Shown piece after piece: positions 1-52,561 of a DNA stretch of 52,561 nucleotides (position 1 is the first letter of the stretch; each line of letters starts with the position of its first letter). This DNA is from Candidatus Woesearchaeota archaeon (lineage in GTDB: Archaea; Nanobdellota; Nanobdellia; Woesearchaeales; JAFCFN01). A model generated the notes under the pieces. That model was not told where the DNA came from. It worked only from the letters and a program-made list of their open reading frames with translations, and ran no database searches. The stretch is taken from positions 1 to 52,561 of the forward strand of contig JAFCFN010000005.1 in NCBI GenBank assembly GCA_017608625.1, written 5' to 3'. The position numbers and the translations under genes were made by a program.

Positions 1-1
1 C

Positions 2-478
2 CAGTTTTACATATTTACAGCAGTCATATTATGTACATCGCTATTTGCTTTGGCCTCTACAATAAGTCAGAGAATAGAAGAAACTGATAAATTTGAAATT
101 ATAAAAGAAAATTTTGTTAAAGAAAGTGCTTTTGTAATTAATTCAGCATTATATAATAAGGATAATGTTTCAGAGCAGTTCAAAGAATTTGTTTTAGATT
201 TTATAGATTATGCAAAAACAAAAGGAGTTGATTTAGAAGTATTATATTTATTAGTACAAGATGATATAGAAATAAATAATTATTTAAATACTAATATTAA
301 AATAAATAATAATTTATTGAATAAAGGCGAAAATTTAGTGATTAATAGGACAGGTCAGATTGAGATTAAAGCATACGATGACAATTACAATTTTAAGATA
401 TCATACGAACCTTTACAACTAAAGGCAATATTAAGAAGCAAGGAAAATAATAATATACAGATATATGTGTTAAAATGA
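2..478 (+). CDS. Secreted/membrane protein, 5' truncated by the window edge
   Basis: Frame is open from base 2 (QFYIFTAVILCTSLFALASTISQRIEE...), a hydrophobic N-terminus upstream of the ORF-track start; stop overlaps the next ATG (ATGA). Confidence 0.7.
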   Translation, partial: QFYIFTAVILCTSLFALASTISQRIEETDKFEIIKENFVKESAFVINSALYNKDNVSEQFKEFVLDFIDYAKTKGVDLEVLYLLVQDDIEINNYLNTNIKINNNLLNKGENLVINRTGQIEIKAYDDNYNFKISYEPLQLKAILRSKENNNIQIYVLK

Positions 479-927
479 GTCTCTATAGAAAAGGGATAGC
501 AATCTGGATGTCATGGGTGCTATTAGTAGCATTTATGGTAGCTTTAAGCGCATTTATGTATAACTGGATAACAGGATACACAGAATCTTCTGCAGAAAGA
601 ATAGAGACAAGCTATAATGAGGAAAGCTGCTCAAGTGTAGCAATTAGTGTAGATGGATGTCAAAAAGCAGAAATCTTAAATATTACAATAAGCAATAAAG
701 GAGATTTAGAAATAGATAAAGTAATATTTAGATTGTATGATTTATACAATAATATAGAATCAAAAGACAAGGTTATTGCAATTAAGGCTGGTGAAACAAA
801 GCAGTTAGAATTATTAAAACAAGGAACAATCCAGAGATTAGAGAGCATTCCTATTTTAATAAAAGGGAATAAAGTGACAATTTGTAGAGACAGAATGCAT
901 ATATTTGAAGATATCACAAGCTGTTAA
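475..927 (+). CDS. Archaeal type IV pilin-like protein
   Basis: N-terminus MSLYRKGIAIWMSWVLLVAFMVALSAFMYNW resembles an archaeal pilin N-domain; translationally coupled to the upstream ORF. Confidence 0.7.
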   Translation: MSLYRKGIAIWMSWVLLVAFMVALSAFMYNWITGYTESSAERIETSYNEESCSSVAISVDGCQKAEILNITISNKGDLEIDKVIFRLYDLYNNIESKDKVIAIKAGETKQLELLKQGTIQRLESIPILIKGNKVTICRDRMHIFEDITSC

Positions 928-998
928 TTGCGAGCGTAAGCGAGCCGACCTATCGAGCAAAGCGAAGATAGGTCAAAGCATTAACCGATTTTGCGGTT
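923..998 (+). promoter_or_regulatory. Structured leader element, copy A
   Basis: GTTAAT(923-928)/ATTAAC(980-985), GACCTATC(947-954)/GATAGGTC(967-974), AACCG(983-987)/CGGTT(994-998); same layout as elements at 10.2 and 40.0 kb. Confidence 0.6.
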
Positions 999-1019
999 AT
1001 AAAAAAAGAGGTGATTAAA

Positions 1020-1319
1020 TTGGCCAAGCTGTCTGAAAAGCAAAAAGAGCTAATTAACCTTGAACTGGAAAGATCAAGGCTAAACAGAGAAAAAAGTGTG
1101 CTAATATTAAATAAGGCTTTGTTTTTATATTTCTGCTTTTTATTTGTAGGGGTTATTGGGTTTGTTAATGGATACATAACTCCTACATACCTAAATATAT
1201 TGATAGTACTAGCATTGATAGCCTTAATAATAGGAATCTTTCCTTATATAAGTGTAATGTATAAAGAAGAAAAAAAACTAGATAAATTAATATCAATAGT
1301 AAAAAGAGGTGGAAAATGA
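1020..1319 (+). CDS. Small membrane protein (two predicted TM segments)
   Basis: TTG start at 1020 follows SD GAGGTGAT better than the ORF-track GTG at 1011; hydrophobic hairpin in the middle. Confidence 0.6.
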   Translation: MAKLSEKQKELINLELERSRLNREKSVLILNKALFLYFCFLFVGVIGFVNGYITPTYLNILIVLALIALIIGIFPYISVMYKEEKKLDKLISIVKRGGK

Positions 1320-1819
1320 AATTAGGAAAAAAGGCAGTTAGCCCATTAATAGCAACTGTGCTGTTAATAGCATTTGCAGTAGCTCTTGGAGCAGTTGTTA
1401 TGAACTGGGGAAGAAGCTATGTAGAAACAACAGCAGAATATGCAGAACGAGGGTCTGACATACAAATCTTGTGCAGTAGGGATATAAATCTAAAAGTAGT
1501 AGATAAAGTAGAGAATAGTTTATGCTATAATGCAAGTGAGGATAAAGTAGAAGTTATATTAGAGAATGCAGGAACAATAGATATTGAGGGATTACAAGTG
1601 ACAATTATTGGAGAGAAGGACATTAATACTACTGACTTAGATGAATCATCAATAAAAATAGGACATGTTAAGAGATTCAATCTAACATACGACAATGAAA
1701 CAATGGGAAATATACTTGAGATTAAGTTTGTGCCAAAGATAAAAACTGCAACAACTAAAGAACCGGTTCCATGTGCTAACTCGCCATTAAGAAAAACTGA
1801 TATTGTTGAGTGTTCATAA
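1316..1819 (+). CDS. Archaeal type IV pilin-like protein
   Basis: MKLGKKAVSPLIATVLLIAFAVALGAVVMNW is a typical archaeal pilin N-terminal motif. Confidence 0.85.
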   Translation: MKLGKKAVSPLIATVLLIAFAVALGAVVMNWGRSYVETTAEYAERGSDIQILCSRDINLKVVDKVENSLCYNASEDKVEVILENAGTIDIEGLQVTIIGEKDINTTDLDESSIKIGHVKRFNLTYDNETMGNILEIKFVPKIKTATTKEPVPCANSPLRKTDIVECS

Positions 1820-1825
1820 AAATAA

Positions 1826-2224
1826 ATGGCTAGAAAGCAAACAATAGCAGTAATTGTTTTTTTAGTTATATTTGTACTGCTGGCAGTGTATATTGCAGTA
1901 AGAACAGCATTTATTTATAAAGTAGGAACTGGGTATGCAAATCAAACTACAGCAACAGTAAAATGTGTAGGATATATGTATGAAGTCAGCAATATAAATT
2001 ATAGCAATAGCAAGTTAAGTTTTGACTTGGAGAACAAACCTTATAGCAGGCATGATTTGGACAAAATAAATGTTTTTAGTGAACAAGATCAAAAACAGAT
2101 TATAGCAAATGTTGTTATTGGTAGCAGCAAAAGAATAGAAATTAATGACTTCAGTGTTAACAACAGTTTTTTAATTGCTCCTGTAGGTTGCGAGGTTTAT
2201 GGAAAAACATACAGTATAAGATGA
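1826..2224 (+). CDS. Membrane-anchored extracellular protein in the pilus operon
   Basis: N-terminal TM, then hydrophilic domain; operonic, stop overlaps the next ATG. Confidence 0.6.
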   Translation: MARKQTIAVIVFLVIFVLLAVYIAVRTAFIYKVGTGYANQTTATVKCVGYMYEVSNINYSNSKLSFDLENKPYSRHDLDKINVFSEQDQKQIIANVVIGSSKRIEINDFSVNNSFLIAPVGCEVYGKTYSIR

Positions 2225-2886
2225 AGAAAAAAGCACAGGTTTGGGTTTCAGCTGTATTATACATACTCATAATGGTTGTAGCAATAACTATTATTTTAAA
2301 TACAGGGTTGCCTGTTCTGGAAAAAATGAAGGATAAAACAATTTTTGTACAAGCAAAAAATACCTTACTGACGCTTGACCAGTATATTCAAAGAATAAAA
2401 GCTGAAGGCCAAGGTAGCCAGAGAGTTATTCCAATTGAAATCAGAAAAGGAGATTTTATTGTTGAAGGGGATAAATTATTATGGCAATTAGAGACAGAGG
2501 CAGAGATTATAGAGCCGAGATCATCTATAGACATTGGAAATATAAGGATTTCCTCAAACTCTGATGTTAATACAGTTGAAACAGATAGCTGCTATATATT
2601 GGAAAATAGTAAGATAAAAGTGAACATAACAAAGTGTTCAAATTGTCTGTCCAGCCAATTAATCCAATCAATATATTTCAAGGATACTTCCACATTATTA
2701 ACAGGAAACTTTTCATTTAAGATAAATGGACAGGAATTAATAATAAATTACACTTCATTGAGTCCAGCAGGGAACAATACAAATATTGGCTCAGCAACTG
2801 TAACAGCACATTTAATTAATCAAACTAAAAATTTATTATTAACACTTGAAGGAGGAACAGATTTTATTAAAACAACTCTAGAATAA
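2221..2886 (+). CDS. Pilin-like protein with KKKAQV N-terminus
   Basis: ATG at 2221 overlaps the upstream TGA; MKKKAQVWVSAVLYILIMVVAITIIL matches a class III signal-like motif. Confidence 0.7.
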   Translation: MKKKAQVWVSAVLYILIMVVAITIILNTGLPVLEKMKDKTIFVQAKNTLLTLDQYIQRIKAEGQGSQRVIPIEIRKGDFIVEGDKLLWQLETEAEIIEPRSSIDIGNIRISSNSDVNTVETDSCYILENSKIKVNITKCSNCLSSQLIQSIYFKDTSTLLTGNFSFKINGQELIINYTSLSPAGNNTNIGSATVTAHLINQTKNLLLTLEGGTDFIKTTLE

Positions 2887-2888
2887 AA

Positions 2889-4466
2889 ATGTCTCCGGAA
2901 AAACTAAAACAAAGAAAAACTGGTTTTTATTTAGATCTTTTACCAAAACTAGTTAAACTGCCAGATTTAGAAAAAATAAAAGATAAAACAAAGCTTAATG
3001 TAAAATATCCTTTACTTCCGCCTTATGCTTATGCACATATTTTCTGGGATAGTAAAAATAAAGAATTAGTTTATTTTGTTGAAGAACCATTGCTTAATGA
3101 TACAGAAGAAGAACTTCTAAGATTAGTGCAACTTGGTTTAGAAGAAATGATTAATATCAGTTTTATAAAAGCTGTTAAAAGTGCTTTGGTTATGGAATAT
3201 CTTGAGAGAAATGTCCAAAGCATACTTTTAGAATTAGGAACAAAAGTAAGCAAAGAAACATACAATAAATTGATGTATTATATATACAGAAATTCTGTTG
3301 GTTTAAATGAAATTGAACCTTTATTAAGGGACTATTATATAGAAGATATAGAATGTAATGGAATAGGTTTTCCTTTGTATGTTGTTCATAGAAAATATGG
3401 CAATTTAAGGACGAATATAGAATTCAAAACAAAAGAAAGATTAACAGATTTTGTTGAAAAGCTTGCTCAGAAATGTGGAAGGTATGTAAGTTATGCTAAT
3501 CCTTTACTAGATGGTTCTTTACCAGATGGAAGTAGAGTAAATGCAACCTACACTCAGGATGTAACAACAAGAGGTCCAACATTTACAATTAGGAAATTTA
3601 CAAAAGAACCATGGACACCAATTAATTTGATTTCTTTTAATACTGCTTCTCCTGAAGCATTTGCATATTTGTGGATAGCCATAGAAAATAAAATGAACAT
3701 AATGGTGATAGGAGAGACTGCATCTGGTAAAACTACTTTTTTAAATACAATTGCTCATTTCATTCCTCCTGAAGCAAGAATCTGTAGTATAGAAGACACA
3801 AGAGAGTTAGCTTTGGCTCATATAAACTGGTTACCATCTGTTACAAGGATTGGTTTTGGTATTCCTGCTGTAGAAGAAAAGGCAGGTGAAGTAACTTTGT
3901 TTGATTTGCTTAAAGAAACATTTAGACAGAATCCAGATTATGTTATTCTAGGAGAAACAAGAGGAGAAGAGACATATGTATTATTTCAAGGTATGGCAAG
4001 TGGGCATCCAAGCCTCGCAACTTTTCATGCAGGCAGTGTTGAAACTTTTGTAAGAAGACTAGAAACACCACCTATAAAACTTCCTGCCTCTTTAGTAGAG
4101 AGTTTGGATATAATTTGTGTTACAACGCATATTAAAACCCCGAAAGTCAATATAAGAAGACTAACAGAAGTTGATGAAATATTAGAAGTAAAAGAAAAAA
4201 TTGGAACTGTTAAATCCAATGTGCTGTTTAAATGGAATCCAGTAAAAGATAGTTTTAGTTCAATAGGAAAATCTCATGTTTTACAAGAAATATCAAAAAG
4301 AACAGGAATCTCCTATAAAAGTCTGTTAAAAGAGCTGCATAGGAGGGCTGAATTATTAAGAATAATGCACAAAAAAGGGATAATTGATTTGAAAGATTTC
4401 AATAAGATAATAAATGAATATTACAAAGATCCTGCTGCTGTTAGAAAAAAATTTGGTATAAAATGA
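2889..4466 (+). CDS. Type II/IV secretion system ATPase (VirB11/TadA/GspE family)
   Basis: Walker A GETASGKTT, ILGETRGEE Walker B-like box, ATFHAGS motif. Confidence 0.95.
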   Translation: MSPEKLKQRKTGFYLDLLPKLVKLPDLEKIKDKTKLNVKYPLLPPYAYAHIFWDSKNKELVYFVEEPLLNDTEEELLRLVQLGLEEMINISFIKAVKSALVMEYLERNVQSILLELGTKVSKETYNKLMYYIYRNSVGLNEIEPLLRDYYIEDIECNGIGFPLYVVHRKYGNLRTNIEFKTKERLTDFVEKLAQKCGRYVSYANPLLDGSLPDGSRVNATYTQDVTTRGPTFTIRKFTKEPWTPINLISFNTASPEAFAYLWIAIENKMNIMVIGETASGKTTFLNTIAHFIPPEARICSIEDTRELALAHINWLPSVTRIGFGIPAVEEKAGEVTLFDLLKETFRQNPDYVILGETRGEETYVLFQGMASGHPSLATFHAGSVETFVRRLETPPIKLPASLVESLDIICVTTHIKTPKVNIRRLTEVDEILEVKEKIGTVKSNVLFKWNPVKDSFSSIGKSHVLQEISKRTGISYKSLLKELHRRAELLRIMHKKGIIDLKDFNKIINEYYKDPAAVRKKFGIK

Positions 4467-4666
4467 GCATAGATAAAATTAAACAAAAACTGGAACAGGT
4501 AATTGCTGCTAGTGAGTTTTATGATGAATTGAGCAAGCAGATAATAAAAGACAATATTGAACTTGATAATGTTAAAATGAAAATGATCTTTGCTAAGAGA
4601 GAGATTCTAAAGCTTTTGTTGGATATCAAAAAATCTATTAGAGAGCTAGCTAAAAGTCAACTATGA
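4463..4666 (+). CDS. Small helical protein, pilus operon
   Basis: 67-aa ORF overlapping the ATPase stop; coiled-coil-like composition. Confidence 0.5.
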   Translation: MSIDKIKQKLEQVIAASEFYDELSKQIIKDNIELDNVKMKMIFAKREILKLLLDIKKSIRELAKSQL

Positions 4667-6775
4667 TTGTCTGGTGTGATAATGTTAAGCAACACTATAA
4701 CTCCTCATATAAAACGGATACTAGAACTGATCAAGGAGTTTGAGCAGTATTCTCTATATAAAAAGGATTTTATAAATAGAATTAGTAAATTAAATAATGA
4801 CTATCAGAGAAAGAGATTGTCTTATTTTGAGTATGCTGAAAAATTAAGAGAAATTTTAAAAGGTAAAACAACAAAAGAATGGTTAGATTATTACAACTCC
4901 CAAATTTATTCTCTTCTAAAAGATATTGAATACTATAACTCAAAGATATTTTATTCTGTTTATTCTGATAAGAGTTATGAGCAATTAAAGGTTTATGTGC
5001 CTTCTATAACTGAAAGAGGAGCTGAATTTATTGCTGACCAAATTGACAAAATAGAGGAAGCAAGACATGCAACTGCATTAAAAATTACAAGATTTGGAAG
5101 AAAAGAAAGAAGAAGAATTGAAAAAGAGCTTGAAGAATTACAACATCTGCTAAAATTAAAACTAAGAAGATTAAAAAGAGCTGGTATTAAAGAAGCTGGG
5201 TTGATAAAAGAAGAAGTAAAAGACTTAGAACATTTATTTGCATCAAAGTTAAGAAGTCTTGGCAGGTTTATAACAAAAGAGGTAGAAGCAGTAGAAAAGC
5301 CTATTAAAAAATGGTTCAGATTAGAATTAAGAAGAACAAAGAGGTTTGAGGCAAGAGAGATCGAGAAAATAAGAGAGGAAATTAAGGAGATAAAACATGC
5401 TATAAAACTAAGAATTAGAAGATTGGAGAGATTAGAGGAAAAAGCAATAAAAGAGCCAGTCATAAGCACAACTCAATGGTTGAAATTAAGACTAAAAAAA
5501 CTCATTAGTGTGTTCAAGAGACCAAAAATAAAAAAGGTTCCTATTTCTGTTGTCGCACCTGCTGCTAAAAAACTTTCTTTTTTTGCCAGGTTAAAACTGT
5601 TATTTAAACCAAAAGAAAGGGTTCCTTTATTTGAGAAAATAATAACAGAAGAAAAAATAGCAAAACCAATTGTAAAACCAGTCAAGAAACCATTCTTAAC
5701 TAAAATTAGTGAACTAATCAGAGCTCCTTTTGTAAGAAAAAAGATTCTGGCTAGAAAAACTATAATTGGAAAAAGTTTGCTTGATCTGGAATTATTAAGA
5801 AAAAAAGAAATAAAATTGGCAGCTGAAAAGTTAATTAAACCAAAAGTTCTGGCTGAAGAAGCAGAAAGAGTCGCTGCAATCTTAAAGAAAAAAGAGGTGA
5901 TTACTCTTTATAAACCGTCAACAATAGGAGCTATTGCTAATCTAACAGTAAGGAAAATTTCTTTGTTTTTTATAAATAAATTTCCTTTCTTTTTTGAACA
6001 GTTGTATAGAAATTTAAGATTAGCGAATATTAGAATTTTGTCAAATACGTATGTGAATATAATGTTCTTTTTTTCAATAATTTCATTCTTTATTGGTACT
6101 ATCCTTTTCTCGATTTTATATGCTTCTATTCTAAGTGGATTATTGGCAGGTTTAATTTTTTTAGTAGCAACATTTAGTGGTTTCTATTATTATCCTGTAA
6201 ATGTAATTAAGAGTAGAATAAGAAGCATTAAAACAAATCTACCATTTGCAATCAACCATATGGCTGCTGTTGTAAATTCAGGTGTTGCTCCAACACACAT
6301 GTTTAGGCTTATTGCTGACTCAAAAGAGTACGGAGAAATAGTTATTGAAGTAGAGAAAATAGTAGAATTTATTGATTTGTTTGGTTATGATCTAACTTCT
6401 GCGATTAGAAGTGTTGCATCAACAACTCCTGAACATGACTTTAAAGACTTTTTGGATGGTTTAATAACAACAATAGAAAGTGGGGGAGATATAAAGACAT
6501 ATTTAAAAGAAAAAGCGAACTCTGCACTTAATACTTACCAGTTAGAGAGACAAAAATATGTAGAAACAATATCAACTTATTCGGATGTTTATACTGGTCT
6601 ATTAATAGCAGCTCCTTTATTTTTTGTAATTGCCCTTGCTTTAGTGTCGATTTTAGGAGGCACTATTGCTGGTTTATCTGTAGATATAATTATAGCACTT
6701 GGAACTTATATTCTCATACCACTACTAAACATAGCATTCATCATATTTTTGGAGCTAACACAACCAATGATATAA
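4667..6775 (+). CDS. TadC/GspF-like pilus assembly membrane protein with long charged N-terminal helical region
   Basis: C-terminal third has FAINHMAAVVNSGVAPTHMFRLIADSKEYGE and the T2SF-like TM pattern; N-terminal ~400 aa highly charged helical. Start may be 4682. Confidence 0.8.
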   Translation: MSGVIMLSNTITPHIKRILELIKEFEQYSLYKKDFINRISKLNNDYQRKRLSYFEYAEKLREILKGKTTKEWLDYYNSQIYSLLKDIEYYNSKIFYSVYSDKSYEQLKVYVPSITERGAEFIADQIDKIEEARHATALKITRFGRKERRRIEKELEELQHLLKLKLRRLKRAGIKEAGLIKEEVKDLEHLFASKLRSLGRFITKEVEAVEKPIKKWFRLELRRTKRFEAREIEKIREEIKEIKHAIKLRIRRLERLEEKAIKEPVISTTQWLKLRLKKLISVFKRPKIKKVPISVVAPAAKKLSFFARLKLLFKPKERVPLFEKIITEEKIAKPIVKPVKKPFLTKISELIRAPFVRKKILARKTIIGKSLLDLELLRKKEIKLAAEKLIKPKVLAEEAERVAAILKKKEVITLYKPSTIGAIANLTVRKISLFFINKFPFFFEQLYRNLRLANIRILSNTYVNIMFFFSIISFFIGTILFSILYASILSGLLAGLIFLVATFSGFYYYPVNVIKSRIRSIKTNLPFAINHMAAVVNSGVAPTHMFRLIADSKEYGEIVIEVEKIVEFIDLFGYDLTSAIRSVASTTPEHDFKDFLDGLITTIESGGDIKTYLKEKANSALNTYQLERQKYVETISTYSDVYTGLLIAAPLFFVIALALVSILGGTIAGLSVDIIIALGTYILIPLLNIAFIIFLELTQPMI

Positions 6776-6776
6776 A

Positions 6777-7685
6777 ATGAAAATAAGACATAGTTTAGCA
6801 ATAATCATTGGAATATTAATTTTGTTAGTTGATTTTTTCTACTTTACAAATACTGCGTGGTTTGTGCCATTAATTGTTGTAGCTGTAACAATTGCGTGGT
6901 TTCAGTTCTGGATTGATTTTTTTATAGGAAGGGCAAGACAAAAAGAGCTTGAAACAAGATTTCCTGATTTTGTGAGAAATCTTGTAGGAGCTATTAAATC
7001 AGGAATGCCTTTGGGAGAAGCAATAGAGCATGTAGCAAAAACAGATTATGGTACACTAAGCTATTATGTTAAAAGATTATCCAACCAGATTAGTTGGGGG
7101 ATACCTGCATACAAAGCATTTGTTTCTTTTGCAAATGCGACCAAAAATTCAGTTATACAAAGAGCAATATCTACTGTTATTGAAGCAGAGAGAGCTGGAG
7201 GTAATATAGAGGATGTGCTAGAAACTGTTACAGAAAGTGTCATTAATATTAAGAACATGAGAGAAGCGAGAAAAGCAGCTGTTCATGGTCAGGTTATACA
7301 AAGCTACATCATATTCTTTGTTTTCTTGGCTGTAATGATAATAATTCAGAATTTTTTAATACCTTATATGTTAGGTATGGAAGAAGAGGTTTTGCCTGGT
7401 TTAGAAGTAGGGGGTATGGGTTTAGTTAGAACAGGTTTGGGGGGAATTGTTAGAACGGTTTCAATAGATTTTTCATCATTTCCTGCACTAGTTTTTTCAT
7501 TTCAAAGATGGTTGGTAAGTTTAAACGGAATATTTTTAATGCTTGCTTTAATAGAAGGGTTTTTTGCAGGAATCGTTATTGGTAAATTGGCAGAGGGTGA
7601 ATTGAGGGCTGGTTTAAAACATAGCCTAATTTTAATGACAATTGCGTTTTTTGTTATTTCACTGTCTCAAGGAATGTTATTATAA
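6777..7685 (+). CDS. TadC/GspF-like pilus assembly membrane protein
   Basis: RFPDFVRNLVGAIKSGMPLGEAIEHVAKTDYG...AERAGGNIEDVLETV, typical T2SSF domain. Confidence 0.9.
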   Translation: MKIRHSLAIIIGILILLVDFFYFTNTAWFVPLIVVAVTIAWFQFWIDFFIGRARQKELETRFPDFVRNLVGAIKSGMPLGEAIEHVAKTDYGTLSYYVKRLSNQISWGIPAYKAFVSFANATKNSVIQRAISTVIEAERAGGNIEDVLETVTESVINIKNMREARKAAVHGQVIQSYIIFFVFLAVMIIIQNFLIPYMLGMEEEVLPGLEVGGMGLVRTGLGGIVRTVSIDFSSFPALVFSFQRWLVSLNGIFLMLALIEGFFAGIVIGKLAEGELRAGLKHSLILMTIAFFVISLSQGMLL

Positions 7686-7688
7686 AAA

Positions 7689-8453
7689 ATGAGAATTTCT
7701 TTATATCTTGAGAAATCAATTGAAGAGAATGCCTCTTTATATTATGAAAAGGCTAAAAAACTAAAAAAGAAACTGGTCGGTGCAAAAGAAGCGCTGGAGA
7801 AAAGTCTGAAAAAATTAAAAGAGCTAGAGAAAAAGAAGATTGAATTAAAAGAAAAAAAGAAAGTAGAAAGAAAAAAAGAATGGTATGAAAAATTTAGATG
7901 GTTTTATTCTTCAGAAGGTTTTCTTTGTATTGGAGGAAGAGATGCTACATCTAATGAGATTATAGTTAAAAAACATACTGAAAAAAATGATTTGGTTTTC
8001 CATACTGACATAGCAGGAAGTCCTTTTTTTGTTATAAAAAATGGGCAAAAAGCTGGAGAAAAGACACTTCAAGAGGTTGCACAGGCAACTGCATCTTACT
8101 CAAAAGGTTGGAAACTGGGTTTAGGAAGTTTGGATGTTTTTTATGTGAAGCCAGATCAAGTAAGCAAAAAAGCTAAATCAAGAGAGTATTTAGCAAAAGG
8201 TGCTTTTATGATTTATGGGAAAACTAACTATTTACATGCTAACTTAGAAATAGGAATTGGAATTTTAAAAGATGGAAGGGTTATGGGAGGAGCTGTTGAT
8301 GCTGTTAAGAAAAATTGTGAAAAATTTGTTTTAATAAAGCAAGGAAAAGAAAAAACATCTGCTGTTGCAAAAAAGATTCAAAAGATTATTGGTGGAGATC
8401 TAGATGAAATAATTAGGACTTTACCAAGCGGAGGTTGTGCTATTAAAAAATGA
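7689..8453 (+). CDS. Stand-alone NFACT-R (DUF814) domain protein
   Basis: FRWFYSSEGFLCIGGRDATSNEIIVKKHTEKNDLVFHTDIAGSPFFVIKNG is the NFACT-R core; short coiled coil N-terminally, no NFACT-N domain. Confidence 0.9.
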   Translation: MRISLYLEKSIEENASLYYEKAKKLKKKLVGAKEALEKSLKKLKELEKKKIELKEKKKVERKKEWYEKFRWFYSSEGFLCIGGRDATSNEIIVKKHTEKNDLVFHTDIAGSPFFVIKNGQKAGEKTLQEVAQATASYSKGWKLGLGSLDVFYVKPDQVSKKAKSREYLAKGAFMIYGKTNYLHANLEIGIGILKDGRVMGGAVDAVKKNCEKFVLIKQGKEKTSAVAKKIQKIIGGDLDEIIRTLPSGGCAIKK

Positions 8454-8707
8454 ACATTAAATTAAAAGCAAGGTTATTACCAGTAACAATGCAAATTGGG
8501 AAGGCTGGATTAAGCGAAGCAGTAATAAAAGAAATCAATGCTCAGCTTAAGAATAAAAAATTAATAAAAATAAAATTTTTGAAAACTGCTATAAAAAATA
8601 AAGATAAAAAAGAGTTATTCAAAGAGCTTGCCAAGAAAACACAATCAGAGATAGTTTATAGTATTGGATTTGTTATTGCGTTACACAAAAATAGAAAAAA
8701 TATATAA
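8450..8707 (+). CDS. CRM/YhbY-family RNA-binding protein
   Basis: LPVTMQIGKAGLSEAVIKEINAQLKNKKLIKIKFLK...VYSIGFVIALHKN. Confidence 0.85.
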   Translation: MNIKLKARLLPVTMQIGKAGLSEAVIKEINAQLKNKKLIKIKFLKTAIKNKDKKELFKELAKKTQSEIVYSIGFVIALHKNRKNI

Positions 8708-8756
8708 ACATTATAAAAATAATTTAATAATAAATCCTGTTAAAAGAGGTGTCAAA

Positions 8757-10193
8757 TTGCCTAGTGAAGAAGAGATTAAAGAGTTATTGGAAAATTATGG
8801 TTTTAAAGAGCCTGATAAAGATGAAAAAAAGAACATAGTTCCATTTCCAAAACCTATTAAAAAGTACAGACTTCTGCATGAAGCTTATAATCAGAATATA
8901 GAAGAGCTTTACTATTGGATCCTTGGCCATTTGAGAGATGACTGGCAATGGAATGTTGAAAAAATAAAAGATATATTCGCTGCAGCAGAAGCAAGTGCCT
9001 TTTTTGGTGTAACACAGCAAAGGGCTGCTTTACAACAAGATCAAGTGGCTAAATATTTAAAATATTGTGCTGATATGACAAAAGAGTTATTTCAGCTTGT
9101 TAGGGAAATGAGAGTTTTGGATGAAAGAATAAGCTATTATGAGAATACAGGTATGTGGTTAGATGAAAAAGGAAATATTATTTATGATCCTAATAAAGAA
9201 AAGGATCCAGAAAGTAGTGAAATTACTTTAAAAGGCATATGGATTGATTTGGTAGAGGGAGGAGCTAAAAACCCTGCTTCTGTTTATGGTTTAGCAAGAG
9301 AAGTAGGATTTACTATTTTGCCTGATCTATTTTTTAGGACTAGAATAAAAGAAGGAGAAAGCATAGACAAAAAAGTTGAAGAACTTGAATTTAATCCAAA
9401 AGTTTTGGAAGTTTTGAAAAGAAAACTAAATCAGTATTATACATGGAAAAAAAGAACATATAGAGAGCTAAAAACAAGAAGACTCTTTACATTAAGATAT
9501 TTAAGACAACATTATGACACGATTAAGTTATATATAGATTGGATAAAACCTTATCTAGTACATATAAGAAAACTTCAAGGCAAGGAAAGAACATGGGATG
9601 AGGATTTAATAGGAGCATTTGAAGGCAGTTTAGTTGAGATAGAGATATTGGCAACAAAAAATGTAAAAGAGAAATACAAACCAGTTATACTCATTAATTG
9701 GGATCATAGAACAAAGCCTGCAATGGCTTTTCATGCAGAAGGCTATCAAAGAGGGCCAGTGCATGTTGGAAGAACAATAATCACAATGAGAGCTTATAGT
9801 TGGACAGAAGAACAAATTAAAAAATATAAGGAGATGAGAGCTGATGAGGACATGGGAGTATTAAGCTCAATAGACGCTTCACTTAAAACTGCTATTGATT
9901 CTTTAGGAGATGAATTAAAAAATTATTTGAAAGAAGCTGGAGAAACTTTTATTGAGAAAAAAACAGAAGAGACAAAGCCTAAAGAAGAAGGCATACTAGA
10001 ACCCTTTGCAGCTGTTGTTAAAGGATTTGGAGAGATTGCAGGAGCATTCTTACCTAAAAAAGAAAAGAAAAAAGAAAAAATTAGTAAATTTATGATAAAA
10101 GCAGATGAGAAAGCGTCAAGAAAAACAGCACTTAAGACAATGTGGCAAGTTTATAAAAACTTTAAAAAGTCTCATGGATTTATTACTTGGTAA
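8757..10193 (+). CDS. Conserved-looking hypothetical protein
   Basis: Long ORF; TTG start at 8757 after AGAGGTG is more plausible than 8664, which overlaps the CRM gene. Confidence 0.7.
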   Translation: MPSEEEIKELLENYGFKEPDKDEKKNIVPFPKPIKKYRLLHEAYNQNIEELYYWILGHLRDDWQWNVEKIKDIFAAAEASAFFGVTQQRAALQQDQVAKYLKYCADMTKELFQLVREMRVLDERISYYENTGMWLDEKGNIIYDPNKEKDPESSEITLKGIWIDLVEGGAKNPASVYGLAREVGFTILPDLFFRTRIKEGESIDKKVEELEFNPKVLEVLKRKLNQYYTWKKRTYRELKTRRLFTLRYLRQHYDTIKLYIDWIKPYLVHIRKLQGKERTWDEDLIGAFEGSLVEIEILATKNVKEKYKPVILINWDHRTKPAMAFHAEGYQRGPVHVGRTIITMRAYSWTEEQIKKYKEMRADEDMGVLSSIDASLKTAIDSLGDELKNYLKEAGETFIEKKTEETKPKEEGILEPFAAVVKGFGEIAGAFLPKKEKKKEKISKFMIKADEKASRKTALKTMWQVYKNFKKSHGFITW

Positions 10194-10200
10194 AAAGGAA

Positions 10201-10284
10201 AGGAGGTAAAGGTTAACAAAAGGGGACTAAGCGAGCAACTTTGTTGCGAGCGCATGTCGCCTAGACGTTAACCGGCTTACGGTT
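10201..10284 (+). promoter_or_regulatory. SD - structured leader element (copy B) - start codon
   Basis: SD AGGAGGT 10201-10207; GGTTAAC 10211-10217/GTTAACC 10267-10273; AACCG 10270-10274/CGGTT 10280-10284; ATG 10285. Confidence 0.65.
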
Positions 10285-12006
10285 ATGATATTTGGAGAAG
10301 GATATTATTCTGCAATGGATGCTGAATATCAAGGTACAGGGCTAAGCCCAAAAGATATTGGTATTTCTACTCCTCCTATGAAGGATCAGTTAGAAGGGTT
10401 AAAAGCAAGAATATTTCAAGGTGCTTCAAGAGTTGAATTAGGATTTACAGGAACAGGAAAAGGTTCTATGGGGAGAGGTGCACCAACACCTGGAACTTAT
10501 GGTAAAGAAGAAAGAGAAGCAATAAGAGAGCTAGCTAAAATCAATAAAGTAGATTTAACAACTCATGCTACTGTAGGTGTTGGGGGATTAGCAGGTTTTA
10601 CAGAAAGAGGACTGGATGAAGCAACAAGAGAGAGAAATTTAAAAGAAATAGAAAGGGCAATTGATTTTGCAGCTGATACTGCAAGAGGAGGACCAGTTGT
10701 TGTACACACAGGAGAGTGGCCAAGGCCAATAGCTGAAAAGTATTCTGAATTCAAAGAATATCCGAGTGAAAAAGAAAGAGCAGTATTACATATAGTAGAT
10801 AAAAGAACAGGCGAAGTAATGGCAATAAGAAAAGACATGACTATCCATGAGCCTGTTTATAGAATAGATGAAAAAACAGGTGAGAAAATTTACGAGTATG
10901 AATACAATCCTGATGGTTCTATTAAGGGATTAAAATTCAGAGAAAGAAAATATGATGATATAGTAAAAGAAGAATTGAAAAAGAATCCTGAACTAGATCC
11001 TGAAGAAGCATTTATCAAACATTATTATGAATCTGAAGAAGCAATGGCAAGAGCTGAAAGTGTCAGATGGGCTACTGAAGCACATGAAAGAAGGAAATTG
11101 ATAGAAGAAATAGAAAAGATCCCTGAAAAGGATAGGTGGAAATTTGCAGATTTGATTGCTAAGGCAGAAGACGCAAAAAGAGATCTGAAATGGATGGAAG
11201 AAGCTGCTGTTGGTTATGGAGAAAGAGCTGAGCTTTTTAGAGGAAAAGCAGAAAACTTCAAGCCAATAGAAAAAGTAGGTTTAGAAAAATCAGCAGATAG
11301 TATTGCAAGAGCAGCTGAGTATGCAATGGAACTAACAGAGCTCAGACATCTTCCTAAACCCCTATTTGTTGCACCTGAAAATGTCTTTCCTGAGCAGTAT
11401 GGTGCTCATCCTCAAGAACTAAAAAAATTAATAGTTGAAGCAAGAGAAAAAATGGCAAAGGACTTACAAGATAGATATGGAAAAAGCGAAGAAGAAGCAA
11501 AAAGACTAGCTGAACAGCACATAAAAGCAACATTTGATGTTGGTCATGCTTATACATGGAGAAAATATTTTGAGAGGAAACCTGGAGAAACAATAGAAGA
11601 AGCTGACAAAAGATTTAACAAATGGTTGGCAAAACAAGTTGAAGAGTTAACAAAAGAAGGCATAATAGGCCATGTTCATGTTTCTGACAATTTTGGATGG
11701 GCTGATGAGCATGTTACACCAGGAAAAGGAAGGGTTCCTATAAAGGACTTTATTGAACAGATTAAAAAAGCAGGTATTAAGAATGTTATTGTTGAACCAG
11801 CTCATCAGGACTTTAAGGCAATGTTAGGAGGTTGGTCAGAGTTTGGAAGCAGCATTTATAGTGTTACAATTCCTGGAGTAAGAAGAGATACATGGACTGA
11901 TGTTGAGCACAGTTATTTTGGAAGAACAGCACCTCCTTACTATGTTGTTGGTCCATTTGCACCAAGCAAGGACTGGACTTTATGGAGCCAGACTCCACTT
12001 GAATGA
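10285..12006 (+). CDS. Xylose-isomerase-like TIM-barrel protein (sugar phosphate isomerase/AP endonuclease 2 superfamily)
   Basis: THATVGVGGLAGF, VVVHTGEW, ATFDVGHAY, HVHVSDNFGWADEHVTPGKGRVP, VIVEPAH motifs. Confidence 0.75.
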   Translation: MIFGEGYYSAMDAEYQGTGLSPKDIGISTPPMKDQLEGLKARIFQGASRVELGFTGTGKGSMGRGAPTPGTYGKEEREAIRELAKINKVDLTTHATVGVGGLAGFTERGLDEATRERNLKEIERAIDFAADTARGGPVVVHTGEWPRPIAEKYSEFKEYPSEKERAVLHIVDKRTGEVMAIRKDMTIHEPVYRIDEKTGEKIYEYEYNPDGSIKGLKFRERKYDDIVKEELKKNPELDPEEAFIKHYYESEEAMARAESVRWATEAHERRKLIEEIEKIPEKDRWKFADLIAKAEDAKRDLKWMEEAAVGYGERAELFRGKAENFKPIEKVGLEKSADSIARAAEYAMELTELRHLPKPLFVAPENVFPEQYGAHPQELKKLIVEAREKMAKDLQDRYGKSEEEAKRLAEQHIKATFDVGHAYTWRKYFERKPGETIEEADKRFNKWLAKQVEELTKEGIIGHVHVSDNFGWADEHVTPGKGRVPIKDFIEQIKKAGIKNVIVEPAHQDFKAMLGGWSEFGSSIYSVTIPGVRRDTWTDVEHSYFGRTAPPYYVVGPFAPSKDWTLWSQTPLE

Positions 12007-12007
12007 T

Positions 12008-12034
12008 AAGAGACTTGGCTTTGCTCAGTCTCTT
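12008..12034 (+). terminator. Hairpin terminator-like element downstream of the TIM-barrel gene
   Basis: AAGAGACT(12008-12015)/AGTCTCTT(12027-12034) followed by TTAT. Confidence 0.45.
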
Positions 12035-12039
12035 TTATC

Positions 12040-12123
12040 CTCCCCGCTGAGACTCTTCAACTTGGAGAGTATCCCACCCCCAACACTTAAGTTTGATGGT
12101 TGGGGGGCCGGGTGGGCGGGGAG
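12040..12123. ncRNA. Candidate structured RNA of unknown class
   Basis: CTCCCCGC(12040-12047)/GCGGGGAG(12116-12123) closes a GC-rich domain with inner ACTCT/AGAGT and CCCCCAAC/GTTGGGGG helices; strong GC island in an AT-rich genome. Confidence 0.45.
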
Positions 12124-12189
12124 TAGCGTGTAATAAAGAAAAAATATAAAAACAATAAGGCATAATTTTAATTAAAAAAGAGGTGAAAA

Positions 12190-12999
12190 GTGAAATTTGT
12201 TGTTAGCAAAGAAGAGAATCCTAATATAGGTAAGTATAGGAGAGAGGATTTGGAGATTGCAAGAAAGTTTGCTAAAAAAGTTTATGATGAGTTTGGTAAT
12301 TTCTTGAAAGCAATTGTATTATTTGGATCAACTGCAAGAATAACAGAAAAAAAGAAAAAAGGAGCAGACATTGATATTCTGTTAATTGTTGATGATGTTA
12401 CAATAACCCTAACACCAGAAGTTGTTGAAACTTACAGAATTATAGTAGAAAAAGCAATTGCTGATATATCTACAAGATTGCATGTTACAAGTATGAAACT
12501 TACAACATTCTGGGAATATGCAAGAGTTGGTGATCCTGTTGCTGTTAATATACTAAGAGATGGTGTTGCTTTGATGGATTCAGGGTTTTTTGATCCAATG
12601 AGAGTTTTGTTGATGAGAGGGAGAATCAGACCAACTCCAGAAAGTATATGGACTTATTACACAAGAGCTCCAACAACAATGCACAATGCAAAATGGCATA
12701 TTTTAAAAGCTGCTTTGGATTTGTATTGGGCTGTTATTGATGCTGCTCACGCTGCTTTAATGAAACTTGGAGAAGTACCTCCTTCACCAAGTCATGTTGC
12801 TGACATGATGGAAGAAAAGATGGTTAAACAAGGATTATTAGAAGAAAGATATGTAAAGATGATGAGGAATTTCTACAATCTTGGCAAGATGATAACTCAT
12901 GGAGAAATAACAGACATCAGCGGAGCAGAGTATGATACCTATAGAGAGGAGGCAGAAGATTTTATTAATGCAATGAAGGAGTTTATAGAAAAGGAGTAA
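12190..12999 (+). CDS. Nucleotidyltransferase-domain protein with C-terminal HEPN-like helical domain
   Basis: LFGSTARITEKKKKGADIDILLIVDD (GSxAR...DxD) NTase signature; GTG start after GAGGTGAAAA. Confidence 0.85.
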   Translation: MKFVVSKEENPNIGKYRREDLEIARKFAKKVYDEFGNFLKAIVLFGSTARITEKKKKGADIDILLIVDDVTITLTPEVVETYRIIVEKAIADISTRLHVTSMKLTTFWEYARVGDPVAVNILRDGVALMDSGFFDPMRVLLMRGRIRPTPESIWTYYTRAPTTMHNAKWHILKAALDLYWAVIDAAHAALMKLGEVPPSPSHVADMMEEKMVKQGLLEERYVKMMRNFYNLGKMITHGEITDISGAEYDTYREEAEDFINAMKEFIEKE

Positions 13000-13031
13000 A
13001 AGATATAAATTAAATTACTTTTTCTTTTATT

Positions 13032-13592
13032 ATGAATTTTCTTAAACAAAAAAGATCATTTCTTCAAAAAAAGGATAAAAGCAAGAAAGCAAGCATAGAT
13101 AAAGAAATAAAAGATTTAGTTGATTTGATTAATTCTAAAAAGAATTATTATACAACATCTAGCTGTGCTGGAAGAATTGTGTTGTTAACAAAAAGAGCAA
13201 ATAAAAAAGGGGCCAGATGGCTGTTTGTCAGTCACAAACCAATTAAATATAATCAAATTAAAAAAGCATTAGTAAAACTACCAAAAACAGATATTTGGTT
13301 TAGGATGGAGCCAGTTATTTTGCATGTTGCTTGTTCCACAATAAATTCTGCTCAAAATTTACTAGATAAAGCAAGGGCAGTTGGTTTTAAAAGGGGCGGG
13401 ATAATCTCAACTAAGAGAAAGATCATAATTGAGATTCAAGGAACAGAATTTTTAGATACTTTGATTGCAAAGAATAGTAAATTAATAGTAACAGAACATT
13501 ACCTTAAAACAATAATAAATGAAGCAAACAAAAAATTAAGAATAACGAGAAAAAAATTAAAAAAATTTAAACTTTTGGTTTCAACACTGTAA
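13032..13592 (+). CDS. taw3: tRNA wybutosine-synthesizing protein Taw3 (TYW3)
   Basis: SSCAGRIVLL..., KGARWLFVSHKPI, RMEPVILHVACSTINSAQNLLDKARAVGFKRGGI. Confidence 0.9.
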   Translation: MNFLKQKRSFLQKKDKSKKASIDKEIKDLVDLINSKKNYYTTSSCAGRIVLLTKRANKKGARWLFVSHKPIKYNQIKKALVKLPKTDIWFRMEPVILHVACSTINSAQNLLDKARAVGFKRGGIISTKRKIIIEIQGTEFLDTLIAKNSKLIVTEHYLKTIINEANKKLRITRKKLKKFKLLVSTL

Positions 13593-15012
13593 TTATCAAG
13601 GCAATAACTGCAAGAATTGCTATTATATTCACTCCAATTAATATGTTAGTGTAAGTTGATGATTCAAAAAAGCTTGTTTCTGTTGAAGTTACTGCTTCTT
13701 CTCCAGATTCAGTTTCTGTTTCTTCAGCAATTGTTGTTGATGTTGAAACAACTGTTGTTGATGATTCTTCTGTTTCTTGCGTAGTTACAGCATTACATTC
13801 TGTGATTTCCAAATTTGTTGATATTGAATATTCTAATTCATCAAAATCCCTATAAAGTTTTATATATATAGGATATGTGCCTGATTCTATTGAATCATTA
13901 ATATCAAAGTTAAATGTTGCACTAAAATCATTATCGTCTGCATCATTTTCCACATCACCAATTAGCTCTTGATCCTCTATATTTAAGTCACTATTTGTTA
14001 CAGTGATTCGAACATCATCCTCATCTCTTTTACCTAAATTTATCCCATCAACATAAAGTCTAACTGTTCTATCGCAACTTATTTGAGCTGGAGATAAAGT
14101 TGCTTCTGTTATTCTCAAATCATGAGTTTCAACATCTACATCAAAAGTAATGTTCCATTTTTCTCCATGCTTTGCTCCATGCTCATCTTCTCCAATGACA
14201 TATATTGTTCCTGTGTAATCGCCATCAGCTTCCTCATTAACTTTGAATGTCATTAATTCAACAGTATCATAATCCTCTGAATCTAAATCAGAAGCATCTT
14301 CATCAATATCTTCGACATCATCTTCATCTTCTGCTAAATCACCATCTAAATCTCCATAAATAGTGATGTCTTCTATATCAACGTCATCATCATTTTCATC
14401 ATAATCATTTTTTATTTTTACTTTAATAATAACTGAATCTGTTCTCTCAACATCAAAATTCGCTGGATTAGAGCTGTCTGAATCAGAATTGCCATTAATT
14501 TCTGCGTATATTTTGTCTATTTCTAGTTTATTTTCTCTTTGCATATAAAGAGGAACAGTCAGAGAGCTATTATCGCTCAGAGTTAAAACAGCGTCTGCAA
14601 TTTTAATTGCAACTGGATCTCCATCACTATCAACTGCATCAAGCTCTTCAGGAATTCTTGCATTTAATACAAGTGTCCCATTCCAAGTATTTGTAATATT
14701 TGTAGGAAGAGGTCCTACATAGCTCAAAGAAAAATCACTTGAGCTAAATCCTGTTTTATAATTAGTAAAGCTTACTGCTGTTACATTTACAGGTGTTGAG
14801 TTATCATTTGTTAATATTATATTTGTTGAATTTACATAAATATTTTTGTCTGATGAGCTGTCTGCATTAGGGTTGCTAGCTTGCTGAGAACTAGAACCAA
14901 ATGTCGGATTTGAACTACTGAATGTATTTGCAACACTGACACTAGCACTTGCTATAGAAATACTTAAAATAGCAATTATTAAGAATAAACTTGCTAATAA
15001 AATTTTTCTCAT
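13567..15012 (-). CDS. Secreted acidic surface protein with C-terminal TM
   Basis: Signal peptide from ATG at 15012 (MRKILLASLFLIIAILSIS), Asp/Glu-rich repeats, Ser/Thr-rich linker, TM plus KPKV tail. Confidence 0.75.
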   Translation of the reverse strand: MRKILLASLFLIIAILSISIASASVSVANTFSSSNPTFGSSSQQASNPNADSSSDKNIYVNSTNIILTNDNSTPVNVTAVSFTNYKTGFSSSDFSLSYVGPLPTNITNTWNGTLVLNARIPEELDAVDSDGDPVAIKIADAVLTLSDNSSLTVPLYMQRENKLEIDKIYAEINGNSDSDSSNPANFDVERTDSVIIKVKIKNDYDENDDDVDIEDITIYGDLDGDLAEDEDDVEDIDEDASDLDSEDYDTVELMTFKVNEEADGDYTGTIYVIGEDEHGAKHGEKWNITFDVDVETHDLRITEATLSPAQISCDRTVRLYVDGINLGKRDEDDVRITVTNSDLNIEDQELIGDVENDADDNDFSATFNFDINDSIESGTYPIYIKLYRDFDELEYSISTNLEITECNAVTTQETEESSTTVVSTSTTIAEETETESGEEAVTSTETSFFESSTYTNILIGVNIIAILAVIALIITVLKPKV

Positions 15013-15113
15013 TTTTGAACCCCCAATCTTTATTAATAAACTGTTATTATTCGAAAGTGGCAATAGGTATATATAAACATTATTGTATTATAATGTATAG
15101 TTTATAGTATATA

Positions 15114-16385
15114 TTATTCTCCCCATTTAGTTAAAGCTTTTTTAAGCTCTACATGGGTTTGAGCATATTTTTTCAAAGAAATATCTTTTAGAACTGCATC
15201 AACAGCCTGTCTCATTGCTCTTGCACCTGCTATTGTTCCATCTGGATGACCGTGTATGCCTCCACCTGCTTGAATTATAATGTTTTTGCTCATTAATTTT
15301 ATTAACTTATCAACCAAACCAGGATGTAATCCTCCTGAACATACAGCAAATACAGGCTTTATGTCATACCATTTCTGTTCTAAGACATGATGTTTTTTGT
15401 TTTCAAGCATAATTTTTTCTTCTATTTCTTCTTCTATTTCTTGCACTTCTGCAGGAGTTGCTTCCATTTTTCCAACAGCTGTTCCTACATGCAATTGGTC
15501 AACTCCTGCTAATCTAGCTAATTTAGCTATAGTTAACATGCTTATTCCATGCTTTGGATTTTTTGTTAAAGCAGCATGCATTGCTCTATGAGCATGAATT
15601 ACCATTCCTAAATCTAATTCTCTAATTGTCTGTAATGCTGCCCATCCTGCTGTTATGATATCAATCATAATATATTCTCCACCTTGGTCTTTTACAAAAT
15701 GCGCTCTTTTTATCATTTCACTTGTTTCTGCTGTTATATTTGGCATGTAAATTTTTTTTTCTCCTGTTATTTTTTCTGCTTTGTCTCTTAATTTTAGTGT
15801 TTCAATAACTCTCTTATTAAATTTATTAAAAGTCATATTAGTTAAGTTCTCATCATCCTTAACAATATCACAACCACCAATCCATGCATTATATGCTACT
15901 TTTGCATGTTGTTCAGCTGTTAGACCTACTTTTGGTTTAACTATTGTTCCAACTAAAGGTCTATCTTTAACTTTTAGAAGTTTTCTTACTCCTTTAATTC
16001 CGAATTTTGGTCCTGGAAATGATTTAGTTAAAGATTTGGGAAATGTAATATTTTGTAATCTGAGATTTTTTATTGCTTTCATTCCATAGATATTGCCTGC
16101 TATTGAAGAAAGAATTTGAGGTATAGAACCTTGTTCAAATAATTCAATCGGATAAGCTATCTTTATTTCATTTGTTTTTTTATTAATAGAAAAAACATGG
16201 GGTTTTAGCTTTGTTGCTATTCTCTTATTCATTGTTACTATGTCTGTCCATGTTCCTATAGAGCTTTCTGCTGCAATATGTTCACAAGCTTCGTTAAGAG
16301 AAATGCCTTTGCTTGGCTCTAAATAGTATTCGCAGATTAGCTCATTTCTTGGTTTGTATTTTGTATCAATATATTCCAATGGCAT
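15114..16385 (-). CDS. rbcL: Ribulose-bisphosphate carboxylase large chain, archaeal form III type
   Basis: TIVKPKVGL, GGCDIVKDDENL, HAHRAMHAA, VGTAVGKMEA, CSGGLHPG, QAGGGIHGHPDG. Confidence 0.95.
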   Translation of the reverse strand: MPLEYIDTKYKPRNELICEYYLEPSKGISLNEACEHIAAESSIGTWTDIVTMNKRIATKLKPHVFSINKKTNEIKIAYPIELFEQGSIPQILSSIAGNIYGMKAIKNLRLQNITFPKSLTKSFPGPKFGIKGVRKLLKVKDRPLVGTIVKPKVGLTAEQHAKVAYNAWIGGCDIVKDDENLTNMTFNKFNKRVIETLKLRDKAEKITGEKKIYMPNITAETSEMIKRAHFVKDQGGEYIMIDIITAGWAALQTIRELDLGMVIHAHRAMHAALTKNPKHGISMLTIAKLARLAGVDQLHVGTAVGKMEATPAEVQEIEEEIEEKIMLENKKHHVLEQKWYDIKPVFAVCSGGLHPGLVDKLIKLMSKNIIIQAGGGIHGHPDGTIAGARAMRQAVDAVLKDISLKKYAQTHVELKKALTKWGE

Positions 16386-16401
16386 CAGAAAAACCTCTTT
16401 T

Positions 16402-16527
16402 TTACCTCTTTTCTTCTTCTACAATTCTTCTTGCTCTCTCATAAGCTTCATCAGCTGATTTTGCAAAACCATGTTCTAGCAAAGATTTTGCCAATCTATT
16501 TATTTTTTGGAGTTTTACAAAGTCCAT
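16402..16527 (-). CDS. 41-aa small protein between flavin reductase and RuBisCO (absent from ORF track)
   Basis: MDFVKLQKINRLAKSLLEHGFAKSADEAYERARRIVEEEKR*; abuts neighbouring genes. Confidence 0.6.
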   Translation of the reverse strand: MDFVKLQKINRLAKSLLEHGFAKSADEAYERARRIVEEEKR

Positions 16528-16530
16528 CTT

Positions 16531-17028
16531 CTATTGAGTTGTTGTAAAACGGTCTTCCTCTATATGGAAAACCCTTTTACCTTTTTTAGATTCTTGAGTT
16601 TTTAAAACTTTCCCTATGAATATAGTATGATCTCCTGCATCTAATTCTGAGATAACAGAGCATTCTAAATATGCCAGGCTTTGTTTTATTATTGGACAAT
16701 CAATTGTTGCTGCCTCTTTTTTAGTAAAACCTGTTCCTTTAAATTTATCTATTAATTTTCCACTTGTTCTTCCACAGAATAATACTTTATCTTTTAATGA
16801 GTAAGGCATAAAATTAACTACAAAGCATTCTGATTTTCTCAGCATTTCATGAGAAAGTCTTGTTTTACCAATTGATATAGCATAAAGTGCTGGCTTGAAA
16901 GAAACAGGCATGTGCCAGTCAATTGTAATTATATTATCTTTCTCTATTTCCTTTCCCAAAATATCTATTTTTGCTCTTGTTGTAATTAACACAGTTTGTC
17001 TAGGATATGCATAGAGGAATGCTGGCAT
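16531..17028 (-). CDS. Flavin reductase-like (FMN-binding) protein
   Basis: VLITTRAKIDILGKEIEKDNIITIDWHMPVSFKPALYAISIGKTRLSHEMLRKSECFVVNFMP. Confidence 0.9.
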   Translation of the reverse strand: MPAFLYAYPRQTVLITTRAKIDILGKEIEKDNIITIDWHMPVSFKPALYAISIGKTRLSHEMLRKSECFVVNFMPYSLKDKVLFCGRTSGKLIDKFKGTGFTKKEAATIDCPIIKQSLAYLECSVISELDAGDHTIFIGKVLKTQESKKGKRVFHIEEDRFTTTQ

Positions 17029-17100
17029 TTTACCTCTTTTTTATGAATTTAAGATATACAACTATATATAGTTTATGCTCACAACCTTCAAAAAGTTTTG

Positions 17101-17243
17101 GGAACAAAGTTCCTAAAAATTGGAAAATCAGAGATTTTCCAAATTCATTGAAAGCTTTGCTTTCAACGAAACCCCAAGAAAGCTTTGCTTTCTATCTTCG
17201 CTTTGCTCGACTTGCAAGCAAGTCAGCTCGCTTGCTCGCTGAC
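17101..17243. repeat. Cluster of tandem short palindromes
   Basis: GGAAC/GTTCC; TTGGAAAATC/GATTTTCCAA; GAAAGC/GCTTTC; AGAAAGC/GCTTTCT; GACTTGC/GCAAGTC; GTCAGC/GCTGAC in one intergenic region. Confidence 0.7.
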
Positions 17244-17299
17244 AAGTAGGACTTGTTTTATTAGAAAGTATTTTAAATTAAAGAGGACTTAATTTTTTT

Positions 17300-18070
17300 A
17301 TGAACCTTAAAGAACAATTAAGGAAATTAACAAGTCATAATTATATTTACTTAACCTCAAGAGGTAATAAAGCAATAGAACATGCTCTGTCCTTTGTCAA
17401 AGGTTCTTTATTAATTCCAGATCAAGGTTCTTGGTTGAGTTATAGGAAATATGCAAAAAGATTTAGTTTGGATGTTGTTGACGTTAAAACTGATTTTGGA
17501 ATTATTGATTTAGATGATCTAAAGAAGAAAGTTAATAAAGCTGGAGCACTGATTTATCAAAATCCTGCTGGATATTTTGCAGAACAGCCAATAAAAGAAA
17601 TCTATAAGATTTGTAAAGATAAGTGTTTAGTAATTCTTGATGTTTCTGGGTGTATTGGTGATTCTGAATTGTGTGATGGAAATTATGCAGATATTATTGT
17701 TTGCTCATTTAGAAAGTGGAAATTAGTTGATTTAGGTTATGGAGGTTTTATTTCTTCTAATAAGGAGTTAAATATTGAAGAAGATTTTGATAAGAAATAT
17801 TTGAATAAACTAAATGAAAAACTGAACAATGTTAATGGAAGATTGGAATTTTTGTATGACAAGTGTAACAAAATAAAGAAAGATTTGTCATCTTTTGACA
17901 TTGTTCATAAAAATAAAAGAGGGATTGTTGTTGTAGTGAAATTTAGAAATAATGATGAAAAAAACGAAATTATTAAATATTGCAACAAAGAAGGTTATGA
18001 GTATACAGTTTGTCCAAGAGAGATAAGAGTTAATTGTGATGCTATCAGCATAGAGGTAAAAAGGTTATGA
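17300..18070 (+). CDS. PLP-dependent aminotransferase fold (DegT/fold type I-like) protein
   Basis: SRGNKAIEHALSFVKGSLLIPDQGSWLSYRKYAK..., SFRKWKLVDLGYGGFIS with candidate PLP lysine. Confidence 0.7.
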   Translation: MNLKEQLRKLTSHNYIYLTSRGNKAIEHALSFVKGSLLIPDQGSWLSYRKYAKRFSLDVVDVKTDFGIIDLDDLKKKVNKAGALIYQNPAGYFAEQPIKEIYKICKDKCLVILDVSGCIGDSELCDGNYADIIVCSFRKWKLVDLGYGGFISSNKELNIEEDFDKKYLNKLNEKLNNVNGRLEFLYDKCNKIKKDLSSFDIVHKNKRGIVVVVKFRNNDEKNEIIKYCNKEGYEYTVCPREIRVNCDAISIEVKRL

Positions 18071-18297
18071 GTCTTGACATAAAATTAAAAGATTTGAAAA
18101 TATGCAAATTTGTTAAAAAAACAAAATCGAAATATTATTATTGTTCTAAAACAAATAAGAGATGTAATAAATTTATTCTTCCAGAAGAGTGTGATTTAAA
18201 CAAATCATATTTTAATAATTTTATTGAAAAACTCAAAAAAAATTACAGAGATTTTATAAACAATAATTTTATAAACCAAATATCTAAATATCTATAA
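18067..18297 (+). CDS. Small Cys-containing hypothetical protein
   Basis: 76 aa; C-x(9-11)-C pairs; start overlaps the upstream stop (ATGA). Confidence 0.5.
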   Translation: MSLDIKLKDLKICKFVKKTKSKYYYCSKTNKRCNKFILPEECDLNKSYFNNFIEKLKKNYRDFINNNFINQISKYL

Positions 18298-18307
18298 GGT
18301 GGTAAAA

Positions 18308-18694
18308 TTGTCAAAATTACGTAAACCAGAATCAATGGAAGAGTGTGTTTATTTTACAAGAAGAAGCATTGATGGTGGAGAAGTAACTGCATGGGTCTTT
18401 AGGCAGATTTGCCCTAAATGCAAAAAAGGCCTAATGGGTAAACCAAAAGATGAAGATGGAAATGTCAAAATTAGAGCAAAAGAGTATGTTTGTCCTAAAT
18501 GTGGTTATAGTGTTGAGAAAAAAGAATATGAAGAAAGTTTAATAGCAAATATAGAATATACCTGTCCACACTGTAAATTTAAAGGAGAGATTCAGGTTCC
18601 ATTCAAAAGAAAAAAGATAGCTGGAGTTGATACTTTGAGATTCCAGTGTCAGAAATGTGGTAAAAATATAGATATTACAAGAAAGTTAAAGTAG
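18308..18694 (+). CDS. Zinc-ribbon protein
   Basis: Four CPxC/CxxC knuckles; TTG start at 18308 after AAGGTGG. Confidence 0.7.
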   Translation: MSKLRKPESMEECVYFTRRSIDGGEVTAWVFRQICPKCKKGLMGKPKDEDGNVKIRAKEYVCPKCGYSVEKKEYEESLIANIEYTCPHCKFKGEIQVPFKRKKIAGVDTLRFQCQKCGKNIDITRKLK

Positions 18695-18702
18695 GAGGGT
18701 AA

Positions 18703-20220
18703 ATGAGTAAAAAGTTTTACATAACAACTGCAATAGACTATACTAATTCATCTCCTCATTTAGGGCATTTATATGAAAAAATATGTGCAGATTGCATAGC
18801 TAGATGGCATAGGTTACTTGGAGAAGATGTATTCTTTCTTACAGGTACTGATGAACATGGTCAAAAAGTTGAGAATGCTGCTTTAAAATTAGGAAAAAAA
18901 ACAAAACAATTTGTTGATTCTATTGTTGAAGAGTTTAAGAAGCTTTGTAAAGTGTATAATATATCAAATGACTATTTTATACGAACAACTGATCCTCAAC
19001 ATGAGGAATTCTGTAAAGAAATATTCAAAAAGGTTTATGATAAAGGGGAGATCTATAAAGGAGAATATTCTGGTTATTATTGCACTGGTTGTGAGAGGTT
19101 TTATACTGATAAAGAATTAATAAATGGAGAATGTCCGGTTCATAAAAGAAAGGTTGAGTGGGTAAATGAAGAAAGCTATTTCTTCAAGATGAGTAAGTAT
19201 CAGGATAGAATTTTGAAATTTCTTGAAGAGAACAAAGATTTTATTATCCCTGAGTTCAGAAGAAAGGAAATTATAAATAGGGTTAAGCAAGGTTTAAAGG
19301 ATTTGAGTATATCAAGAACCAGTTTTAAATGGGGAATTCCCCTGCCAATTGATGATAAGCATGTTATTTATGTTTGGTTTGATGCTTTGCTAAATTATCT
19401 TTCTGCTTTGAAAGGTAGAGAAAAGAATTGGCCTGCAGATATTCATGTTATTGGCAAAGACATATTATGGTTCCATGCAGTTATTTGGCCAAGCATATTG
19501 ATGGCAGCTGGTTATGAATTGCCTAAAAAAATATTTGTTCACGGTTTTATTAATGTTAAAGGAGAAAAGTTAAGTAAAACAGCAGGAATTATAGTAGATC
19601 CTTTTATTTTGGCAGAGAAGTATCCTGTTGATGCAATAAGATATTTTTTATTAAGGGAAATACCTTCTGGAGAGGATGGCAATTTTTCTGAGGATGACCT
19701 TAAATCTAGATTGAATAATGAACTAGCTAATGATTTAGGTAATTTAGTCAGAAGAATTGTTGCTATGATTAACAAATATTTTGATGGAGTTGTTGAAGGA
19801 GAGATTGATGAAGATTTAATTAAAAAATCTGATATATTTGACAAAGTAAATAAAGAAATGCTTAACTTACATTTGAATAAGGCTCTTGAAATTATATGGG
19901 GTTTTGTTAAAGAGTGTAATGTTTATATTAATGATAAAGCTCCATGGAAAATTGGAAAATCCTTAGGATTTTCCAAATTCAATGAAAAACGAAGTTTTTC
20001 ATCGAAAGAAAAAGATAAAGAAAAATTAGCTTCTATTTTAGTTACAGCAGCAGAGGCATTGAGAAGAATTTGTATTTATTTAGAGCCATTTATTCCTTCT
20101 AGTGTTGAGAAGATAAGAAAACAGTTTGGTTTTAAAAAAGAGATGTTTGCTGATTTAGACAAAGTAGTTAAATCAGTAAAAGTTGGTAAAGCAGAGATCT
20201 TATTCAAAAAAGCAGAATAA
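18703..20220 (+). CDS. metG: Methionyl-tRNA synthetase
   Basis: TTAIDYTNSSPHLGHLYEK, TGTDEHGQKVENAA, IHVIGKDILWFHAVIWPSIL, GEKLSKTAGIIVDP (KMSKS-like). Confidence 0.97.
   Translation: MSKKFYITTAIDYTNSSPHLGHLYEKICADCIARWHRLLGEDVFFLTGTDEHGQKVENAALKLGKKTKQFVDSIVEEFKKLCKVYNISNDYFIRTTDPQHEEFCKEIFKKVYDKGEIYKGEYSGYYCTGCERFYTDKELINGECPVHKRKVEWVNEESYFFKMSKYQDRILKFLEENKDFIIPEFRRKEIINRVKQGLKDLSISRTSFKWGIPLPIDDKHVIYVWFDALLNYLSALKGREKNWPADIHVIGKDILWFHAVIWPSILMAAGYELPKKIFVHGFINVKGEKLSKTAGIIVDPFILAEKYPVDAIRYFLLREIPSGEDGNFSEDDLKSRLNNELANDLGNLVRRIVAMINKYFDGVVEGEIDEDLIKKSDIFDKVNKEMLNLHLNKALEIIWGFVKECNVYINDKAPWKIGKSLGFSKFNEKRSFSSKEKDKEKLASILVTAAEALRRICIYLEPFIPSSVEKIRKQFGFKKEMFADLDKVVKSVKVGKAEILFKKAE
19951..20006. 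repeat. Palindromic repeat embedded in metG coding sequence
   Basis: ATTGGAAAATCCTTAGGATTTTCCAAATTCAATGAAAAACGAAGTTTTTCATCGAAA; homologous to the intergenic 17119-17170 sequence. Confidence 0.7.
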
Positions 20221-20294
20221 ACATTCTTTCAAAACAAAATATCTTCTGGATAATAGAAATATTTATATATATGATATTAATATTAAATTAACAT

Positions 20295-20394
20295 AGGATA
20301 TGCTCGATGTATGTCCTAAATATACATGGTGTTAATAAGATATTAATACCATATTAACCTTTGTTTTGGCGAACAAAGCATCGAGCATAATCCT
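20295..20394 (+). promoter_or_regulatory. Structured 5' leader (multi-helix junction)
   Basis: Closing stem AGGAT-ATGCTCGATG (20295-20309)/CATCGAGCAT-A-ATCCT (20379-20394) encloses GGTGTTAATA/TATTAATACC and CTTTGTT/AACAAAG hairpins; TATA-like ATATTTATATATATG about 25-35 nt upstream. Confidence 0.55.
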
Positions 20395-20416
20395 TTTTCA
20401 TACTCGTAAAAGCATA

Positions 20417-20638
20417 ATGGTAAAAGCTGTAATTAATATAAAAGAAGAAACAAATAGAATTCTTAATATTATTAAAGCTAAATATGGTTTAAAAGATAAG
20501 AGTTCTGCTATTGATAAATTAGTTGAAGAATATGTGAAAAATGTTATGGAACCTAGTTTAAAACCTGAAAAGAAGAAATTAAATAATCCAGGGAATAATT
20601 ATCCTCAAGAAAAGATGAAGGTGCATTATGTTGGATAA
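20417..20638 (+). CDS. Small DUF2683/ribbon-helix-helix-like protein
   Basis: MVKAVINIKEETNRILNIIKAKYGLKDKSSAIDKLVEEYVKNV; ATG at 20417 preferred. Confidence 0.6.
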   Translation: MVKAVINIKEETNRILNIIKAKYGLKDKSSAIDKLVEEYVKNVMEPSLKPEKKKLNNPGNNYPQEKMKVHYVG

Positions 20639-23600
20639 AGAGATTTATTTGAAAATAATTGCAGGATTTTTAATATCTTTAATAGCTGGATTGCCAGTAT
20701 ATGTGGGAGAGGTTTATGCTCAAAATATAATTCTTTCTGTAAAAGGCAGTAATGATGTTGAGGGTTTTGTAAAAGAACGGGATGACTTAATAATAACTGC
20801 CAATGTTTCTATATATGATGATACAAATATAACACCAGATCAACTTGAATTAACAAAGCCATGTCCTTTTATTGCTGGATGTAAACCATTTGAGTCATGC
20901 GAGCCACTAGAAAATTTTTGGTTCAGATGCACATATACACTTGATGATAGAGTTTGGGAACCAGAAGAACATAATGCAACTGTTAAATTATATTATGATG
21001 ATGGATCACTTGCTCAGCAAACAAGTAAGAGTTTTGTTGTTGATAACAAAAAACCTGTTATAAACTCTTTTGATATTGTTCAGGATAAACAAAATATTTC
21101 AATTAGCTATAGTGTCAGTGATTCTGCATGCGATCATACAAGTTGTAATGGAAAATGTTCTGGTATAAAATCAGTTAGCATTTCTGCTGAAGAAGAGAAT
21201 ATTAATTTAATAGAACCTACAACAGAGTGCAGTAAATCAAATACTACTAAACTTAGCTTATTAGATTTTGGAATTGAAGATTTTGTAGGAGATAAAGATT
21301 TTACACTAACTGTTTGTGATAGGCTTAATCAGTGTGAAAGCCAAACAATAACAAGATTTATTGATGTTAAAAAACCAGATATTTATGATGCTAGATTAGT
21401 TGATAATGGGGAAATAGTAAAAGCTATAAGAGATTTTGCATCTGTTAGTTTTTATGTTAATATAAGTGATACTAATTTCAGCTCTGCAAAAGCTGATTTT
21501 TCTGATTTATGTTCTGGAGCAAGTTATTGCGTTGCTGGTGAAGAAGATTTGATTTGTACAAATATAGGAGGATTTAATTACAGCTGTTATTATGACAATA
21601 TTCCAATAAACAAAGGTGGTGTTGTAAAAGTTATAGCAACAGATATTTTTGGTAATGTGAATGAAGAAGAGTTTAATTTTGGAATTATCAAAGATTCAGA
21701 TGGGCCAGTTGTTACTGGTATTAGAAGTGATTATGGTGATGATGGCGAGTATATTGGTGAAATAGGGAATATAACAGTTAGTTTAAAAGAAAAGGGCAGT
21801 ATTAGTGCAAAGAAAATTAGATTAATAGCTGGTAACACATTGCTTGGAGCTGCAGATAGCTGTGTTAATATAAATGATGATATATGGGAATGTTATTGGA
21901 AAGGTATAGAAATTGTAACCCCTGCTGGAAAAGAAGATCAGATTAATTTAAGAGTTGAATGTTATGATGACCTTAATAATGCATGCACTGGTCAATTGTC
22001 AAAAACACTTATAATAGACAAAACTCCTCCTGTTATAGAAAGTATTGAAATCAAAGGTTTTGAAGGTGAAAAAGAAGTTAATTATTTGAGAAATTACATG
22101 GAAGCTGTAATAAGAATTAGTGTTAATGATTCTACTCAAATAAAAGCAGTTGCTGATTTAAGTGATCTAACAGGAACAGAAGATGAATATTATAAAAATA
22201 TGGAAGCTAGTTGTTCTTTTTATGATGGCTTGTATCATTGTTCTTGGGATATATTTGTTAGCGCTACAGGAAATAAAGCAATCAAGTTTGTTGTAAAAGA
22301 TATTGTGGGAAATACAGCAACAAATACAACATTTAAAGATGTATTTGAAAGTTCTGATGGTGTTTCAACACATTATAAATTAAAAATAGATTATGAGCAT
22401 ACACTACCAATTGATAAAAATGTGATTGCTGCTGGAGTTAGTTATCAAGAGATTGTTCCATTTACTTTAGAGTATCAGAAAAACTGTGCTGGAAACCAGA
22501 TAGAGATTGTTGATGCAGAATTAGCAGGTAGTGGAATAATCTGTGGTAATGTTGATGATCCTTATAGGTATGTTACAATTAGTAAACTTAAGAACAGCAA
22601 TGATTATTCTGGATTTATGCAGCTGCCTGTTACAACTTATGACATCGAGGATATAGAAAACCAGAAGAACGTGTTAGTAGGTTATGCTGATGACGAGTAT
22701 TGTAGATTATATTTAAGAACAAGATGTGGAAATAAAATATACTCTAGTTCTGAAATGCATGAGATAAGGTTGAATTTAAGTATTAAGGAGTATGATAAAG
22801 AAGCAACAGAAGATATTATTAAAAAGATTGATGATATTAAAGAAAAATATGGAAAAAAATGGGAATGGATTGGTGAAGCTGAAGAATACATTTCAATGTT
22901 ACAAGATATATGCCAGCTACATGGTGTATTTGGGGCAATTCATACAGCAGTTGTTACAGCAGGTGCAATAGCTGCAACTTTGAAAATTGCTGGAGGAGAA
23001 ACTATAAATGCTGTTTTATCGGTTATTGAAGAAGCGCTAGGGCAAGTAACAAATCCTAAATCAGGTATTGGAGATTATATGAAAAAAGCTTGTACTTTTG
23101 TAACTTGTACTGGTAAATCAGGATTACAAGGATATTGTTCTAAATTAAGATCAGAGATTATTGGATCAAAAGAACTAAAAAAATGGAATTATGATCTTGC
23201 ACAAGCTTATAGGGAAACCCAACCTTCTGTATTAGAATTAGCAAAAAGAAACTGGTTATTTGCTGGTGGCTGTTTATGTTGGCCTGGAATTATTTATAAT
23301 CTTCACAAATATAGGCAAATGGAATGCTGGAAAGCACTTTGTTATCAGAGAGCTGTAGAAGCAGGTATGGATAAAGATTTTTGTGATAAACAATATGCTT
23401 TTCACAAATGTGTATTCTGGTGGGGCAGCATGGCAGGTGCTGCTTTAGATTTGATTATTGGGTTCATTGATGATATTTTTGATATGTTTAGAAATCCAGT
23501 TGCAACTGCTTGGGCATATGGGGAAGCTATAGCTGAGAAGGCATGCAATCCAGATGCAACAAGAGGAAAACCAAAATCAGAACAACAATGGACTGGAGCA

Positions 23601-25085
23601 TGTTTTGCATATGCAGCAATGCTTACACTTGATTCAATTGTAATGTGGAACCAGTTTAAGACAACAAAACAGATATTCAGTTATAAATCTGAAGTAGATT
23701 ATTGTGATCTATTAATGAATGGTGGGGAAATTCTTGATTACGAAGAAGCTGTTAGAAAAGGCTATTATACTCCAACAATATCACAATATACAGAAAGAAT
23801 AGAAAATGTTGGTGCAAAAACTGAAATACAACAAACGCCACAATTACAAAAAGCAGCAATCAATAATTTAAGAAAAACTGCAACTTCTGCTGGCTTAAAT
23901 CTCCAAGCTGCTAATGATCTAAAAAGAAGATATGTAATATATAAAGATAATGCAGGAAACAAGCTATATTATCAAATAATTCCTAAACAATCAATAGATA
24001 ACAAAAAAATTAAACAACAAGAATATCCTCTGGGTACAATAGACAAAGATAATAAATATCATTCACCCAAAGAAAAGAAATGGGAAATGCCTAAATCTAC
24101 AAAAATTATTGAAAATACAATGAAAATAACAGAGGCAAGAAATAAAGAAAGATGGAGAACATCAGCTTTGATTGCTGCTCTTAATCCTAGCGAAAGTGCT
24201 TATGCAATACAACAGTGGGTTGAAGAACATTGGCTAAATGAAGAAGCAATGGAGAAGTGGCGTACTGAGAAAATATCATTTAGATTAGCAGGTTATGAAG
24301 CAGAAAGACAGGCTTGCAAGGTATTGTTTGATAAGAACGCTGTTCTACCAAAACCTACAGGAACTATCAGTTCGTTAGATTTGCCAACATTAAGGAATAT
24401 TCCTACATTCCATATAAATGCAAGAAGAACAGAATATGGTAAAGATATAACCTATTATGATGCAACAGGCAATATAGTTGAATTCCCAAGAGCTGGAGAA
24501 AGTCCAAGATGGTTCCCTGAATCTGCTGATTATAAAAACTTTGAACCTTTAGGATACTTGTACACAATTTCATATTATATCAAAAATCCTTATACAGCTG
24601 AACAGATAAGTAAGTTGGATGTTAATAAGATTGGTTTAACGCATGACGGCAATATAACTGGAAGAGTCTATCTTTATACAACAGATGAAGCTGTAAAAGA
24701 TAGAGCTAAAGCATATGAAGGTTATGGAATAAAAACAAAAGGATGGTTCAAGAGATTTAATATTGCTCCTGGACAGGAATTTAGAGATATTAAAGCTTCC
24801 TACAAGTTATCATATTACGACAAAGTTTGTATAGAATTTGATAATTACAAATACAATGGTGATGATAAAGAAAATTGTACATCAATAATAAAAAGAGATT
24901 TAACAAGAGGTGCATGGGAAATAGTGCCACCAACTCCTTGTGAAACAAATGCAAATTGTGAAGAAGGAATGATCTGTGACAAAGAAGAAAAAATATGCAA
25001 AAAAGCTGAAGGAAGCTTCACAGGTGGAGAAATTTCTCCAAGAGGATATATAACTCCAAGAAGTGATGATGAGGAGAATTGGTAA
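20628..25085 (+). CDS. Giant surface protein (1485 aa), Ig-like N-terminal half and Cys-rich C-terminal half
   Basis: N-terminal hydrophobic signal, repeated Ig-like strands (DNKKPVINSFDI..., DKTPPVIESIEIKG), CLCWPGIIYNL...C...C...WWG block. Confidence 0.8.
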   Translation: MLDKEIYLKIIAGFLISLIAGLPVYVGEVYAQNIILSVKGSNDVEGFVKERDDLIITANVSIYDDTNITPDQLELTKPCPFIAGCKPFESCEPLENFWFRCTYTLDDRVWEPEEHNATVKLYYDDGSLAQQTSKSFVVDNKKPVINSFDIVQDKQNISISYSVSDSACDHTSCNGKCSGIKSVSISAEEENINLIEPTTECSKSNTTKLSLLDFGIEDFVGDKDFTLTVCDRLNQCESQTITRFIDVKKPDIYDARLVDNGEIVKAIRDFASVSFYVNISDTNFSSAKADFSDLCSGASYCVAGEEDLICTNIGGFNYSCYYDNIPINKGGVVKVIATDIFGNVNEEEFNFGIIKDSDGPVVTGIRSDYGDDGEYIGEIGNITVSLKEKGSISAKKIRLIAGNTLLGAADSCVNINDDIWECYWKGIEIVTPAGKEDQINLRVECYDDLNNACTGQLSKTLIIDKTPPVIESIEIKGFEGEKEVNYLRNYMEAVIRISVNDSTQIKAVADLSDLTGTEDEYYKNMEASCSFYDGLYHCSWDIFVSATGNKAIKFVVKDIVGNTATNTTFKDVFESSDGVSTHYKLKIDYEHTLPIDKNVIAAGVSYQEIVPFTLEYQKNCAGNQIEIVDAELAGSGIICGNVDDPYRYVTISKLKNSNDYSGFMQLPVTTYDIEDIENQKNVLVGYADDEYCRLYLRTRCGNKIYSSSEMHEIRLNLSIKEYDKEATEDIIKKIDDIKEKYGKKWEWIGEAEEYISMLQDICQLHGVFGAIHTAVVTAGAIAATLKIAGGETINAVLSVIEEALGQVTNPKSGIGDYMKKACTFVTCTGKSGLQGYCSKLRSEIIGSKELKKWNYDLAQAYRETQPSVLELAKRNWLFAGGCLCWPGIIYNLHKYRQMECWKALCYQRAVEAGMDKDFCDKQYAFHKCVFWWGSMAGAALDLIIGFIDDIFDMFRNPVATAWAYGEAIAEKACNPDATRGKPKSEQQWTGACFAYAAMLTLDSIVMWNQFKTTKQIFSYKSEVDYCDLLMNGGEILDYEEAVRKGYYTPTISQYTERIENVGAKTEIQQTPQLQKAAINNLRKTATSAGLNLQAANDLKRRYVIYKDNAGNKLYYQIIPKQSIDNKKIKQQEYPLGTIDKDNKYHSPKEKKWEMPKSTKIIENTMKITEARNKERWRTSALIAALNPSESAYAIQQWVEEHWLNEEAMEKWRTEKISFRLAGYEAERQACKVLFDKNAVLPKPTGTISSLDLPTLRNIPTFHINARRTEYGKDITYYDATGNIVEFPRAGESPRWFPESADYKNFEPLGYLYTISYYIKNPYTAEQISKLDVNKIGLTHDGNITGRVYLYTTDEAVKDRAKAYEGYGIKTKGWFKRFNIAPGQEFRDIKASYKLSYYDKVCIEFDNYKYNGDDKENCTSIIKRDLTRGAWEIVPPTPCETNANCEEGMICDKEEKICKKAEGSFTGGEISPRGYITPRSDDEENW

Positions 25086-25096
25086 AAGAAGTGAAA

Positions 25097-27349
25097 ATGT
25101 CAAAAAAAAGAGGTGAAATGAACAAGAAAGCACAAATAACAATATTCATAGTTCTAGGAATCTTGATATTGTTTACTACTGCAACTTATGTTTATGTTAA
25201 AACAAGAATTATGAAAGAAGAGGTTAAAGTTCCAGAGGTATTAGTTAAAAAAGTTCCCCTAGAAGTACAGCCAGTTAAAGAATATATTGAAGCATGTATA
25301 AAAACAACAGCTGAAAAAGGTTTAATAACACTAGAAGATCATGGAGGATATACCAATTTTTCTGAGTTTAAGCTAAATCCTATATTTCCAACACAAGGAA
25401 ATGCTGTAGAATATTTCCCTAATTCAAATATTCTCATTCCATATTGGCATTATATGAAAAGTGACGACAACTGTAGGGAGAATTGTGAATTTGATTCTTT
25501 GATGCTTCCATTAACAGGAGATGATTCTATAGAAACTCAGTTAGAGAATTATATCAAACTTAATTTAAACTCTTGCTTAAATGATTTTAGGGCTTTTGAA
25601 AATCAAGGTTACAAGTTTAGAGAAAAAGGGCCAATAGAACCAACAGCAAGCATAAGAGAAAAGGATATTGTGATAAAAGTTAATTATCCTATTGATGTTG
25701 AGAAAGAAGGCAAAACAACCTTAATTAAAGATTATTCTACTATAATTCCTTCTAAATTAAATGAACTCTATGAAATAGCAAATGACATTATTGATTATGA
25801 AAGAGATAGATGTTTTATAGAAAAACACATACTGAATTATTTATCATTATACCAGGGTCTGGATGAAGGTGATCTTCCTCCTGTAGCAATGTCAACAATT
25901 GGAACAAGAAAAGAAAAGATATGGATAAAACCAGAAGTAGAAAATCAAGTTCAGACATTAACAATGTCTGGTTTAAAATTATTGCAGACATTTAATACAA
26001 CTGGAATGGATTGGCCAAGAGCTCCTCTTAAAGGAGACTTTTATGACACATTAAGACAGAGCATATATAATCAATTTATTTTCTTTCCTTTGAAAAAAGA
26101 GCATGATGCAAAAATAGAGTTCAGTTATTTTAATTGGTTTAAGCCATATTTTGATATTTTGCCATCCCAAGGAGCTTTGATAAGACCAAATACATATGGC
26201 GATTTTGCAGGAAAGCTGGGATTTTTAGGAACAATTTTACAATTCGCAATTACAAAGGATTATTCATTCTCATACCAATATTCCTTTCCGGTTATCATAG
26301 ATATAACAGTTCCAACTGATACAGGTGTTGAAAAATTAAGATTTGCAATAGAAGCAAATATAAGAAATAATGCATGCTTTAAACCAAAATCTGAATATAG
26401 CATAACTGCAAGAGCACCTGCCTCTTTATTATGTGATCCAGACCAGAGAACAGGAGAAAACATAACAATAGAAGTAACAGATAAATTTAACCGAACAAAA
26501 AAACTTAGTGATGTTGCTGTTTACTTTTATGCTGGAGACAGCTGTTATATAGGAAATACAGATGAAAATGGTATTTTAAAAGCCCAGCTCCCAAATGCCG
26601 TTGGATGGTGGTTGAATTTAAAAAAAGATGGTTATGCTGATTTGTTTGTACACCAAACAGAGTTTACATCAAACTTAACGATGACCCCTCTGAAAGAGTT
26701 AAATGTTTTATTTGTTTTAATAAATGAAACAAATTATAACATACTAAAAGATATGAGTTATTCTGAAAGAAAACAAAAAAGAAATGATTATCTAACAAAT
26801 TTAACAAAAAATCATACTATTGTATTGCAGTTAAAAAGAATAAAAGAAAAGAAGAATGATCCAGAAATAGAGCAGGTTATTTCTTTTATGGATGAAAAGG
26901 CAGTGCCTGAAACAATTAAATTAATGCCTGGCAAATATACAATAGATGCTCAATTATTTATGAGTGGAAATTTTACAATACCTGAGGAAAGAGATAAAAT
27001 ATGTGAACAAACAAAATACTTCTGGGATAAGTGTAAAAAAGAAACATTCGATCCTCCAAAATCTTGTGGAAAAGACTGTTTGATAATAGCAGAGTGTAAA
27101 GGCTCATGTAAGGTCAAAGAAGATATAACATATCCTAAACTAGAATTGACAATGATAATAAACGGAGGGGCTTATCTTAATGAAAGCAGACCTTGGAAGT
27201 TAGATGAAGAAAAGTTATACAATTCAAATAAAGTAGTGTTTTATTTATATTCTCAAAATATTCCAACAAGACAAAAGCATTTAGAAGAGATGGAAAAATA
27301 CAAAGAATGGTCTAAAAAGAAAAGTATTATAGAGCCAAGATTAGAATGA
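25097..27349 (+). CDS. Large pilin-like surface protein with NKKAQITIF N-terminus
   Basis: MNKKAQITIFIVLGILILFTTATYVYVKTR; paralogous to 28178-30073. Start 25097 or 25118. Confidence 0.75.
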   Translation: MSKKRGEMNKKAQITIFIVLGILILFTTATYVYVKTRIMKEEVKVPEVLVKKVPLEVQPVKEYIEACIKTTAEKGLITLEDHGGYTNFSEFKLNPIFPTQGNAVEYFPNSNILIPYWHYMKSDDNCRENCEFDSLMLPLTGDDSIETQLENYIKLNLNSCLNDFRAFENQGYKFREKGPIEPTASIREKDIVIKVNYPIDVEKEGKTTLIKDYSTIIPSKLNELYEIANDIIDYERDRCFIEKHILNYLSLYQGLDEGDLPPVAMSTIGTRKEKIWIKPEVENQVQTLTMSGLKLLQTFNTTGMDWPRAPLKGDFYDTLRQSIYNQFIFFPLKKEHDAKIEFSYFNWFKPYFDILPSQGALIRPNTYGDFAGKLGFLGTILQFAITKDYSFSYQYSFPVIIDITVPTDTGVEKLRFAIEANIRNNACFKPKSEYSITARAPASLLCDPDQRTGENITIEVTDKFNRTKKLSDVAVYFYAGDSCYIGNTDENGILKAQLPNAVGWWLNLKKDGYADLFVHQTEFTSNLTMTPLKELNVLFVLINETNYNILKDMSYSERKQKRNDYLTNLTKNHTIVLQLKRIKEKKNDPEIEQVISFMDEKAVPETIKLMPGKYTIDAQLFMSGNFTIPEERDKICEQTKYFWDKCKKETFDPPKSCGKDCLIIAECKGSCKVKEDITYPKLELTMIINGGAYLNESRPWKLDEEKLYNSNKVVFYLYSQNIPTRQKHLEEMEKYKEWSKKKSIIEPRLE

Positions 27350-28110
27350 AAAAAAGTTATTTTAAAAGAAAGTGGAAAGAGTTTTTAAATAGTTTTAAAC
27401 TCAGTACTAGTTTTATTTATGTTCTCTTGTTTGATGTTTTATATGTATCACTAGCCATACTGGCTTTAGTTGTGTTTGGAAAACTGGCACAAAATTTGAT
27501 AATGAAGCTAAATGCATTAAATCTCCAAGAAATTACAAATACAACTTTAATGGAAAACCAAGTAAAAACCTTAACAAGTGTAATGAATAGTCTGCTTATT
27601 TATACTATTCTACTATTGCTAGTGTTATTCATCTTATGTATTATCACAAGAGCATTAATATGGAATATAGTATTGAATAAGAAATTAACACTAAAATATT
27701 TAGGTAAATTTAGTGTATTAAATTTAATCTGGTTATTATGGATAATTCCCTTTATTTTAATTTTATCAACCAAAAATCCCTATTCAATACTGATATCGAG
27801 TATAATTTTAGCAATATTATTTATTTACTTTACTTTTGTTTTATACACAATATTCACAAAAGAAGTAAAAATAGGCAAATCATTAAAGCTGTGCTTTAAA
27901 TTAGGTGCAGGAAAAATTAATTTGTTTTTACTGCCTATGTTATTTGCTATTGTAGTTTTTGTTTTAGTGAACATAATTGTAGTAGCAGCAAATCTTATTG
28001 TGCAATCTAGTTTGATTGCATTGATTTTGCTATTATTGTATACTGCTTGGTTAAGGTTTTATTGCAGCTCTGTTACATTAAGAATTGCAAAAACAATAAA
28101 AAAATCCTAA
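27346..28110 (+). CDS. Multi-TM membrane protein
   Basis: 254 aa with about 6 hydrophobic segments; start overlaps the upstream stop. Confidence 0.7.
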   Translation: MKKSYFKRKWKEFLNSFKLSTSFIYVLLFDVLYVSLAILALVVFGKLAQNLIMKLNALNLQEITNTTLMENQVKTLTSVMNSLLIYTILLLLVLFILCIITRALIWNIVLNKKLTLKYLGKFSVLNLIWLLWIIPFILILSTKNPYSILISSIILAILFIYFTFVLYTIFTKEVKIGKSLKLCFKLGAGKINLFLLPMLFAIVVFVLVNIIVVAANLIVQSSLIALILLLLYTAWLRFYCSSVTLRIAKTIKKS

Positions 28111-28155
28111 AAGGATTTTTTGTGTTCCAAAAATTCCTAAGGAATTTTTGAGAAC
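28099..28155. repeat. Double palindrome at the 3' end of the membrane protein gene
   Basis: AAAAAATCC/GGATTTTTT (28099-28121) and GTTC-CAAAAATTCC/GGAATTTTTG-GAAC (28124-28155). Confidence 0.6.
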
Positions 28156-28177
28156 ATTTAAAAACATCAAATAAAAA

Positions 28178-30073
28178 ATGAGATATATGCAAAAAAAGGG
28201 GCAAGTAACAGCATTCATGATAATTGGAATACTCATATTATTTTCTACTGCATTCATTATTTATTTTAAACCAAAAGCTATTTTTCCTGAGAAGATTCCA
28301 CCAGAAGTAATGCCTGTAAAGACTTATGTTGAGAGTTGTATAGAACAAATAGCAGAACCTGCAATAACACAAACTGGTTTACAAGGAGGTTATTTGGAAT
28401 TGCCAGACAAAATAAACAAAAACCCTTTCTCATATCTTGATTTTTCAGGACTAAAAGTTCCTTATTGGTATTACAAAGGAGAAGATAGAATTCCTTCAAA
28501 AAAGTATATGGAAGAACAATTAGCCAAGTATATTAATAAAAATTTAGACACGTGCTTAGCTAATCTTTCAGCATTCAAAGAAATGTTTGATATTGAGATA
28601 GTTGGTGATATTAATTCATCAGTAACTATTGGCGATTCAATAGTTTCAATAGATGTTGCTTATCCAATCCAAGTAAAATCTGCGAATATAAGTACATTGA
28701 TTTCTGACTTTAGCGTTGAAATTGAAGTTGGACTTGGAAAAACTTACAAACTAGCCAAAGCAATTATGGAAAAAGAAAATGATTTGAAATTTTTAGAAAA
28801 ACTAACAGATGAGATGATCTCAACTTCAGACTTGCCTTACGAGGGACTATATATCGGCTGTAAAGATAAGTCTTGGAGTATTGAAAATGAGATTAAACCA
28901 ACAATTCAGAATATGGTAAAATACAACTTTCATTTCTTAAGATTCGGAAATATGCAAATGATAGGCACAATTCCTGAAGAGTTGGAAGCATACTACTATA
29001 CAAAGAGAGATAAACCCTCCATACAGCCTGCTCCAGAAAAAGAAGAGTATGAATTAAGTTATTGGATAGACATTCCTGGGAAATATCAAGATCTAACAGT
29101 TAATACATTCTATGATCCTGGTTTTGGTATGAATGTGAGAGTATACCCTAGTAAAGGAGATGCTGTAAAACCAATTGAATTGGATGTGGCAGTTGTCGGA
29201 GAATGTATCAAAACTTTTCACCATTTTTATTCTGTTGAATATCCTTTATTATTTCAAGTAATTGATAGAAAGGATCCTACAAGAGTTTACTATTTTAATT
29301 TTGCAACACCTGTTATTTTGGAGAGAAATGAACCATCAAGAGAGATAAATATATATGCTGTTGATACGAGCTTAAGAACAATAACAAGTGACGATTATTG
29401 TAGTAGAAATCAGTATGACCTAGAGGTTTATGTTCAAGACGAAGAAACAGGAGAGGCACTTAATAATGTCAGCATCTCATACCAGTGTGTAAGATTTAAG
29501 TGTAATATAGGCAATACAGCCTACAAAAAAATTGATAACATTGTTGTAAGCGATATTCCTTACCTAGAAGGAAAATTCCCTTATTGTATAAATGGCTGGT
29601 TAATAGCAGAAAAAGAGAATTACTTAAAAAAAGTTAAGACAGTTACAATAGGTCCTACTACACAAAAAATGGTTAATATTGAAATGACCCCTTTAAAAGT
29701 ATTGAATTATTCATTTAATCCTATTAATTTGCCTTTTAAAGGAGATGAGGAATTTTTTATCCACATAACAAATGCCGACAAACAATATACTACAGACCTA
29801 ATATCTCCTTCAGAAGTAGAAGATTACAAAAATTTGAAACTTTTGTTTGGAGACTATAAGTATAATATAGATATTAAAGTAATGAGAAATAACAGTTTAG
29901 TTGGAGGTTATTATTTAGAAAATTGGGAAGTTGATAGGTCAAAATTGATTGGAGCTAATGAAATAGTCTTTAATGTATTTTTGACAAAAGATTTCAACAC
30001 AACAGAATTTATGAGTTATTGGAATGATGTAATTATAAAAGAATCTGGAGATTATAAGCCTGAAATAAAATGA
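28178..30073 (+). CDS. Large pilin-like surface protein with QKKGQVTAF N-terminus
   Basis: MQKKGQVTAFMIIGILILFSTAFIIYF...PPEVMPVKTYVESCI parallels PLEVQPVKEYIEACI in the 25.1-kb gene. Confidence 0.75.
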   Translation: MRYMQKKGQVTAFMIIGILILFSTAFIIYFKPKAIFPEKIPPEVMPVKTYVESCIEQIAEPAITQTGLQGGYLELPDKINKNPFSYLDFSGLKVPYWYYKGEDRIPSKKYMEEQLAKYINKNLDTCLANLSAFKEMFDIEIVGDINSSVTIGDSIVSIDVAYPIQVKSANISTLISDFSVEIEVGLGKTYKLAKAIMEKENDLKFLEKLTDEMISTSDLPYEGLYIGCKDKSWSIENEIKPTIQNMVKYNFHFLRFGNMQMIGTIPEELEAYYYTKRDKPSIQPAPEKEEYELSYWIDIPGKYQDLTVNTFYDPGFGMNVRVYPSKGDAVKPIELDVAVVGECIKTFHHFYSVEYPLLFQVIDRKDPTRVYYFNFATPVILERNEPSREINIYAVDTSLRTITSDDYCSRNQYDLEVYVQDEETGEALNNVSISYQCVRFKCNIGNTAYKKIDNIVVSDIPYLEGKFPYCINGWLIAEKENYLKKVKTVTIGPTTQKMVNIEMTPLKVLNYSFNPINLPFKGDEEFFIHITNADKQYTTDLISPSEVEDYKNLKLLFGDYKYNIDIKVMRNNSLVGGYYLENWEVDRSKLIGANEIVFNVFLTKDFNTTEFMSYWNDVIIKESGDYKPEIK

Positions 30074-33000
30074 ATGTGAATAGATTATTAACAACAATTG
30101 TAATTAATCTTTTGATAAACTTGCCTCTAATAAGTGCAATAACAATAACTGATGTTAGTGTTAAAGAGATAAAAGTAGATTCTGTTTTAATTGAATGGAA
30201 AACAGACATAGAATCGAATTCTAGTGTTTATTATGGTACTACAACTGGTTTAGGCTTAGTTAAGAGCAATGGAACTCTTGTCAGAAATCATTCTATTTCA
30301 TTAACAAATTTGAGTTCCAGCACCAAGTACTATTTTGCTGTAGAGAGTTTTAACTCAACAGATAGAGCTTATAATGATAATAACGGAGCACTTTATAATT
30401 TTACAACAGCTGAGAAAGTAGAGTTATACTTGAATATAAGCAATAAAGAGAAGTATGTGAATAATAACAAATATTTAATAAGAGGAGAAGCAACCCCAAA
30501 TTCAAAACTAGTATTTTCTATTAATAAAAGAATGCCATCAGTGATAGAAGAAACTGGATTAAGTTATTTAAGAGTTAATGAAAGTGGTAGATTTTCAGGA
30601 ACAATAAGATTGGTAGATGGTTTTAATAACATAACTATCGAAGTAACAGATAATCAAGGAAACAGGGCGAAATTTAAGCATTATGTGACATTAGATTGGA
30701 GAAGGCCCATTATTACTTTACAGGAGATTAAGACTCCAAGGAATAATAGAACAGTCCCAATAATCGGGAGCTTGAATGAAGATGGCAGCTTAAAATTAAA
30801 TGTTGTTTATAAGAATCAAACAATTCAGAGCCAAGAAATAAATATCGTAAATAAAACATTTAATTCTTCTATAAAACTGACAAAAGATGGAGAATACCTC
30901 TTAAATTTAACTGCAAGTGATTTAGCTGGAAATAATGCAACAATTATTAAGAAGATTGTTTTAGATACAAAAAAGCCGAGACTAGATATAAAAACTAACC
31001 TTAAGCAAGAATTTCATTTTCCTGTTGTTGATATTGAAGGTAAAACAGAACCTAATAGCAGAGTATGGATAATTAACGCAGGGAATAATAGCAAGATCGT
31101 TGTTAATATAACGCAATATGATGAAAGGTATAGAACAATTGAAGGAGGATTTAATTTTGATGTGCTTGCACCATTTATTAAATACAGCAAAGAAATAAAG
31201 GCAGATTCAGAAGGAAAATTTAAAGAACAGATACTCTTAGCAGAAGGGAAAAATGAGCTCATATTCAAGGTTGTTGATGAAGCAGGTAACAAGGGCATGG
31301 ATGTTAGAAGAACAGTTAGAATGAAATCTGGATCTAACAAATGGAAAGTTGGCAGGATATCTACTGTTCCTAACGAGGTCTACACCTCATCTCTAAAAGT
31401 TGGAGAAACACCAATAAGCGTAATTTTTGAGTTGTATTATCTGGCTGGTTCTTCTACAGACATAAAGAATCTTGTGCCAAGAAATATTTTAGTAAGAAAA
31501 GATGAAGGGAATAGAAGAGCAAACAATTCATTTATATCAAAAATTGATGAAGCATCTATTTGGTATGTGGAAGAGGAAAATAAGTTTGTTGGTTATGCAA
31601 AAATATGGCTAAAGCAGTATACTGATGATCCTTACAAATTGCCTGATCAACTTAATTTTGATTTAGAAGCAATACTAAGTTATAGGGTAGGGAATTTTAG
31701 GCAAATAGAACGTGCTTTTTTCAAAACAGCTGTTTCTGTTCAAAAGCCAATACAATATAGCAAATGGCTTACTCCAAAAAGAATAAACAAAACAATCGAG
31801 AAATTGGATACATGGATAAAAAGATTGGATAAAGCCATTAATTATGCAGAAAAAGCAACAGTAGCGACAACAGCAGCTTGTGTTGGAGCAATTATTGGAA
31901 GATATTTAGGTTTAGTTGATGAAAATACTGTATTTTGGATATGTGATAGAGTAGGATGTCCGCCTGTTCCTCCTGATTGTGAAAGTATGGGGGAAATAAT
32001 TAATGAGAAATATTATAGAACAACATTAGAAGATGGATCAGAATTAACAGTGGAGTTCTTAGGAGATGCTAAAAAAGTAAAAGGTGCTGATTGTCCTTCT
32101 GGTCAAAATGTAATAAAAACATATTATCACTCTCCGACAGGAGCTCCTATTACAGCTGTTACTCAAACAGCATTAGCTGTACCTACTAAAAATATTTATT
32201 TCAAAACAGGGGATGTATCTGCTGTAAGTTCTCAATATTTATGTACAAATATGAGTGAAACAGAGTTCAAAAATAATCCTCCAATAATAGGTACTCCAGG
32301 ATTATGTTACAATCCTGTTGAAGATAAAACAAAATGTCTTGACCCTGCTCTTAGAGGTGTTAATCCATTCCAAGACATAATAACTTCAACAAGATGTGTT
32401 TGTTTTACAGGAATGTGGGGTAATTTGGAAAACATACAAAAGATATTGTATGGAATGAAGAAATGTTTACAACAGGCTCAAATAGGTAAAGTAAGAGGAG
32501 GATATTGTGAAAGATTATTTGCACAATTTGCTTGTGATATTATTCAGTGGGGTTTGAGGTTTATATTAGGACCAACAAAAATAAGTAAAACAGGACGTGC
32601 ACCAGATGTTACAGGAATAAAAAAGAACATACAGGAATTAAATAGCAAATTAAGAAGGAGATATGAAGGAGCCCTTGTTACTAGATTTGGCTTGAGTTCT
32701 GACCAGCTAGTTCGTAAAGCCTGTGTTGGTGCAATCACAGGTGACTGGAGTTCATTGAGAGAAGAAATAAGATCAAAGATAAAAGCGCCTGTTGCACCTG
32801 TTATTGGACCGTTAATTCCAGAGTCTAGAATAGTTGGTTATAATCCATTTACAGGAGAATTAACAATTCAGTATTTAATGACAATTGGAATTATGTCTGG
32901 TGGTCAAGAAGTAAGGGCAAAACTAAACTTATATTGTGAACCAGGTGAAAATGACGATTATTGTCCTAAGGATAGAGTATTACAGCTCTATGATCAGCCA

Positions 33001-34305
33001 GTGACATTCTATGTTCCAAGAAATGGAGCAATACAAAGAAATTATGTTGTAAATGTTGATCATTCAAGATATTGGTTTAATAGAGCAAAACTTGTTGTAG
33101 AGTATAAACTGGGTGCAGAAGAAAAAACAGAAATTCTTGATGAACCAATAGCACAAAAAGGCGGGTTAGTTGTGCAATGCCATTGGCAGGTTATTCCTCC
33201 AATGATAGTTTGTGAAAAAATAGGAGAAGAGCTTTATGGAACACTGCAGTTAGTTAAAGCTGAGAGAAGTCCTATGGTTAGCACATATTATCCTGACAAT
33301 AGTTTGAATGTCAAAGTTAATTTAGCTAAGATAGGAGGATTTGATTTTGATAAAAGAAATGCTTACTTGTATTGGAAGTTAATTAAACCTGCTGGTGCAG
33401 TTCCTGCTGTAGAGACAGGAGAAATAAAGATAAAACCATTTGAGGATGTAACCACAATAAGCTACAATATACTTGATTTCATACAAAAATTATCAGCTAT
33501 TGAAAGAGTTGGAAGAACAAAGTTTCCTGATAAGGTAGAGTTAAAAGAAAATCAGCCTATTTACATAGTAGCTAAAATAGGAGCTGATGAAAATGCTGAG
33601 AGAAAAAAGATTACTGTCTTAAATATTTGGGGGAAGAATGAATCAGATGGAAAAGTCAAATTGGAATGCAATGAAACAGAAAATATGGAATGGAGTTGTA
33701 CATCAACACAAAAGGTTCATTCATTAGAAATGAGTGTAGCAGTTAAAACAGAACAATCAACTGGCATATATTACAGAATTAATAGTAAAGATTTCAAAAA
33801 ATTATTTGATGTAACAGTTCCGTCAAAAGATTTGGGTAAGAGATTCGTAACAGGCAATTACCAGCTCATAGTTGATTTATACGAAGACGTAAATAGGGAT
33901 GGAAAGATTGATCCTGAGTATGATAAAAACATAGTTTATGAAGCAAAGAATCAAACAAAAGTGTTACGCCCAACTTTCAAGTATGTTGATGGTAAAGCAA
34001 GCTGCGAAGCACGACCTATTGTAGATATTGTCAAACCTACCCAAGGTACTTATTTTAATGAGTCAGAGAGTGAAATCAATAAAATCATTGTTAATGTATG
34101 GGATGATTGCAATAAAATAGGAGAAATAAGCGTAAGAGGCGTAGATAAATTTGGCAAGGAGTGCGTAAGCTCAGGATCTCTAGAAAATATTGACATTTCA
34201 GAGTGTGAACCAGGAGAAGTTGTAATAAAAGTCAAAGCTAAGGATGAAAATACTTGGGGACCAGAAGCTGAAGTTAAAATTGTAAAAAAGGGAAAATTAG
34301 AATAA
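30070..34305 (+). CDS. Giant surface protein (1411 aa), FN3/Ig-like N-terminal half and Cys-rich C-terminal half
   Basis: ITDVSVKEIKVDSVLIEWKTDIESNSSVYYGTTT...STKYYFAVESFN (FN3-like); CVCFTGMWGNL...C...C...QWG block shared with the 20.6-kb gene. Confidence 0.8.
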   Translation: MNVNRLLTTIVINLLINLPLISAITITDVSVKEIKVDSVLIEWKTDIESNSSVYYGTTTGLGLVKSNGTLVRNHSISLTNLSSSTKYYFAVESFNSTDRAYNDNNGALYNFTTAEKVELYLNISNKEKYVNNNKYLIRGEATPNSKLVFSINKRMPSVIEETGLSYLRVNESGRFSGTIRLVDGFNNITIEVTDNQGNRAKFKHYVTLDWRRPIITLQEIKTPRNNRTVPIIGSLNEDGSLKLNVVYKNQTIQSQEINIVNKTFNSSIKLTKDGEYLLNLTASDLAGNNATIIKKIVLDTKKPRLDIKTNLKQEFHFPVVDIEGKTEPNSRVWIINAGNNSKIVVNITQYDERYRTIEGGFNFDVLAPFIKYSKEIKADSEGKFKEQILLAEGKNELIFKVVDEAGNKGMDVRRTVRMKSGSNKWKVGRISTVPNEVYTSSLKVGETPISVIFELYYLAGSSTDIKNLVPRNILVRKDEGNRRANNSFISKIDEASIWYVEEENKFVGYAKIWLKQYTDDPYKLPDQLNFDLEAILSYRVGNFRQIERAFFKTAVSVQKPIQYSKWLTPKRINKTIEKLDTWIKRLDKAINYAEKATVATTAACVGAIIGRYLGLVDENTVFWICDRVGCPPVPPDCESMGEIINEKYYRTTLEDGSELTVEFLGDAKKVKGADCPSGQNVIKTYYHSPTGAPITAVTQTALAVPTKNIYFKTGDVSAVSSQYLCTNMSETEFKNNPPIIGTPGLCYNPVEDKTKCLDPALRGVNPFQDIITSTRCVCFTGMWGNLENIQKILYGMKKCLQQAQIGKVRGGYCERLFAQFACDIIQWGLRFILGPTKISKTGRAPDVTGIKKNIQELNSKLRRRYEGALVTRFGLSSDQLVRKACVGAITGDWSSLREEIRSKIKAPVAPVIGPLIPESRIVGYNPFTGELTIQYLMTIGIMSGGQEVRAKLNLYCEPGENDDYCPKDRVLQLYDQPVTFYVPRNGAIQRNYVVNVDHSRYWFNRAKLVVEYKLGAEEKTEILDEPIAQKGGLVVQCHWQVIPPMIVCEKIGEELYGTLQLVKAERSPMVSTYYPDNSLNVKVNLAKIGGFDFDKRNAYLYWKLIKPAGAVPAVETGEIKIKPFEDVTTISYNILDFIQKLSAIERVGRTKFPDKVELKENQPIYIVAKIGADENAERKKITVLNIWGKNESDGKVKLECNETENMEWSCTSTQKVHSLEMSVAVKTEQSTGIYYRINSKDFKKLFDVTVPSKDLGKRFVTGNYQLIVDLYEDVNRDGKIDPEYDKNIVYEAKNQTKVLRPTFKYVDGKASCEARPIVDIVKPTQGTYFNESESEINKIIVNVWDDCNKIGEISVRGVDKFGKECVSSGSLENIDISECEPGEVVIKVKAKDENTWGPEAEVKIVKKGKLE

Positions 34306-34313
34306 AATTTTTA

Positions 34314-34709
34314 TTAAGGCAATTTTAAATGACCCTTATATATATCGACGTCTTGTCCGTCTTCTTTTCTATAATTATATAAAATTCGACAATTTCCTAT
34401 CTTTTTTAAACATGTTTTTCTATATATTATTTTATCTGAATTTATAGTGATGTTCCCTATCCAACAATCAATGTTATTTTCATTAAAATCTAATTCTTTA
34501 TCCAATTTCTTTGTTAATTTCTTAGAAATATCTGAGCCATCAGGATAAATCACAATTACAAAAGGCTTTGTCTTTTTAGCAATAAGCTTCCATTGTTCTT
34601 CTCTTAGTGGAAATTTTTTAAAACATCTCAAACAACTAGGATACAAAATATTATATGTGCCTTTATCTATGGTCAATTCAACTATTCTATATATCTCAAT
34701 TTCATTCAT
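34314..34709 (-). CDS. Hypothetical protein
   Basis: 131-aa ORF in a compact minus-strand gene array. Confidence 0.5.
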   Translation of the reverse strand: MNEIEIYRIVELTIDKGTYNILYPSCLRCFKKFPLREEQWKLIAKKTKPFVIVIYPDGSDISKKLTKKLDKELDFNENNIDCWIGNITINSDKIIYRKTCLKKIGNCRILYNYRKEDGQDVDIYKGHLKLP

Positions 34710-34731
34710 TTTTTGTAGTGAGTTTTTATTC

Positions 34732-34962
34732 CTATTTGTTTTTCTTATCCAGCTCAGTTTTTATATATAGGTTTAGTGCAGTGAGATACGCTTGTCTGAA
34801 TTCAACACCATTAGGAAATTTATCTTTTTTCAAATATCCTTTTTTTCTTAAAATGTCTAGTTGAATTGATCTTACTTCTTGCATTTGGGAAGGCTTTAAC
34901 TTATACTGGTCAATAAGCTCTCTTATTTTTTTGTCTAGATCAATTTCATTATTGTTTGCCAT
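34732..34962 (-). CDS. Hypothetical small helical protein
   Basis: 76-aa ORF; start overlaps the upstream stop. Confidence 0.5.
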   Translation of the reverse strand: MANNNEIDLDKKIRELIDQYKLKPSQMQEVRSIQLDILRKKGYLKKDKFPNGVEFRQAYLTALNLYIKTELDKKNK

Positions 34963-35572
34963 TTTTTCCCTTAAATATTGTTCCTAAAACATCATTAATA
35001 TCATAAATCTTTTCTCCATCTTTATAAAGATCCCACTCCAGAATACCTAATCTTGGCTTTATTTCTTTCCATATTTTTCTGTATGTAACTTTTTCTGGTG
35101 TTATATAGGTTGCAAACACATATTGTCTAAAGTACTTTTCAGGAAAAAAAGATTTTAAAATCTCATTCACGTCATCTACTTTTTTCCCTTTTCTTAGAAA
35201 TGCCGGTAAATCAAATTCATATTCAGCATCATATATTGATAATGGCTTTCCAAGCTCTTTTACTAGTTTTTTCATTTCTTCTTCTGATTCAGGAAATTCA
35301 GGTATTTCTCTCCTTATATCAAATGCATTTAAATGATATTCATTATTAAAATCTCTGCTCAATCTCAAAATCTTACCGATGAGGGTTTCACTAATCTTAG
35401 CATAATCCTGATCTTTGTAGATAGTAAGGCAATATCTTTTGTCTTTTGCAGCCTGTTTAAGAGCATCTAGGCATGTAAGCATTTTGTAATTTTCTGAAAA
35501 TTTCTTCAAACCAGGTCCTACAAATGTCCAGTGCCTTACTTTTTTTAAGATGTTTTCGATATTCTTATTCAT
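34949..35572 (-). CDS. Hypothetical protein
   Basis: Internal ATG at 35572 (MNKNIENILKK) sits just after the FHA gene stop (35574). Confidence 0.55.
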   Translation of the reverse strand: MNKNIENILKKVRHWTFVGPGLKKFSENYKMLTCLDALKQAAKDKRYCLTIYKDQDYAKISETLIGKILRLSRDFNNEYHLNAFDIRREIPEFPESEEEMKKLVKELGKPLSIYDAEYEFDLPAFLRKGKKVDDVNEILKSFFPEKYFRQYVFATYITPEKVTYRKIWKEIKPRLGILEWDLYKDGEKIYDINDVLGTIFKGKNGKQ

Positions 35573-35573
35573 T

Positions 35574-35912
35574 TTATTCCTCATTTCTGAATATAAGCTG
35601 ATATGGCTTGTTATGTTTATCAATAACATCTGATGCAAGCTCAATTATGCTATTATTCATAAGATCACATGGGCCATCTTTGTATTCCCACTTATCTCTG
35701 TTTATTTTAGTTCCATTATCGCTTTTTAAATCCAAATATTGCCATGTTTTAGCAAATTCATTAAATTTGATTAAACCATGAACTCTAGAAACTGTCCCTG
35801 CTATTGGAGGGATTACAATATCTGATAATTCCTTATTTCTTCCAATGATATAAGGTCTATCCTTTTTTAATTTATATTCCTTTTTTAAAACTATGTCAAC
35901 TATCTTGGCCAT
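35574..35912 (-). CDS. FHA-domain protein
   Basis: YIIGRNKELSDIVIPPIAGTVSRVHGLIKF...WQYLDLKSDNGTKIN matches the FHA consensus (GR, SRxH, NGT). Confidence 0.85.
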   Translation of the reverse strand: MAKIVDIVLKKEYKLKKDRPYIIGRNKELSDIVIPPIAGTVSRVHGLIKFNEFAKTWQYLDLKSDNGTKINRDKWEYKDGPCDLMNNSIIELASDVIDKHNKPYQLIFRNEE

Positions 35913-36015
35913 TTTTCACCTCTCTCGGATAATCCAATCTAGTCTTACATCTAGGGCACTCTTTTGGTTCAGCAACTCTTGATTCCCATTCATAACTACA
36001 TTTTGGACAGTTCAT
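35896..36015 (-). CDS. 39-aa zinc-ribbon protein overlapping the FHA gene start (absent from ORF track)
   Basis: MNCPKCSYEWESRVAEPKECPRCKTRLDYPREVKNGQDS*; CPxC...CPxC. Confidence 0.7.
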   Translation of the reverse strand: MNCPKCSYEWESRVAEPKECPRCKTRLDYPREVKNGQDS

Positions 36016-36365
36016 TTTTCACTCTCCTTAATAATTGCAGGAACATTAATTCCTACAATCTCTACTTTTTTTAATATTTTTTCCAAATTTTTTATTTCAG
36101 AAATATGTTTAATTACTCCTCCAACCTTCACTCCATTCTCAATCAGAGGATGGCCATCTTCTTTTACTGCCCAAACTATTTCATCAATACCTATTTTTCC
36201 CTTTAATTTCCCAATACCTTTTTCATTGCACCACAGCTCATAGTCTGAAAGATAATGTTTTAATCCATCCATGTACCATCCCCTTATTGTTCTATTCTGA
36301 TCCACGCATAGAATATACCATCTATCCTGTTTTGGGACTTCTATTGCAATTTCGTAGTTTTTCAT
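36012..36365 (-). CDS. Hypothetical protein
   Basis: 117-aa ORF, good SD (gaggtaaa), overlapping neighbour. Confidence 0.5.
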   Translation of the reverse strand: MKNYEIAIEVPKQDRWYILCVDQNRTIRGWYMDGLKHYLSDYELWCNEKGIGKLKGKIGIDEIVWAVKEDGHPLIENGVKVGGVIKHISEIKNLEKILKKVEIVGINVPAIIKESEK

Positions 36366-36373
36366 TTTACCTC

Positions 36374-36580
36374 TTAAAATAGATCATCTCTTCCAGTAAC
36401 AGGGTTGTATGTATTGTTTTTGCTAAATTCAATTTTTCTCGGTTTTGCTTCATTAACTATTCTGTCAATTGATTTTGGAAGAACTGTTATAGCACCTATT
36501 CCAAGAATTTCGTCATTTCTCTTTCTTTTTAATTTATTATAACCCCTAATCTTTGCAATCAAATTCGCAATGTATTTCAT
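36374..36580 (-). CDS. Hypothetical small protein
   Basis: 68-aa ORF preceded by GAGGTGAAA. Confidence 0.5.
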   Translation of the reverse strand: MKYIANLIAKIRGYNKLKRKRNDEILGIGAITVLPKSIDRIVNEAKPRKIEFSKNNTYNPVTGRDDLF

Positions 36581-36822
36581 TTTTTCACCTCACATATGTT
36601 TTTCATTTTACAAAGGCTGCAATAACCATCCTCAAAACCTCTCCTATATGCCTCTAAATGCTGTTCAATCCTTTTTGAGTACGATCCTTTCAAATAAGGA
36701 TAGCTTCCTTGCTCGATTCTCTTGATTTCATCTTTTAAAGCCTTTGTCTCTGCTTTCAGCAAATCTGTATAACATAAACAAGATTCATACTTTGTTGGTT
36801 TTATTGGAATTTTTTTGGCCAT
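36577..36822 (-). CDS. Cys-containing small protein
   Basis: 81 aa with C-x(n)-C...CSLCKMKNIC, possible metal-binding cluster. Confidence 0.5.
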   Translation of the reverse strand: MAKKIPIKPTKYESCLCYTDLLKAETKALKDEIKRIEQGSYPYLKGSYSKRIEQHLEAYRRGFEDGYCSLCKMKNICEVKK

Positions 36823-36849
36823 ATTTATCTAAAAATTAAAAAGGAAAAA

Positions 36850-37386
36850 TTATGCATTAGCTATGTATGAAGCCAACATCCCATTAAGCACTGCATCATT
36901 GTATTCTGCTTTTTCTGATGCTTCAAAAAGTGTTTTTATGTCTTCCACACTTTTTACTGAAGATTCCTTAATTTTCTTATTGTATTTGCTGAAATACTCT
37001 TTGAATTCATTAGCAAGTTTTGGGATATGTTCTTTCTCTATATCATAGAATATATTAGGTGAAAGATATGTTGCTATTCCTGTTTCAATCTTCTTAACAA
37101 GATTTGCTAAACCTTCTAAAGGATTCTGTACTGCTAAAAATAAATCCTGTTCTTTAATATTCAAATCCCTTATTATTCTTGCATTTTGTTCATTGGCATT
37201 TTTCCAAGAATCTTTTAATCCTAAGAATTCTTTGTAGTCCTGCTTTAAATTTTCATATAATTTAATAACAGCATCAATTCCATCCTTCTGAATATCAGAT
37301 ACAGATCCAACTATTTTTTCTTTTATTTTATTCAGATATGTTATGATTTCCTGTTTTCTACCTTTTAAAACTTTTAAATTGACCAT
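36850..37386 (-). CDS. Coiled-coil hypothetical protein
   Basis: 178 aa, helical; preceded by GAGGTGAAACC. Confidence 0.55.
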   Translation of the reverse strand: MVNLKVLKGRKQEIITYLNKIKEKIVGSVSDIQKDGIDAVIKLYENLKQDYKEFLGLKDSWKNANEQNARIIRDLNIKEQDLFLAVQNPLEGLANLVKKIETGIATYLSPNIFYDIEKEHIPKLANEFKEYFSKYNKKIKESSVKSVEDIKTLFEASEKAEYNDAVLNGMLASYIANA

Positions 37387-37410
37387 TTTGGTTTCACCTC
37401 TTTCTTAAGA

Positions 37411-37474
37411 TAAGAACCCAAGAGTCAAGGGGTGTTTAGATGAGCTGTAGTAAGAAACACCTCTTGGGTTCTTA
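37411..37474. promoter_or_regulatory. Long palindrome upstream of the minus-strand cluster
   Basis: TAAGAACCCAAGAG(37411-37424)/CTCTTGGGTTCTTA(37461-37474), inner GTGTTT/AAACAC. Confidence 0.6.
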
Positions 37475-37688
37475 CTTGTTAGTAGTAATAATAGTAGTAA
37501 AACATAACTTATATATAAATCTTTTGTTTTTTGTTACTTAATAGTAATAACATTAAGGCTTGAGATGACTAAATTTTGGCATATGAAAACATGAAATTTG
37601 CTGATTATAAGGTATATAATAGATGTTCAGAAAAATACAGAAAAAACCAAAGCATTTAAATATGGAGTATAAATATCTTATTAATATA

Positions 37689-39437
37689 ATGGCAAATGAA
37701 ATCCCAGAAGAGCTTCCTAAGGAAATACAAGAAAAACTAAAGGCAATAAAAACAAAACTAGAAAAATTTAAGAAAAAAGTTATTGAAAAATACAAACCTT
37801 ATATCATTGGAATTGCTTTGCTTCCTCCTGATAAAGAAAATAAAGAAAAAATAAATATTCTTGTATTAGATGATGACACTGATGCACCTATAGAAGCAAA
37901 AGCAGCATTAAAAGAAGGTGTTAGTAAAGGAATTGATGAAATAGCAAAAAGCATTGACAAAAATTTAAATCCTGAACTTATTCTCTTATCTGAGTTATGG
38001 CAAGATTGTTATGATGGCAAGTATGAACCATTGCAGATGATTGCAATGGGTGCTCCAATCCATGATACAGGGATGTTGCAGGCAATAAAAATAGCAGAGA
38101 TTCACAAAACAATGGTTGTCAAGAAGTTTGAAAAATATATTGTTAGCTATGTTCTTGCAGGTTCATTAGTGCAAGGAAAAGCTACAAAAGACTCTGATAT
38201 AGATGTTTTTGTTGTTGTTGATGATACAGATGTTAAAAGAATGACAAGAGCAGAGTTAAAAGATAAGTTAAGAGCAATAATCATTCAGATGGCTTATGAG
38301 GCAGGAGAATTAACAGGAATAAAAAACAAGTTAAATGTTCAAGTCTATATCTTAACTGAATTTTGGGATAGTGTAAAAGAAGCAAATCCAATCATATTCA
38401 CATTCTTAAGAGATGGTGTACCATTTTATGACAGAGGAGTGTTTATGCCTTGGAAGTTGTTGCTTAAAATGGGAAAGATAAAGCCAAGTCAGGAAGCAAT
38501 TGACATGTACATGAGTGGTGGAGAAGAGATGCTCAAAAGAGTGCGTTATAAATTAAATGATATTGGCTCAGAAGACATCTTTTATGCAATTTTAACACCA
38601 TCTCAAGCAGCTTTAATGTTATATGGGGTACCTCCTCCTACACCAAAGGAAACTTCTGGGTTAATGAGAGAGGTATTTGTTAAAAAAGAAGGAATGCTAG
38701 AAGAAAAGGATGTAAAAATTTTAGAGAATGTAATAAAAGTGAGAAAAGATATAGAGCATGGAATTAAAAAAGAAATAAGTGGTAAAGAGCTGGACTCCTT
38801 ACTAAAAAATGCAGAAGAGTATCTTAAAAAGATACAAAAAGTATTCTCGCAGTTACAAAGAAGAAAGGAAAAAGAAGATTTGGTTAGAATTTATGATAAC
38901 ATAAAAACAGTTGTAAGAGATGTTCTAAAAACAGAGGGTTTGGAAAGAATTCCTGAAGAAGAATTGGTCAGTAAGTTTAAAGAAGAGATTATTTCAAAAG
39001 GAAAACTGCCAGCAAGATATGGTAGATTGTTAAATCAGATATTAAAAACAGAGAAAGAGAAATTGAATAAAACAGAAATAGAAAAGCTAAGAAAAAATTC
39101 AAATGATTTAATCAGAACTTTAGTAGAGTATATGCAAAGAAAATACACAAGAGAGGTAGAAAAAACAAGAATAAGGGTAAAATATGACAACAAACAAGGA
39201 GAAATAATCTTGTTAGAAAAAGAAGCCTTTATAATTAAAGATTTAGATAAAGAAAAAGAGGTAGATAAAGCTAAGTTTAAACCAGATGGTAGTTTAGGAG
39301 AAATTGAAAAAAGCAGTTTAGAAGAAATGGAAAAAACAATAGCTGCTATGAAAGGAGCTAAGAAAGTAGCTATCACCGATTCATTTTTCAATTCCCTAAA
39401 AAAAATATTTGGTAAAAAGGTTGAGATAGTTTTATAA
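37689..39437 (+). CDS. Tandem nucleotidyltransferase/HEPN-like protein
   Basis: Second domain LAGSLVQGKATKDSDIDVFVVVDD is a canonical NTase; first domain (IGIALLPPDKENKEKINILVLDDD) looks like a degenerate copy. ATG 37689 follows an AT-rich promoter-like element. Confidence 0.75.
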   Translation: MANEIPEELPKEIQEKLKAIKTKLEKFKKKVIEKYKPYIIGIALLPPDKENKEKINILVLDDDTDAPIEAKAALKEGVSKGIDEIAKSIDKNLNPELILLSELWQDCYDGKYEPLQMIAMGAPIHDTGMLQAIKIAEIHKTMVVKKFEKYIVSYVLAGSLVQGKATKDSDIDVFVVVDDTDVKRMTRAELKDKLRAIIIQMAYEAGELTGIKNKLNVQVYILTEFWDSVKEANPIIFTFLRDGVPFYDRGVFMPWKLLLKMGKIKPSQEAIDMYMSGGEEMLKRVRYKLNDIGSEDIFYAILTPSQAALMLYGVPPPTPKETSGLMREVFVKKEGMLEEKDVKILENVIKVRKDIEHGIKKEISGKELDSLLKNAEEYLKKIQKVFSQLQRRKEKEDLVRIYDNIKTVVRDVLKTEGLERIPEEELVSKFKEEIISKGKLPARYGRLLNQILKTEKEKLNKTEIEKLRKNSNDLIRTLVEYMQRKYTREVEKTRIRVKYDNKQGEIILLEKEAFIIKDLDKEKEVDKAKFKPDGSLGEIEKSSLEEMEKTIAAMKGAKKVAITDSFFNSLKKIFGKKVEIVL

Positions 39438-39441
39438 TAAA

Positions 39442-39963
39442 ATGGCTATAGAGAAAAGGCCTTTTGCTGAGGAAGTGCCTGTTAGTTCTATTGTTTTGAG
39501 ATGGGAAGGAATATTTGATTTTGATGGCATGTATAAGTATATGCAGAGTTGGTTAGCAAATAAAGAATATGAGTTTCATGAAGCAGCATATAAGCATAAA
39601 CCAGCAGAATTAGGTAAAGAAATAGAGCTAGAGTGGTTTGCTGAAAAAAAGATAAATGGTTATGCTATGAATAGAATTGATGTAGAAATGCATTTATGGG
39701 ATGTTAATGAGGTAGAAGTAGAAGGTAAAAAATTAACTCGGGCAAGAATGTGGATAAAGTTATCTGCTACCTTAATTTTAGACTATGAACAAAAATGGGG
39801 GAAAAATGCATTTTATTCTGCTTTAAGAAACTTTTTTCATAAACATATAATAAAAAAACAGATAGATTTTGTGTGGGCAGAGAGTTTAAGACTTGAGTTA
39901 AACAAATTTTTAGAAGACATCAAAGCTTATTTAGAATCCATGGCAAGAGGAAAAGTTTATTAA
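39442..39963 (+). CDS. Hypothetical protein, paralog of 40068-40613
   Basis: Shared pattern: (F/L)FD..(E/M)(F/Y)YK(M/Y)...W...K.Y, LDYE(Q/H)(K/R)W, FF.K.I.K..ID. Confidence 0.65.
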   Translation: MAIEKRPFAEEVPVSSIVLRWEGIFDFDGMYKYMQSWLANKEYEFHEAAYKHKPAELGKEIELEWFAEKKINGYAMNRIDVEMHLWDVNEVEVEGKKLTRARMWIKLSATLILDYEQKWGKNAFYSALRNFFHKHIIKKQIDFVWAESLRLELNKFLEDIKAYLESMARGKVY

Positions 39964-39990
39964 AAAGTTATTGTTTTTATTTAAAATAAA

Positions 39991-40067
39991 GGAGGTAAAG
40001 GTTAACAGACCTATCGAGCGAGCAAAGCGAGTGAAGATAGGTCAAAGCGTTAACCGATTTTGCGGTT
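39991..40067 (+). promoter_or_regulatory. SD - structured leader element (copy C) - start codon
   Basis: SD GGAGGT 39991-39996; GGTTAAC 40000-40006/GTTAACC 40049-40055; GACCTATC 40008-40015/GATAGGTC 40036-40043; AACCG 40052-40056/CGGTT 40063-40067; ATG 40068. Confidence 0.65.
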
Positions 40068-40613
40068 ATGGCTGAACGAAAATTAGTTGTTGAGAACATA
40101 AGTATAAGTTACTCTGGATTGTTTGATGTTAAAGAGTTCTATAAAATGATTGATGACTGGTTTAAAGCTAAGGGATATGATAAAGTTGTAGTGAAACATA
40201 AAGAATATAGCACTGAAACAGGAAAAAATATTGAGATTCTTCTAGCACCGCATAAAAATGTAACTGACTATATTAGGAATTTAATTAAAGTATGGATTGG
40301 GATGAGCAATATCAAAGAAGTAGAAGTTAAAAGAGATAAAACAAGATTTAAAATAAATAAAGGAGATGTCATTGTTGTTTTGGACGGCTATCTGGAATTA
40401 GATTATGAACATAGATGGGAGCAAAAGCCATTATTCTTTTTCTTAAGAGTTTTGATTGACAAGTTCATTCATAAATCAGAAATTGATAAATACGGAGAAG
40501 AATTAATAGAAGAGATTAATGAGTTTCATAATGAGATTAGATCGTTTTTAGGATTGCATAAATATGGGCCTGCAATAAGGGCAAAAACACCTGAGGTACC
40601 TGGTTTTAGATAA
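40068..40613 (+). CDS. Hypothetical protein, paralog of 39442-39963
   Basis: See paralog; ATG directly abuts the structured leader. Confidence 0.7.
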   Translation: MAERKLVVENISISYSGLFDVKEFYKMIDDWFKAKGYDKVVVKHKEYSTETGKNIEILLAPHKNVTDYIRNLIKVWIGMSNIKEVEVKRDKTRFKINKGDVIVVLDGYLELDYEHRWEQKPLFFFLRVLIDKFIHKSEIDKYGEELIEEINEFHNEIRSFLGLHKYGPAIRAKTPEVPGFR

Positions 40614-40662
40614 AATAAAAGGATAAAACTTATATAGTGTTTTACTTTTTCTTTAGGGTATT

Positions 40663-40861
40663 GCGAGGGTAGCAAAGCCTGGTCACATCTGCAAAGATGC
40701 CAGAGAAATGCGCAGGACTTAAGAGGGGCACCTCAGCTTTGGTTGGGGATTTAAGTTATCCTGTCCCTTAGTGGGTCCGTGGGTTCAAAAACAGCGTAAT
40801 AAAATAAATGCGCTGTACAACAGCTAACAGAAAGCTGTTTTTGAAACTCCCACCCCTCGCA
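40663..40861 (+). tRNA. tRNA-Leu(TAA) with three introns
   Basis: Acceptor GCGAGGG/CCCTCGC; introns 40685-40705 (D-loop), 40724-40757 (37/38), 40790-40847 (T-loop 59/60), each flanked by a 4-bp BHB helix with two 3-nt bulges; spliced length 86 nt; anticodon TAA 40720-40722. Confidence 0.92.
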
Positions 40862-40867
40862 TATTTT

Positions 40868-40994
40868 GCCTCGGTAGCTCAGCTGGTTAGAGCACTACCT
40901 TGGTATAAGGATTAAGAATTTCAAAAAAGGTAGAGGTCGCGAGTTCAACTTGTTGCAAGTTCAAGCTTGCAGCTTGAAAGTCTCGCCCGAGGCT
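40868..40994 (+). tRNA. tRNA-Thr(GGT) with two introns
   Basis: Acceptor GCCTCGG/CCGAGGC; anticodon-loop intron about 40906-40927, T-loop intron 40950-40980; spliced length 74 nt; anticodon GGT 40902-40904. Confidence 0.92.
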
Positions 40995-41068
40995 CTTAAC
41001 ACCACTTTTAAGTAATAAAAAGAGAAAGGTTTATATATTTAATTTTATTCTTTTATTTTAAATTTAAA

Positions 41069-41299
41069 ATGTATAGAAAAAACTGTAAGTTAGAAGGTAT
41101 AATTGAAAACGAAAAAGTGGAAATAGTTCTAAAATTTTTAGAATTAAACAATAAAATAATTGTTCCAAAAATATATGGGGAGAAAATGCTTGGAATTGGA
41201 AAAAGATTATGTGATGGATGTGAGGATTCAATACTTTATGGATTCACTCGTTATTGTAAAAATGAACGTGTGATTATAAAATATTTGATGGAAAAATGA
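41069..41299 (+). CDS. Small hypothetical protein
   Basis: 76-aa ORF coupled to purU; TATA-like region upstream. Confidence 0.55.
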   Translation: MYRKNCKLEGIIENEKVEIVLKFLELNNKIIVPKIYGEKMLGIGKRLCDGCEDSILYGFTRYCKNERVIIKYLMEK

Positions 41300-42201
41300 A
41301 AAAAAATGTAATTCTAATTGGATATTGTAAAGACAAACCTGGAATAGCTAAAGCAATTACTGATTTCATTTACAATAATGGCGGAAATATTGAAAATGAC
41401 CAAACTAAAATTGTCTCTGATTATGAATTTATCAACAAAAAACCATATAAAAAAGATGATTATTTTGTATTCAGATATGAATGGAATTTAGATGATGGTT
41501 CTATTTCAGAGTCAAAACTCATTGATAAATTTAAAGAGATATCAGATTATTTTGAGATGGAGTGGAAACTAAATTTCTCAGACAAAATTTATAATCTTGC
41601 AATATTTGTTACAAAGGAGCAGCATTGTTTAAAAGATATCCTTTCAAGAAAATATCAGGGGAAACTAAGAATAAATGTGCCTCTTATCATAAGCAATCAT
41701 CCATCATCCAAGTTTATTGATTTAGAGCATATTGTAAATACATATGGAGGAGAATATTATGTTTTTCCAATAACTAATGAAAACAAAATAAAACAGGAAC
41801 AAAAGGAAGTTGAGCTATTAAAAGAAAAGAATATAGATTTAATAATACTTGCTAAGTATAGGCAAATCTTGTCTGAAAGGTTCATAAATGAATTCCCAAA
41901 TAAAATAATAAATGTTCATGATTCAAGACTGCCCCGCTATCCTGGAAGTTATGCTTATATTCAAGCATATAGTAAAGGCGCAAAGAGTATTGGAGCAACA
42001 ACTCACTTTATTACACCTGAACTTGATAAAGGTCCAATAATTGATGAAGAGTGGGAGAAGATAACTGGTTTAGAAAGCTATGAAGATATTGTAAAAAAAG
42101 GGCATGATATGGAATGCTTAGTTCTTGCTAGAACAATAGATAATTATATTAATGATAAGATTTTATTACTCAACAACAAAAGAGCAATTTTATTCAAATA
42201 G
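41296..42201 (+). CDS. purU: Formyltetrahydrofolate deformylase-like protein (ACT + formyltransferase domain)
   Basis: CKDKPGIAKAITDFIYNNGGNI (ACT), IISNHPSS, LAKYRQILSERFINEFPNKIINVHDSRLPRYPG, GATTHFITPELDKGPII. Confidence 0.9.
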   Translation: MKKNVILIGYCKDKPGIAKAITDFIYNNGGNIENDQTKIVSDYEFINKKPYKKDDYFVFRYEWNLDDGSISESKLIDKFKEISDYFEMEWKLNFSDKIYNLAIFVTKEQHCLKDILSRKYQGKLRINVPLIISNHPSSKFIDLEHIVNTYGGEYYVFPITNENKIKQEQKEVELLKEKNIDLIILAKYRQILSERFINEFPNKIINVHDSRLPRYPGSYAYIQAYSKGAKSIGATTHFITPELDKGPIIDEEWEKITGLESYEDIVKKGHDMECLVLARTIDNYINDKILLLNNKRAILFK

Positions 42202-42370
42202 GGCCCATGGTCTAGTGACTTTGCAAACCTGAGTTTGCTTGCTAGATGCTATGACGTCGCCTTGACGTAACCCTTTTATTTAATAAACCGATAAAAGGGT
42301 TTCATAATGGCGGAGGTCCTGGGTTCGATTTGTTGCAAATGTTTGCAACTTGAAAATCCCAGTGGGCCCA
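42201..42370 (+). tRNA. tRNA-Val(GAC) with three introns
   Basis: Acceptor GGGCCCA/TGGGCCC; introns 42218-42247 (D-loop), about 42268-42307 (anticodon loop), 42330-42356 (T-loop); spliced 73 nt; anticodon GAC 42264-42266. Confidence 0.92.
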
Positions 42371-42392
42371 TTCTTTTCAAAAAAAGAGGAAA

Positions 42393-42842
42393 ATGTTGTT
42401 ATATACACTAAAGCCAAATAAGAAAAGAGCGATTATTCCAAGAACAATAATCTTATTTTTGCTCTGTGTTTTATTTTATTTAGGAATACAACTTAATCTT
42501 TACTTGTTGGAATTAGAAATTGCAGACTACATTGCTATTTTAATAATGCTTACTCTGTTTTTGCTATTTGCATTAGAATCTCTATTAAATTACTCAAAAA
42601 TAGCAAGAATAACATACTATTTCTTTGATGATAAAATAACACTACAAGATAAAGAGTCAAAATCATTATTTTATTATAACATTAACAATATTACAATAAA
42701 GAGAAATTTAATAGATAGGCTCTTCAATACAGCCACTATTGTTTTAGCACCGGGTTTTTCAATAAAGTTTATAAATCACTATTCCCAACTTCATAACTGG
42801 ATAAATCAATTAGTTGAAAGAGCAAAAAAGATGGTGATATAA
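42393..42842 (+). CDS. Membrane protein with PH-like C-terminal domain
   Basis: Two TM segments then ITYYFFDDKITLQDKESKSLFYYNINNITIKRNLIDRLFNTATIVL, as in bacterial PH-like domains. Confidence 0.6.
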   Translation: MLLYTLKPNKKRAIIPRTIILFLLCVLFYLGIQLNLYLLELEIADYIAILIMLTLFLLFALESLLNYSKIARITYYFFDDKITLQDKESKSLFYYNINNITIKRNLIDRLFNTATIVLAPGFSIKFINHYSQLHNWINQLVERAKKMVI

Positions 42843-42843
42843 A

Positions 42844-43845
42844 TTGGATACACCTAATTTACGTAAGTATTTTTTTGTAGGAACTTTATTGTTGCTCATA
42901 GTTCTTTCATTTCTTGTTATTAGACCTTTTTTAATGTCCATCATAACTGCGCTAATCTTGGCATACATATTCTATCCAGTTTATGTAAAAATCAAAAAAT
43001 TCTTGAAAAAGAAAGCTTTAGCTTCTATTATAACAACTTTGTTAGTTATTTTAATAATTACAATACCTTTATCTTTTGTGGTAAATGCCTTTGCTAAACA
43101 AACATATGCAGCTTATTTAATTCTTAAAAAGGAGATATTAGCTGAGTCTTCTTTTTCAGCTAAAATAGGAATAGATGAGTTTTCTCCTCAAATTAAACTG
43201 ATCATATTAAATGCGATTGAAAAATCAGCAACAAACATTATAAACTATGTAACTAACTTTATAATGAATGTCCCAAAAATGATTATTGGTTTCCTTGTCA
43301 TGGTTTTTGTCATGTTCTACACATTTACAACTGGAAAAGAGTTTGTAAGTTATCTTTTTACATTTGTTCCACTAAAAGAGAAAAGCAAAAAGCATTTAGC
43401 TATAAAATTCAAAAAAGTAGTAAGTGCCTTAATTTATGGTATAATTCTAATAGGAATTATCCAAGGAATATTAGGAACTATTGGATTTTATATATTTAAA
43501 ATTCCTACTCCGCTTTTTTGGGGAATTGTAATGACAATTTTATCGATACTTCCAGTAGTAGGTACATGGCTTGTGTGGATACCTGCAGCTATTCTTAAAA
43601 TCCTGGGAGGAGAATTAACAAACGGAATTGGCTTATTTATTTATGGAGCCTTAATAATAACTTATTTTGAGAGTTTTGTAAAATCAAGATTAGTTGGTAA
43701 GAGAGCCAACATTCATGCTTTAGTTGTTCTATTAGGAGTATTTGGCGGAATTGCTTTATTTGGTTTAATAGGAATTGTAATAGGACCACTTATACTTGGA
43801 TTAACATTAACATTCATAGATATTTATAGAGAAGAAATAAAATGA
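42844..43845 (+). CDS. AI-2E/PerM family transporter-like membrane protein
   Basis: Multi-TM; LPVVGTWLVWIPAAILKILGG, LVGKRANIHALVVLLGVFGGIALFGLIGIVIGPLILGL. Confidence 0.85.
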   Translation: MDTPNLRKYFFVGTLLLLIVLSFLVIRPFLMSIITALILAYIFYPVYVKIKKFLKKKALASIITTLLVILIITIPLSFVVNAFAKQTYAAYLILKKEILAESSFSAKIGIDEFSPQIKLIILNAIEKSATNIINYVTNFIMNVPKMIIGFLVMVFVMFYTFTTGKEFVSYLFTFVPLKEKSKKHLAIKFKKVVSALIYGIILIGIIQGILGTIGFYIFKIPTPLFWGIVMTILSILPVVGTWLVWIPAAILKILGGELTNGIGLFIYGALIITYFESFVKSRLVGKRANIHALVVLLGVFGGIALFGLIGIVIGPLILGLTLTFIDIYREEIK

Positions 43846-45323
43846 AATTTACAGTAAAAGATATGGATATTGCAACAGGAGGAGTTCTTATTGCTAATTT
43901 AAATCAGAAAGATGCTCTTAAACTAGATCTTCATCATGGAGATAGAATTAAAATTTACAAAGGAAATAAAGTAGAGACTGTTGTTATGAACATTGCAGAG
44001 AGCGAAAAAGCTGTTCCTCAAGGAAAAATAGGGTTGTTTGAAGAAGTTCTTAAGGCATTGAATGTTAAAGAAGGAGACAGAGTTAAGATAATGCCTGCAA
44101 TGACACCTATTTCTATAGAATATATCAAAAAAAAGCTTGATGGTAAAAAATTAACAAAGAAAGAGATAGAGCAGATTGTCTGGGATATTGTTCATAATAA
44201 ATTAACTGATACTGAATTAGGATTTTTTGTTTCTGCATGTTACACAAATGTTATGACTGATGATGAAACAGTTTTATTAACAAGAGCTATGGCTAAAGAA
44301 GGAGATTTTTTGAACCTTGGCAGAAAAACAGTTGACAAGCATTGTATTGGAGGAGTAGCAGGAAATAGGACAACTATGTTAATAGTGCCTATTGTTGCTG
44401 CTGCTGGTTTAACAATACCAAAAACTTCTTCCAGGTCAATAACATCTCCTGCAGGAACAGCAGATACAATGGAAGTGCTTTGCAAAGTTAGTTTTCCAAT
44501 CAAAAAAATTAAAGAGATAGTTAAAAAACATAAAGCTTGCATTGTTTGGGGGGGTGCTATTAATCTTGCTCCTGCTGATGATAGAATAATAAGGGTAGAA
44601 AGACCATTAGCTATAGATGCTGAATCACAACTAATTGCTTCTATTCTTGCTAAAAAAGCAAGTGTAAATGCAAAATATGTATTAATAGATATTCCAGTTA
44701 GTGAAGAAGCCAAGATTACATCTTTAGCAAGAGCAAAAGTATTGAGGAAAAGATTTGTAAAAATAGGTAAAAAATTGGGAATGAAAATAAATGTTATAAT
44801 TACAGATGGTTCCCAGCCAATAGGAAATGGCATTGGACCTGCTCTAGAAGCAAGAGATGTATTATATGTTTTAGAAAGAGATAAAAGGAGACCTCTTGAT
44901 TTAGAAAAAAAATCATTGATGATGGCAGGTTTATTATTAAAAATGGCTGGTATTAAAGAGGGTTTTAAGAAAGCTAGAGAAATAATTAACAAAGGCCTTG
45001 CTCTTAAAAAAATGAGAGATATAATAAAAGCCCAAGGAGGTAATCCTGATATTAAGTCTGATGATATAACATTAGGTAAATTTAAGAAGGTTTTTAGAGC
45101 AAATAAAACAGGTGTTGTTAAGGATGTAAATAATAAGAATGTGTGCAAAATTGCAAGATTATTAGGAGCGCCTCTTGCAAAAGAAGCAGGAATTTATATA
45201 TGTAAACATGAAGGTGATAATGTTAAGAAAGGAGATATCTTGTTTGAGCTTTATTCTAATAGTAAAAAGAGATTGAATTACGTGATTTCTATCTTAAAGA
45301 AGTTTCCCATTGTTAAAGTTTAG
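43842..45323 (+). CDS. deoA: AMP phosphorylase (archaeal DeoA-type)
   Basis: N-terminal KDMDIATGGVLIANLN domain; DKHCIGGVAGNRTTMLIVPIVAAAGLTIPKTSSRSITSPAGTADTMEVL. Confidence 0.93.
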   Translation: MKFTVKDMDIATGGVLIANLNQKDALKLDLHHGDRIKIYKGNKVETVVMNIAESEKAVPQGKIGLFEEVLKALNVKEGDRVKIMPAMTPISIEYIKKKLDGKKLTKKEIEQIVWDIVHNKLTDTELGFFVSACYTNVMTDDETVLLTRAMAKEGDFLNLGRKTVDKHCIGGVAGNRTTMLIVPIVAAAGLTIPKTSSRSITSPAGTADTMEVLCKVSFPIKKIKEIVKKHKACIVWGGAINLAPADDRIIRVERPLAIDAESQLIASILAKKASVNAKYVLIDIPVSEEAKITSLARAKVLRKRFVKIGKKLGMKINVIITDGSQPIGNGIGPALEARDVLYVLERDKRRPLDLEKKSLMMAGLLLKMAGIKEGFKKAREIINKGLALKKMRDIIKAQGGNPDIKSDDITLGKFKKVFRANKTGVVKDVNNKNVCKIARLLGAPLAKEAGIYICKHEGDNVKKGDILFELYSNSKKRLNYVISILKKFPIVKV

Positions 45324-45491
45324 CTATTTCTTTAAGGAGGGAATGACTTTGTAAGCAACTAAGCCAATTATTATAATTATTAACCATAAGGCTATAGGTG
45401 TGAGTTTTCCTGTTGCAAATAAAACTAAATTGGCAACTAAAACTGCTACCAAGAAAAAAGATATTATTTTGAGTAAAAAGTGATTTTTCAT
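45324..45491 (-). CDS. 55-aa two-TM small protein (absent from ORF track)
   Basis: MKNHFLLKIISFFLVAVLVANLVLFATGKLTPIALWLIIIIIGLVAYKVIPSLKK*; abuts the deoA stop. Confidence 0.6.
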   Translation of the reverse strand: MKNHFLLKIISFFLVAVLVANLVLFATGKLTPIALWLIIIIIGLVAYKVIPSLKK

Positions 45492-45503
45492 ATTTTAAAA
45501 AAA

Positions 45504-45768
45504 CGCCGGCGCCCGGACTTTCACTGAAATCCTTCAGATTTGAATTTCCCAACCCTTCCCTTTTTCTTGGAATTTGTTCTTTCTTTTCCATCAATAATTT
45601 TTCTTTCCATCAAGAAAGAAAAGGGTTACCGGGATACCCCGAAGGGAACCAGCTTTCTAAGTTATAAATTTGCTGACAAAGTCATAAAGACTCGCGCAAA
45701 TTTAATGCCACTCCAAGCTGGCGCAGTTTCCTGTCACATTTAGTGATACCAGGTTGTGCCACGCCGGC
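45504..45768 (-). tRNA. tRNA-Ser(GGA) with four introns
   Basis: Acceptor GCCGGCG/CGCCGGC; introns (minus strand) 45747-45728 (D-loop), 45710-45655 (anticodon loop), 45628-45545 (53/54), 45538-45518 (59/60); spliced 84 nt with variable arm CCC-TTCG-GGG and T-arm CCCGG-TTCAAAT-CCGGG. Confidence 0.88.
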
Positions 45769-45853
45769 GTGAAATTTACTATTAATTTTAGTGTTTATAA
45801 ATATTTCTTTAAAGCAAAAGAAAAAATTTTTAAATAAAAAGATCTGACATCAA

Positions 45854-46231
45854 ATGATGGGATTATATAAAAAATTAAGAATTCTATTAGTAGATGATGA
45901 AGAGTCAATAAGAAATGCTAGTTCCAAGGTGCTTTGTACAAAAGGATATGTTGTTGAAGTAGCAGAAAATGGACATAAAGCATTAGAAAAAATAAATGAA
46001 AATGCTTATAATGTTTTAATCACAGATTACAGAATGCCATTTGGTATGAATGGTTATGAGCTTGCAAACAGGGTAAAAGAAAGAGGAATTGATTTATTCG
46101 TAATTCTTATGAGTGGAGAAATAGACATTACTGAAAAAAAATCAAATAGTATTGATTTATATTTGCAAAAACCTTTTGACATGGCAGAGTTATTGAATGC
46201 TGTAAAAATTGCTTCTGAAAAAATCAAATAA
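45854..46231 (+). CDS. Single-domain response regulator receiver (CheY-like)
   Basis: ILLVDDEESIRNA, LITDYRMP, ILMSGE, YLQKPFD. Confidence 0.9.
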   Translation: MMGLYKKLRILLVDDEESIRNASSKVLCTKGYVVEVAENGHKALEKINENAYNVLITDYRMPFGMNGYELANRVKERGIDLFVILMSGEIDITEKKSNSIDLYLQKPFDMAELLNAVKIASEKIK

Positions 46232-46308
46232 TTTTTTAAATCTTTCTAAAAAGCGAAAAATTTATAAAGGGTGATATACTTCTATTTTTAAGTTTATTGT
46301 AATTATAA

Positions 46309-46347
46309 GGGGGTGGAAAAACCAAATTTCTAATTTTGGTTTAGACT
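46309..46347 (+). promoter_or_regulatory. SD - hairpin - start codon arrangement of tfb
   Basis: GGGGGTGG 46309-46316, AAACCAAA(46319-46326)/TTTGGTTT(46335-46342), ATG 46348. Confidence 0.55.
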
Positions 46348-47268
46348 ATGACAACCTATGTTAAAAAATGTCCTGAATGCGGATCAACAAATATATTTTA
46401 CAATAAAGAGAAAGGAGAAATAATCTGCAAGGATTGTGGATATGTGATAGAGGAAAGTATGGTTGATTTTGGTCAGGAGTGGAGGGAGTTTGAGTCTGAG
46501 GCAGGTGAAAAAAGAAGGAGAACAGGAGCTCCTATGACTTATACAGAGTTTGATATGGGTCTAGGAACAGAAGTAGGAAAAACTGCTGATATTTCAAAAC
46601 TAGGAAAAGAAAAAGGTAAATTTTTAAGATTGAGAAAATGGCAGTACAGAATCTCCACTGCAATTGAAAGAAATCTTAAATTAGCATTAGCAGAGCTAAA
46701 AAGAGTTTCTTCTTATTTAAAACTACCGGCTTCTGTTGAAGAAGAAGCAGCAAGAATTTATAGATTAGCAGTTCAGAGAGGTCTGGTAAGGGGAAGAAGC
46801 ATGGAAAGTGTTGTTGCAGGTGCTTTATATGCTGCTTGTAGAAGACATGATGTTCCTAGAACACTAGATGAGCTTTCAGAAGCTAGCGGAATTGAAAAGA
46901 AAGAAATAGGAAGAACATATAGATTTGTAACAAGAGAACTGGAAATAAGAATAAGGCCGAGTAATCCTGCTGATTATATACCGAGATTTGCATCTGCTTT
47001 AAAATTGTCACCAGAAGCACAGAGCAAAGCTGTGGAGATACTAGAAAAAGCACAAAAAGCTGAGCTTACTTCTGGAAGAGGACCAACAGGAATAGCTGCT
47101 GCTGCATTATATGTTGCTGCACTAATGCATGGCGAAAAAAGAACTCAAAGGGAGGTAGCAGATGTTGCAGGAGTAACAGAAGTTACAATTAGAAATAGAT
47201 ATAAAGAGTTATTGGATGAGCTGAAATTGGCAAAAGAATTGAAGAAAATAAAGAAGAAGAGAAAATAG
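46348..47268 (+). CDS. tfb: Transcription initiation factor IIB
   Basis: Zinc ribbon CPECGSTNIFYNKEKGEIICKDCGYVIEE; two cyclin-like repeats. Confidence 0.97.
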   Translation: MTTYVKKCPECGSTNIFYNKEKGEIICKDCGYVIEESMVDFGQEWREFESEAGEKRRRTGAPMTYTEFDMGLGTEVGKTADISKLGKEKGKFLRLRKWQYRISTAIERNLKLALAELKRVSSYLKLPASVEEEAARIYRLAVQRGLVRGRSMESVVAGALYAACRRHDVPRTLDELSEASGIEKKEIGRTYRFVTRELEIRIRPSNPADYIPRFASALKLSPEAQSKAVEILEKAQKAELTSGRGPTGIAAAALYVAALMHGEKRTQREVADVAGVTEVTIRNRYKELLDELKLAKELKKIKKKRK

Positions 47269-47280
47269 TGAGGTGAGAGT

Positions 47281-47613
47281 ATGCCGATAAAATATGAAGG
47301 AAAACGGTTAAAAATAAGAAAATTTAGAGATGCTGATGGAACCATTCTTGAATGTATTGGTAAGAATGGTCATGATGGTAAAGATTATTTTATAGGCGAA
47401 ATAAAAAAAGATAATGCACAGAGTTATGTATCAGCAATCAATGCAGAATCTGCTTTAAAGGCTCTTGAAGAATATCATTGTTTAGAAACAGCTAAGTTGG
47501 CAGCAGAAATAGTCAGAGAACATATTGGATTAGAGGGATTAGCACTCGCATTAAAAGATACTACATTCAAAAGTCAAATAGAGAAGTTATTAAAAGAATC
47601 AAAATCTAAATAA
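47281..47613 (+). CDS. Hypothetical protein
   Basis: 110-aa ORF with GAGGTGAGAG SD just downstream of tfb. Confidence 0.6.
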   Translation: MPIKYEGKRLKIRKFRDADGTILECIGKNGHDGKDYFIGEIKKDNAQSYVSAINAESALKALEEYHCLETAKLAAEIVREHIGLEGLALALKDTTFKSQIEKLLKESKSK

Positions 47614-47895
47614 AAATTTTTTAAAATTTTTTATTTTATTATGTTCTATTTTTATACCTTCCTTTTTTAATAATTGTATTTTTTTATTAATTCCTAAACT
47701 ATATCCGCCAACTTCTCCTGTGCTTTTAACAACTCTATGGCACGGAATTACAACTGGATTTTTATTTTTATTTAATACATTTCCTACTGCTCTATATGCT
47801 TTTGTGTTTAATGCTTTGGCTATTTCTTTATATGTTGTAACTTTGCCTTTAGGGATTTTTTGAGTTAAATTTAGAACTTTTTCACTGAATAACAT
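47599..47895 (-). CDS. ogt: Methylated-DNA--protein-cysteine methyltransferase
   Basis: KGKVTTYKEIAKALNTKAYRAVGNVLNKNKNPVVIPCHRVVKSTGEVGGYSLG. Confidence 0.93.
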   Translation of the reverse strand: MLFSEKVLNLTQKIPKGKVTTYKEIAKALNTKAYRAVGNVLNKNKNPVVIPCHRVVKSTGEVGGYSLGINKKIQLLKKEGIKIEHNKIKNFKKFLFRF

Positions 47896-48010
47896 CTCTA
47901 GCACACCTCTGACAAAGAAATGTTTTTATTTTTCTTTTCTTAAGTATCACTCGTTTTACTTTTTTCCCACAACATTCACAAGTAAGAGTTGCTTCTTTAT
48001 ATTTGATCAT
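47882..48010 (-). CDS. 42-aa zinc-ribbon protein (absent from ORF track)
   Basis: MIKYKEATLTCECCGKKVKRVILKKRKIKTFLCQRCARDVIQ*; CxxC...CxxC, overlaps the ogt start. Confidence 0.7.
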   Translation of the reverse strand: MIKYKEATLTCECCGKKVKRVILKKRKIKTFLCQRCARDVIQ

Positions 48011-48072
48011 TTTATTGAAAAATGGAATTTTTCAATTCCAAAAACTCGCAATTAAGCGAGTTTTTGTTATTT
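48008..48072 (-). repeat. 65-bp double-palindrome repeat, copy 1
   Basis: 64/65 identical by eye to 49444-49508; ends at an ATG on the minus strand. Confidence 0.85.
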
Positions 48073-49189
48073 CTGCAATAATTTTGTTCAGATTTTGTTT
48101 TGTCAAAGATTTTTTGTATTGTTGTGCTAAATTGATTAATTTTCGTTTATTTTTAATAGCCAGCATCTTCAGAATATACTGACAAAATTGAGTTACATTT
48201 TTTGGTTTTTTTGTATAATTTGCTCTTTCAAAATCAATCAAAACTGGCTTTTTATTAACTATGATGTGCTTATAAGGGTGGTGCATTTCTTCCTTGTTTA
48301 TTTTTAATTTATCTAAAGTATAGCACTGATTAAATACAGCTGTTAGAACTTTTTTTATTTGTTCTTTTGTTGCTGTTTTAAGAAAATCTCTTATTAATTT
48401 TCCTTTAACATATTCTGCCACAAAATAATCATTCTTTGCAAATAATAGCTTTGGTCCAATATTATGTTTATTCAATAGTTTTAGAAATTTTGATTCTCTT
48501 TTAACTGTGCCTTTTGCTGCTATGTCTTTTCTCTGTAACTTGATTATAACTTTTTTGTTTTTGTAATTTGCTGTAAAGATTAAACCCCTATGACCTTTTG
48601 CTAGAAAATGAATATTGTTAAGTTTCTTGTTTAGCTCTTTTAATATCTTTGATTTTTGAATTAAATAAACATATAAAGTTTCAAAAAATAATCTTTTTGT
48701 TGATAATAATTTAGATTCAAGAAGATTTTCTTTTATTATTTGGTCTATTCTTGCCTTATTCGTCAAAGAGGAGAAAACAATAAGAATTTTACCATTAGGT
48801 TTTAGATATTCATTTACTTGATTTAGAAATTTTTCTAATAATTCATAACCTTTTTTACCGCCTGATATTTTTCTTGCTAGTTCTTTTGGCTCTCTTTTTA
48901 CAGCTGGAAGATACGGAGGGTTGAAAATAATTGTATCAAATTTACCTTTTATTTTATTGAATAAATCGGATTGAACAAAACTTATTTTTTTGTTCTTTAT
49001 ATTTTTTTTACAGAATTCTAACGCCTTCTTGTCTATATCTGTTGCAACTACTTTATTTGCTTTTTTTGCTGCTGCCAAAGCAAGTATTCCAGAGCCAGTG
49101 CCTAGATCCAAGCAATTGCCTTTTGCATATTTCTTAACTTGCTCTGCTAATAGAAATGAATCTTCTCTTGGCAGATAAGGTTCTGACAT
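48032..49189 (-). CDS. HemK/Mtq2-like methyltransferase fused to a RIO/Bud32-like kinase domain
   Basis: N-half CLDLGTGSGILALAAA...FNPPYLP; C-half HRGLIFTANYKNKKVIIKLQRKD...VAEYVKGKLIRDFL...LIDFERANY. Confidence 0.8.
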   Translation of the reverse strand: MSEPYLPREDSFLLAEQVKKYAKGNCLDLGTGSGILALAAAKKANKVVATDIDKKALEFCKKNIKNKKISFVQSDLFNKIKGKFDTIIFNPPYLPAVKREPKELARKISGGKKGYELLEKFLNQVNEYLKPNGKILIVFSSLTNKARIDQIIKENLLESKLLSTKRLFFETLYVYLIQKSKILKELNKKLNNIHFLAKGHRGLIFTANYKNKKVIIKLQRKDIAAKGTVKRESKFLKLLNKHNIGPKLLFAKNDYFVAEYVKGKLIRDFLKTATKEQIKKVLTAVFNQCYTLDKLKINKEEMHHPYKHIIVNKKPVLIDFERANYTKKPKNVTQFCQYILKMLAIKNKRKLINLAQQYKKSLTKQNLNKIIAEITKTRLIASFWN

Positions 49190-49191
49190 TT

Positions 49192-49446
49192 TTATTTATT
49201 ATAAAAAGCAGAAATAGTTTTTTTGAGTTTTTTGATATGATAAAGGGTTTGTTTGCTATGGCCTTCTGTAGCATGCCTTATAGATTCACTAAGATATTTT
49301 TTAGTCTCAGGATTATCTACAACATATTTAGATGCTTCCTCTTTGAATAATCCAAGCAACTTTATTTTTTCTTCTTTGGTTTTTGCTTTAGTTGCTTGTT
49401 TAGCTAATTCCTCAAGTTCACTTATCTTTTTGCTTAAGTTTGCCAT
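49192..49446 (-). CDS. Small helical hypothetical protein
   Basis: 84-aa ORF; start codon abuts repeat copy 2. Confidence 0.55.
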   Translation of the reverse strand: MANLSKKISELEELAKQATKAKTKEEKIKLLGLFKEEASKYVVDNPETKKYLSESIRHATEGHSKQTLYHIKKLKKTISAFYNK

Positions 49447-49508
49447 TTTATTGAAAAATGAAATTTTTCAATTCCAAAAACTCGCAATTAAGCGAGTTTT
49501 TGTTATTT
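49444..49508 (-). repeat. 65-bp double-palindrome repeat, copy 2
   Basis: See copy 1; also ends at an ATG. Confidence 0.85.
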
Positions 49509-49964
49509 AAATTCTCTATCAACAGCTTTAAAATAGTCCTTTATTCTTGTTATAATATTAGGTAATAAAAATTTTTCCAATTTTTCTTCAAAAGTTTCTG
49601 TTAAAGGTGCTTTTTCAGCAATCCTATAATTATTTTGAATCTTCTCAACCAGGAAGATATCTCTTAATCTTTTCAGCTGTCTTCTTATGTTGGATGATGC
49701 AATTCCAAGCAAAGGGAGATTGTGATGTTTTCTTAAATCTATTACTCTCTTCTCTATTTCAGAACTGTCTAATTCTCTTTTAGCTTTTAATAAAACATAA
49801 AGAACATCTACTATAACATCCCTGCTGTCTCCTGGCTGCAATAATCCTATGCTTAAACAAAGTTTTCTAATTAAATCCCTACCTTGTAAAGAAGGTTTTT
49901 CATATTTTCTTAGAGTTATTTCTGCTAAAGGCGTGTCTTTAGCTATTGTTTTAGTCTTAGGCAT
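49503..49964 (-). CDS. Putative winged-helix DNA-binding protein
   Basis: DVLYVLLKAKRELDSSEIEKRVIDLRKHHNLPLLGIASSNIRRQLKRLRDIFLVEKIQNNYRIAEK. Confidence 0.6.
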   Translation of the reverse strand: MPKTKTIAKDTPLAEITLRKYEKPSLQGRDLIRKLCLSIGLLQPGDSRDVIVDVLYVLLKAKRELDSSEIEKRVIDLRKHHNLPLLGIASSNIRRQLKRLRDIFLVEKIQNNYRIAEKAPLTETFEEKLEKFLLPNIITRIKDYFKAVDREFK

Positions 49965-50012
49965 ATAAATTTTAAGCAAGAGCTAATATTTATAGGTTTT
50001 GATTAGAAATTA

Positions 50013-50525
50013 TTATTTAAATTGGGTTGTATTTAATATTTCATTTGGTTTTAATAAAGAAATACCTGATTTATCTCCAAGAATTTCTACTTGGATTATT
50101 TTGTCTGGATTTTTCAAATCCACTAAAGCTCTGTCAATAGGGTCTGTTAGTTTTGTAATTAACTCTTTTTCATTTAGATTTATTCCTCTTATACGAAGAT
50201 TTAGTTTCCATTTATCACTCTCTCTAATTTCAGGAATAAAATTTTTGATACAACTTTGCATATCTATTATGTTTGTTTTGCACCACATATCTATTGGAAT
50301 ATAATAAAATGTTGATGAGAATTTCTCTGGATCCTTTTTACACAACTCAGTTAGTTTTTTAACAACAGCTCTTGCATTGTCTACTTTCAACCCTAAAACT
50401 CCTTTTATATCTGGTTCTAAAAATTCTGCTGTCAGCTTAAGCCTCATAAGATTATTAAGTAGCTCTTCCTTTGCTCTACCTTTATATTTTGGATTGTATG
50501 TTACTAATAGATTAGCATCTCTCAG
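50013..50525 (-). CDS. THUMP-domain protein (Tan1-like), probably CTG-initiated
   Basis: Frame extends upstream of the ORF-track ATG (50447) through LRDANLLVTYNPKYKGRAKEELLNNLMRLKL; only candidate start after the in-frame TGA is CTG at 50525, 6 nt after GAGGGGTGA. Confidence 0.7.
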   Translation of the reverse strand: MRDANLLVTYNPKYKGRAKEELLNNLMRLKLTAEFLEPDIKGVLGLKVDNARAVVKKLTELCKKDPEKFSSTFYYIPIDMWCKTNIIDMQSCIKNFIPEIRESDKWKLNLRIRGINLNEKELITKLTDPIDRALVDLKNPDKIIQVEILGDKSGISLLKPNEILNTTQFK

Positions 50526-50605
50526 ATTAGATCACCCCTCTTGGAATATAAATAGAACTTAGTGTATTTAAATATTATTATTTAATTTAAATTAAAAAAT
50601 AAAAT

Positions 50606-52561
50606 TTATTTTCTTTTTTTAAGTGCCACCAAAGTTATCACAAAGAACGCTGCTATTGCTGTAATTGATATTAAGGTGCTGTCTAATATGGGATTATTGC
50701 TTTGTATTGCAACAACTGCTCCTGTTAGCTCTGCCTCGCCTCCTGGAGAAACAGTAAATGTTACAGGAATGAAATAAGGGATTATATTGTCTGCATCAAT
50801 CCACATCTCAACAGTAACTGTTGCATCTCTCAATGCCTTAAAATTCCATTGAGTATGTACTGCTTTATTTGGCTTTAAAGGTTTGCAATAGTCTGTTTGT
50901 GCTTTTTCCAAACATGCATTCAAGTTTAAATTGCATTGCTCAATTGTTTGATTCTTTATTATAGCACAATCCTGAGCAGTTTTTCCTTCATATTCTTTAC
51001 ATTCTTTGCCTTTTCCTCCTTTAATGCATTTTAGACATTTTTCCTCTTCTTTTTTAGCATCCTTTATACATTTCTCATTCTCTTTTTCACATTTTTCTTC
51101 AGCACTTTTCTTCTTATCTGTTAAACAATACAAGTCAATATGTTTTGCAGTTAGCAATTCAACAGCATCTTCAGGGTACCATCTTACAAATGCTCTGAGA
51201 TTTGTTATATCCTCATCACCAGTGTTTTGAATTTTAATGCCTACTCTGTAAGTTGGTGGAAGTTTTGCTTGAGCAGATGTATCTACGACCTCTTCTTTTG
51301 TTAGAACTTTTAACCTGAATTTTATTGATTCACCTGCAGGAATAAGATAATTCCATGTAATTGTGTCATTATTCCAAAGCTCTAAACTAACATTTTCTGG
51401 GAAATTATTAACATATAAAACCTTTCCGTATGGATTAACTAAGTTTGTTATAGTAAATGCTGCATCATAATCAATTGGTGTTGGATTTTTCACTACAAAC
51501 TCTACAATATTATTATCTGCTAAATAATGGTATGGAGATTCTGTCGCATTTCCAACAGAAACATCAACAACTTCAAGTTTGTATGCTTTTACATAATAGT
51601 TATGACTTTCTCCTGGTTGCCATGAATCTGTAAATGAAATGGTAAGAGGCATTTCCTCGCTTTTTAACAAAGAACCATCTTTGTAAACTTCTGCATAAAA
51701 TATATCTGGATCATCAATAACAATATCAATTGTTTCGTCTAAGGATATTGTATCTGTATTTTTTATAGTTACATTTAACTCGTTGTTTTCATCAAGAGAG
51801 TATGTAAATTCATCAATTTTATTTCCTGTTATTACAGTACCTTCTAAGTATGTTGTTATAACAGGTATTGTTATTCCTGTGAAAGAGGTTAAATAAGTTC
51901 CATTCAAATCAGCTGTAAGGACTCTTAATGAATAATTTCCTGTTATCTCTGTTTTTGGTATGGTTATTGTTCCGGAGTAAATACCAGAAGATATTTTATT
52001 TAATCTTACAGAATATTCATTATTGTTTGTTTCTAAAGTAGAATAAACAATAGCCAAGTCATAAGGATTTCCATCTGGGTCAGTAACATTTGCTGTTATT
52101 TTCATATTATATCCTAAAGCATATTGATCTCTGTCAGTAGTTATAGAAGTGATATTCAATGGTTTTGCTGCAATTCCTATTGATATGGGCTCTAGAACAA
52201 ATTCTCTTGTTTGATAAGGATTATAATGCACATTAAACCTTACTTTATAAGGTGAGCCAGAAACAATATCAATTGGCAAAAATTCTTCTCCAGAAATAAT
52301 GTCTTTTATAGCAATGTATGGTGTTCCAAAATTACTTACTGTATAAGTTATATCTTGTTCAAGCGGAGAGATTACTGCAAATTGAGATTCATTATTTTCA
52401 GCAACAAATTCTGTTTTTGAGATTTGAGTTCCTTTTGTAACACTTAAAATAGCCTCTTTCTGATCTGTATTAGGAATTTCTGGAAGATTATCACATGCAT
52501 CTCCTAGTCCATCAGAATCTGTATCTAATTGATCTGGGTTATATGTATTTGGGCAGTTGTC
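50606..52561 (-). CDS. Surface protein with TSP3-like repeat, Ig-like domains, Cys-rich coil and C-terminal TM; 5' truncated by window
   Basis: Frame open to base 52561: DNCPNTYNPDQLDTDSDGLGDACD; C-terminus SITAIAAFFVITLVALKKRK. Confidence 0.8.
   Translation of the reverse strand, partial: DNCPNTYNPDQLDTDSDGLGDACDNLPEIPNTDQKEAILSVTKGTQISKTEFVAENNESQFAVISPLEQDITYTVSNFGTPYIAIKDIISGEEFLPIDIVSGSPYKVRFNVHYNPYQTREFVLEPISIGIAAKPLNITSITTDRDQYALGYNMKITANVTDPDGNPYDLAIVYSTLETNNNEYSVRLNKISSGIYSGTITIPKTEITGNYSLRVLTADLNGTYLTSFTGITIPVITTYLEGTVITGNKIDEFTYSLDENNELNVTIKNTDTISLDETIDIVIDDPDIFYAEVYKDGSLLKSEEMPLTISFTDSWQPGESHNYYVKAYKLEVVDVSVGNATESPYHYLADNNIVEFVVKNPTPIDYDAAFTITNLVNPYGKVLYVNNFPENVSLELWNNDTITWNYLIPAGESIKFRLKVLTKEEVVDTSAQAKLPPTYRVGIKIQNTGDEDITNLRAFVRWYPEDAVELLTAKHIDLYCLTDKKKSAEEKCEKENEKCIKDAKKEEEKCLKCIKGGKGKECKEYEGKTAQDCAIIKNQTIEQCNLNLNACLEKAQTDYCKPLKPNKAVHTQWNFKALRDATVTVEMWIDADNIIPYFIPVTFTVSPGGEAELTGAVVAIQSNNPILDSTLISITAIAAFFVITLVALKKRK

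Follow-up and report, generated by a model that had tools for sequence, protein, structure and literature searches.

The structured leader before the gene starting at position 40,068 (copy C) belongs to a dispersed repeat that is lineage-specific, indeed genome-specific. This repeat of about 80-140 bp, here called unit 1, lies between a strong Shine-Dalgarno sequence (SD) and the start codon at at least eight genes of a tiny Woesearchaeota-type archaeon with a genome of 646 kb in 14 contigs. In our estimate, the chances are evenly balanced that unit 1 is mobile and palindromic, was inserted 5′ of start codons with its own SD at the 5′ end, and provides a split ribosome-binding site that forms by folding. 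The original prediction had compared copy C with the split site of phage T4 gene 25. This is still the best-fitting reading and gained support, as the layout recurs ahead of eight or more start codons, of which several are in conserved operons; a role in translation is presumptive. The prediction had missed that the element is an inserted repeat with its own SD, that its family has other members forming tRNA T-loop introns, and that it is absent from the sister species.

Anatomy of copy C

The window analyzed in this study is a contiguous stretch of 52,561 nt. Within it, every structural element predicted for copy C was read at its expected place (Table 1): GGAGGT and the ATG are separated by 71 nt, the outer helix GGTTAAC/GTTAACC encloses the inner helix GACCTATC/GATAGGTC, the AACCG/CGGTT stem touches the ATG, and the 3′ arm GTTAACC is common to two mutually exclusive helices. 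AAA separates the GGAGGT from the 5′ arm. The MFE z-score of copy C was -3.5, and folding with 40 nt of flank per side gave probabilities of 0.43 for the outer helix and 0.56 for the hairpin beside the start codon (hairpin 2).

As a lone locus, the layout of copy C is nothing unusual. The window contained 10 arrangements of GGAGG, a 7-bp helix, and ATG, and 60 Markov simulations gave a mean of 2.9 and a maximum of 8. Since the lone layout was common enough in the simulations, the case rests on recurrence, and a chance origin was rejected on the repetition across the genome. The window also contains a 65-nt direct repeat, 98% identical between its two copies, with an inverted repeat inside and a T-rich stretch after it.

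Table 1. Positions of unit 1, its parts, and related elements (window positions, or contig:position)
Feature	Position	Strand	Remarks
Copy C, SD GGAGGT	39991..39996	+	complementary to 16S 3′ end ...GGATCACCTCC
Copy C, outer helix, 5′ arm GGTTAAC	40000..40006	+	
Copy C, inner hairpin GACCTATC...GATAGGTC	40008..40043	+	arms 40008-40015 and 40036-40043; variable module; other copies have GGGGAC...GTCCCC types instead
Copy C, shared arm GTTAACC	40049..40055	+	partner 5′ GGTTAAC, or via AACC(G) the CGGTT beside the ATG
Copy C, start-codon hairpin AACCG-ATTTTG-CGGTT	40052..40067	+	stem 40052-40056 / 40063-40067; abuts ATG 40068-40070
Copy C, host gene	40068..40613	+	181 aa; conserved in Woesearchaeota/Pacearchaeota; orthologs support start codon
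Copy B, complete SD-type unit 1	10202..10287 (C2:10202)	+	before ORF at 10285
SD-type unit 1, copy C	C2:39991	+	
SD-type unit 1	C3:39400	-	
SD-type unit 1	C3:53799	-	
SD-type unit 1	C4:22228	-	
SD-type unit 1	C4:44002	-	
SD-type unit 1	C4:73885		
Unit 1, 5′ halves	C14:13279, C4:75182		contig ends
Unit 1, 3′ half	C3:97198		
Copy A, divergent unit without SD	923..1000	+	GTTAAT (923-928) / ATTAAC (980-985), compensatory outer-helix change
Divergent unit without SD	C1:58402		before ATG
Divergent unit without SD	C10:31059		
tRNA with inverted module, Cys(GCA)	C10:81487		ARAGORN: Gly(gcc); L006/L014
tRNA with inverted module, Leu-like	C3:85616		ARAGORN: Cys(gca); L026/L017
tRNA with inverted module, Lys(CTT) by reading	C5:1932		ARAGORN: CTA; L103
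Unit 2	C1:32094	-	L089
Unit 2	C11:18756		L020
Unit 2	C3:9231		L021
Unit 2	C12:9533		L082
Unit 2, sister genome G001	C76:3346		L116
Third arrangement	C11:29527	-	L100
Third arrangement	C3:33634		L104
Third arrangement	C1:64720	-	L031
Direct repeat	48008-48072, 49444-49508		

A dispersed repeat carrying its own SD

The sequence GGAGGTAAAGGTTAAC occurs seven times in the 646-kb genome at no more than one mismatch, and single matches were found in 4 of 287 other genomes of the order. This repetition is far beyond chance. We collected the family with a covariance model in addition to DNA and pattern searches. It comprises at least seven complete copies together with three partial ones at contig ends (two 5′ halves and a 3′ half), in a census that may be incomplete. 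The covariance-model search that had been proposed for the element bore out the family: E values were 1e-15 to 1e-20 for the six copies used to train the R1 model and 1e-3 for copy f, which is divergent. Copy A, which had been listed together with copies B and C, lacks a preceding SD and does not lie between an SD and an AUG.

The consensus order of unit 1 is GGAGG..GGTTAAC-[variable hairpins]-GTTAACY-loop-CGGTT-ATG. CGGTT followed by ATG was found at all eight readable 3′ ends (for S12, CGGTTAAATG), and none of the nine SD-type 5′ ends departs from GGAGG, in contrast to the divergent hairpins. The copies on contigs C14 and C4 that run into contig ends are identical over 114 nt. Since this identity begins at AAAAGGAGG, just before the SD, and the flanks differ, the SD lies inside the duplicated unit. 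According to our reading of the translations, the host genes encode L31e, a DUF655 protein, an OapB-like zinc-ribbon protein, SMC, S12, and GatD, in addition to the ORFs at 10285 and 40068.

Pattern and model searches for unit 1 in 40-288 related genomes returned weak or chance matches only; those inspected had the inner hairpin alone (G009, G036) or were sites lacking the repeated arm. In IMG/VR, the 20-nt 3′ core had no match, and none of ten exact matches to a 16-mer was followed by the GTTAACY arm. A literature search returned no description of unit 1, which is weak as evidence of absence.

Corresponding sites in the sister genome

G001 is the only other genome of the genus, with a protein identity of 70-90% at the unit 1 host genes. 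Neither pattern nor covariance-model searches found the unit 1 signature in it. Unit 1 was absent at all eight corresponding sites, and GGAGG at seven of them: the genes for SMC (...CTAAGATAATGACT), L31e (GCGTAAAAATGGC), DUF655 (...TTTCAAGATGG), copy B (...CATGGTGATCAATTATGG), copy C (TTAGTGAGGTTTTATTAATACGAACTGAAGATGG), S12, and an RHH protein downstream of S7. At the OapB-like site, G001 has a different element, unit 2, with its own GGAGGG between TAATG and ATG, where the genome studied here (G000) has unit 1. Given the seven sites without GGAGG, the SD arrived together with unit 1. In three G000 copies (SMC, DUF655, and OapB-like), an ATG stands directly before GAGG, which suggests that the start triplet may have been duplicated on insertion, the exact ends being provisional. 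Overall, the insertion history and anatomy of unit 1 are well supported.

Possible use of the distal SD

The tail of the 16S rRNA keeps CCTCC and ends in ...GGATCACCTCC, so that GGAGG is readable. The distal GGAGG is the sole SD at the unit 1 start codons; none other is present near the AUG, and its spacing is beyond normal. A leader peptide started by this SD was rejected, because no ATG, GTG, or TTG occurs in the 20 nt after GGAGG in any of 7 copies. Several copies are located in the operon contexts nusA-S12-S7, L39e-L31e, and L21e-RPB4-like-DUF655, and in these operons, internal initiation on polycistronic mRNA is expected.

The main rival explanation is that a palindromic repeat landed near start codons and was tolerated. 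As in the sister species, the genes would then be translated without an SD, from leaderless or processed transcripts or by means of termination-reinitiation. We consider this possible but on balance doubtful. The G001 orthologs start without GGAGG (SMC at ...CTAAGATAATG, L31e at GCGTAAAAATG), and an SD may therefore be unnecessary for these genes. Moreover, only 12 of 34 ORFs in the window have an SD-like tetramer within 15 nt, and the related copy at C1:58402 stands before an ATG without an SD, which counts against a role of the SD. The conservation of the SD may also be partly due to recent spread. However, GGAGG is invariant despite the divergence of the hairpins, leaderless initiation is unlikely for the S12, L31e, and DUF655 copies, whose genes are internal to operons, and reinitiation would need to traverse 40-80 structured nt.

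Predicted pairing of the ends and the SD-AUG path

The split-site reading would work as follows. Unit 1 would insert directly 5′ of a start codon and bring its own SD, and in the mRNA its terminal sequences would pair, GGUUAAC with GUUAACY. Since the same GGUU stands beside the SD on the 5′ side and beside the AUG on the 3′ side, the two compete for one AACY, which could pair with either by three-strand branch migration. Pairing of the ends would extrude the intervening hairpins and thereby bring the SD to about 5-16 nt from the AUG, irrespective of insert length. The ribosome would then start on a discontinuous site, so that the insertion would be tolerated, or even useful, before housekeeping genes.

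The pairing potential of the ends is conserved. In the outer helix, 68 of 70 pairs from 10 copies are standard. These include a compensatory change, GTTAAT/ATTAAC in copy A, and an additional G-U, GGTTAGC/GTTAACC at C1:58402. The S12 copy has an A.C mismatch, which counts against the split-site reading, and copy A has a mismatch at its outer end. Hairpin 2 occurs as AACCG/CGGTT, AACTG/CGGTT, and AACTG/CAGTT, and the compensatory CAGTT is found in a tRNA copy. The inner stem varies between GACC/GGTC and GTCC/GGAC, and the inner hairpin as a whole is entirely different between copies, sometimes with another unit nested inside.

Measured linearly, the SD and the AUG of the copies are 70-125 nt apart. 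In the outer-helix state, the computed path was 14-16 nt, or 11 nt for the 125-nt copy, with nothing further folded between the helix and the AUG; in copies c and d, the folding program adds small hairpins that make it shorter still. With hairpin 2 alone, which the folding model favors in the S12 and SMC copies, the predicted path of 17-21 nt is long and counts against the split-site reading. Hairpin 2 together with the three innermost outer-helix pairs gave 5-10 nt, at a cost of about 2.9-8.9 kcal/mol above the better alternative.

The shared GTTAACC arm had also been described as a switch-like layout, and a cis-regulatory switch would toggle the two helices under protein, ligand, or temperature control. 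Mutual exclusivity of the helices stood up, and in copy C their probabilities are nearly equal. However, copies differ in their preferred state (0.98-1.00 for the outer helix in a, b, e, and f; 0.92 and 0.68 for hairpin 2 in c and d), the host genes have no pathway in common, and the inner part is freely replaced between copies. The layout is therefore one of structural degeneracy only. Rfam gave no match in the window at the gathering threshold, and a riboswitch or known RNA was rejected accordingly. Ligand switching or regulation is unsupported, and we regard a switch as the least probable of the readings weighed here, very unlikely indeed.

Inverted relatives in tRNA genes

Three tRNA genes contain the reverse complement of the 3′ module of unit 1 within the T-loop, and a bulge-helix-bulge (BHB) motif is present at position 59/60 in each of them (TTCA[AAT]/TGAA[AGT], TTCG[AAT]/CGAA[ATT], and TTCG[AAT]/TGAA[AGT]). 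Excision of the insert restores the T-arm in all three genes, as is characteristic of BHB introns. The same genes also carry anticodon-loop introns, and since ARAGORN placed these differently, the tRNA identities in Table 1 are our own readings; the T-arm result is independent of them. Non-canonical tRNA introns at 59/60 that spread from one tRNA to another are known from the archaeal Thermoproteales, where similar T-loop inserts with BHB motifs likewise occur in different tRNA genes and spread at the DNA level has been proposed (PMC4090602, PMC4033280). In contrast to those introns, the inverted module described here also occurs in mRNA leaders, and no BHB was found there.

It was also considered that unit 1 might be a 5′-leader intron, removed from the mRNA as its inverted relatives are from the tRNAs. 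Direct GGTT repeats are present on both sides of the mRNA unit, and excision between them would leave GGAGGTAAAGGTT-ATG, with ideal spacing; the same module lies in the opposite orientation in the three tRNA genes with BHB motifs. However, a scan of the mRNA copies from SD to AUG for the canonical 3-4-3 BHB found none that fits at the two junctions, and the loose matches were registers of the GGTTAAC/GTTAACY helix. Without a credible BHB in the mRNA copies, leader splicing is unsupported, and we consider such an intron improbable.

Other repeats and motifs

Unit 2 has the order ATG-CGAGCRAAGCGAGC...poly-T...CCRTTAACGCTTTT...GGAGGGAAAAGGGTTAA-ATG; it is flanked by ATG at either end and contains a terminator-like hairpin as well as an SD of its own. 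Its host genes encode uL11, L40e-like, NUDIX-like, and OapB-like proteins. In a third arrangement, the inner hairpin is followed by a GATC linker, a hairpin, and then a normal SD and ATG; this hairpin shows compensatory changes (CAACCCG/CGGGTTG, CAAACC/GGTTTG, and CAAACTG/CAGTTTG). Other genomes of the order contain the hairpin GGGACTAAGCGARCAAAGYGAGCGCATGTCCC by itself (L092 and L095 in G009, L093 in G036), and in G009 it is located directly at gene 3′ ends. Three IMG/VR phage contigs (L153, L156, and L157) contain GGAGGTAAAGGTTAACTGAYGAG...CGAAA, which resembles a hammerhead-ribozyme motif and lies a short distance upstream of a possible start codon; it has only the 16-mer in common with unit 1 and is otherwise unrelated.

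Origin and relation to known systems

The Y1 transposase (PF01797) had no match in the genome, and five control genomes were positive; an origin from IS200/IS605 elements was consequently rejected. Since neither a transposase nor terminal inverted repeats were found, we infer transposition as the route of spread from the distribution. Like REP/MITE-like, IS200/IS605-derived repeats, the units are short, palindromic, dispersed, mutually nested, and without coding capacity. Unlike them, unit 1 is strongly biased to the position just 5′ of ATG and carries an SD.

To our knowledge, the split ribosome-binding sites described so far belong to only a handful of individual genes, chiefly those of phage T4 and E. 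coli thrS. On sequence grounds, unit 1 would behave like a T4-type split site, of which we treat it as a candidate rather than a proven member. In T4, an RNA helix brings an SD too distant from the AUG closer to it, from 27 to 11 nt in gene 25 and from 22 to 5 nt in gene 38 (PMC3014915). Unit 1 differs in its spacer of 70-125 nt, its bistable end pairing, its presence at at least eight genes, its arrival as an insert, and its archaeal host. The split site of E. coli thrS similarly accommodates a hairpin, on either side of which the ribosome-binding region is single-stranded, but thrS is a single regulated gene, not a repeat, and lacks identical competing ends (PMC3936740).

Since one genome supplies no fewer than seven intact natural variants ahead of essential genes, and the sister species supplies corresponding insert-free sites, the question of whether archaeal ribosomes bridge a structured gap of 70-125 nt becomes directly testable. 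More tentatively, unit 1 could belong to a DPANN family of small mobile palindromic units, which in mRNAs would take along a self-folding split ribosome-binding site and in tRNA T-loops, when inverted, would rely on BHB splicing. If this is true, the repeat would pay its way by bringing a translation start signal, and inserts in mRNA leaders would be linked to tRNA introns.

Follow-up and report, generated by a model that had tools for sequence, protein, structure and literature searches.

The window, which is the whole 52,561-nt stretch of DNA analysed here, contains a real tRNA-Leu(UAA) gene interrupted by three introns (positions 40663-40861, + strand). We consider it very probable that this is a functional single-copy gene, that its three EndA-type introns are removed with relaxed BHB motifs being tolerated, and that the T-loop intron was copied recently.

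Structure and conservation of the tRNA-Leu(UAA) gene

The exons of the gene total 86 nt and its introns 113 nt (21+34+58 nt), so that intron sequence exceeds exon sequence, as the earlier note had stated. All parts lie on the + strand. Exon 1 (40663..40684) carries the acceptor 5' strand and the 5' part of the D arm, and is followed by intron 1 in the D-loop (40685..40705, 21 nt). Exon 2 (40706..40723) comprises the 3' part of the D arm, the anticodon arm 5' strand and the anticodon TAA, and intron 2 (40724..40757, 34 nt) occupies the canonical 37/38 position. Exon 3 (40758..40789) contains the anticodon arm 3' strand, the variable arm and the 5' part of the T arm. It is separated by intron 3 in the T-loop (59/60; 40790..40847, 58 nt) from exon 4 (40848..40861), which supplies the T stem 3' strand, the acceptor 3' strand and the discriminator A.

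ARAGORN called the spliced 86-mer as tRNA-Leu(taa), with the cloverleaf layout of an archaeal tRNA-Leu(UAA): acceptor, D, anticodon, long variable and T arms together with TAA, every stem being intact. It called no tRNA in the unspliced 199-mer, in the forms keeping the anticodon (AC) intron alone or the T-loop intron alone, or in the 52,561-nt window, where Rfam also gave none above cut-off. The intron boundaries were unique except for shifts at repeated bases, among which the BHB rule selected the register proposed in the earlier note.

We then compared the locus with that of a same-genus species, G001 (JAFCEI010000048.1, Woesearchaeota Meg22_1012_Bin_87). There the same upstream gene (protein 75% identical) is followed by tRNA-Leu(UAA), tRNA-Thr and tRNA-Val, and the two tRNA-Leu(UAA) genes are one-for-one orthologs. 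In G001, the D-loop (GGTCAAATGC) and the T-loop (TTCGAATCC) are uninterrupted, while a 36-nt 37/38 intron is kept; an intron at 37/38 is present in many other relatives too. Splicing the window gene at the proposed sites yielded exactly the GGTCAAATGC of G001. Since the D and T sites are empty in the ortholog, the D- and T-loop introns are real insertions. The spliced product and the syntenic empty sites confirm the earlier claims of three introns at these coordinates and cut sites and of an archaeal-type 86-nt product. Upstream of the tRNA-Leu/tRNA-Thr pair, a conserved promoter region with a TATA-like ACTTATATAG (40618..40654, +) is identical to the G001 upstream region over 37 consecutive bases. 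Two tandem related proteins, about 30% identical to each other and of unassigned function, are encoded at 39442-40613, ahead of tRNA-Leu in this genome and also in several relatives; across the named genomes, the upstream gene adjoins tRNA-Leu at four loci only.

In other families of the order, the D site is likewise occupied by an intron in G047 and G015, and the T site in G025 and G014. The central-helix partners at these sites differ in sequence yet pair, and the D and T sites of tRNA-Leu(UAA) have been interrupted independently in these families. G025 and G048 also have three introns each in tRNA-Leu(UAA).

BHB motifs at the three sites

The central helices named in the earlier note (CTGG/CCAG at the D-loop, CTTA/TAAG at 37/38 and TTCA/TGAA at the T-loop) held up, each with 4 bp, all Watson-Crick. 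The introns thus have the features of archaeal BHB (EndA) introns, namely a 4-bp central helix with a predicted cut site behind the second nucleotide of either bulge. The further claim that all three are strict BHBs, in which 3-nt bulges have a helix on both the inner and the outer side, did not stand, as only the 37/38 site fits that rule. We scored the flanking helices of each intron after removing the remaining two. The D-loop site has an inner helix of 5 bp and an outer helix of 0 bp next to the 3' bulge, giving HBh'. At the T-loop site, the outer helix has 5 bp and the inner only 1, so that there is no proper inner helix, the AAA of the 5' 'bulge' lying opposite UUU in one continuous helix; the site is hBH. 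The 37/38 site has an outer helix of 6 bp and an inner helix of two G.U pairs only, and is a weak hBHBh'. Pairing probabilities agreed with the assigned motifs at the D and T sites, whereas the 37/38 BHB differs from the predicted minimum-energy fold, which takes a pairing between the intron and the variable arm.

Predicted pairing of the 37/38 intron with the variable arm

The intron hexamer in this predicted fold of the window pre-tRNA-Leu is GGGGCA (40725..40730, +), complementary to the exon hexamer TGTCCC (40762..40767, +). We assessed covariation in 86 pre-tRNA-Leu(UAA) sequences whose 37/38 intron measures 20 nt or more, from 38 families of Woesearchaeales. The exon hexamer, TGTNNC, runs from the end of the anticodon arm into the start of the variable arm, and G.U pairs were allowed in its complement. 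A perfect complement was held by 36 of the 86 introns. Exon permutation gave an expectation of 15.0 +- 2.6, with 0 of 1000 permutations reaching 36, and shuffled introns gave 6.6. With one sequence per family, 16.4 of 38 had a complement, against 7.3 +- 1.8 expected. The intron hexamer varied with the exon (CCC/GGG, TCC/GGA, CTC/GAG, CAC/GTG and CGC/GCG).

We judged a pseudoknot alongside the BHB sterically unlikely. With a link of only 3 nt, the helix could hardly coexist with the BHB, and an alternative fold of the precursor is therefore the simplest reading of the predicted GGGGCA/TGTCCC pairing. One guess at its role is that it masks the variable arm until splicing. The hexamer was also inspected by eye as an H/ACA or C/D guide and rejected, as it lacks box motifs and lies at an unsuitable distance from U39. 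In eukaryotic pre-tRNAs, the intron pairs with the anticodon. The present case shares with it the pairing of intron and exon in the precursor, the partner here being the variable arm of tRNA-Leu. We found no report of a covarying intron/variable-arm helix in the literature searched, and this helix would be a new element.

T-loop intron families

The T-loop intron of tRNA-Leu(UAA) belongs to an intron family, here called family A, whose copies in tRNA-Pro and tRNA-Ile of the same genome are 83% and 78% identical to it. The T-loop intron of tRNA-Gly(GCC) also aligns with the Leu copy, making four tRNAs of the genome in all. When aligned, the copies form two hairpins in which several pairs have changed on both sides. 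In tRNA-Gly(GCC), the T-loop TTCG faces intron CGAA, while the other copies have TTCA/TGAA, which is a compensatory change in the central helix. Family A was undetected in 98 relatives including the sister species, with only short matches at E>0.02, and none was found in viral contigs. Its presence in four tRNAs and its absence from these searches of relatives therefore indicate recent copying. Resemblance between introns that share one site across several tRNAs is the mark of a transposed tRNA intron family of the Thermoproteales type, and family A fits this description.

A second T-loop family, CAACCGCRAAATC.GTTA...TATGAAAG, occurs in tRNA-Cys and tRNA-Lys(CUU), with a shorter likely member in tRNA-Gln(CUG) (L049, L061 and L064). 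In the sister species, two adjacent tRNAs carry a shorter form (G001:C64:3671 and 3784). Across 60 genomes of the order, the pattern GGTTCRA..TGAANNTCC had 147 matches compared with 18 for the reversed control, and T-loop introns of such design therefore occur across the order. The T-loop site may be an easy target for copied introns, as an intron ending in UGAA can pair with any UUCR T-loop.

Introns in other tRNA genes of the genome

The genome is a draft of 646 kb, 98.7% complete, in 14 contigs. Next to tRNA-Leu(UAA) lies tRNA-Thr(GGU) (40868..40994, +), with two introns, in the anticodon loop (40906-40927) and the T-loop (40950-40980), supported by the solver and by ARAGORN on the spliced product; the tRNA-Thr of G001 also has a T-loop insertion. 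It is followed by tRNA-Val(GAC) (42201..42370, +), with three introns, in the D-loop (42218-42247), the anticodon loop (42268-42307) and the T-loop (42330-42356). With the D-loop intron spliced out, it reads GGTCTAGTGGCTATGACG there, just as the uninterrupted G001 gene does. This D-loop intron resembles those of tRNA-Val(UAC) (C3) and tRNA-Gly(CCC) (C10), and all three end close to a central helix of the form CTAG/CTAG.

An incomplete set of 30 tRNA genes was located through Rfam and pattern hits, and nearly all of the genes looked at are interrupted in a similar way. These contain about 51 introns (~1.7 per gene; 18 at T-loop 59/60), a rough density, since the T-loop pattern search favours interrupted genes. 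The solver placed 44 introns in 26 of the 30 genes, its cuts outside Leu being chosen using the central helix, so that BHB counts there are not independent evidence. Reading by eye added three introns in tRNA-Pro (one in the acceptor stem), two in tRNA-Lys(UUU), and one each in tRNA-Gln(CUG) and tRNA-Gln(UUG). Seven genes have three introns: Leu(UAA), Val(GAC), Pro, Gly(GCC), Gly(CCC), Ser(GCU) and Ser(UGA). The placement of the anticodon intron in tRNA-Ser(GCU) is tentative, as the product given by the solver reads as Leu. An extra solver intron in tRNA-Leu(GAG) was dropped because it merely shortens the variable arm.

Several single genes had features of their own. In tRNA-Pro (contig C1:33950-34500, L040), an apparent intron lies inside the acceptor stem (GGG|ATCC..CATA|GCTG), with a BHB that uses the 5' leader TGCG, besides anticodon and T-loop introns. 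In tRNA-Lys(UUU) (contig C4:65740-65876, L044), an intron lies at the T-stem/T-loop border (53/54), with the central helix CGCG/CGCG. A tRNA-Ile (contig C3 60142-60222, L041) is predicted to carry the anticodon UAU (not CAU) after intron removal.

The Rfam tRNA model alone misses most tRNA genes of this genome. Ten tRNAs scored above the Rfam cut-off here, compared with a median of 23 (range 6-42) in 60 genomes of the order.

EndA and RtcB

The genome has one EndA gene (a 191-aa ORF) and one RtcB. The Tyr/His/Lys triad motifs of EndA (FRVYD, DHAKW and AHSTKK) are conserved, and are kept in the proteins of 28 relatives as well. As a single gene in the range of ~180-190 aa, it is of the alpha4 type. 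No second PF01974 match was found in the genome at E<=10, and PF01974 is a single gene in almost all of 40 genomes (this one and 39 relatives). The crenarchaeal specificity loop (CSL), an insert seen in S. tokodaii 2cv8, is absent from this EndA and from those of 28 relatives. With neither a second subunit gene nor the CSL insert, the enzyme does not belong to the crenarchaeal (alpha-beta)2 class. The gene count, taken alone, suggests a homotetramer.

The closest solved structures are the Nanoarchaeum alpha subunit (3iey_A, E=5e-35) and M. jannaschii EndA. A conserved C-terminal Trp of the woesearchaeal EndA (W188 in this protein) aligns with a Trp in ARMAN-2 and Nanoarchaeum, the M. jannaschii residue being Tyr. 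In ARMAN-2 EndA, the first bulged base is held by an Arg/Trp pair (PMC12397907). As a lead, the woesearchaeal Trp may act as a similar clamp.

Discussion

We propose that the tRNA-Leu(UAA) precursor is matured by removal of three archaeal (EndA-type) introns, EndA recognising the 4-bp central helix at each boundary, and that the exons are then joined, probably by RtcB. Excision in cells, EndA as the enzyme and the mechanism of intron copying are what we infer from these sequences. Since the D and T sites each lack one flanking helix, the enzyme would have to tolerate relaxed BHB motifs. The T-loop intron would have been gained recently by copying between tRNA genes, its target being portable, since the UUCR of the T-loop is universal and pairs with the UGAA at the 3' end of the intron.

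Two points count against this explanation. Narrow specificity is expected of an EndA that is encoded by one gene and lacks the specificity loop (PMC6379350, PMC4033280), yet two of the three motifs are relaxed; and the predicted minimum-energy fold favours the intron/variable-arm pairing over the 37/38 BHB. According to reviews, cutting by alpha4 and alpha'2 enzymes is confined to canonical BHBs, and enzymes of broad specificity are heteromeric or three-unit, mostly with an extra loop (PMC4033280, PMC6379350). It is to enzymes of this second kind, equipped with the extra loop, that non-canonical and multiple tRNA introns have been linked (PMC4033280, PMC6379350, PMC12397907). The substrate set found here suggests that the specificity of this EndA is broader than the narrow strict-BHB type.

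An enzyme of the (alpha-beta)2 or three-unit kind, as in Nanoarchaeum, Crenarchaeota or ARMAN, with its second subunit missed, would fit the association of broad specificity with heteromeric enzymes (PMC6379350) and the fact that, among solved structures, the best match is the catalytic subunit from Nanoarchaeum. We regard this as unlikely, given the single PF01974 gene here and in nearly all of the 39 relatives; moreover, the EndA itself matches the Nanoarchaeum beta subunit 3iey_B at 4.5e-18, and a similar beta subunit would therefore probably be detected. A smaller chance still attaches to removal of the D- and T-loop insertions by another route, such as RNase trimming or self-splicing, or to retention of the T-loop insertion in the mature tRNA. 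The 5' T-loop site does lie in a nearly continuous helix without a clear 3-nt bulge, but known introns of group I or II are far longer than these insertions of 21-58 nt, the central helix stays complementary through a compensatory change, and a 58-nt T-loop would abolish the D-loop/T-loop contact. Least probable of all, to a degree we consider nearly negligible, is that the gene is a decaying pseudogene or that the insertions are assembly or binning artefacts, with a normal tRNA-Leu(UAA) elsewhere. A draft genome might lack such a copy, but no second Leu(UAA) exon set was found elsewhere in it at E<=0.001. The intact stems after splicing, the promoter block shared with the sister species, the introns at the same positions in other families and the same kind of insertions in other tRNAs of the genome also argue against decay or artefact.

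A three-intron tRNA-Leu is ordinary in principle; what is unexpected is the lineage and the enzyme type, with processing as read from sequence. Multiple-intron tRNA genes, including three-intron ones, are known from Thermoproteales (Pyrobaculum and relatives; PMC4033280, PMC4090602, PMC8450103), and the published maximum is 71 introns in 46 tRNA genes of P. calidifontis (PMC8450103). Compared with this, the ~1.7 introns per gene in the 30 located genes is of similar order or above, subject to ascertainment bias. Unlike Thermoproteales, Woesearchaeota belong to a different branch (DPANN), with an EndA for which no CSL and no second subunit gene were found. In Caldiarchaeum subterraneum, tRNA-Leu(UAA) and tRNA-Thr(GGU) have several introns, in the D-, V- and T-arms (PMC3293823). 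The same two isoacceptors are thus multi-intron in a distant lineage, a likeness at the level of the isoacceptor. ARMAN and Nanoarchaeum, with epsilon2 or (alpha-beta)2 EndA, are likewise very small archaea with reduced genomes and relaxed BHB introns, whereas the woesearchaeal EndA is one 191-aa gene without fused units or ASL-type architecture.

We tentatively suggest, as a combined claim that is rather less than an even bet, that the many relaxed D- and T-loop tRNA introns of Woesearchaeales are cut by the single-gene EndA, without CSL/ASL or a beta subunit, and that the 37/38 intron of tRNA-Leu forms the alternative fold with the variable arm. If true, the action of a single-gene EndA on relaxed introns would contradict the published coupling of intron type to enzyme architecture, and the alternative precursor fold could, for example, prevent charging of the tRNA before splicing. 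A large DPANN order in which multi-intron tRNAs are rampant and EndA is a single, simple gene would put the architecture rule to a direct test, made feasible by the small size of the enzyme and the substrates listed here. Intron copying between tRNAs would extend beyond Thermoproteales. Standard finders overlook many of the tRNAs in genomes of this kind, with consequences for how their completeness and codon use are judged.
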